Made by a program: the position numbers and the translations under genes. A model generated the notes under the pieces. That model did not search any database. It was not told the origin of the DNA and worked only from the letters and a program-made list of their open reading frames with translations. A DNA stretch of 41,888 nucleotides from an uncultured Bacilli bacterium (lineage in GTDB: Bacteria > Bacillota_I > Bacilli_A > RF39 > UBA660): contig CANRAA010000003.1 in NCBI GenBank assembly GCA_947628485.1, forward strand, positions 1 to 41,888, given 5' to 3'. This document shows positions 1 to 41,888 of this stretch, in pieces. Within the stretch, counting starts at the first letter, position 1, and each line of letters begins with the position of its first letter.

Positions 1-99
1 CTTTATTCATAGTAAAAATTGTTTACTTTATTTACTTTATAGACTTTTCGCTAGAAATTTAGTACAATAATTTTAGAAAGAATTCTTTAGGAGGGTTTT

Positions 100-1086
100 A
101 TGTTAAAGGAAGTCAAAATTGAGTTAACTAACAGATGTATGCGTAATTGTTTTCATTGTTCAAGTCGAGCAACAAATGATAAAAAATATATTGAGGAACT
201 TTCCTTTAATGATGTCGCCAGAATTATTCTTGAGGCCAAAGAAATGGGCGCCGAAAGTGTTGTTTTTACCGGTGGTGAACCTTTAATGTATAAACACTTA
301 GATTTACTTATTGGGTTAGCTAAGGGTTTAGATTTAAAAACAACTATCTATACTTTTGCTTATAAAACTAAAGAAAATTTAAGAAAATATCGCCATTTAA
401 TAAACGCTGGTTTAGATAAAATTATTTATTCACTAGCCGATAATCTTTCTTTAGAAGAAGATGTTTCCTATTATACTAATGAAGAATTTTTTGATAAAGT
501 ATTTAAAGATAATAATGGTAAGTTAGGTTTTCATTATGCTTTAAGTAAAGACTCTTTTAGGAGTTTTCCAAGAGTTTTAAATTATACAATGGATGCTTTT
601 AAAGATAAACCTTATTTTGATAAGGTAAGTATTTTAAGATTTGTTCCCCATGGTAAAGGCACTTTTGATATGGATTTAAGTAAAAAAGAACTTTTAGAGT
701 TAAAGAAATTTTATTTAAATAGTTTATTTCAAGATAAAATAAGACTAGGTTCACCTTGGAATATTTTAGGTATTTCTAATAGTCCTTGTGTTATTGGCGA
801 TGAAATAATGATTATTGGTTTTGATGGGGTGGCTTATCCTTGTGATTCGGTTAAATATTTTAAGAATTTAGGAGTAAGCGGCAATATTAAAGATAATAGT
901 TTATTAGAGTTATATAATTCCGAATATTTTAAAAGTTTAAGAGAGGTTCAAAAGGAGTCTAGTTGCAGTGGTTGTGAAAATTATGACATTTGTAAAAGTG
1001 GTTGTTTAGGACAAAAAATTATTGATAGTCCTTATAAATCATTAAAAAGAATAATAAGGGAAAAAGATCCAAAGTGTATGAGGTAA
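100..1086 (+). CDS. Radical SAM protein with SPASM-like C-terminal Cys cluster
   Basis: CMRNCFHC (CxxxCxxC) near the N-terminus, VFTGGEPL motif, C-terminal SSCSGCENYDICKSGCLG; RBS aggaggg upstream. Confidence 0.9.
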   Translation: MLKEVKIELTNRCMRNCFHCSSRATNDKKYIEELSFNDVARIILEAKEMGAESVVFTGGEPLMYKHLDLLIGLAKGLDLKTTIYTFAYKTKENLRKYRHLINAGLDKIIYSLADNLSLEEDVSYYTNEEFFDKVFKDNNGKLGFHYALSKDSFRSFPRVLNYTMDAFKDKPYFDKVSILRFVPHGKGTFDMDLSKKELLELKKFYLNSLFQDKIRLGSPWNILGISNSPCVIGDEIMIIGFDGVAYPCDSVKYFKNLGVSGNIKDNSLLELYNSEYFKSLREVQKESSCSGCENYDICKSGCLGQKIIDSPYKSLKRIIREKDPKCMR

Positions 1087-1087
1087 A

Positions 1088-2032
1088 ATGAAAGTAAGAG
1101 AGGAAGTTTATAATTTATATTGGTATTTTGCCTGGGAAAGGCAAAATATCTTTTGGAAGAAATTAAAAGGTGAGGCATCTCCTTGGACTGATGACCCCAT
1201 ATTAAGAGAATACAAATTTTGTAATAGTTACAGAGTAAATGATCGCGTTAGTCAATATCTTCTTAAGAATGTTATTTATAATGGGAAGAAATATCGTAAA
1301 GAAGATATGTTATTTCGCATTATTCTATTTAAATTATTTAATAAAGAAAGTACATGGGAATTATTAATAAATAATTTTCAAGATATAACTTTAGAAAGTT
1401 TTAAGATGGAAGAATATTCTAAAGTTTTAACTAAGGCTAAAAGTGAAGGGATAAAACTATATAATGATGCCTACATTAGTTGTGCCAATAAAGCCTTTGG
1501 TTATAACTTCAAACACGATAATCATTTAGCCTTACTTCATAAAATGTTTTTGGAAGATTTGGTGCAAGATAAAATAATTAAATGTAAAAGTATGGAAGAG
1601 GCCTTTAATATCTTAAGAAGTTATCCTTTAATAGGTAACTTTATGGCTTATCAATTAGTAACGGATATTAACTACAGTGAAGTAGTGGACTTTAGAGAAG
1701 ATGAATTTACGGTTGCGGGTCCGGGTTCTATAAGAGGCATAAGGAAGTGTTTTACCAGTAGAGATGGTTTAAGTTATGAAGATATTATTCGTTATATGTA
1801 TGAAAATCAAGATAGGGAATTTAAAAGATTAGGACTTAATTTTAAAAGAATTGGAAATCGTCCTTTAGAACTTATTGATTGCCAAAATATCTTTTGTGAA
1901 CTAGATAAATATTGTCGTGAAAAGTTACCAAATTTAAAATCTAACCGAGTTAAGATTAAAAAGAAATATGTTCCGAAAGAAGATAAGATAGAGTATATGT
2001 ATCCGCCAAAGTGGCAGATAGAAATAAAATAA
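1088..2032 (+). CDS. Putative helical-domain protein of the 5-hmdU DNA kinase helical / alpha-glutamyl-putrescinyl thymine pyrophosphorylase-like family
   Basis: N-terminal pattern YWYFAWERQNIFWKKLKGEASPWTDDPILREYKFCNSYRVNDRVSQYLLKNVIY recalled as characteristic of this family; starts 1 nt after the radical SAM stop. Confidence 0.7.
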   Translation: MKVREEVYNLYWYFAWERQNIFWKKLKGEASPWTDDPILREYKFCNSYRVNDRVSQYLLKNVIYNGKKYRKEDMLFRIILFKLFNKESTWELLINNFQDITLESFKMEEYSKVLTKAKSEGIKLYNDAYISCANKAFGYNFKHDNHLALLHKMFLEDLVQDKIIKCKSMEEAFNILRSYPLIGNFMAYQLVTDINYSEVVDFREDEFTVAGPGSIRGIRKCFTSRDGLSYEDIIRYMYENQDREFKRLGLNFKRIGNRPLELIDCQNIFCELDKYCREKLPNLKSNRVKIKKKYVPKEDKIEYMYPPKWQIEIK

Positions 2033-2117
2033 TTTTAAATCATAAATTTTATGGCCATATTTCGCTTGCTAATCAGTACTTTATGTAGTAAAATACTTCT
2101 TCAAGAGGGGGATTTAA

Positions 2118-2657
2118 ATGAAAAATACCGAAAATAAAATAAATAAGACATTATATGAAATTGAAACAAAGGATTTAAGTTTTAAACAATTTGAACAATA
2201 TTATAATGAAATGACATCTTTATTAGCAAAGGGTTATTCTAAAGAGGCCTGTAACATGGGTTATTCTTTATATAATGCGAATGTTTTATTAGATACATAT
2301 GAAAAATTAGAAAAATTTGAAGAATACAAAGAAAAATTAGAAGTAATTGTGGGTGAACTGGCCCGAAAATATGTCGAAAAGACTGGGGCTAATATCCCTA
2401 AAATTTTTGAAGAAATGACCCAAAAAGTTCAAAATGATAGTTTGACTTTTAAAAAATATAATTATTATGTTAATCTTTTAATCGTAGCTCATATGATTAA
2501 ATTAGAGAATATCGATTATTTAGAAATTGCTAAAACTTTACAAAGTGTTAATGTTAAAGGTAATAATAGTTTTGATAATGTTTATTTATATGTTAAAAGT
2601 TTATTAATGCTGGAAAATTTCACTAATCGATTGTCTGTTAATGATAAAAGAAGATAA
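2118..2657 (+). CDS. Hypothetical protein
   Basis: 179-aa ORF with RBS agaggggg. Confidence 0.6.
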   Translation: MKNTENKINKTLYEIETKDLSFKQFEQYYNEMTSLLAKGYSKEACNMGYSLYNANVLLDTYEKLEKFEEYKEKLEVIVGELARKYVEKTGANIPKIFEEMTQKVQNDSLTFKKYNYYVNLLIVAHMIKLENIDYLEIAKTLQSVNVKGNNSFDNVYLYVKSLLMLENFTNRLSVNDKRR

Positions 2658-2727
2658 AGAAATAAATAGTTAACTTTTAGTAGTTAATTATTTTTTTCCA
2701 TTGTATAATTATTTCTATGAGGTTGTT

Positions 2728-4593
2728 ATGAAGATAAATATTAAAAATGGAGCTGTAACTTTAGGAATTAATACCATTTTAGAAGAAGTAAATATTGATA
2801 TAAATGATCATGATAAAATAGCCATTGTCGGAAGAAATGGAGCGGGAAAAACAACTCTTTTAAGAGCCATTATTAATCCCTCGATGTTTGAAAAAGGCCT
2901 TGGCGAAGATGATTTTAACGTTACCATTATGGGTAAATTTAAGATTGGCTATTTAGAACAAATAACTTTTTCTAATGAAGATATTACTTTAATTGAAGAG
3001 GTTAAAAAAGTATTTAGTGATTTAATAAGTTTGGAATGTAGAATTAATAATTTAGTTGAAGAAATGAATAAAAAAAATTCTTCTAAAATTATTAAAGTAT
3101 ATACAGAATTAGTAGAAAACTATAAATTACAAGGTGGTTATTCTTATCAAAAAGAATATGAGTCTTTATTAAAGAAATTTGGCTTTAGCGAGGAAGACAA
3201 GGAAAAAAGGCTAAAAGAGTTTTCGGGTGGGGAAAGAACCAAAATTGCTTTTATTAAATTGTTACTATCCAAACCTGATTTATTAATACTTGATGAACCG
3301 ACTAACCACTTGGATATTAAAACCATTGAGGCTCTAGAAGATTATCTAAAGGATTATCCTAAAACTTTAATTATTGTTTCGCATGACCGGATGTTTTTAG
3401 ATAATATCGTCGATACGGTTTATGAAATAGATTATGGGAAGACTTATAAATATAAAGGTAATTATAGTAATTATGAAAAAGAGAAAAAGTTAAGATATGA
3501 AAAAACTTTAAAAGATTATGAATTTCAACAAAAAGAAATTAAAAGATTAAGAAGTATTTATGAAAGATTTAGATTTAAACCCACTAAAGCGAAGATGGCC
3601 TTAAGTAAATTAAAACAAATTGAAAGAATGGATTTAATTGAAAAACCCAGAAAAGAAGATTTAAAAACTTTTCAAACTAATTTAAAAGAAATAACTAAAT
3701 CTAGTCAAATGGTTATGAATTTAAAAGATTTAACAATTGGTTATTATAAAGAGCTTGCTACTTTAAATTTAGAAATCCTAAGAGGGGAAAAACTCGGCAT
3801 CATTGGGGAAAATGGGATTGGTAAATCCACTTTAATTAAAACTCTTGCGGGATTAGTTAAACCTTTAAAGGGGGATATTTTGTATGGTACTAATTTAAAA
3901 ATTGGCTATTTTGACCAAAATCTCGCTATGCAAAGTAACGATAATACGGTTATTGAAGAGTTTAGATGTGAACTACCTGATTTATCTTATGAAGAAGTGA
4001 GGAAGGCTTTAGGTTCTTTTCTTTTTAAAGATGATGATGTGGATAAAAAAATAAATGTTTTAAGTGGTGGTGAAAAAGTTCGGTTACAATTATGTAAAAT
4101 TTTCTATCATAAACCCAATGTTTTAATTTTAGATGAGCCTACTAATCACATGGATATAGTGGGGAAAGAACATTTAGAAGACATTTTAAAAGAATATACG
4201 GGAACTTTAATTTTTGTTACCCATGACCGGTATTTAGTCAAAAAGATTGCATCTAGTCTTTTAGTCTTTGAAAATAACGAAGTAAAATATTATCGTTATG
4301 GGTATCAAGAATACTTAGAAAAAAGGAAAGATGTAAAAGAAGAAGTAAGACCTCAAAAAGAGAAGGTAAAAGTAAACACTTATAATTTAAATAAAGAGAT
4401 AAAACAAATTGAAAAAGAAATAACCAAGAATGAAAAAGAATTAAAAGAACTAAAGGAAAGTCTTTATAAAGAAGATGTGTATTCTAATAATGATAAATTG
4501 AATATAGTAAACGGGAAAATTGAAGAATTAGAAAAAGTTATGGAAAACTTAAATAAAACTTGGGAAGAATTATTAACTAAAATGAGTGATTAA
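2728..4593 (+). CDS. ABC-F family ATP-binding protein (two ABC domains, C-terminal coiled coil)
   Basis: Two Walker A (GRNGAGKTT, GENGIGKST), two signature motifs (FSGGERTK, LSGGEKVR), DEPTNHLD/DEPTNHMD; start placed at the internal Met after gaggttgtt. Confidence 0.93.
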   Translation: MKINIKNGAVTLGINTILEEVNIDINDHDKIAIVGRNGAGKTTLLRAIINPSMFEKGLGEDDFNVTIMGKFKIGYLEQITFSNEDITLIEEVKKVFSDLISLECRINNLVEEMNKKNSSKIIKVYTELVENYKLQGGYSYQKEYESLLKKFGFSEEDKEKRLKEFSGGERTKIAFIKLLLSKPDLLILDEPTNHLDIKTIEALEDYLKDYPKTLIIVSHDRMFLDNIVDTVYEIDYGKTYKYKGNYSNYEKEKKLRYEKTLKDYEFQQKEIKRLRSIYERFRFKPTKAKMALSKLKQIERMDLIEKPRKEDLKTFQTNLKEITKSSQMVMNLKDLTIGYYKELATLNLEILRGEKLGIIGENGIGKSTLIKTLAGLVKPLKGDILYGTNLKIGYFDQNLAMQSNDNTVIEEFRCELPDLSYEEVRKALGSFLFKDDDVDKKINVLSGGEKVRLQLCKIFYHKPNVLILDEPTNHMDIVGKEHLEDILKEYTGTLIFVTHDRYLVKKIASSLLVFENNEVKYYRYGYQEYLEKRKDVKEEVRPQKEKVKVNTYNLNKEIKQIEKEITKNEKELKELKESLYKEDVYSNNDKLNIVNGKIEELEKVMENLNKTWEELLTKMSD

Positions 4594-4642
4594 ATATGTA
4601 AATTAACATGATTTTATGGTATTATATAAGCCGTGGTGAAAT

Positions 4643-5212
4643 ATGCAAAATGATACAATTGAAAAAATAACTGATTTTATATTTATGGGTAAAAAAATAG
4701 AAGAATTGGATTTTTATAATTTAGCGATTGTTTTAGGAAATAATTTATATGAAGAAACAGCTGAATGTTTAAAAGATTTAGTAAATTTAAATAAAATTGA
4801 TGCTACTTCCACTATTATTATTTCGGGAAAAAAAGGAACATTAAATAAAGATTTAGATGGAACAGAAGCGGAAATTATTTATCAAAAATTTTTAAAATAT
4901 AATTTAAATATCCCTTGTCTTTTAGAAAAAGAAGCTACCAATACCAAAGAGAATTTATTATTTAGTTTAAAATATTTAGAAGATATAAAGTCTTATCGAA
5001 AAATTTTATTAATTTGTAAATCATTTTTAGCTAGAAGAGCTTTTATGTGTGCTTATAATTTAGACTATCCAATTGATAGTATTGATATCATTGGGGTGGA
5101 AAAAGAATTTGGTAAAGATAATTGGTTTACTAATGCTTTATCTCGCAAAAGAGTATTAGCGGAATTAGAAAGAATTAGTCTTTATACTGAAAAAGGAGAT
5201 TTAAAGTTATAG
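4643..5212 (+). CDS. YdcF/SanA-like (DUF218) family protein
   Basis: AIVLGNNLYEE, TIIISGKKG, E..ATNTKENLLFS layout typical of DUF218. Confidence 0.7.
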   Translation: MQNDTIEKITDFIFMGKKIEELDFYNLAIVLGNNLYEETAECLKDLVNLNKIDATSTIIISGKKGTLNKDLDGTEAEIIYQKFLKYNLNIPCLLEKEATNTKENLLFSLKYLEDIKSYRKILLICKSFLARRAFMCAYNLDYPIDSIDIIGVEKEFGKDNWFTNALSRKRVLAELERISLYTEKGDLKL

Positions 5213-5246
5213 AAATTTGTGTTATTATAGAAGTTGGTGATGATAC

Positions 5247-6173
5247 ATGAAAATTGGGATACCAAGAGCATTTTTATATTATAAATATCATGTTTTATGG
5301 GAAACGTTTTTTGACGAACTAGGTATTGAATATGTGGTAAGTCCCAAAACGAATAAAGATATTATTAAAAGAGGCGAAATGCATGCCATGGATGAGTCAT
5401 GTTTATCTAGTAAGATTTTTACGGGACATGTTGATTATTTAATTGATAAATGTGATTATATTTTTATTCCCAGAGTAGCATCCCTAGGGGCTCATAAAGA
5501 TATTGTTTGTTCAAAGTTTCAAGCCATTTATGATGTTATTAATAATATTTATCGAGAAAAGAACTTAAAAATATTATATTATAGTATTGATATTTTAAAT
5601 AAAGATACGGAACTTAAAGCTTTTCTTAAGATGGGTAAGTTTTTAGGTAAAAAAAAGGTGCAAGTTTTAAAGGCTTATTATATAGCCAAACAAGCCGAAA
5701 AGACCGCCAAAATGATTGAAATAAACAATCAAAATAATTTACTTAAAAATGATAAATTAAAAATATTAATTGTTTCGCATCCTTATAATATTTATGATGA
5801 ATATGTAGGTAAGCCCATTACTGATACTTTAAAAGATTTAGGAAGTGAGCCTATTTTAGCGTGTGTTGTTGATGAGAAAAAAGCGAGAGAAAAAGCCAAA
5901 AAGATTAGTGCCACTTTACCTTGGACTTTTAATAAAGAATTAGTCGGAGCCATTTCTTTATACTTTGATAAAGTTGATGGAATTATTTTAGCTTCCTCTT
6001 TTCCTTGTGGGCCAGACTCTTTAGTTAATGAAATGATTGTCAGAAAGATTAAAGGAAAACCCATTATTAATTTAGTTTTAGATGGTCAAGAAGGAACAGC
6101 GGGACTAGAAACAAGACTAGAGAGTTTTGTGGATATTTTAAATTTACAAAAAGAAGGTGGCATTCATGAGTAA
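5247..6173 (+). CDS. 2-hydroxyacyl-CoA dehydratase-related protein (DUF2229-like)
   Basis: MKIGIPRAFLYYKYHVLWETFFDELG opening, DESCLSSKIFTGHV, PCGPDSLV, DGQEGTAGLETRLESF. Confidence 0.8.
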   Translation: MKIGIPRAFLYYKYHVLWETFFDELGIEYVVSPKTNKDIIKRGEMHAMDESCLSSKIFTGHVDYLIDKCDYIFIPRVASLGAHKDIVCSKFQAIYDVINNIYREKNLKILYYSIDILNKDTELKAFLKMGKFLGKKKVQVLKAYYIAKQAEKTAKMIEINNQNNLLKNDKLKILIVSHPYNIYDEYVGKPITDTLKDLGSEPILACVVDEKKAREKAKKISATLPWTFNKELVGAISLYFDKVDGIILASSFPCGPDSLVNEMIVRKIKGKPIINLVLDGQEGTAGLETRLESFVDILNLQKEGGIHE

Positions 6174-7236
6174 AGTAAAAGTTAATTTCCCTCGTTTTGG
6201 TTCTTATAATGTAGCCGTAAGACATATTATTGTAAATGGTTTAGGTGTTGATTATGTTGATGCCCCACCCATTACAAAGAAAACTTTAGAAATTGGGGCT
6301 AAATATTCTCCCGATTTTGTTTGTACCCCTTTTAAATATCAATTAGGAGGTTACATCGAAGCCATTGAAGCTGGAGCCAATACTTTAATTCAAGTGGGTG
6401 GAGCTTGTCGTTTAAATTACTATGGAGAACTACATGAACAAATATTAAAAGATTTAGGTTATGAGGTCCGATTTGTCAATATGGCTAACGCTGATTTTTC
6501 GAAGCCTTTAACTTTTTATGAAGAATTTAAAAAGATTAAACCGAGTGTTAATTTAAAAAAGATAACAAGTGCGGTCTTACTCGCCGTTAAAATGGTGGAA
6601 GTTATCGATAAAGTAGAAGATTACATTAGAGAGAATGTTGGTTTTGAAGTTGTGAATGGTAGTTTTGAAAAATTACATAAAGAATTTTTAGAGGACTTAA
6701 AAGAAGTTAATGATAAAAAAGAATTAAATTTAATAGCGAAACTTTATATGAGTAAACTAAAAAGAGTGGAAACTAACAAACCGAAAAATCCTTTAAGAGT
6801 CGGTATTGTTGGCGAATATTACACCATCATGGACGAATATAGCAATCATTATATGGAAAAGGAACTCGCTAAAAAAGGGATAATTATTGAAAGATGGATG
6901 AATGTATCGAATAGTATTTTTCATAATTATGTGAAAGAAATTAAGCAAAGTATTAAAAATTATGCGAAATATGATATGGGAGCCACTTCCATGTATACGA
7001 TTAAAAAAGCTTTAGACTATGCTAAAGATAATTTTGATGGTATTATTCATGTTAAAAGTTTTGGGTGTACTCCCGAGATTGATACGATGCCTGTTTTAGA
7101 AAGAATTAGTGAAGACTATAAAATACCAATTATTTATTTTAGTTTTGATACCCAAACTAGTGATGTTGGTATTAATACGAGAATTGAGGCCTTCTACGAT
7201 ATGATAATGATGAGAAAGGAAAAAAAGATAAAATGA
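6166..7236 (+). CDS. 2-hydroxyacyl-CoA dehydratase family protein
   Basis: NFPRFGSYN, CTPFKYQLGGYIEAIEAGANTLIQVGGACRLNYYGE, SFGCTPEIDTMPVL, FDTQTSDVGINTRIEAF; overlaps preceding gene. Confidence 0.8.
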   Translation: MSKVKVNFPRFGSYNVAVRHIIVNGLGVDYVDAPPITKKTLEIGAKYSPDFVCTPFKYQLGGYIEAIEAGANTLIQVGGACRLNYYGELHEQILKDLGYEVRFVNMANADFSKPLTFYEEFKKIKPSVNLKKITSAVLLAVKMVEVIDKVEDYIRENVGFEVVNGSFEKLHKEFLEDLKEVNDKKELNLIAKLYMSKLKRVETNKPKNPLRVGIVGEYYTIMDEYSNHYMEKELAKKGIIIERWMNVSNSIFHNYVKEIKQSIKNYAKYDMGATSMYTIKKALDYAKDNFDGIIHVKSFGCTPEIDTMPVLERISEDYKIPIIYFSFDTQTSDVGINTRIEAFYDMIMMRKEKKIK

Positions 7237-8192
7237 AGAAAGCATATATGGGTGTAGATATTGGATCAATATCTACCAAAGGAATAATTATAGATGAAGA
7301 TAATAAAATACTAGCTAGTGAATATATATGGACGGAAGGAGACCCAATCGGGGCGGTTAAAAGATTAATAAGTATTTTAAAAGGACAATTTAATGAGAAA
7401 AAATATAAAGTAGTGGGAGTAGGAACGACAGGTTCCGCTCGTAAATTAATCGGCGTTATCCTAGGAGCCAACATTGTTAAAAATGAAATAACGGCTCATG
7501 CCATTGGAACTTTATCATTATATCCTGATGTCCATACCATTTTTGAAATTGGAGGCCAAGACTCTAAAATAATTATTATTGACCATGGTATTGTTACCGA
7601 TTATGCCATGAATACTTTATGTGCGGCTGGAACAGGATCATTTTTATCTAGTCAATCGAAAAGATTAGGTCTTGAAGTTGAAGAATTTGGGGAAATGGCT
7701 TTAAAGAGTAAGAATCCCACTAATATTGCGGCCCGTTGTACAGTTTTTGCCGAAAGTGATTTAGTTCATAAAGTCCAAATTGGTCATAAAAAAGAAGATA
7801 TAATTGCGGGACTTTGTAAGGCTGTTGTTAATAACTATTTAAATAATGTTGGTAAAGGTAAAAAGATTAGTGCTCCAATAGTATTCCAAGGCGGAGTATC
7901 TAAAAATGTCGGAGTTATTAAAGCCTTTGAAGAAGCTACTGGCGAAAAAATTATCGTGGACCCTAATTCCCATTTAATGGGAGCTCTAGGAGTAGCCATT
8001 CTATCTAAAAAAGCTCCGGAGGTAAGTTTTGATTTTAATATTGAAGATGTTACTTTTGAAACTAAAGGTATTGAATGCAAAGGATGTGCCAATAATTGTG
8101 AGAGAATTTGCGTTTATAAAGATGGAAAACTTATTGATGCTTGGGGTAATAAATGTGATAAAGGGGCTATTAAAGTTAAGGCAGGTGTGTAA
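7233..8192 (+). CDS. Acyl-CoA dehydratase activase (BadF/BadG/HgdC-type ASKHA ATPase)
   Basis: GVDIGSISTKGIIID, GGQDSKII, CAAGTGSFL, FQGGVSKN, HLMGALGVAI; C-terminal Cys cluster. Confidence 0.9.
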   Translation: MKKAYMGVDIGSISTKGIIIDEDNKILASEYIWTEGDPIGAVKRLISILKGQFNEKKYKVVGVGTTGSARKLIGVILGANIVKNEITAHAIGTLSLYPDVHTIFEIGGQDSKIIIIDHGIVTDYAMNTLCAAGTGSFLSSQSKRLGLEVEEFGEMALKSKNPTNIAARCTVFAESDLVHKVQIGHKKEDIIAGLCKAVVNNYLNNVGKGKKISAPIVFQGGVSKNVGVIKAFEEATGEKIIVDPNSHLMGALGVAILSKKAPEVSFDFNIEDVTFETKGIECKGCANNCERICVYKDGKLIDAWGNKCDKGAIKVKAGV

Positions 8193-8749
8193 TGAAAGAT
8201 ATTATAAATTTTTATACAAAGTTTGTTGAATTAGAAAATGTTTTAAGAAAAGGCTGGTTAATGCGTAGGGTTCCTGTAGATAGAAAAGAAAGCGATGCTG
8301 ACCACACCTTACAAACTATACTTCTAGCTAATTTAATTATAAAAAGATATGATATTAAAGAATTATCTATAGAAAAAGTTATGGAGATGCTTTTAATTCA
8401 TGAAATAGGAGAAATTGTTATTGGTGATATATCAATGATTGAACCTGATTATATAGAAAAAAAGAAAAAAGAAATTACAGCAGTTAATGAAATTCTAAAG
8501 TTATTAGATGAAAAATTAGCGAATTATTATTTTTCTTTATGGCAAGAATTTGAGGCCCAAGAGACTAATGAGGCTCAATTTTGCTATTTTATTGATAAAT
8601 ATGATGCGGTAATTAAAGCAAAATTTTACGATGATAAGTTTAATAAGAACGAGTATTTACAAGAATTTTATAATCATGCTCTAGAAAATTTAAAGAAAAA
8701 TAATAATATATACTTAAAATATTTCAGCATCGATACAAAAATAAAATAA
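8192..8749 (+). CDS. HD-domain phosphohydrolase (YfbR/HDDC2-like)
   Basis: ESDADHTLQTILLA and LLIHEIGEIVIGDI HD motif. Confidence 0.8.
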   Translation: MKDIINFYTKFVELENVLRKGWLMRRVPVDRKESDADHTLQTILLANLIIKRYDIKELSIEKVMEMLLIHEIGEIVIGDISMIEPDYIEKKKKEITAVNEILKLLDEKLANYYFSLWQEFEAQETNEAQFCYFIDKYDAVIKAKFYDDKFNKNEYLQEFYNHALENLKKNNNIYLKYFSIDTKIK

Positions 8750-8762
8750 TTAAATTAAAAAA

Positions 8763-8796
8763 ATAGCAGTCTATTTTTTAAAGATTGCTTTTTTAA
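8763..8796 (+). terminator. Rho-independent terminator
   Basis: AGCAGTCT...AGATTGCT imperfect stem followed by TTTTTT. Confidence 0.6.
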
Positions 8797-8807
8797 ATAA
8801 GAAAATC

Positions 8808-8845
8808 TTGACTTTAACCTTAGGTAATAGTTTATATTAAGGTTA
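8808..8845 (+). promoter_or_regulatory. MerR-type promoter/operator upstream of the MerR gene
   Basis: TTGACT (8808-8813), 19-nt spacer, TATATT (8833-8838); TAACCTTA (8815-8822) / TAAGGTTA (8838-8845) inverted repeat. Confidence 0.6.
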
Positions 8846-8858
8846 GAAAGGAGATAAT

Positions 8859-9503
8859 ATGCTTATTAATGAAGTTGAAAATATCGTGGGATTATCTAAA
8901 AAAAGTATTCGGTTTTATGAAGATAATCATTTACTAAATCCGAAAAGAAAAGATAATGACTATCGGTATTATGATGAAGAAGACATAAAGAAATTAAAAA
9001 TTATTAAATTCTTAAGAGAATTAGATGTGCCCATTAAAGAAATAAGAGAATTAAACGAAGGAAAAATAGCTTTAAAAGATTGTTTAAATAATCGGATTCA
9101 AAAAATTGATAGTTTAAAATTAAATTTTGATAAAGTAAAAGAAATGTGTCAAGAAATAATAAAAGATGATGTTACTTATGAAAATTTAAATATTGAAAAA
9201 TATTTTAAAGAAATAAATATATTAAATAAAAAGGAGAGATTTACAATGAATAGGGAGTTACCTAGTAAAGGAAAAAGAATTGGTGGGGCTGTTCTTTCTA
9301 GTTTAATTTTTAGTGGTATTTTTATCTTTTTGATTGGTCTTATTTGTTATTTTCAAATTACGGAAGCAGAAAAATGTCCATGGCCATTATTTTGGTTTTT
9401 AATGTTAATTCTTGGTTTACCAGTGGGAGCAGTTTTAATTAATTTAATTAAAAGAATTAAAGAAATTTTAGGAGGTGAAGAAGATGAAGCTAGTAAATAT
9501 TGA
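8859..9503 (+). CDS. MerR family regulator fused to C-terminal transmembrane segments
   Basis: Opening LINEVENIVGLSKKSIRFYEDNHLLNPKRKDNDYRYYDEEDIKKLKIIKFLRELDVPI; two hydrophobic helices after about residue 140. Confidence 0.85.
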   Translation: MLINEVENIVGLSKKSIRFYEDNHLLNPKRKDNDYRYYDEEDIKKLKIIKFLRELDVPIKEIRELNEGKIALKDCLNNRIQKIDSLKLNFDKVKEMCQEIIKDDVTYENLNIEKYFKEINILNKKERFTMNRELPSKGKRIGGAVLSSLIFSGIFIFLIGLICYFQITEAEKCPWPLFWFLMLILGLPVGAVLINLIKRIKEILGGEEDEASKY

Positions 9504-9804
9504 TTACTTACCAGGAGAAGAAATAGAGGAAGTTTTAGGACTTGTTAAAGGACAAATTGTCCAATCCAAAAACATCGGTCGGGATTTTATGGCCGGGCTT
9601 AAAACCATTGTCGGTGGTGAAATTGCAAGCTACACTGATATGATAAGTTTAGCTAGAAAAATGGCTACCAAAAGAATGGTTGATGAAGCCGAAAGTTTGG
9701 GGGCTGATGCTGTTATTAATATTCGTTATGGTTCTTCCGCTGTTATGGGTGGGGCTGCTGAAATTATTGTTTATGGTACGGCCGTTAAGTTAAAAAAGAA
9801 ATAA
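9484..9804 (+). CDS. YbjQ/DUF74-family protein
   Basis: PGEEIEEVLGLVKGQIVQSKNIGRDFMAGLKTIVGGE, A..LGADAVINIRY..S. Confidence 0.85.
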   Translation: MKLVNIDYLPGEEIEEVLGLVKGQIVQSKNIGRDFMAGLKTIVGGEIASYTDMISLARKMATKRMVDEAESLGADAVINIRYGSSAVMGGAAEIIVYGTAVKLKKK

Positions 9805-9855
9805 AAAGACTTTATAAATTTAAATAGATAGATTATAATGGTTATAGGTGATAAC

Positions 9856-10476
9856 ATGAAAAAATTAATCTATCTATTTTTATTTTTGGCAATATTTACT
9901 TTTACAGGATGTTCCAAAAAAGATTTAACAAATGGGGAAATCGAAAATGTTAAATATACAGAAACGGAAGAAGTAACTAATTATGTCAAAATGGTTACTA
10001 ATAAAGATAAGGTAGTAATTATGGAGTTATATCCAGATATTGCTCCCGAAACTGTGGCTAATTTTCAAAAGTTAGTCAAAGAAAAATTTTATGATGGTTT
10101 AACTTTCCACCGGGTAATTGCCGATTTTATGGTGCAAACGGGAGATCCTCTTGGTAATGGTACTGGCGGAAGTGAGGAGACTATTAAAGGGGAATTTGCC
10201 CAAAATGGTTTTAAAAATAACTTAAAACATGAAGAAGGAATAATATCGATGGCGAGACAAGAAAAAAATTTTGATAGTGCTTCTAGTCAATTCTTTATCT
10301 GTGTTAATGATAATGATAGTATTGGTTATTTAGATGGGGCTTATGCCGCTTTTGGTAAAGTAATCGCGGGTTACGATAGTATCTTAGAAATATCTAAAGT
10401 AAGAACTGATGATTATGACAAACCAATAGTTACCCAAAGTATTAAAACAATGCGTTTTGTAAATATTGAAAAATAA
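9856..10476 (+). CDS. Lipoprotein peptidyl-prolyl cis-trans isomerase (cyclophilin type)
   Basis: Lipobox FTGCS; YDGLTFHRVIADFMVQTGDP, ISMAR, SSQFFI, AFGKVI. Confidence 0.92.
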   Translation: MKKLIYLFLFLAIFTFTGCSKKDLTNGEIENVKYTETEEVTNYVKMVTNKDKVVIMELYPDIAPETVANFQKLVKEKFYDGLTFHRVIADFMVQTGDPLGNGTGGSEETIKGEFAQNGFKNNLKHEEGIISMARQEKNFDSASSQFFICVNDNDSIGYLDGAYAAFGKVIAGYDSILEISKVRTDDYDKPIVTQSIKTMRFVNIEK

Positions 10477-10495
10477 AAATTAATCAGGAGGTTTT

Positions 10496-12007
10496 ATGGA
10501 GAATTATTTTGATTTTATAATTTTTTTGGCTTTTGAAAGATATTACGATTATGAAGATAAAAGGTCTTTAACTTTTGAGGAGTTACATAATTATCGTGTT
10601 GCTCTTACCCAAGAACATGTTAGATACCATAATTTATTTTCTGGTTATGATGATGAATATTTACCGGGATTGCTTAAAGAATTTCATAATTTTGGTCTTA
10701 ATTTGTCTTTAGAAGTAGAAAGTAAATATTTTACAAATTTTTTAATTAATTATAAAGAATATTTTACTTATGATAAGACAAAAATTTATTTAAAAGAAGA
10801 TGTTGATATGGGGTCATTTGAAGATGTGAAATTTGAACTTCCTTTTTATGAAGATCCATATAATAAGTTAATATGTGGCGAATTAATTAGTCTAAGTGGT
10901 AGTTCAAAACCAATGGATGCTTTACATGCTTTTAAAATTAAAAATGAAACTTTAAAACTTATTGAATTAGAAAAAACTTTAGAAAAATATTATCATGAAT
11001 ATAAAATTATTAAAAATAGTCCTAATATAAATGTTATTTCTAAAAAAATAATAGATACTTTAACTAAAATAGGAAATTTTCCTTTTGCAAAAATTAGACG
11101 TTATCATTCTACCATTATTAGTTTATATGATCGAGATGATTATGATAACCTTAGTGAAGATATTTTAAAAGATAAATTTTATGAAATACATAGGATTAAT
11201 TTAAATCATTTATTAGCAAGTAGTTTTTATGATGCTATTTTTGGAACTAAATCTATCGCTTGTGATAAGTTGCTTTTAGATATGTCGGGTATATTTAAAT
11301 ATAAACGTTTTGAAGAAGCAAAAAATAGTGAAGAAGAGGAAGAAGAAATTGATCCATCTGATATAATGCAACCAGTTTTCCCTGATAAATTTTTAGAAGA
11401 AATGGAAAAAAGAAAAGAAGAATTAGGGGCTTATCATGATGACTATGAAGATGAAGTAGATGATGATGACGAAGAAGAAATAGAGGATGAAGAAGAGGAA
11501 GAAATTAGTGAAATAGAAATAGCAATGGAAGATATTAAACACTATTTATTTACTCAAGATATTAATCGAGCCTTTTATTTAAGATATATCATTTTAGCAC
11601 ATTATCTTATAAATAAATATGGAAATAATGAAGAATTAGAAAATGTTAAATCTCGGTTACTATTTTTATTAGATAACTATGGGGAAAGTTTAACCGAAGA
11701 AAAGAATTTTCTTAAAGTATTAGAAAGTGTTCCTTTAGATAAATTTACGAAAGAGGATTTTGAAGATTTCTACATGGTATCAAGAGTATTTTTAGTAGAA
11801 ATATTAAAGGGATATGCAGAAGTAGATATCTTAAAGAAATTAATGTACATTTCTACTTATTATTTATTAACTAAAGATATCGTCATAGATAGAATTATAA
11901 CTAAATATCAAAATACAGAAATAGGTAAAAAAGTAAAAAAAGTTATTTATAATAATGATTATAGTGATTTTATTGAAAAAGATAAAAAATTAATTAAAGA
12001 AAAATAG
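10496..12007 (+). CDS. Hypothetical protein with long acidic low-complexity segment
   Basis: 503-aa ORF; EEEEEIDPSD and DDYEDEVDDDDEEEIEDEEEEE; RBS aggagg. Confidence 0.65.
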   Translation: MENYFDFIIFLAFERYYDYEDKRSLTFEELHNYRVALTQEHVRYHNLFSGYDDEYLPGLLKEFHNFGLNLSLEVESKYFTNFLINYKEYFTYDKTKIYLKEDVDMGSFEDVKFELPFYEDPYNKLICGELISLSGSSKPMDALHAFKIKNETLKLIELEKTLEKYYHEYKIIKNSPNINVISKKIIDTLTKIGNFPFAKIRRYHSTIISLYDRDDYDNLSEDILKDKFYEIHRINLNHLLASSFYDAIFGTKSIACDKLLLDMSGIFKYKRFEEAKNSEEEEEEIDPSDIMQPVFPDKFLEEMEKRKEELGAYHDDYEDEVDDDDEEEIEDEEEEEISEIEIAMEDIKHYLFTQDINRAFYLRYIILAHYLINKYGNNEELENVKSRLLFLLDNYGESLTEEKNFLKVLESVPLDKFTKEDFEDFYMVSRVFLVEILKGYAEVDILKKLMYISTYYLLTKDIVIDRIITKYQNTEIGKKVKKVIYNNDYSDFIEKDKKLIKEK

Positions 12008-12020
12008 GTGAGGTGGGTTA

Positions 12021-12097
12021 TGTTAAATAAAGAAGGTTTAAAAAAAGAAATACCAAATAATATATATATCTAATTATGAATGAAAACTAGGAGAAAC
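12021..12097 (+). pseudogene. Decayed 5' fragment of a dCTP-deaminase-like gene (partial duplicate of 13464 onward)
   Basis: First 44 nt identical to 13464-13507, then alignable with stops to about 12097. Confidence 0.8.
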
Positions 12098-12099
12098 AA

Positions 12100-13350
12100 A
12101 TGGTGTACAATGATGTAGGGAAAAATTTTTTAATATCTGATTTAGCTGGGAAGGTTATAAGTGTTTTTAAGGATGTATTTTTAGGAATTTATTTTTTGAA
12201 AATAACACAAGGAAATATAGTTAATGTTTCTATGTATTATATAACTTTCTTTTTAACTTACTTAATTTGCTTAATAATTGTAAATAGATTACAAAAATTA
12301 AATTTAGTTTCTATGTTTAGAATAGGAATATTTTTAAGCTTAATGCAATGCATACTATTGTTAATCGTGGGCGAAAAAATTTCAAATTTTATAATTCTTT
12401 TTGCAATATTTGCAAGTATAGGAAATGCATTTTATTATTATCCCGAGCAAATATTAATAAAAAGAGTAAATAGAGAAGATGATTTTCAGAACTATATTAC
12501 TAAAGATCAAATTTTAAAATATACGATAAGCATCATACTTCCTTTTGTTTTGGGTTATTGTATTAGCAAAAATTCCTATGAATTAGCTTTTTCTGTATTA
12601 ATAGTAGTAATTTTAATTTGCTTTATTTTTTCATTGTTTATAAAAGAAATTGATTTAAAGCACGAAAAAATAAATTTAAAAAGATTTTTCACAAATATTA
12701 ATAAAAATGGTAATAGAAAAATAATAACATTATTAAGTTTTAGAACATTATTTAGAGGTCTAAGTTCTTTTGGTGTTCTATCGACACTCATTACTATTAT
12801 GACTTTTCTTGTGGTTTCAACTGAATTATCATTAGGAAGTATTAGTAGTTTTATAACTATTATTTCTATTTTAGTAATATATTGTACCAATAAATTTATA
12901 AAAAAAGAAAATTTATATAAATTATTCATTCCATTATCTATTATACAAAGTATAGTGGTTATAATACTTACATTTAGTATGATGTATTTTGATATAAATA
13001 TGATGATTCACATGGGCACAATAAATATAAGTATTGGATTTTTATTAGTACTTTTATATAATATAGTTAACGGAATAAGTAGTCCTATTTTTGAAATATC
13101 AAATTCAGTTGTATACTATGAATGTATGTGTAAACAAAATATTAATAAAGAAGATGAACCTAATTATGTTTTTTGGTTTGAAATTATGATAAATATTTCA
13201 AGGAGTTTAGGTTATTTAATTTTAATAATTGTTTCGAAAATAGGATTTAATTTAAATATTATTTCAGTTTTAATTGTAGTATTTACTTTAATGTATATAG
13301 CTTTTGCATATACATTAAAAAAAATAAATAAAGATTATTTATTAAATTAA
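12100..13350 (+). CDS. MFS-type multi-pass transporter-like membrane protein
   Basis: 416 aa, about 12 hydrophobic segments; ATA/GTA-rich codon usage unlike flanking genes. Confidence 0.7.
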   Translation: MVYNDVGKNFLISDLAGKVISVFKDVFLGIYFLKITQGNIVNVSMYYITFFLTYLICLIIVNRLQKLNLVSMFRIGIFLSLMQCILLLIVGEKISNFIILFAIFASIGNAFYYYPEQILIKRVNREDDFQNYITKDQILKYTISIILPFVLGYCISKNSYELAFSVLIVVILICFIFSLFIKEIDLKHEKINLKRFFTNINKNGNRKIITLLSFRTLFRGLSSFGVLSTLITIMTFLVVSTELSLGSISSFITIISILVIYCTNKFIKKENLYKLFIPLSIIQSIVVIILTFSMMYFDINMMIHMGTINISIGFLLVLLYNIVNGISSPIFEISNSVVYYECMCKQNINKEDEPNYVFWFEIMINISRSLGYLILIIVSKIGFNLNIISVLIVVFTLMYIAFAYTLKKINKDYLLN

Positions 13351-13463
13351 TATAAATACTATTGAAATGGATTTTTATTATTACTATAAACTGCAAAAAT
13401 AATTATATTTGTTGTTAAATAGATAATTATATATTAAACTAATTAAGTTGTTTAGGAGGTTTT

Positions 13464-14018
13464 ATGTTAAATAAAGAAGGTTTAAAAAAAGAAATACCAA
13501 ATAATATCTATGTATCTAATTGGGAAGAAAAGCTAGGAGAAAATTACATTGAAGTAACTTTAGGTGATACTTTAAAAGTTTATGATACCCCTTTTTTGGA
13601 TGTGCAAAATCCGAGTCTAACTCAAGTAATTAAAATACCCGAGGAAGGCCTTATGTTAGAGCCTAATAAACTATATTTAGGAAGAACTAATGAATATACT
13701 AAAACTTATGGGTTTGTGCCTCTTTTATCAGGAATAACTGAACTGGCTAGTTTAGGAGTGGAAATTCATATTACCGCTGGTTTTGGTGATAATGGTTTTG
13801 AAGGAACTTGGACTTTGGAAATTATATGTGCTAATCCCACCATAGTTTATCCTAATATTCCGATAGGCAGAATTTATTATTACCCTTTAATAGGTAATGG
13901 GGAAAATGTTTACCGAGGAAAATATTTTGGACAAGTTGAAGCGACGGAGTCAAGGATGGCTAAAGAATATAAAAGGGTAAAAGTGTTAGAAAAGGAAGAA
14001 CATCATGCTCACAAATAA
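13464..14018 (+). CDS. dCTP deaminase/dUTPase-fold protein (single domain, altered motif 2)
   Basis: YLGRTNEYTKTYGFVPLLSGITELASLGVEIHITAGFGDNGFEGTWTLEI; RBS aggagg. Confidence 0.75.
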   Translation: MLNKEGLKKEIPNNIYVSNWEEKLGENYIEVTLGDTLKVYDTPFLDVQNPSLTQVIKIPEEGLMLEPNKLYLGRTNEYTKTYGFVPLLSGITELASLGVEIHITAGFGDNGFEGTWTLEIICANPTIVYPNIPIGRIYYYPLIGNGENVYRGKYFGQVEATESRMAKEYKRVKVLEKEEHHAHK

Positions 14019-15027
14019 AGAAATTAAAAAACAAATAGATTTAGGAAATATTCAAATAGATAATATGCTTCATGATGCTTTAGATAAACCCAATAGTTGT
14101 CGGATTACTTTAAGTGATGAATTATATTTTTATGATTATATGGTGGTAGATACTAAAGAAAGTTATGAATATCAAGAAGAAGTATTTAAAGGGGTTATTA
14201 ATAAATTAAGAAAAACAAGAATACCAAAAAGTGGTATGCTTTTAGAACCACATAAAGTTTATTTAGCTAAGACTAATGAGTATATTAAAACTAAAGGGTA
14301 TGTTCCTGTTATGCACGGAAGAACTTCTTTATCCTTACTAGGACTTAGTATTGAACTTACGAGTGGTTATGGTACCGATAATTATGATGGACCTTTTTTA
14401 CTTAGTATAATTTGTACGAAACCCACAATAATTTATCCTAATATTGAAGTGGGCAATTTAACATTCTTTAAAAGTTTAGATGAGAAAAGCCTAGAAATTG
14501 GGATGCTTAGTGGGGATGAAATAATGAAAAGAATAACTACAGGTGATATTATAATAAATCCTGATAATAAAATATTGGTAAATCCTAATTCGGTCAATTT
14601 AAGTTTAAATCCGAAGATGGGTTATTATACGGATCCCATTTTAGATATCAAAAAAGAAAATAAAGTAGAATATTTTAATATTGGAGAAGAAGGAACTATT
14701 TTGTATCCTGATAAAACTTATTTAGGAAGAACGAATGAGTGGACCGAGACCAATAATTTAATTCCGATGATTAGTGGGCGTAGTTCTTTAGGAAGACTTG
14801 GTTACCATGTGCATTGCTCTGGAGGTATGGGTTCAATTGGGTATAAAGGTTATTTTCATTTAGGAATAAGAACAACTCTTCCTATTCGGGTTTATAAAGA
14901 TATGCTTACTTGTCAAATATATTATTTTACACCGGAAGGAGAAATAGAAAATACTTATAATGGCAGTATGCAAAATAAATGTGATGATAAATTAGGAAGT
15001 ATGTCTTATAAATTATTAAAAAAATAA
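14005..15027 (+). CDS. Tandem two-domain dCTP deaminase/dUTPase-fold protein
   Basis: VMHGRTSLSLLGL...GTDNYDGPFLLSI and MISGRSSLGRLGY...GSIGYKGYFHLGI; overlaps previous gene by 14 nt. Confidence 0.78.
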   Translation: MLTNKEIKKQIDLGNIQIDNMLHDALDKPNSCRITLSDELYFYDYMVVDTKESYEYQEEVFKGVINKLRKTRIPKSGMLLEPHKVYLAKTNEYIKTKGYVPVMHGRTSLSLLGLSIELTSGYGTDNYDGPFLLSIICTKPTIIYPNIEVGNLTFFKSLDEKSLEIGMLSGDEIMKRITTGDIIINPDNKILVNPNSVNLSLNPKMGYYTDPILDIKKENKVEYFNIGEEGTILYPDKTYLGRTNEWTETNNLIPMISGRSSLGRLGYHVHCSGGMGSIGYKGYFHLGIRTTLPIRVYKDMLTCQIYYFTPEGEIENTYNGSMQNKCDDKLGSMSYKLLKK

Positions 15028-15086
15028 GTATAAAATAAATTAATTTGGTCATAATACTACTGTAGAGGGTTAATCTCTACCATAAA

Positions 15087-15115
15087 AGGCACTTGGGTAA
15101 TGGTGTCTTTTTCGT
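15087..15115 (+). terminator. Rho-independent terminator
   Basis: AAGGCAC TTGGGTAATG GTGTCTTTTT. Confidence 0.6.
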
Positions 15116-15226
15116 ATAAAATTGTAATTTAGACTTGCAAATAATACAATTGTTTGATATATTAATTATGCTTGAAATTTATGAGAAAAAGTTTAAAATA
15201 TATAGGGAATATTGTGGTGATGGAAA

Positions 15227-18043
15227 ATGGATAAAATTGTTATAAGAGGAGCAAGAGAAAATAATTTAAAAAATGTTGATTTGGAACTACCTAAGAATAA
15301 ATTAATTGTTATGACGGGAGTTTCCGGAAGTGGTAAAAGTAGTTTAGCTTTTGATACGATTTATGCTGAAGGAGAAAGAAGATATGTGGAAAGCCTATCA
15401 GCTTATGCACGGCAATTTATTGGTTCGGGTGATAAACCGGATGTGGATTCCATTGAAGGGTTATCTCCAAGTATTTCGATTGACCAAAAAACCACCAATA
15501 AAAATCCCCGTTCAACAGTCGGAACTATAACCGAATTATACGATTATTTAAGACTTTTATTTGCGAGAATTGGGGTGCCTTATTGTCCAACGCATAAAAT
15601 ACCAATAAAAAGTCAAAGTATAGAAGAAATGACCAATAAAGTTTTAAATTTTGAAGAAGGAACGAAGATTGAAATATATTCGCCAATTGTAAGAGGGGAA
15701 AAAGGAACTCATAAAGATTTAATCGAGGACTTACGCAGCAAAGGTTTTACCAGAATTTTAGTTAATGGAACTTTATATAATAGTACGGATGAGATTACTT
15801 TAGAAAAAAATATTAAAGATGATATTTATGTTTTAATTGATAAATTAAGAGTTAGTAATGATGAGCGAAGTCGGATTTTTGAAGCCTTAGAAGTTAGTGC
15901 TAAAATGGCTCATGGTTTAGTTCTTATTAAGATAAATGATACTGAAGAACTATTAATGAGTGAGAACTATGCTTGCCCTTATTGTAATTTTTCTTTAAGT
16001 GAGTTAGAGCCAAGAATGTTTTCATTTAACTCACCATATGGGGCATGTGACGAGTGTAAGGGACTTGGTACGAAGCTTAAAATTAGTGAAGATTTATTAA
16101 TTCCCGATAAAAATAAAAGTATTAATAAAGGAGCTATTGTGGCTATCAACTTAGATAATAATATGTATATGAGTAGTTTATATACGGTATCTGAACATTA
16201 CCATATCAATTTAGATATTCCGGTTAAAGATATGCCTAAAAAAGATTTAGATATTATTTTATATGGTACCAATGATATAATGGATTTCCATTATGTAGCG
16301 AAAAATGGTAGTACCAGAGATACTAAAAGTAAATATGAAGGTATAGTTAATAATTTAGAAAGACGTTATTTAGAAACTAATTCTTCTTGGATTAGAGAAT
16401 GGATTGAAGGTTTTATGGTGGAATCCGTTTGTAATGAATGTCACGGAACTAGATTAAAAGACGAGATTTTAGCCGTTAAAATTAACAAGAAAAATATTTA
16501 TGAACTTACGGAAATGGCGATTGATGAATTAAAAGAATTTTTAGAAAATTTAAAACTTACTAATGAAGAAAAAGAGATTAGTGGCCTTCTTATTAAAGAG
16601 ATTTTAGCGAGATTAGAATTCTTAATGAATGTTGGTTTAAGTTATTTAACTTTAGCGAGAAGTGCGGCGACTTTATCAGGAGGAGAAGCCCAAAGAATAA
16701 GACTAGCTACCCAAATTGGGAGTAAACTTTCGGGTGTCTTATATGTTTTAGATGAGCCATCGATTGGTTTACATCAAAGAGATAATGAAAAACTAATTAA
16801 TTCGTTAAAAGAAATGCGGGATTTGGGGAATACCTTAATTGTGGTTGAACACGATACCGATACAATGCTCGCGGCCGATTATTTGGTTGATATTGGTCCT
16901 GGGGCTGGAGATGCTGGAGGTTATGTGGTAGCCTCTGGTACTCCAGAAGAAGTAATGCAAAATGAGAAAAGTATTACGGGTCGTTATTTAAGTGGTAAAG
17001 AAAAAATTGAAATTCCTAAGAAACATCGGAAAGGTAATGGCTTATTCTTAGAAGTAAGAGGAGCTGAAGAAAACAATTTAAATAAAATAAATGTTAAATT
17101 TCCTTTAAATAAATTCATTGTGGTAACGGGCGTTTCCGGAAGTGGTAAATCAACTTTAGTTAATGAAATACTCTATAAAACCTTACATAAAGAAATATAT
17201 CGTTCGAAAGATATTCCGGGTAAATGTAAGGGTGTTAAAGGTATCGAAAATGTTGATAAAGTAGTCAATATTAGTCAAGATGCTATTGGTAGAACGCCAA
17301 GAAGTAACCCAGCTACTTATGTGGGAGTATTCGATGATATAAGAGATGTCTTCGCTAACATGAAAGAGTCGAAAATGCGGGGATATGACAAAGGAAGATT
17401 TTCCTTTAATGTTAAAGGTGGAAGATGTGAAGCCTGTTGGGGTGATGGTGTTAAGAAAATCGAAATGCATTTCTTACCAGATGTTTATGTTCCTTGTGAT
17501 GTTTGTGGGGGTAAAAGATATAATAAAGAAACTTTGGATGTTAAATTTAAAGGCAAAAGTATTGCCGATGTTTTAGATATGCGGGTAAGTGAAGCCTTGC
17601 CATTCTTTGAAAACATTCCTAAAGTTTATGATAAATTAAAAGTTATGAATGAAGTAGGACTTTCTTATATTAAATTAGGTCAAGGAGCTCCAACCTTATC
17701 GGGTGGTGAAGCCGGAAGAGTAAAACTAGCGAAAGAACTTCAAAAGAAAGCCACAGGTAAATCGGTATTTATCTTAGATGAACCTACAACGGGACTTCAT
17801 TCGGCTGACATTAAAAAACTCCTTGAAGTTTTAAATCGAATTGTTGATAATGGCGATACCGTAATTGTTATTGAACATAACTTAGATGTGATTAAACAAG
17901 CTGACTATGTTATTGATTTAGGACCTGAAGGTGGTAAATTTGGCGGAAATGTTATTGCCACTGGTACTCCAGAAGAAGTAAGTAAAATTAAGGGATCATT
18001 TACCGGAGAATTCTTAAAGAAGATATTTGACGCTAATAAATAG
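15227..18043 (+). CDS. uvrA: Excinuclease ABC subunit A
   Basis: GARENNLKNVDLELPKNKLIVMTGVSGSGKSSLAFDTIYAEGERRYVESLSAYARQF; Cys4 zinc motifs; two ABC signatures. Confidence 0.98.
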   Translation: MDKIVIRGARENNLKNVDLELPKNKLIVMTGVSGSGKSSLAFDTIYAEGERRYVESLSAYARQFIGSGDKPDVDSIEGLSPSISIDQKTTNKNPRSTVGTITELYDYLRLLFARIGVPYCPTHKIPIKSQSIEEMTNKVLNFEEGTKIEIYSPIVRGEKGTHKDLIEDLRSKGFTRILVNGTLYNSTDEITLEKNIKDDIYVLIDKLRVSNDERSRIFEALEVSAKMAHGLVLIKINDTEELLMSENYACPYCNFSLSELEPRMFSFNSPYGACDECKGLGTKLKISEDLLIPDKNKSINKGAIVAINLDNNMYMSSLYTVSEHYHINLDIPVKDMPKKDLDIILYGTNDIMDFHYVAKNGSTRDTKSKYEGIVNNLERRYLETNSSWIREWIEGFMVESVCNECHGTRLKDEILAVKINKKNIYELTEMAIDELKEFLENLKLTNEEKEISGLLIKEILARLEFLMNVGLSYLTLARSAATLSGGEAQRIRLATQIGSKLSGVLYVLDEPSIGLHQRDNEKLINSLKEMRDLGNTLIVVEHDTDTMLAADYLVDIGPGAGDAGGYVVASGTPEEVMQNEKSITGRYLSGKEKIEIPKKHRKGNGLFLEVRGAEENNLNKINVKFPLNKFIVVTGVSGSGKSTLVNEILYKTLHKEIYRSKDIPGKCKGVKGIENVDKVVNISQDAIGRTPRSNPATYVGVFDDIRDVFANMKESKMRGYDKGRFSFNVKGGRCEACWGDGVKKIEMHFLPDVYVPCDVCGGKRYNKETLDVKFKGKSIADVLDMRVSEALPFFENIPKVYDKLKVMNEVGLSYIKLGQGAPTLSGGEAGRVKLAKELQKKATGKSVFILDEPTTGLHSADIKKLLEVLNRIVDNGDTVIVIEHNLDVIKQADYVIDLGPEGGKFGGNVIATGTPEEVSKIKGSFTGEFLKKIFDANK

Positions 18044-18067
18044 AAAACTAATTGTAAAAAAGATTTT

Positions 18068-18116
18068 AACACAATGTACCACACAAACTTGACTTATGTG
18101 GTACGTGTGTTTTTTA
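18068..18116 (+). terminator. Rho-independent terminator after uvrA
   Basis: ACACA..GTACCACA-loop-TGTGGTAC.TGTGT followed by T-run; a second hairpin (AAAGATTTCTA/TAGAATCTTTTTT) follows. Confidence 0.75.
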
Positions 18117-18175
18117 AAAAGATTTCTAGTAATAGAATCTTTTTTATGTTACAATTAATATTGGAGAGTGGAGAT

Positions 18176-18988
18176 ATGAACCCAGTGGCATTTACAATTG
18201 GTAGTTTTGAAGTTAGATGGTATTCTCTTTTATTATTAGTAGCCATGCTTATTGCCATATTACTTTTAATAAAAGAGGGTAAAAGATTTAATATTCCCAA
18301 AGACTTTTTGTTTAATTTAGCTTTTTGGGTTATTATCTTTGGTTTAATTTCGGCAAGAATTTATTATTGTGTCTTTAATTTCTCTTTATATAAAGATAAT
18401 TTACTCGATGTTTTTAAAATATGGGAAGGTGGACTTGCTATTCATGGCGGTTTAATTGGAGGCCTTATTACTCTTATCATCTATTGTAAGAGATATAATA
18501 TTAATTCCTTTAAAGTAACGGATATGACAGTTGTTCCTTTACTTTTAGCGCAAGCCATTGGAAGATGGGGTAACTTCTTTAATGGGGAAGCTCATGGAGT
18601 AGCCACGACTTATTATCATTTAAAAGAATTACATATCCCGGAAAAGATAATTGAAGGTATGAAAATTGGTAATGTTTATTATCATCCCACCTTTTTATAT
18701 GAAAGTATTTATTGTTTAATTGGTTTTATTATTTTACTTTTTGTAAGAAGAATAAAATATTTAAAAAGAGGACAACTTACATGTATCTATATGATGTATT
18801 ATTCGGTAGGACGTTTCTTTATTGAGGCTTTAAGAACGGATTCTTTAATGCTTGGCGGTTTTAGAGCGGCCCAAATAGTTTCGATTATTTTATTCTTAGT
18901 TGGTTTAATAATATTTATTGTGTTATCAAGAAAAGGTAAATTTGAAGATTTATATAATGAAGGGGAAAATAAACCCATAATGTTTTAA
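18176..18988 (+). CDS. lgt: Prolipoprotein diacylglyceryl transferase
   Basis: HGGLIGGL, QAIGRWGNFFNGEAHG, HPTFLYES; start after ggagagtggagat rather than the listed 18074 start inside the uvrA terminator. Confidence 0.95.
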   Translation: MNPVAFTIGSFEVRWYSLLLLVAMLIAILLLIKEGKRFNIPKDFLFNLAFWVIIFGLISARIYYCVFNFSLYKDNLLDVFKIWEGGLAIHGGLIGGLITLIIYCKRYNINSFKVTDMTVVPLLLAQAIGRWGNFFNGEAHGVATTYYHLKELHIPEKIIEGMKIGNVYYHPTFLYESIYCLIGFIILLFVRRIKYLKRGQLTCIYMMYYSVGRFFIEALRTDSLMLGGFRAAQIVSIILFLVGLIIFIVLSRKGKFEDLYNEGENKPIMF

Positions 18989-19000
18989 AGGAGGATTTTT

Positions 19001-19891
19001 ATGTACGATTTAATAATAATAGGAATGGGTATTGGGGGTGTTACTGCGGGTATCTATGCGAAAAGAGGCAATTTGAATGTTTTAATATTAGATAAAGGAA
19101 TGCCAGGAGGTATGCTTAATAATATTGAAAAAGTTAGTAATTACCCTGGACTTATAAATATTAAAGGAGGAGAGTTTGCTAATCTTTTATTTGATCAAGT
19201 TAAAGATTTGGAAATTCCTTATAAGTTTGAAATAGTTAATGAAATAAGAGTGGAAAATGCTAAAAAAATAGTAGTTACCGATAAAGGTGAATATGAGACG
19301 CAAAAAGTAATTATTGCGACCGGGACTAAACCTAAATATTTAGGACTAGATAATGAAAAAGATTTACTTGGAAGAGGAATAAGTACTTGTGCTACTTGTG
19401 ATGGAGCTTTCTATAAAGATAAAGATGTCGCTGTAGTTGGTTCTGGTAGTAGTGCTTTACAAGAGTCTTTGTATCTGGCTAATGTTTGTCATAAAGTCTA
19501 TCTTTTAAATAGAAAAGATAAATTTAAAGGGGAAAAGATACTCGAGAAAAAGGTCAAAGAAAAAGATAACATGGAAATTATCTATAATGTTAATATTAAA
19601 AAATATCATGAAAATGATGGTAAAATCGAAAGTATTACTTTAGATAATGAAAAAACATTAGAAGTGTCCGGAGTATTTATTTATATTGGATATAAACCTA
19701 ATACAGATTACTTACAAAATTTAAATATTTTAGATGAACAAGGTTATGTTAAAGTAGATGAGCATTTTATGACGGAGATTGATGGGGTTTATGCCATTGG
19801 CGATGTTATAAAAAAAGATATCTACCAATTAGTAACAGCGGCGAGTGATGCCATTAATGCTGTAAGTAATATTATAAAAATTAATAATTAA
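19001..19891 (+). CDS. Thioredoxin reductase-like FAD/NAD(P) oxidoreductase
   Basis: GMGIGGVTAGIYAKRG, CATCDGAFYKDKDVAVVGSGSSALQE, YAIGDV. Confidence 0.92.
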   Translation: MYDLIIIGMGIGGVTAGIYAKRGNLNVLILDKGMPGGMLNNIEKVSNYPGLINIKGGEFANLLFDQVKDLEIPYKFEIVNEIRVENAKKIVVTDKGEYETQKVIIATGTKPKYLGLDNEKDLLGRGISTCATCDGAFYKDKDVAVVGSGSSALQESLYLANVCHKVYLLNRKDKFKGEKILEKKVKEKDNMEIIYNVNIKKYHENDGKIESITLDNEKTLEVSGVFIYIGYKPNTDYLQNLNILDEQGYVKVDEHFMTEIDGVYAIGDVIKKDIYQLVTAASDAINAVSNIIKINN

Positions 19892-19895
19892 GATA

Positions 19896-19934
19896 AAAAG
19901 GTATAGCTGAGAGTTTAGTTATACCTTTTTTAAA
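19896..19934 (+). terminator. Rho-independent terminator
   Basis: AAAAAGGTATA...TATACCTTTTTT. Confidence 0.8.
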
Positions 19935-20007
19935 TATTCTAAAATATCTTTATCTTTTATCTTTTATATTTAAAATCTTTATTAATAAACGATATAATTA
20001 ATTCCAT

Positions 20008-20238
20008 TTATTTAACTATGGATTTTTTATAGGGTTTTCTTTCGTCAGTTCTATAAAGTAAATAGTCCGTACTTGTATTATATAAATCCGCTAGTTTACT
20101 TAATTTATGTAAGGGTATTTCATTAACACCTGACTCGTAACGGCTATATTGGGGTTGGGTAACTTTTAAAAATTTAGCAATTTCTATTTGAGACATATCT
20201 TTGTCTTCTCTTATCTCTTTTAATCTATTCATATACAT
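20008..20238 (-). CDS. XRE/Cro-C1-like HTH regulator
   Basis: MNRLKEIREDKDMSQIEIAKFLKVTQPQYSRYESGVNEIPLHKLSKLADLYNTSTDYLLYRTD. Confidence 0.9.
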   Translation of the reverse strand: MYMNRLKEIREDKDMSQIEIAKFLKVTQPQYSRYESGVNEIPLHKLSKLADLYNTSTDYLLYRTDERKPYKKSIVK

Positions 20239-20283
20239 TATATGTCACCTAAATATAATTTTACATTATTGCTTTTCCAAATA

Positions 20284-20341
20284 TTGACTAATATACGTTT
20301 TACGTATATAATTAACTTAAGAATATACGTATAACGTATAT
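20284..20341 (+). promoter_or_regulatory. Promoter with two palindromic operators between the XRE gene and the surface operon
   Basis: TTGACT (20284-20289), 17-nt spacer, TATAAT (20307-20312); ATATACGT-TTT-ACGTATAT at 20291-20309 and ATATACGT-ATA-ACGTATAT at 20323-20341. Confidence 0.85.
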
Positions 20342-20431
20342 ATTTATATATAGTATAACAATTATATTTTGTTATTATATTTTTATTTTGAATATATAAT
20401 TCGGTATTAGCAACACATAAAAGAGGTTAGT

Positions 20432-21133
20432 ATGATAAAAGAGAAAATAAGGAATTTAAAAGAGAAATTAAACTTTAAAGTAATATACATAGTAGTATGT
20501 TTAATCTTTCTTGTGGGTTTACTTTATTTTAATAAAACCCATGCTTATTATGATTATGAAAGTGGCTGGGTACCGATATTTACTGGTAAGGTAGGAAACT
20601 TTACGGGTAAAGGTGATACTAGTCCCTTAAATCAACCATCTGATGTAAATTTATTATTTTTAGTTCAAGATATAACTAATCCTAAAAATTATACTGTTAT
20701 GGAAGGAACCCCAGTAGCAGTATCAGGTTATCAAGTAAATGAAAAAAAGAGTAATTGTATACCTGCAGATGGAACATATCAAAAGTATGGGGAGAATGTT
20801 TATTCCATAGCAAGTGATGGAACAGTAACTGTAAAAGTAAAAGAAAATAAACCAAATCAAGTAGTATGTCGAATATATTATGATTATGGAAAAGATTTAA
20901 CAAAAGATGATGTTATAGTATTTGCTTTAAAAGAAGATCCATTAGGAATGGTAATCTATAATAATAAACATTATGTAATGAGTGAAGAAATACCAAGTAC
21001 AGGTTATACCTATAATAGTTCAAGTTGTAAGAATACAGATATAGCAACAAGTATAAGTTACAATGCCTCAACAGGCTTTACTTTTAAAACTAAAGGACCA
21101 AATATATGTTATGCATATTTTAATATAGGTTAG
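20432..21133 (+). CDS. Membrane-anchored extracellular protein (hypothetical)
   Basis: One N-terminal TM helix, then Thr/Asn/Ser/Tyr-rich ectodomain; RBS. Confidence 0.75.
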   Translation: MIKEKIRNLKEKLNFKVIYIVVCLIFLVGLLYFNKTHAYYDYESGWVPIFTGKVGNFTGKGDTSPLNQPSDVNLLFLVQDITNPKNYTVMEGTPVAVSGYQVNEKKSNCIPADGTYQKYGENVYSIASDGTVTVKVKENKPNQVVCRIYYDYGKDLTKDDVIVFALKEDPLGMVIYNNKHYVMSEEIPSTGYTYNSSSCKNTDIATSISYNASTGFTFKTKGPNICYAYFNIG

Positions 21134-21144
21134 GAGGATTTTAA

Positions 21145-22263
21145 ATGAAAAAGAAAGTATTAAATATTTTAGTAGTTATCTTAACAATAAGTATAATAGT
21201 TGAAGGTTATATCTGTTTTAAAAATGTTAAAAATAATAAAGTATTAGAAGATATCAAAACAGTAGATATATTTGATAATAAAGATAAGACCATATCTATA
21301 ATGGTCCAAGACCCCACAACCTTTGAATACCAATCAGATACAAGTAGAACTTCATGGCCCCAAAAGACAGAATACATATATGCTGGAACTAAATGTACTG
21401 ATGCGAGTGGAACAGATGTAGGAGATACAACACCATATTTAAAATTTGACGAAAGTGATTATACAGCAACCATAACAACTAAGAAAACAATCTATTGTAC
21501 CTTATACTTTGCTAATGGAAGACCAGCCTTAGAAGTGTTAAAGGCCAAAGGAGGAGATTACTATGCTGGAGGAGGAGACCATACAACAGTAGTGGATGAA
21601 TTGTACCGATTTAAAGGAACAGTAGGCCAAGTAGATAATAATTATATATGTTTAGGAGCATCCGAAAATCCTGATACATGTAAAGCAAATTCAGAAAACA
21701 TGTATCGAATAATCGGAGTCACAACAGATGGCAAACTAAAAGTGATAAAAGCTAAAAAATATGGAGATAATCAAAAATGGAATAGTAAAGCCTCCTCGGA
21801 TGTAAAATGGAATGCATCGACTTTATATACATACTTAAATAGTACATTTTATAATTCACTTAATGCAAGAATACAAGGATTAATAGATAACTATACATGG
21901 AAAATGGAATTAACAACATCAACACCAGGAACAACAACAGGAAATCAAGATGGAACAATACAAAATCATATAGGGTTAATGTATGGAAGTGATTATGTAA
22001 ATGCAGGAGCACAAGATAAAACAAATTGGTTATTCATACAAAATGGTTATAGTGGAAACCCAGCAGAGTTTGAATGGACAATGAGTAGTTGTGGCTACAA
22101 CGGCGGTGCCCGTGCGTGGTTTATGCGTACAGGCGGCTACTTTGGCGTGGAGCTTGTGAGCGACCCGTATGCAGTTCGTCCGGTCTTCTATCTGTTATCC
22201 ACAGTAGGATTAATAGGTGAAGGAACAGTATCTCAACCATACACTGTAACAACTATTAAATAA
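21145..22263 (+). CDS. Membrane-anchored surface protein with C-terminal lectin-like/DGR-target-like domain
   Basis: N-terminal TM; MYRIIGVTTDGKLKVIKAKKYG, TYLNSTFYNSLNARIQGLIDNYTWKME, IGLMYGSDYVNA, EWTMS...AW...AVRPVFYL shared with the other two paralogues. Confidence 0.75.
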   Translation: MKKKVLNILVVILTISIIVEGYICFKNVKNNKVLEDIKTVDIFDNKDKTISIMVQDPTTFEYQSDTSRTSWPQKTEYIYAGTKCTDASGTDVGDTTPYLKFDESDYTATITTKKTIYCTLYFANGRPALEVLKAKGGDYYAGGGDHTTVVDELYRFKGTVGQVDNNYICLGASENPDTCKANSENMYRIIGVTTDGKLKVIKAKKYGDNQKWNSKASSDVKWNASTLYTYLNSTFYNSLNARIQGLIDNYTWKMELTTSTPGTTTGNQDGTIQNHIGLMYGSDYVNAGAQDKTNWLFIQNGYSGNPAEFEWTMSSCGYNGGARAWFMRTGGYFGVELVSDPYAVRPVFYLLSTVGLIGEGTVSQPYTVTTIK

Positions 22264-22361
22264 ATAATTAGATAAAAAATGATAAAAGCAAGTATATTGC
22301 AAATATATTGCACTTGATTTAAAGAAAAAAATATAGTATCCTTATAAAGGAGTGATGCTTT

Positions 22362-22652
22362 ATGAGTACGATATCTAATACGACTAATATGACTATTAGA
22401 ATTGATAAAGATTTAAAGAAAAGTGTTGATGAATTATTTAAAAAACTGGGAACTACTACTAACTCCGCAATTAATATGTTTTTAAGACAATGTGAGAGGG
22501 AACAAGGTTTGGCATTTAAACCAACAATAGCTCCAAAACCTAATAAAGAATTATTAGAAACTTTACAAGAAATAGAAGATTATAAAAAAGGAAAGGTAGA
22601 TCTTCCTAGTTTTGATACAACTAAGGAATTATTTGATTATTTAAATAAATAA
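22362..22652 (+). CDS. RelB/DinJ-family antitoxin-like protein
   Basis: NMTIRIDKDLKKSVDELFKKLGTTTNSAINMFLRQC ribbon-helix-helix pattern; AYTK-like C-terminus. Confidence 0.85.
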   Translation: MSTISNTTNMTIRIDKDLKKSVDELFKKLGTTTNSAINMFLRQCEREQGLAFKPTIAPKPNKELLETLQEIEDYKKGKVDLPSFDTTKELFDYLNK

Positions 22653-22679
22653 TATTAAAAATTGAATTATATTCTAAAT

Positions 22680-22711
22680 TTAAAAGAAGATAAAAAACTA
22701 TCTTCTTTTAA
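22680..22711. terminator. Bidirectional hairpin terminator
   Basis: AAAAGAAGATA-AAAAAC-TATCTTCTTTT between convergent genes. Confidence 0.75.
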
Positions 22712-23052
22712 AAATCACTAATTATAGGGAAATCGCTATAATTTGATAAATATTCATTAATACTTTGAGATAAATAATAATATTTATTATCGATATTATT
22801 ATTTTTTAATAAATCTAAATAATCTTTAAATACTAACATAACTATGTCTTTATTATTGCTACTAACTAACATAATATTATAAAGTCTATTTAATTTATCT
22901 ATAATTGTTACTTCTTTATCTATTTTACCTTCTAAAGCAGATGCTTTAATAGCCTTGTCTAAACTAATAAAGGGGTATTTTGAAGTTATTTCTTGGGATA
23001 CTTGGTTAATTCTTTCATTTTCTTCTAAATTACCATTGTATTCATAATTCAT
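22708..23052 (-). CDS. Hypothetical protein downstream of the AAA+ ATPase
   Basis: 114-aa ORF 2 nt after the upstream stop. Confidence 0.55.
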   Translation of the reverse strand: MNYEYNGNLEENERINQVSQEITSKYPFISLDKAIKASALEGKIDKEVTIIDKLNRLYNIMLVSSNNKDIVMLVFKDYLDLLKNNNIDNKYYYLSQSINEYLSNYSDFPIISDF

Positions 23053-23054
23053 AA

Positions 23055-24761
23055 TTAACCTCTAACTCTTCTATTTACAGAGTTTTCATTAATTTTATTA
23101 ATCGTATATTTATCTAAATGAATAACTGGACTATCTCCTCTTAAAACTTCTTTCATATAGTAAGTTCTAATATTATTTATAACTGTTTGTAAGCTTCTAG
23201 CTCCCGTATTTAAATTATAAGCATGTTCTGAGATGGCTTCATAAGCCTCTTCATCTATTTCTAAAGTTTTACCATTCATATTAATCCATTTTTCTAATCC
23301 TATTAAAGGACTGATTGAGGACTCTTTTAAAATTCTTATTAAATCTTCTTTAGAATAATCATTGGTATGTAGGTAAGTATTAAATCTCCCAACAAGTTCT
23401 CTTTCTAAACCAATACCAATTAAATCATCAGGGGTAATACTATAATTAGACTTATCTTTATCTGTTTCTTCTGTAGCACTAAAACCTAAACTAATTTTTT
23501 TATCTTGTTTTTCTTCTCTTAAGTTCGATAATGCCCCAAGACAGACAAAAGTAAGTTTTGAGGTATCAAATTCTATTTTTTTCTTATCAAATAGATTATC
23601 TCCGACATCAATTGTATATTTACCACCACCAAGGAAGTCTAAAAGTTGTTGTTGAACAGCTTTTTTCATTTCTAAGCCATCTTTTGAAGTGGCTAGTTTA
23701 TCAAGTTCATCTAAAACAACAATTCCTCTTTGGGCTAAACTGACATTATCGCCGGCTTTATGGTATAAATCAACTAAAGTATCGGTAACATCTCCTCCTA
23801 CATAACCCGTTGAAGAATAATTAACAATGGAAGTAGCCGTAAAAGGAATATTTAACTTTTTCGTTATTTCTCTTGTAATGGCTGTTTTACCTGTTCCCGT
23901 TGGACCATCTAAAAAGATAATTGATCTTTCCCCATCAGATAATTCTTCTAAAGAGGCTAGTTGTTGATTATTAACAATGTTATAAAATAAATTTTCAGTA
24001 GTTTCTTCTTGGCCAATAAACTTTTTTAAAATGTCCTCTAAGATTTGCCATAAATGACTTTTATCTTTACCTAAAAATCCTACTGGCATAAGTTCCGGAT
24101 CAGGTAAATCTTCAGGTATTTTTTGTAAATATTTATCATATTTCTTTGGCTTATCTAAAACTTTACTTTCCAATATTTTTTCTGGTATTTCCTTTATTTT
24201 TTCTCTTTCTTGTTTACTTAAAGGGGTTACTAATTCGTTTTGAAGTAAATATTCTTCTAATTTTCTAAATATCGAATGTTTACTAAAAGTTAAACAATTT
24301 AAATTACATTTTTGAGATAATAAGTTATAAAAATTGGCCTCACTAAAGTTAGTAAATCCTAAAGATAAATAAAGTAATTCAGGACAAATTTTATTAATGC
24401 GATATCTAGAGCCTAAATTAATAATCATTTCTCTAAAAATAGAGACCATATTACTATTTGCATAAACCAAGTCATAATCTTCTTTATTTGGTAGTTTTTT
24501 TAGTTCATCTTGTCCTAAATTAACAAAAGACATAAGTCTATTTAAATTAATATCTGAAGATTCATACAAATAATCTTTAATTTTACTATTAGTAAAAAAA
24601 CCTCCTAAGAAAAAGGCCATAGCTACTTTATCTTTATCACTTAAAGTGTAACTAATTTTTTGAGAAGTATATGTTTTCTTAATTGTTTTATCTTTAATTG
24701 CCACATATATATCTGTTACTCTTTGAATATAATTACTACATCCTTCATAATCATGTTCCAT
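23055..24761 (-). CDS. AAA+ ATPase, ClpX/HslU-like C-terminal half
   Basis: Walker A LDGPTGTGKTAITREI, Walker B GIVVLDELDKLA, STGYVGGDV, GARSLQTVI sensor 2; about 200-aa unfamiliar N-terminal region. Confidence 0.85.
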   Translation of the reverse strand: MEHDYEGCSNYIQRVTDIYVAIKDKTIKKTYTSQKISYTLSDKDKVAMAFFLGGFFTNSKIKDYLYESSDINLNRLMSFVNLGQDELKKLPNKEDYDLVYANSNMVSIFREMIINLGSRYRINKICPELLYLSLGFTNFSEANFYNLLSQKCNLNCLTFSKHSIFRKLEEYLLQNELVTPLSKQEREKIKEIPEKILESKVLDKPKKYDKYLQKIPEDLPDPELMPVGFLGKDKSHLWQILEDILKKFIGQEETTENLFYNIVNNQQLASLEELSDGERSIIFLDGPTGTGKTAITREITKKLNIPFTATSIVNYSSTGYVGGDVTDTLVDLYHKAGDNVSLAQRGIVVLDELDKLATSKDGLEMKKAVQQQLLDFLGGGKYTIDVGDNLFDKKKIEFDTSKLTFVCLGALSNLREEKQDKKISLGFSATEETDKDKSNYSITPDDLIGIGLERELVGRFNTYLHTNDYSKEDLIRILKESSISPLIGLEKWINMNGKTLEIDEEAYEAISEHAYNLNTGARSLQTVINNIRTYYMKEVLRGDSPVIHLDKYTINKINENSVNRRVRG

Positions 24762-24865
24762 TTTTTATTCCCCCAGTGCTAGATATTATATCACATTTTG
24801 GCTAAATTTAAATATTTAATTGTAATTTATTTTAATAATTGTTATACTTTATAATAGTGAGTTGT

Positions 24866-25492
24866 ATGAAGGAATTAAGATTTTATGATTATTTTTATAT
24901 CTTTATTATAGGAAGTGTGTTTGGTTGGATATTTGAAGGCATTGGTTCAATTGTAATTGATCATTTACTTCTTAACCATTCCGCTTTAGTTTTAGGACCC
25001 ATTAATGCCATTTATGGATTTGGGGCATGTTTCCTAACTTTAATGCTTTATAAAAAACAAAAAGCCAATGTTTTAGAAATATTTTTAATATCCGTTATTG
25101 GTTGTTCAATACTTGAATACTTTATGAGTTGGGGTATGGAATTAGTCGTTGGATTTCCGGCTTGGAATTATTCGAAATTTTTTATGAATTTAAATGGTCG
25201 AATTTGTTTACAATATTCTTTAATGTGGGGTGTTTTAGGAGTCATTTATATTAAATATATTTTCCCCTTACTCCAAAAATTTATTGCTAAAATTAATCCT
25301 AAATGGGGTAACATTATAATGAAAGTTTTAATTGTATTTTTAGTATTTGATATCATTTTAACATCATTTGCGGTAATGCGAGCCCATTCTTTTGATAAAG
25401 GAATAGAACCGCATAATAGTTTTGAAAAATTTTTAGATAAAACCTTTAATCGAGATTATTTAAAAAATATGTATGGAAACAATTGGGAGTAG
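24866..25492 (+). CDS. Putative ABC-transporter-type permease (CmpB/PF06541-like) membrane protein
   Basis: GSVFGWIFEGIGSI...VLGPINAIYGFGACFL pattern, multi-pass. Confidence 0.7.
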   Translation: MKELRFYDYFYIFIIGSVFGWIFEGIGSIVIDHLLLNHSALVLGPINAIYGFGACFLTLMLYKKQKANVLEIFLISVIGCSILEYFMSWGMELVVGFPAWNYSKFFMNLNGRICLQYSLMWGVLGVIYIKYIFPLLQKFIAKINPKWGNIIMKVLIVFLVFDIILTSFAVMRAHSFDKGIEPHNSFEKFLDKTFNRDYLKNMYGNNWE

Positions 25493-25495
25493 ATT

Positions 25496-26587
25496 ATGAA
25501 AGTTTTGATATTAACCTGTAATACTGGAGGCGGACACACAAGTTGTGCTAAATATATTGCGGAAGAATTAAATATGAATGATATTCATGCCGATGTTTGC
25601 AATTATTTAGAGTTAGTTGGGGAAAATATTGCCCGGATTATTGAAAAATTATATTTAGACTCTACGAAAGGTAATGGGACAATTTTTAAAGGTGTCTATC
25701 GAATTGGTGAAATTTATAATAAAAGTAATATTATAAGTCCGGTTTATTTACTTAATAAGATGGCTAAAGAAAAAATTAGTAATTATATTAAAGATAATGG
25801 TTATGATTTAACAATTTGTACTCATTTATTTCCAAGTATGGCTTTAACGGAAATTAAAAAAGAAGAGAATATTAAATTTATTAATGTGGCTACCGATTAT
25901 GAATGCATTCCTTTTTGGAATGAAACTAATCCCGATACTTTCGTAATTCCTAGTCCTAATTTAACGAATGAATTTGTGAAAAAGGGATTTGCCAAAGATA
26001 TTATTTTACCGATTGGAATACCGGTTTCTACCAATTTTCGTTTAAAACATGAGGAAATAGATATTCCTAAAGATAAAGAATATATTTTACTAACCTCGGG
26101 AAGTATGGGTTTTGGTAATATGAAAAATTTAGTTAATGAAATCTTAAAAGAAATCAAAGATTATTATTTAGTTGTTATCTGTGGTAATAATGAAAAGTTA
26201 AAAGGAATATTAGATAAAATAGATAATCCTAATTTAATTGTGGTTGGTTTTACGAAAAATATGAGTGAATACATGCAACACAGTAAAGTAGTTATTACTA
26301 AACCAGGAGGCCTTACTACTAGTGAAGTAGTTACTCTTCGTAAACCTTTAATTCATATGATGCCAATACCAGGTGTCGAAAACTACAATGCCAACTTTTT
26401 TGCAAGTAATGGTATGAGTCTAAAGGCTAAGAATATTGAAGAAGTACTTACCTGCTTAAAAAAATTATTAAAAGATGATAAGTTACAAAAAAATATGATA
26501 AAGAAACAAAAAGAATTAATTAAAGAAAATTCTTGTGAATTATTAGTCGAATATATTAAAGATAATTATATGAAAAAAAGTGCTTAA
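25496..26587 (+). CDS. GT28/MGDG-synthase-like glycosyltransferase (UgtP-like)
   Basis: ILTCNTGGGHTSCAKYIAEEL and TKPGGLTTSEVVTLRKPLIHM. Confidence 0.88.
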   Translation: MKVLILTCNTGGGHTSCAKYIAEELNMNDIHADVCNYLELVGENIARIIEKLYLDSTKGNGTIFKGVYRIGEIYNKSNIISPVYLLNKMAKEKISNYIKDNGYDLTICTHLFPSMALTEIKKEENIKFINVATDYECIPFWNETNPDTFVIPSPNLTNEFVKKGFAKDIILPIGIPVSTNFRLKHEEIDIPKDKEYILLTSGSMGFGNMKNLVNEILKEIKDYYLVVICGNNEKLKGILDKIDNPNLIVVGFTKNMSEYMQHSKVVITKPGGLTTSEVVTLRKPLIHMMPIPGVENYNANFFASNGMSLKAKNIEEVLTCLKKLLKDDKLQKNMIKKQKELIKENSCELLVEYIKDNYMKKSA

Positions 26588-26660
26588 ATTTAAGCGATTA
26601 GGATATTTCAAAAAAAAGAGATGAGTTATTTAATTTATAATTCTTAAGAATTTAATAAAT

Positions 26661-26688
26661 GGAGTGAAAGGAAATTTCATTCTTTTTT
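26661..26688 (+). terminator. Hairpin terminator
   Basis: GAGTGAAA-GGAAA-TTTCATTC followed by TTTTTT. Confidence 0.7.
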
Positions 26689-26724
26689 AATGGTGTTGTG
26701 TTTGTAAATTCACATTATGAGATA

Positions 26725-26753
26725 TTGACTAATGTCGTTAATTGGTATATTAT
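26725..26753 (+). promoter_or_regulatory. Promoter of second surface operon
   Basis: TTGACT, 17-nt spacer, TATTAT; ATATTGACTAAT identical to the promoter at 20284. Confidence 0.75.
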
Positions 26754-26785
26754 TTAAATATAAGGTACATAAATACGACAACAAT

Positions 26786-26820
26786 AATATGGTATATAAA
26801 ATATAAATATATACCATATT
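26786..26820. promoter_or_regulatory. Perfect 13-bp inverted repeat in 5' UTR of second surface operon
   Basis: AATATGGTATATA-aaatataaa-TATATACCATATT. Confidence 0.7.
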
Positions 26821-26868
26821 AATAATGAAATTTATATTCGGTATTTAAAACAAATAAGGAGAAGTAAA

Positions 26869-28334
26869 ATGGAAGAGAATAATATAAGTAATAATAACTT
26901 TAATAGAAAGAAAATGGTAAAAATAAGTATACTTGGCTTAGTAGCGTTAATTTTGGCAATCGGGGGGGGGTTACCTATGCCTACTTTACCCTAGGGGCAA
27001 TAAATAATTCAGAAGAAACAAATATAACAATTAAAACCGGAGCTAAAAAGAATATAAAATTAACTGGGGGAACAACAAATTATAAACTACATTTAGAAGT
27101 ATCTGATATGGCCCAGAATAAAATAAATTCAGTTTATTATGGGACAACAGATGTAAATAAAAATTATGAAACAGAAGAAGAAAAAGGAACAATAATATTA
27201 GGTAATATAGAAACTGAAGGAAGTTTAGTAGATGAATATACATGTAATGCCACAGTTAATATAGCATTAGATGGAGAAATGCAAAGTGCATTAAAAGATA
27301 ATGATTTAGTATTAGTAATAACTCAAGGAGAAACAACAAATACAATAGATTTATCAGAGGATATAACATCTCCTACTTTTTCGTTTGATTTAAAACAAAT
27401 AGAGCCAATTAAAGCTTACTTAAAATTTACAAATCAAGAAACCAATCAAAGTGGAATAGCCGGAAAAGAATTAAACATAACAATTAATATAAATGATTTT
27501 GCATGTGAGATAAAAAAGAGTGCTTTACCAGTATTAAAAAGTACCACATCACCAGAGTATTTAAAAGAAGCAGTAGAAAATGATGAACTTTTAAGATATG
27601 TAGGAACAGCAACCGATGCCAACGAACATAGATTAAATAATTATATATGTTTTGGAACAACTGATAAAAGTACATGCACAGAAAATCCCGATACATACAT
27701 GTATCGAATCATAGGAATAACAACCGAAAATGTAAATAGAGATTTAGGACTTGTTCCAAATCAAATAAAGATAATAAAAGCAACACCATCAAATACAAGC
27801 CAAGCATGGTCAACAGATTATGAAACAGATATAGATTGGGATAATGAGAGTAATACCGTAAAAATATATTTAAATAGCATATTCATGGAAACAATAACAA
27901 AGTTAGTAGGACCACATAATTGGAGTGATTTAATAACAAGTCAACAATGGTACAAAGGAGATAATACAAGTGCAAGTAGTAGTGAAATAGAAGTAAAAAC
28001 ATTAACAACAAGTAGTTATAAAATAGGCTTAATGTATGCCAGTGATTATATAAATGCAGGTCCAAATACTTATTCAGATAGTTTAAATAATTGGTTATTC
28101 ATCCAAAACGGCTGGAATGGAAATACTGAAGAAAATGAATGGACAATGAGTAGGTATGGCAAGAACAGCTACGACGGTTACAGTGCGTGGTATGTGGGGG
28201 CGGGCGCCACCTTGAACGATGCTGGTGTACATTGGGATACGCCTGTAGTCCGTCCCGTCTTCTATTTAATACCAAATATAACCTTAACAGGTGAAGGAAC
28301 AGAAACAAGTCCATTTATAATAAGTGAGGAGTAA
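26869..28334 (+). pseudogene. Membrane-anchored surface protein gene, frameshifted (phase-OFF) at a G9 tract
   Basis: ATG at 26869 gives MEENNISNNNFNRKKMVKISILGLVALILAIGGG then stop at 26992-26994; adding one G (or removing two) restores GVTYAYFTLGAINNSEETNITIKTGAKK... into ORF 27108-28334. Confidence 0.85.
26962..26970 (+). repeat. Homopolymeric G9 tract
   Basis: ATC GGGGGGGGG TTA in an otherwise AT-rich gene. Confidence 0.95.
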
Positions 28335-28338
28335 GAAG

Positions 28339-29724
28339 ATGAATAAAAATAATAAAAGAATTATAATTATATCTACAATAGTATTAGTAATAGCCTTAAT
28401 TTTATCAGTAGTGGGAGTTTCTTATGCTTTCTTTAACTTACAAATAAATGGTGAAGATACAACAACTAAAATAGAAATATCAACGGGAGATGCTAATGGA
28501 ATAATATTATCAGGTAAAGTAGAAAACTTTCATATAACAGTAGATGCCGATGATATGGCTTATAATAATATGGGGTATTATTATGCAACAAATGAAGATA
28601 AAAATTATGTCAAAAATAAAGAAGATGGGATAAAAGAATTAGGAACAATAGAAATAAAGGGAGCATTAGAAAAACCAAATACATGTGATGCTACAATAAA
28701 AGTAGAGTTAACATCTAGTATATTAGAAAGTATTCAAGAAGGAGACTTTACCTTAGGTTTAATATATGGGAGTAATGAAACAGAAATAGATTTAAAGAAC
28801 ATACCTAGTGATGGAACAATTATAGAATTTGAACTTGATGGTAAAACAAGTCCATCATATATACAAGCCTATTTAAAATTAAATAATGCCAATAGAGATC
28901 AATCATATTTAGCAAGTCAAGAAATAAATGTAAAAGTAAATGTAGAAGATTTTATGTGTGAAGCAAGTGATGGCATACCACCACTTGAAATGTTAAAACA
29001 AACAGGTGGAGAAGTATTTGCAGGTGGAGGAGATCATACAACATTAGTGGATGAATTATATAGATATGTAGGGACATATGAAGAAGTTACAAACAACTAT
29101 ATATGTTTAGGGAAAACATTTAAAGATACATGTCAAGATGGAGAAAACATGTACAGGATAATTGGGATAACAGAAGATGGAAAATTAAAAGTAATAAAGG
29201 CAAAAAAATATGGAACAAATCAAAGATGGTTTAGTAGTAGTTCAAATAGTGAAAATTGGGGTTCAACAGAGGTATACACATATTTAAATAGTACATTTTA
29301 TAAATCATTAGATAAAAGAATACAAGGATTAATAGATAATTATACATGGAAAATGGAATATAGCAATAGTTATCCATGGGGGAGTGCAATAGTAACAAGT
29401 GAAGGAACAGTAACAGCAAATATAGGTTTAATTTATGCCAGTGATTATGTAAATGCATATAAAGATTTTTCGCTAGAAAACTGGTTATTTATTTCTCATG
29501 GATTGAATGAAAATGTAGAAGAAAACGAATGGACCATGAGTAGATATGGTTATTTCGGTGATGACGACACTTATCGTGCGTGGACTGAACTTACAGATGG
29601 ATTTATGCACGGGAGTCTTGTTGATAATGCGTTTGCTGTACGCCCTGTCTTTTACATAAAACCTAATATCACCTTATCTGGTGAAGGAACAGAAAGTAAT
29701 CCATTTATAATCCATACTAAATAA
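28339..29724 (+). CDS. Membrane-anchored surface protein with lectin-like/DGR-target-like C-terminal domain
   Basis: MNKNNKRIIIISTIVLVIALILSVVGVSYAFFNL N-terminus; C-terminal domain paralogous to 21145-22263 and 27108-28334. Confidence 0.78.
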   Translation: MNKNNKRIIIISTIVLVIALILSVVGVSYAFFNLQINGEDTTTKIEISTGDANGIILSGKVENFHITVDADDMAYNNMGYYYATNEDKNYVKNKEDGIKELGTIEIKGALEKPNTCDATIKVELTSSILESIQEGDFTLGLIYGSNETEIDLKNIPSDGTIIEFELDGKTSPSYIQAYLKLNNANRDQSYLASQEINVKVNVEDFMCEASDGIPPLEMLKQTGGEVFAGGGDHTTLVDELYRYVGTYEEVTNNYICLGKTFKDTCQDGENMYRIIGITEDGKLKVIKAKKYGTNQRWFSSSSNSENWGSTEVYTYLNSTFYKSLDKRIQGLIDNYTWKMEYSNSYPWGSAIVTSEGTVTANIGLIYASDYVNAYKDFSLENWLFISHGLNENVEENEWTMSRYGYFGDDDTYRAWTELTDGFMHGSLVDNAFAVRPVFYIKPNITLSGEGTESNPFIIHTK

Positions 29725-29779
29725 TATTTATTAAGACATATAAAAAAACAAACAGGTTTTACCTATTTGTCAACAATCT

Positions 29780-29804
29780 AAGTGCTTAAATTTAAGCACT
29801 TTTT
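29780..29804. terminator. Palindromic terminator
   Basis: AAGTGCTTAAATTTAAGCACTTTTT. Confidence 0.75.
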
Positions 29805-30388
29805 AAAGGTCCAAAATTTTTTACTAATCTTCTTCCTTTTCCTAAAGTACGAGCCTCATATTCCATATCTCTTTTAGGACTAACTAGTTCAATATTAAAT
29901 GTTTCACATAAAGTTTCCACCATATTTTTATAAATTTTAACAGCTTCTTCAACATAACCTTCTCTAATTGCATAAATACAAGGAATTAAGAAACTATCAA
30001 GTAATTTTTTGGAATAATCATAACTATTTTCCATATTCTTTAAATGATTACTTATTTCAGGACCAACTATATCATATTGTAAAAGTAAATTAGTATATTT
30101 AAAATCACATTTTAAAATGTTTTCTCTAAATAATCTTAAAATACTTAATATTTCACAATCATCACTATAACCTAAAATATCACATATCATCGTAGTTATA
30201 TAGCAGCCAGTTGGTTTAAATTCACTACTACTGGAAGTTGATTTAACCTCTTCTCTTGAATGATCTTTACAACTATCAGTTGGACATTTCCAACTACCAT
30301 TATTTTTACATTTATGCATATTAGAATTCATATAATATGTACTGTTTCGGTCGTACCAATCACAATTTGAACAACATAATGTTGCCAT
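29792..30388 (-). CDS. Cys-rich protein with CFI-box-like segment
   Basis: N-terminal C-rich region; [32 protein letters not shown]...YDIVGPEI resembles the CFI-box-CTERM pattern. Confidence 0.6.
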
Positions 30389-30472
30389 AATAATATCCCC
30401 TTTCAAAAGCGATATATATTATACAATGTTTTTCTTTTTTGTCAAGTATGGTATAATAAGATTGGTGATAGT

Positions 30473-31393
30473 ATGAACGAAGAAATTCTTTCTTTAATTG
30501 ATGTCTATGGCGAAAATTTAACTGAAAAAGAATATATAACAGATCCGGCCATAGCAAGAGATAACGAAATCAAAGAGGCTATTTTAACTTTACTTACGCC
30601 CGAGAAAAGTGCTCTTTTAGTTGGTAAAGCTGGGATTGGTAAAACGGCCATTGTGGAAGGTATTGCTTATCGTATTCAAAAAAATGAAGTACCGGATGCC
30701 CTTAAGGGTTGGACAGTTATTAAAATAAATGTGGCCAGTTTAATTGGAACGACAACCAATGAAAAAGATACTCAAAGTAAACTTGATGCAATAATAAGGG
30801 AAATAGTCGCTCGGGAAAAAACCATTCTTTTTATTGATGAAACCCATCTCCTTGTTAATAGAAGTGGCGGTATTGACTTTGCTAACCTTTTAAAACCGAG
30901 TTTAGATAGAGGTTTAATTAAAATGATCGGGGCCACTACCCAAGAAGAATATGAAACTTATATTTTAAGAGATAGAGCTTTCTTAAGAAGATTTCAAAAG
31001 ATTGAAGTTAAAGAAACCGATAAACCAACTACAGTTAAAATACTTATGGGTACTATTCCAAAGCTAGAAAAACAAATTGGGGTAAAAATTAACTACAAAC
31101 CATTTCAAATTGAAAAATTTATGAAATTTATTGTCGAAATGACTGATGAATATAAAAGAGTATATGAAATTTCCAGTAGATATCCTGATATTTGTTTAAC
31201 AATTGTGGCTAATGCCTTTACTTTTGCTTTATATGATAATGAAAAGACAGTTACAACCAAACATTTTTATAAAGCTATTTGTAATTGTAAAAGTGTTTAT
31301 CCGGATGTTTTACAAAAAGAAATTCCGCGGTTTGTTCAAGAATTTAGTGAATTTATTCGCGCTGAAAATGTTAATTTAAATGATAAGGGCTAG
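30473..31393 (+). CDS. AAA+ ATPase, ClpA/B D1-like, stand-alone
   Basis: [59 protein letters not shown]. Confidence 0.88.
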
Positions 31394-31451
31394 AAAATAG
31401 CCTTTTTTTCTTGCCTTTTTATATAATCTTTGGTATTATTTTAATTGTCAT

Positions 31452-31528
31452 GGCGGTCTTGGTGAAGTGGTTAACACGCCGGATTGTGGCTCCGGTATGC
31501 AAGGGTTCGATTCCCTTAGACCGCCCCA
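31452..31528 (+). tRNA. tRNA-His (anticodon GTG)
   Basis: G-1 plus GCGGTCT/AGACCGC acceptor, CCGGA-TTGTGGC-TCCGG anticodon arm, GGTTCGATTCC T-arm, encoded CCA. Confidence 0.95.
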
Positions 31529-31537
31529 TTAGGGTAA

Positions 31538-31564
31538 TAACACACTATAAAGGTGTGTTTTTAT
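31538..31564 (+). terminator. Terminator after tRNA-His
   Basis: AACACACTATAAAGGTGTGTTTTT. Confidence 0.7.
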
Positions 31565-31606
31565 ATATACAAAAAAACAGACAATGTCTGTTAATTTCAA
31601 GTTTTA

Positions 31607-31843
31607 TCAATTCAAAGTTCTTTTTTTAACTAATTCTTTATCTTTTATCTTTTCTAAGAAATGTTCCTGAGCATCTTGTAAACTCCATTTTCCATTATCA
31701 TTACAAAGTTCTCTTGGTCTAATTTCTTCGGGATTTTTAAAAGAATTGATATATTTAGATTGTTTCCTTTGAGGATGTTCCTTATGTTCATTTAAATTAC
31801 TATAAGCATCACTAATTAAAACACCATGGGGAGTTATTCCCAT
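31607..31843 (-). CDS. Small hypothetical protein
   Basis: 78-aa ORF with plausible soluble composition. Confidence 0.45.
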   Translation of the reverse strand: MGITPHGVLISDAYSNLNEHKEHPQRKQSKYINSFKNPEEIRPRELCNDNGKWSLQDAQEHFLEKIKDKELVKKRTLN

Positions 31844-31906
31844 AATATCACTTCTTTCTAATTAATTATTTTAGCATAAAGAAATATCTAAATAAAGATA
31901 TTTTTC

Positions 31907-33316
31907 TTAATCAAAGAAATCTTCCCAAGGATCTTTTCTTTTTAATCTTTTTATAGCCATATCGATGGTTACTTCATTAGGTTTAATTTTATCGAGTTCG
32001 CTCCAAGATATCGGCATCGAAACACGACATTTTTTTCTTAATCTAATGGAGTAAGGGGCAACACTTGTGGATGATCTTGTGTTTCTAATCCAATCAATAA
32101 ATATTTTGCCTTTTCTTTTATTTTTTCTTATGTTACTGGTATATTTATCGGGCCAAGTCTTTTCCATTAAAAGGGCAATATTTTTGGCTGTTTTTCGAAA
32201 TTCTTCCCAACTTAATTTCATCTTTAGGGGTACCAAGATATGATAACCTTTACCGCCACTAGTCTTAAGATAGGATTTTAAATCTAACTTATCTAAAATA
32301 CTCTTTAAATCTTTAACACCTTCTCTAAGTTTTTTAATACTTAATTTTTCATCAGGATCTAAATCAAAAACCATAATATCAGGTTTTTCTAAAGATTTAA
32401 TTGTACTTTCCCAAATGTGAAATTCATAACTATTTCTTTGAACTTCAGATATTAAGCCTTCAACATTTTTAATGTAGTAGTAGTCTTCTTTTTCCTTTTC
32501 GCTATCTAAAATAATTTTACCGATGCCTTTATTGTTATTTTCAAAATGTTTTTGAAAAAAGATATCACCTCCATAACCATCAGGGCATCTTATCGTACTC
32601 GTAATACGGTTATTGAGGTATGGTAACATTCTCTTAGCTACTTTATGATAGTACTTAACAATATCCATCTTGGTAACTTTGGGATTTTTAAAAATAACTT
32701 TACTCGGACTAGATATTTCAATATTATCCACAATATTTTCTTTTAAATTGGTCTTGGTTTTAATAATGTTATCTGCTATTTCTTGCATAGTCCGGTTAGT
32801 TTTAATACTTTTATTTAGTTTGGTAATATCTTTATATTCTAAATAATTGTCTTTTTCTTTAATTAAAAGCCAAGATTCACTATCATTAGGAAGTTTAATT
32901 AAAGTCCATTTTCCTTTTAATCTTTTACCATAAAGGATAAATTTAAACATTTTAATCTTAAAATTTTTATTTATTTTAGTAATGGGTTCCCAAAAGCCTT
33001 CATCCCAAAGCATGACAGTGCCACCCCCATATTCACCTTTCGGAATAGTTCCTTCAAAATTACGATAACTTAAAGGATGATCTTCCACCATAATGGCTAA
33101 CCTTTTATCTTTAGGGTTATATGATGGCCCTTTCGGAACAGCCCAACTTTTTAAAGTACCTTCCCATTCTAACCGAAAATCATAATGATCTTTCCTGGCC
33201 AGATGATGTTGGACAACAAATCTTAATTTTTTATCTTTTTTGTTTTCTACTTTCCCTTTAGGTTCTTTCGTTTTCTTAAAATCTCTTTTTGCATTATATT
33301 TATCTAAATTTGCCAT
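31907..33316 (-). CDS. LigD-like protein: 3'-phosphoesterase domain plus primase-polymerase domain, no ATP-dependent ligase domain
   Basis: FVVQHHLARKDHYDFRLEWEGTLKSWAVPKGPS...VEDHPLSYRNFEGTIPKGEYGGGTV; MVFDLDPDE, LKTSGGKGYHILVPL, FIDWIRNTRSSTSVAPYSIR. Confidence 0.9.
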   Translation of the reverse strand: MANLDKYNAKRDFKKTKEPKGKVENKKDKKLRFVVQHHLARKDHYDFRLEWEGTLKSWAVPKGPSYNPKDKRLAIMVEDHPLSYRNFEGTIPKGEYGGGTVMLWDEGFWEPITKINKNFKIKMFKFILYGKRLKGKWTLIKLPNDSESWLLIKEKDNYLEYKDITKLNKSIKTNRTMQEIADNIIKTKTNLKENIVDNIEISSPSKVIFKNPKVTKMDIVKYYHKVAKRMLPYLNNRITSTIRCPDGYGGDIFFQKHFENNNKGIGKIILDSEKEKEDYYYIKNVEGLISEVQRNSYEFHIWESTIKSLEKPDIMVFDLDPDEKLSIKKLREGVKDLKSILDKLDLKSYLKTSGGKGYHILVPLKMKLSWEEFRKTAKNIALLMEKTWPDKYTSNIRKNKRKGKIFIDWIRNTRSSTSVAPYSIRLRKKCRVSMPISWSELDKIKPNEVTIDMAIKRLKRKDPWEDFFD

Positions 33317-33499
33317 AACATCCCTCATTTTTATTTTGATTTAATATTAAAAAATTATACTAGAGATAAAATATGTGTTATAATGGGATCACATCTTATA
33401 AATAGTAATAGTGTTTGGCAGTTTTTTTGTTAGTATTATTTTAAAAGCAAAAAAAATATGCTATACTTATTGTAGTAAGAAAAGTAAGGAAAAATTAGA

Positions 33500-33645
33500 T
33501 GGCCAAAAATAATTATTTGTTAGTTTCAGCAAAGTTAACATCAATAAGGCAAATTATTATTCCAAAGATTGTTCGAGAAACATTAAATATAGAAGAAGGA
33601 GATTCTGTGACTTTTTATACAATAGGAAAGTTATACAAAAAGTGA
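33500..33645 (+). CDS. Short AbrB/MazE-like peptide (tentative; exact frame and bounds uncertain)
   Basis: Hand translation MAKNNYLLVSAKLTSIRQIIIPKIVRETLNIEEGDSVTFYTIG resembles the swapped-hairpin AbrB motif. Confidence 0.4.
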
Positions 33646-33702
33646 AAATTATGTGTTGACATTCATTTGTTCGTATAGGATGATTATATTATCCAGGAGG
33701 TA

Positions 33703-34049
33703 ATGGTTGTGTTAGTAAATCGAGCTTATAAATTTAGAATGTATCCAAACGTTGAACAAATAGAATTAATAAATAAAACTATAGGTTGTGCAAGACTTGT
33801 ATATAATATAATGCTAAGTAAGAAAAAAGATAATTCTAAACTTAGTAAGTTAGATATGATAAAAGAAATACCAAATCTATATAATGAATATCCCTATGTG
33901 TCGAAGAAGAAATTCCTTATGTAAAATCTAATACAACATCTGTAATAGGAATAGATATGGGATAAAGTTTAATAACAATAAGTGAAGGAATAAGTTATGG
34001 TAATCCCAATTATTTAAAAAAATATGGAAAGAAGATAAAAGTTAGTTAA
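33703..34049 (+). pseudogene. TnpB (IS200/IS605-type) remnant, internally deleted
   Basis: NRAYKFRMYPNVEQIELINKTIGCARLVYNIML N-terminus, then IGIDMG*SLITISEGISYGNPNYLKKYGKKIK with in-frame stop. Confidence 0.85.
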
Positions 34050-34141
34050 TTAAATTTTATGAAAATTTATTATTAGGAAAAAATAATAATTTGCATTCAC
34101 AAGATTTAAATGTTAAAGATTTATTTAGGAGTGAAAGTAAT

Positions 34142-35590
34142 ATGGAAAAGATAATAAAAAATAAAATAGATGCTATTTGGTTAGATTTTGCAAATGGGGG
34201 AATGACAGATCCATTATCAGTAATAAAACAAATGACTTATTTGTTATTTATAAAAGGACTAGATGAAGTTGAAACAAATAATGAGCAAACAGAACAATTA
34301 TTAGGAGTTAAATTTAACAGAATATTTGATGAGAAACATCAGGATTGTAGATGGAGTAAATTTAAAAATTTATCTGCTACAGAAATGTTTAATTTGATGT
34401 CAACTAAGATATTTCCTTTTATAAAAAATATGAAAACTGGTAAAAATTCTTCATTTTCTAAATATATGGAAAAAGCCATGTTTATGGTTCCTAGTGCATT
34501 AGTATTGGAAAAAGTTGTTACCAAATTGGATTCAATACCAATGAAAGATAGAGATACAAAAGGGGATATTTATGAGTATTTACTTTCTAAGTTATCAACT
34601 GCTGGAAGAAATGGTCAATTTAGGACACCAAGACACATTATAAAAATGATGGTTGAATTAGTTAAACCAACTCCAAATGATATTATATGCGATCCGGCAT
34701 GTGGTACAGGTGGCTTTTTATTAGAAGCAAGTGAATATTTAAGAAAAAATCATTCTGAATTATTTAATAGTAATAGTCAAAAACATCATTTTAATAATGA
34801 TATGTTTTATGGCTTTGACACGGATGATACAATGTTAAGTATTAGTGCTATGAATATGATTATGCATGGTATTGATAATCCCAATATTGAATATAAAGAT
34901 TCTGCATCAGTAGAAAATACAGATACAGATAAATATTCATTAATATTAGCCAATCCTCCATTTAAAGGATCTATTGATGAATCAACAATTTCCCCTTCTT
35001 TGTCTAAGATATGTAATACCAAGAAAACGGAATTATTATTCTTAGCGCTATTTATTAGATCATTAAAAATTGGTGGTAGATGTGCTTGTATTGTTCCAGA
35101 CGGTGTATTATTTGGGAGTAGTAATGCTCATAAAGCAATTCGAAAAGAAATAATAGAAAATAATAAGTTAGAGGCAATTATTTCTATGCCGAGTGGAGTA
35201 TTTGCGCCATATGCTGGTGTTCAAACAGCTGTTATGATATTTACTAAAACAACAACAGGGGGAACAGATAAAGTCTGGTTTTATGATATGACTGCAGATG
35301 GTTATAGTTTGGATGCTAAACGAATACCTATAAAAAATAATGATATTCCAGATATAATAGAAAGATATAATAATCTTGAAAAAGAAAATGATAGATCTAG
35401 AACTGATAAATCTTTCTTTGTTTCTAAAGAAGAAATTGTTAACAACAATTATTATTTATCAATAAATAAGTATAAAGAAATAATCCAAGAAAAAGTAGAA
35501 TACGAAAAACCTAAAGTAATACTTAAGCAAATAATGGATATGGAAGATGAATTTCAAAAGCAACTTAAAGAGTTAAAGGAGTTATTATAA
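34142..35590 (+). CDS. hsdM: Type I restriction-modification DNA methyltransferase subunit M
   Basis: GQFRTPRHIIKMMVELVKPTPNDIICDPACGTGGFLLEA, LILANPPFKGS; RBS taggag before ATG at 34142. Confidence 0.95.
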   Translation: MEKIIKNKIDAIWLDFANGGMTDPLSVIKQMTYLLFIKGLDEVETNNEQTEQLLGVKFNRIFDEKHQDCRWSKFKNLSATEMFNLMSTKIFPFIKNMKTGKNSSFSKYMEKAMFMVPSALVLEKVVTKLDSIPMKDRDTKGDIYEYLLSKLSTAGRNGQFRTPRHIIKMMVELVKPTPNDIICDPACGTGGFLLEASEYLRKNHSELFNSNSQKHHFNNDMFYGFDTDDTMLSISAMNMIMHGIDNPNIEYKDSASVENTDTDKYSLILANPPFKGSIDESTISPSLSKICNTKKTELLFLALFIRSLKIGGRCACIVPDGVLFGSSNAHKAIRKEIIENNKLEAIISMPSGVFAPYAGVQTAVMIFTKTTTGGTDKVWFYDMTADGYSLDAKRIPIKNNDIPDIIERYNNLEKENDRSRTDKSFFVSKEEIVNNNYYLSINKYKEIIQEKVEYEKPKVILKQIMDMEDEFQKQLKELKELL

Positions 35591-36780
35591 TGTCAAAAGT
35601 AGAAAAAGCAATAAGTGATTATCTATTTTTTCAGGAAGGACCTGGTATAAGAAATTATCAATACACTACTGAAGGAATTAAACTACTTAACGTTTCTAAT
35701 TTAACAAATGGAAATATAGATTTAAGTAACTCAAATAGATATATTTCTTTTAAAGATGGAAATGGTAAATATAAACATTTTTTGTGTGATGAAGGTGATT
35801 TAGTAATTGCAAGTTCGGGAATAAAAGTAGATTATTTTGATAAAAAAATGGGATTTATAAAAAAGGAAATGCTTCCATTATGTATGAATACTAGTACAAT
35901 TAGATTTAAATCATTAGACTCATCAGTCCTTAATTTAAAGTATTTTATGTATTATTTAAAAAGTAATCATTTTAAAAATCAGTTAAGACATAATATAACT
36001 GGTTCAGCCCAATTGAATTTTGGACCATCACATTTAAAAAAAATGAATTTTATTTATTATGATATAAAACGTCAAAAAGAAATAGTAAAAAAATTGGAAT
36101 GTATTAATAATTTGATTGAAATAAAGAAAAAACAAATAACTAAATTTGAAGAATTAATCAAATCCCAGTTTGTTGAGATGTTTGGTAATGAAAAAAAGTA
36201 TCCTAAAGAAGAATTAAAAGATAATATAGTAGAAATGTTTATTGGTCCTTTTGGAAGCGCTTTAAAAAATGAATTTTTTGTTTCAGAGAAAAATAAATCT
36301 TGCGTTGTGTATGAACAAAAACATGCTATTAACAAATACATTGGGGATTTTAGGTATGTAGATAAACAGAAGCATAATGAATTAAAAAGATTTGAAATAT
36401 TACCTGATGATATTATTGTTAGCTGTAGGGGAACAATAGGAGAAACTTATGTAATACCAAAAAATGCTCCACTTGGAATAATGCATCCCTCTATAATGAA
36501 AATTAGATTAAATAATAATAAGTATAATGCTACATTTTTTAATGAAATAATAAAGCAATATTTAAGTGATAGTTTAAGTCAAACAAATGGTGGAACAATA
36601 AAAATGGGAATTAAGGCATCTGATTTGAAAAAAATAAAATTTATACGACCAGAATTAAAAGAGCAGTTGAAATTTATAGATATTAAAAATAAGATCGATA
36701 AACAAAAATTTGATTTTGAAAAAAGTATGAAAAAATTAGAAGAAATACAGTCGGCATTAATGCAAGAGTACTTTGGATAA
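35590..36780 (+). CDS. hsdS: Type I restriction-modification specificity subunit S
   Basis: Two TRD-like halves separated by a helical spacer IEIKKKQITKFEELIKSQFVEMFGNEKKYP; overlaps hsdM stop. Confidence 0.92.
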   Translation: MSKVEKAISDYLFFQEGPGIRNYQYTTEGIKLLNVSNLTNGNIDLSNSNRYISFKDGNGKYKHFLCDEGDLVIASSGIKVDYFDKKMGFIKKEMLPLCMNTSTIRFKSLDSSVLNLKYFMYYLKSNHFKNQLRHNITGSAQLNFGPSHLKKMNFIYYDIKRQKEIVKKLECINNLIEIKKKQITKFEELIKSQFVEMFGNEKKYPKEELKDNIVEMFIGPFGSALKNEFFVSEKNKSCVVYEQKHAINKYIGDFRYVDKQKHNELKRFEILPDDIIVSCRGTIGETYVIPKNAPLGIMHPSIMKIRLNNNKYNATFFNEIIKQYLSDSLSQTNGGTIKMGIKASDLKKIKFIRPELKEQLKFIDIKNKIDKQKFDFEKSMKKLEEIQSALMQEYFG

Positions 36781-36907
36781 AAGTATTCATTTATAATTTA
36801 ATAATTTAGGTTAAATTAAATGAGGAATAGCATAAATTTTGGAATATAGCTAAAAAGTATATTGTATGATAAAATTGTATTGTAGTATTTTATGAGGTGG
36901 GGAAAGT

Positions 36908-39900
36908 ATGATATCAAATTTTGATTTTGTAGAAGATAATAGATTGAAAGATGTAAAAAATGCTTGTATTGTAGCGGAACAAGGATTAAAGGTGACTTCT
37001 ACAGTATGTGTTATAATGTCAAGGAAAGCTTTAGAATTGGGTGTAAAATGGGTATATGGTGTTGATGGAGAATTAACTGTGCCTTATGAGCAAACTTTAG
37101 CAACTTTAATTTATGATAAAAACTTTAAAAATATAATAGATCCCATCTTATTCAAAAAAATTATTTATATTCAAAAGTTAGGTAATCAAGCAGTTCATAG
37201 TAGCAAAAAATAAATAAGCAAGAAGCTGTTTTAGCACTTAAAAATCTTCATGATTTTATATTATGGATAACATATTTGTATTGTGATAAATATATAGAGC
37301 ATGAATTTAATGAAAGTATTATACCAAATCCAGAAAATAATATGTTATATGAAGAAATGCCAAACAATTTGTTAGGGAAACTAAATGAAAATGATAAAAC
37401 AATAGAACAATTACAAAATCAGTATAAGGATTCAAGAAAACAAAATACTATTAGTAGAAAAGAAAAACAAAGTTCAATTCCGTATGATATTAAAGATATT
37501 TCAGAATTTAAGACACGTAAACAATATATTGATTTGGAACTAGAAATAGCAGGATGGGAATTTAATAATAACATAGTTGAAGAAGAGCCTGTAATAGGTA
37601 TGCCTAATGCATCAGGTGATGGATTTGTAGATTATGTTTTAATGGGTGCAAATGGAAAGCCAGTGGGATTGGTCGAAGCAAAAAGAACTTCTAAAGATGC
37701 AAGAGTTGGTCAACAACAAGCAAAAATATATGCTGATTGTTTAGAAAAAAAATATAATCAAAGACCTATTATATTCTTTAGTAATGGATTTGACATTTTT
37801 ATGTGGGATGATTTAAATTATCCTTATAGAAAAGTATCTGGTTTTTATACTCAAGATGAATTACAGATGTTAATTGACAGAAGAACACAAAAAAAAGATT
37901 TAAAACATATTTCAATAGATGAGAATATAACTAATAGAACTTATCAACAAGAAGCAATAAAAGCTTATTGTGATGATTTAAATAATCATCAAAGGAAAGG
38001 GTTATTGGTAATGGCTACTGGAACAGGTAAAACAAGAACTGCAGTATCTATTGTTGATGTTTTAATAAATAATAATTGGATTAAAAATATACTATTTTTA
38101 GCTGATAGAGCTGAATTAGTAAAACAAGCAAAAAGAGCGTTTAATAAATTATTGCCATCTTTATCAACTATTAATTTAGTAAGTGATAAAGACAATGCTG
38201 AAAATGCAAGAATGGTGTTTTCTACGTATCAAACTATGATAAATGCTATTGATGACATAAAAACAAAAGATAACAAAAAGTTATTTACAGTTGGTCATTT
38301 TGATTTAATAATTGTTGATGAAGCTCACAGAAGTATTTATAAAAAATATCAAGCAATATTTGATTATTTTGATGGATATTTATTAGGTTTAACAGCTACG
38401 CCAAGAAGTGATATTGATAAAAATACATATAAAATATTTGAATTGCAAGATAATGTTCCTACATATTCATACGAATATGAAGAAGCTGTTGCAAATGGAT
38501 TTTTAGTTGATTATCATACTATAGAGTGTTCAACAAAATTTATTAGAGAGGGAATTAAGTATAATGAATTATCTGAAGAAGATAAAGAATCCTTTGAAGA
38601 TACATTTGCAAATAGTGAAGATGTAGTAGATACAGTTGAAGCTTCAGCAATAAATAGTTGGTTATTTAATGATGATACAATTGATAAAATATTAAATACA
38701 TTAATGGAGAAAGGACTAAAAGTTGAAAGTAATGATAAACTTGGTAAAACAATTATTTTTGCTAAGAATCATAAGCATGCTGAAGCCATAGAAAAAAGAT
38801 TTAATTTATTATATCCTCAATACAATGGTCATTTTGCTCGAGTAATAGATATACATACAAATTACTATTCATCATTGATAGAAGATTTTTCTGACAGTAC
38901 TAAAATGCCTCAAATAGCGATATCAGTTGATATGTTAGATACGGGAATAGATATTCCTGAAATATTAAATTTAGTATTCTTTAAAGAAGTTAAGTCAAAA
39001 GTTAAATTTTTACAAATGATTGGTAGAGGAACAAGACTTTGTCCTGATTTATTTGGGTTAGGTAAAGATAAAAAAGAATTTTATATATTTGATGCATGTC
39101 AAAACTTTGAGTTTTTTGAACAAAATCCTAAGGGTAAAGAATCAACTGTTGGCATTAGTCTTTCACAATTTATTTTTGAATTAAAAGTTGATATATTAAG
39201 AGAATTAGAAAAAGTAGAATATTTAAATGATGATGAATATATTAATTACAAAAATTTATTATTAGAAGAATTAGTTGATACAGTTAATTCCTTTAATACA
39301 TTAAGATTTGATGTAAGGCAAAGAATAAAATATGTTGAAAAATATAAAGAAGCTGTTAATTGGAATAACTTAACTGATTTAGCAGTTAAAGAAATAAAAG
39401 ATAATTTAACTTCTTTAATAGCTTCTAATGATAATGATGAATCAGCAAAGCAATTTGATAGATTGATGTTAGCTATTGAATTATCAAAAATGCTTAATAT
39501 AAAATATGAAAGAGAAATAAAACAATTAAATCATATTGGTGAGGGATTGACAAGACTTATGAATATTCCTCAAGTTCAAGTTAAGAAAGAAGATATTAAA
39601 AAAATATTAAAAGATAATTATATAGAAAGATCTGATATTATTGAAATTGATCGAATAAGAGATTCATTAAGAGATCTTATTAAATATCTTCCCCAAAAAA
39701 TTAGAAAAGATGTTTATACAGATTTTAATGATTATATAAATATTGTTGAAAAAGATGATAGAAAAATTGAACAAAAAGAATTATCAGATTATAAGAAAAA
39801 AGTTAATTTCTATTTAAAAAATCATGTGGATAATGAAATAATAAATAAAATAAGAAACAACGAAAAAATTAGTCAAGAAGAAATTAATAAACTTCAAGAT

Positions 39901-40257
39901 ATATTATTTAATGATTTAAACTCTAATAAAGAAGAATACAATATGAATTATAATAATGAATCTTTAGTTTTATTAGTAAGAAAAACAGTAGGATTATCCA
40001 AAGAGACCATTGATAAAGAATTTTCTAAGTATATAAATGAGAATGAGCTTAATGTAGAACAAACAAGATTTATAAATTTAATTAAAAATTATATTATGAA
40101 AAATGGTGTAATTGATAAAAAAATATTAAATGAAGATCCATTTACAAATTATGGCAGTATTCTTCAACTATTTGATGGTCAAATTAATTTAATTAAAATT
40201 TTAATTGCTATTATAGATCTTATTAATGTAAATGGTGAATTTAATCAAAACTTTTAA
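36908..40257 (+). pseudogene. hsdR: Type I restriction subunit R, split by a -1-type frameshift at A6 (ORFs 36908-37213 and 37214-40257)
   Basis: Part 1 ends GNQAVHSSKK*; adding one A at 37205-37210 reads SSKKINKQEAVLALKNLHDFILWITYLYCDKYIEHEF... into ORF 37276-40257 with MATGTGKTRTA, DEAHRS, IGRGTRLCPDLFG. Confidence 0.85.
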
Positions 40258-40263
40258 AATGTG

Positions 40264-40292
40264 AATTAAAGTGCAAATTTTGCACTTTTAAT
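40264..40292 (+). terminator. Terminator after hsdR
   Basis: AAAGTGCAAATTTTGCACTTTTAATT. Confidence 0.7.
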
Positions 40293-40329
40293 TACGATTT
40301 TGTATAATTATAATGGAGATGGTTAGTAT

Positions 40330-41382
40330 ATGAAGAATAATGAAAAATGGAACATGGAATTATCTGAATATATTAAACAAAATGAACCTAGTCAAAAAGA
40401 AAAAGCTAAAATTTGGAAAACGGCAATTGGACTTCAAGATGTTGATGGATTAAAACCTTCACAATATTTAATAGAAACTGCTAAAGAACATATTGAAGGA
40501 AATATTAGTATTGATGAAGTAAAGAAAAGAATAGATGATTATTATAAAATAGAAAATAATCGTAAGTTAGAAAGCACTAGTGAAGAAGCTGATAAAGTTT
40601 CGGCTAGAATAACTGAAATTTTAAGTGAAAATAGTTTTAATTTTAATATTTTTGAATTAATTAGTATTCATTTAAGATTATTTAAAGGAATATATAAAGA
40701 AGCTGGTAAGATTAGAAATTATAATTTTACTAAAAAAGAATGGATTTTAAATGATGATACAGTAATATATTCTTCATTTAAAACTATAAAAGAAACTTTA
40801 GAGTATGATTTAGATCAAGAAAGAAATTTTTCATATAAAGATTTATCTTTAGAAGAATCAATAAAACACATTGCCAGATTTACCGCTAATATTTGGCAAG
40901 TACATCCTTTTTGTGAAGGAAATACAAGAACAACAGCGGTCTTTATCATAAAATATTTAAGAACATTTGGTTTTAAGATAAATGACGATGTATTTGCAGA
41001 AAATTCATGGTATTTTAGAAATTCATTAGTTAGAGCCAATTATAAAAATTTTGAAAAAAACATTTTTGAAGATACATCTTATTTAGAAAAGTTCTTCTTT
41101 AATTTATTAAGTGATACTAAATATGAACTTAAAAATAGATATATCCACATAGATTACAAGAATAAGAAATATAAGCCAAATTCAAATAATAAAAAGTATA
41201 CTTTAGAAGAACAAGCAATTATAAATATCATAAAACTAAATGAATCAATTAAACAAGAAGAAATTGCTAAGGAAATAAATAAATCACTTAGAACAGTAAA
41301 ATCTATAATGAAGGGAATGCAAGAGAAGGGTATGATTACTCGTATCGGTGGGAAGAAGAATGGTAAATGGATGGTTTTATAG
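40330..41382 (+). CDS. Fic-domain protein with C-terminal winged-helix
   Basis: VHPFCEGNTRTTAVFIIKYLRTFG Fic-like motif; C-terminal HTH INIIKLNESIKQEEIAKEINKSLRTVKSIMKGMQEKGMITRIG. Confidence 0.9.
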   Translation: MKNNEKWNMELSEYIKQNEPSQKEKAKIWKTAIGLQDVDGLKPSQYLIETAKEHIEGNISIDEVKKRIDDYYKIENNRKLESTSEEADKVSARITEILSENSFNFNIFELISIHLRLFKGIYKEAGKIRNYNFTKKEWILNDDTVIYSSFKTIKETLEYDLDQERNFSYKDLSLEESIKHIARFTANIWQVHPFCEGNTRTTAVFIIKYLRTFGFKINDDVFAENSWYFRNSLVRANYKNFEKNIFEDTSYLEKFFFNLLSDTKYELKNRYIHIDYKNKKYKPNSNNKKYTLEEQAIINIIKLNESIKQEEIAKEINKSLRTVKSIMKGMQEKGMITRIGGKKNGKWMVL

Positions 41383-41476
41383 AAAAGTTAAAACTATTAG
41401 AGTATAATTAATACATTAAATTTGATTAAGCTAACAAAATTAAGGTAATTACATATCTTATAATAGGTGATATACT

Positions 41477-41545
41477 ATGGATGAAAGAGCAACTAAAAAG
41501 GTGGTAATTGATGCTGGACATGGAGGTATCGGTTTAGCCCAATAA
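41477..41545 (+). pseudogene. N-acetylmuramoyl-L-alanine amidase (Amidase_3-like) N-terminal fragment
   Basis: MDERATKKVVIDAGHGGIGLAQ*; VVIDAGHGG is the family signature but the ORF stops at once. Confidence 0.65.
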
Positions 41546-41647
41546 AATTATAGAATGACTATAAATGCTGGTAAATACAAGAGTTTAAGGTACTTGATAA
41601 AAGTATCTTTTATTATAATTAAATTCGATTAGCGCGCTAAAAATAAG

Positions 41648-41688
41648 CACAAACATCGGTAATTGGTTGTTAATTACCGATGTTTGTG
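41648..41688. promoter_or_regulatory. Perfect 17-bp inverted repeat upstream of the AbiEi-like gene (candidate operator)
   Basis: CACAAACATCGGTAATT-GGTTGTT-AATTACCGATGTTTGTG. Confidence 0.75.
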
Positions 41689-41717
41689 ATAAAATTGTAA
41701 TATGAGGAAGTGATAAT

Positions 41718-41888
41718 ATGCTTTATTCTTATAAAGAACTTTTAAAAATTGAAAAAAGCAGATATAATATCGAAAAAAAATTAAAAAAGAAAGAAATATT
41801 TAAAGTTGAAAATGGTATTTATTCAACAAAAGAAATAGTCAATCCAACTCTCATATATGCTAAAAAATATCCGAATGCTATTGTAACA
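41718..41888 (+). CDS. AbiEi-like type IV antitoxin / predicted regulator in viral defence system (truncated by window end)
   Basis: MLYSYKELLKIEKSRYNIEKKLKKKEIFKVENGIYSTKEIVNPTLIYAKKYPNAIVT: N-terminal wHTH pattern of AbiEi. Confidence 0.65.
   Translation, partial: MLYSYKELLKIEKSRYNIEKKLKKKEIFKVENGIYSTKEIVNPTLIYAKKYPNAIVT

Follow-up and report, generated by a model that had tools for sequence, protein, structure and literature searches.

A probable phase-variable poly-G tract in a surface-protein gene of an uncultured Bacilli bacterium, and similar tracts across its genus and family

In Campylobacter jejuni, the genes that are switched by G tracts encode mostly glycan enzymes. In Neisseria, the porA and opc genes have a G or C tract between the -35 and -10 boxes, which alters the length of the promoter spacer. 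And in exported proteins of the SipW/TasA type, a G-x-TYAYF motif ends the signal helix. Slippage tracts and retroelement diversification are each already known: C. jejuni NCTC11168 has 29 poly-G or poly-C tracts of seven or more (PMC4965091), and diversity-generating retroelements, such as Mtd/Avd/Brt of Bordetella phage BPP-1, have been surveyed (PMC6642488). ON/OFF switching by slippage and the rewriting of binding domains by retroelements are normally described apart. Here we describe a run of nine G's in a gene of an uncultured Bacilli bacterium. We think it very likely that this run is a contingency tract whose slippage turns the gene ON or OFF, and that it belongs to a set of poly-G tracts on surface genes across the genus and family.

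The G9 tract and the gene around it

The window that we analyzed is a stretch of 41,888 nucleotides (about 27% GC) from an AT-rich genome of about 1.3 Mb. Its runs of G have lengths of 1–5, except for a single run of 9. Across the whole genome, there are 10 runs of at least 9 G's, while Markov models trained on the window predict 0.04–1.3. The features that concern us, with positions in the window, are:

21145–22263, forward strand: third family member, with DUF6273 (E = 2.6e-10), tractless, with a clearer variable-repeat signature
26835–26846, forward strand: conserved element TATTCGGTATTT in the 5' region; the start codon follows about 23 bp later
26856–26862, forward strand: Shine-Dalgarno-like AAGGAGA, read directly
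26869–26994, forward strand: 9-G frame, translated as a shortened signal/anchor peptide of 41 amino acids (OFF)
26962–26970, forward strand: G9 run, a putative contingency tract; it occupies the Gly codons in the motif of the signal peptide
26970–28334, forward strand: downstream frame, 454 codons without a stop, putative surface protein; joins the start codon only at 7, 10, or 13 G
28152–28254, forward strand: variable-repeat-like segment of the window gene, homologous to the template repeats of a diversity-generating retroelement
28339–29724, forward strand: neighboring tractless paralog

An ORF that resembles RelB-type antitoxins lies at 22362–22652 (Pfam, E = 2e-9).

An earlier note on this DNA, made from the sequence alone, proposed that the G9 run switches off a surface-protein gene, with a stop at 26992, and that 10 or 7 G's would restore the frame. 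Our recomputed translations agree. The run is indeed nine G's, within an AT-rich putative surface-protein gene. From the ATG at 26869, the frame with 9 G's ends at a TAG (26992–26994) after 41 amino acids, while 7, 10, or 13 G's give products of 487, 488, or 489 amino acids that end at the stop at 28332–28334. All other tract lengths give short products of 40–46 amino acids (for instance, 40 with 6 G's and 45 with 8). The earlier note's match to the SYAFFNL region of the paralog at 28339 is also correct: with 10 G's, the translation becomes ...ALILAIGGGVTYAYFTLGAINNSEETNITIKTG and aligns in register with VVGVSYAFFNL from that gene. The paralog begins just 4 bp past the window gene's stop, so a switch in the window gene may also affect the second gene by translational coupling.

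The note placed the tract after the membrane-anchor helix. The tract is instead at the end of the signal/anchor helix, inside the Gly codons of a G-x-TYAYF motif. In the ON frame this motif reads GGGVTYAYF. A tractless paralog from the sister species G008 carries IVVGTTYAYF at the position of the tract: it has IVVGTTYAYFTMGTINN where the window gene, with 10 G's, has LAIGGGVTYAYFTLGAINN. This suggests that the tract originated in a Gly codon, within a signal motif resembling that of SipW/TasA. The genome encodes a SipW-like signal peptidase (TIGR02228 above its cutoff, NF046067 below its cutoff), and no family model matched the window protein itself. The N-terminal half of the window protein has no Pfam match, and DUF6273, which is present in 17 of 30 relatives, is absent from this protein. 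When we looked for a C-type-lectin fold in the target domain, a profile search of solved structures (PDB) found no relative, and the predicted structure of the downstream frame, made with three window proteins, had a pLDDT of 37, which is too low for the fold to be used.

An extended form of the 5' motif precedes most of the coding-tract genes that we read from this genome and from G008, as well as a few tractless relatives. The element itself (TATTCGGYATTTNNAACA, at 26835–26846 in the window and at other loci) lies about 110–125 bp upstream of the coding tracts and is a possible shared regulatory site.

Is the gene simply a decaying pseudogene with a fixed frameshift? The window gene is out of frame in the assembly, and paralogs without any tract exist. 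However, the ortholog in G008 (81% identical in DNA across 221 bp at the 5' end, and 60% identical in protein downstream) also has nine G's, is also in the OFF frame, and is followed by the same neighboring gene. The downstream frame is stop-free in both species over 445 aligned codons. In a neutral simulation, the probability of seeing no stop was 0.0012 after 100 substitutions, and none of 5,000 runs stayed open after 187. The 454 stop-free codons of the window gene are thus unlikely to have persisted by chance. Outside of the variable repeat, substitutions between the orthologs favor third positions (95, 98, and 139 at the three codon positions), with a dN/dS of about 0.51, which indicates only moderate constraint. 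Inside the repeat, dN/dS is about 1.4, as estimated from just 36 codons. The earlier note had allowed for a fixed 9-G tract with decay downstream; decay now looks unlikely. By this comparison, the window gene is kept intact on both sides of the tract, and we consider the pseudogene explanation highly improbable.

Poly-G tracts across the genome, genus, and family

The genome has 13 runs of at least 8 G's, and we read all of them in context. Seven lie within genes, where they immediately follow a hydrophobic helix at the N-terminus, and six are in promoter spacers. Of the coding tracts, those in the window gene and in its counterparts on contigs C11, C33, C34, C61, and C77 have 9 G's and are out of frame; the tract on C81 has 8 G's and is in frame. 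The upstream tracts are on C12, C20, C22, and C95 (two tracts), along with a looser case on C18. Most of these have TTGACA, or a near match, before the run and TATAAT or TATACT directly after it, so that the run is near the -10 box. In every case, coding or upstream, the sense strand is the one that carries the G's.

We read 60 more stretches, from nine other species in the genus, and the same two placements recur. Altogether we have 82 distinct tracts: 57 in promoter spacers, 21 in coding sequence, and 4 others. Relative to the downstream gene, the G's are again on the sense strand, and almost all of the genes that follow promoter tracts encode proteins with a single N-terminal signal or anchor helix. 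By eye, three of these four resemble one of the two types; the fourth is odd and is on a prophage-like contig. (In G012, two G9 runs on contig C39 lie near a prophage-like tail-protein ORF, outside of the surface-gene pattern.) A scan of viral contigs for alleles of the tract found none.

Across the 38 genomes of the genus, there are 66 runs of exactly 7 G's, 410 of exactly 8, and at most 259 of 9 or more. (These are sums of per-genome counts; the last figure counts 9-mer positions and is hence an upper bound.) By chance, each added G should make a run several times rarer, yet in the genus the counts rise with length. In the broader family, G9 runs are present in 65 of the 117 genomes that we sampled (from 116 genera), and some genomes have tens of them. 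Contexts from four of the family's genera again include many spacer tracts, mostly with 10 G's. Three members of the genus (G001, G004, and G019) have no G8 or G9 runs at all and provide a natural contrast for judging what disappears along with the tracts. The longest run that we saw, of 15 G's, is in another genus of the family (G131, contig C56:6789–6803).

Tract lengths differ among close copies. Among tracts with near-identical flanks in a single genome, four tandem promoters of G009 have 10, 9, 9, and 8 G's, and four tracts of G010 have 9, 9, 11, and 10. This comparison covers paralogs and other species. The placement of the tract at the same site in other genes and in the sister species, its presence in both genes and promoters, its lengths of 8–11 in close relatives, and the conserved frame downstream all support the architecture of slipped-strand phase variation that the earlier note had proposed. 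Loss of mismatch repair was considered as the cause of tract instability and rejected, because this genome encodes MutS1, and 34 of the 38 genomes of the genus contain MutS domain I.

We propose that slippage during replication would alter the tract's length, that 8, 9, or 11 G's would leave the window gene OFF, and that 7, 10, or 13 G's would turn it ON. The ON product, of about 488 amino acids, would combine the SipW/TasA-like signal motif with a C-terminal domain similar to those that the genome's diversity-generating retroelement rewrites. More broadly, the poly-G tracts would control surface proteins with N-terminal anchors, either through the reading frame or through the length of the promoter spacer. 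From the sequences, we infer that cells with 10 or 7 G's arise by slippage of DNA, and that these cells would export the protein, display it at the surface, and use it to bind a ligand.

Within a genome, tract lengths are narrower than might be expected of freely switching loci. Runs of 8 G's number 34 in G005, 45 in G017, and 37 in G030, whereas runs of at least 9 number at most 4, at most 4, and none, respectively. Conversely, G008 has one G8 run and as many as 22 longer ones. The dominant length is specific to the species (8 or 9 in this genome, G003, G005, G008, G017, and G030; 10 in some other genera) and is nearly uniform over tens of loci. Among the 82 tracts, 69 have exactly 9 G's, but this figure is biased because the relatives' contexts were picked from hits with at least 9 G's first; the whole-genome counts are unbiased.

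These consistent lengths bear on two alternatives. First, the true tract might have 10 G's, so that the gene is ON and the assembly is in error, as the earlier note had also allowed. Homopolymers are prone to error, and many of the tracts are at the ends of contigs. However, the separately assembled sister species also has 9 G's, and random error would not be expected to yield modes that are consistent over tens of loci and yet differ by species (8, 9, or 10). An assembly error is thus very hard to credit.

Second, the tract might be fixed at about 9 G's, with the full-length protein made by a constant fraction of slippage by the RNA polymerase or the ribosome. The strikingly uniform length within a genome would fit such programmed slippage. 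So would the state of the coding tracts: only 1 of the 19 whose frame could be assigned is in frame, and the other 18 are out of frame, despite the conserved frames downstream. But the same nine G's would require opposite shifts in different genes (to 10 or 7 in genes like the window gene, and to 8 or 11 in the TTATTG type), and programmed slippage would be meaningless in promoter spacers, where most of the tracts lie. It also seems inconsistent with lengths of 8–11 among close copies. We consider programmed slippage improbable, and we prefer phase variation by slippage of DNA.

The promoter tracts also hint at a default OFF state. Where the spacer could be read, the optimal length of 17 bp is rare (3 of 57 in one count and 1 of 33 in another); spacers of 15, 16, and 19 bp are common. 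Promoters can still be active with spacers of 16 or 18 bp. The counts of spacers and of frames are not independent, since paralogs share flanking sequences, and the choice of the -10 box is sometimes ambiguous, so a default OFF state is suggestive only.

A retroelement and its variable repeats

The earlier note proposed that the tract is combined with a candidate hypervariable binding domain. This idea gains support because the genome holds a diversity-generating retroelement that targets this family of proteins; in the case of the window gene, the proof is only partial. Contig C7 encodes a reverse transcriptase (374 amino acids, with GLPIGNMTSQ and YMDD motifs), an Avd homolog (PHROG, E = 4.2e-15), and an ORF similar to MutS domain I, alongside a template repeat:

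C7, about 5190–5290: template repeat
C7, 6958–8810: accessory ORFs and reverse transcriptase

Further template repeats, for a total of three, lie beside family members on C85 and C2, without an adjacent reverse transcriptase; a single reverse transcriptase may thus act in trans on several templates. Of the 38 genomes of the genus, 20 have Avd. (Contig C24 encodes a second reverse transcriptase, of 323 amino acids, which is retron-like.)

Nine family members elsewhere in the genome differ from the template repeats mostly at A; the window gene does so more weakly. With symmetrical scoring, the gene on C7 has mismatches at 19 of 36 A's and 1 of 58 other positions (p = 4e-9), and the gene on C45 at 21 of 37 and 3 of 60 (p = 1e-8). 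The gene on C11 also carries a G9 tract, ahead of this same reading frame, and has mismatches at 21 of 31 A's and 8 of 66 other positions (p = 6e-8).

For the window gene, the repeat on C2 is a related template rather than its own, and the corresponding figures are 15 of 31 and 10 of 64 (p = 0.001, symmetrical scoring). The segment's best match is a template repeat of the species G031 (score 79, as compared to a maximum of -5.5 for shuffled sequences); template repeats of other species were located with a codon-based scan. The segment also has 10–15 non-A mismatches. Its own template was not found in this genome assembly; it may fall within the tenth of the genome that the assembly lacks, or it may have been lost. 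The gene at 21145–22263 has mismatches at 25 of 35 A's and 10 of 59 other positions (p = 2e-7). For this alignment and the one to G031, mismatches at A were penalized less, so the p values are descriptive.

The overlap between tracts and retroelement targets is real, as judged by these alignments, but partial. It is strong for C11 and weaker for the window gene, C81, and C18. The tract genes on C77, C34, and C33 had no repeat match, and the clearest promoter tracts mostly serve other surface families. A two-layer system is conceivable, and we put it forward tentatively: the poly-G tracts would select which family members are expressed, the multi-template retroelement would rewrite their binding domains, and a tract length set by the species (8, 9, or 10), with frames out of register and spacers seldom at the optimal 17 bp, would leave each locus OFF or weak in most cells.

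Comparison with known systems

Both slippage switching and retroelement rewriting appear to act on one family of surface proteins and, for at least one paralog (C11), on a single gene. If this is true, then the bacterium varies both which receptors it shows and what they bind. The nearly uniform tract length of each species raises another question: does it reflect a mutational equilibrium in the population or a selected default-OFF state? A limited search of the open-access literature turned up neither slippage tracts on the targets of retroelements nor phase variation by poly-G in lineages of this kind.

One close parallel is with the loci of C. jejuni. In both, a single small AT-rich genome holds numerous G tracts with lengths of about 8–11, along with frame switching and surface functions, which are predicted here. 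Unlike in C. jejuni, the tracts described here are also widespread in promoter spacers, and their targets are predicted surface proteins with export signals. The presence of MutS, and the diversification of some targets by a retroelement, further set this system apart.

The promoter tracts resemble those of porA and opc in that the tract would change the spacer length. However, here there are several to tens of such promoters per genome, they serve related surface genes, and the tract abuts or is near the -10 box.

The cassette on C7 is similar to retroelements of the BPP-1 type (PMC6642488) in having a reverse transcriptase, Avd, and template repeats rich in AAC and AAT, with A-directed mutation at the 3' end of several targets. 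It differs in that the targets are putative bacterial surface proteins, some of which have an ON/OFF tract, and in that the cassette includes the ORF similar to MutS domain I.

Finally, the window protein shares the G-x-TYAYF motif with SipW/TasA-type proteins, and the genome has a gene for a SipW-like signal peptidase. Unlike in those proteins, the Gly codons of the motif are replaced by a slippery G tract, and the N-terminal half is without a Pfam family.
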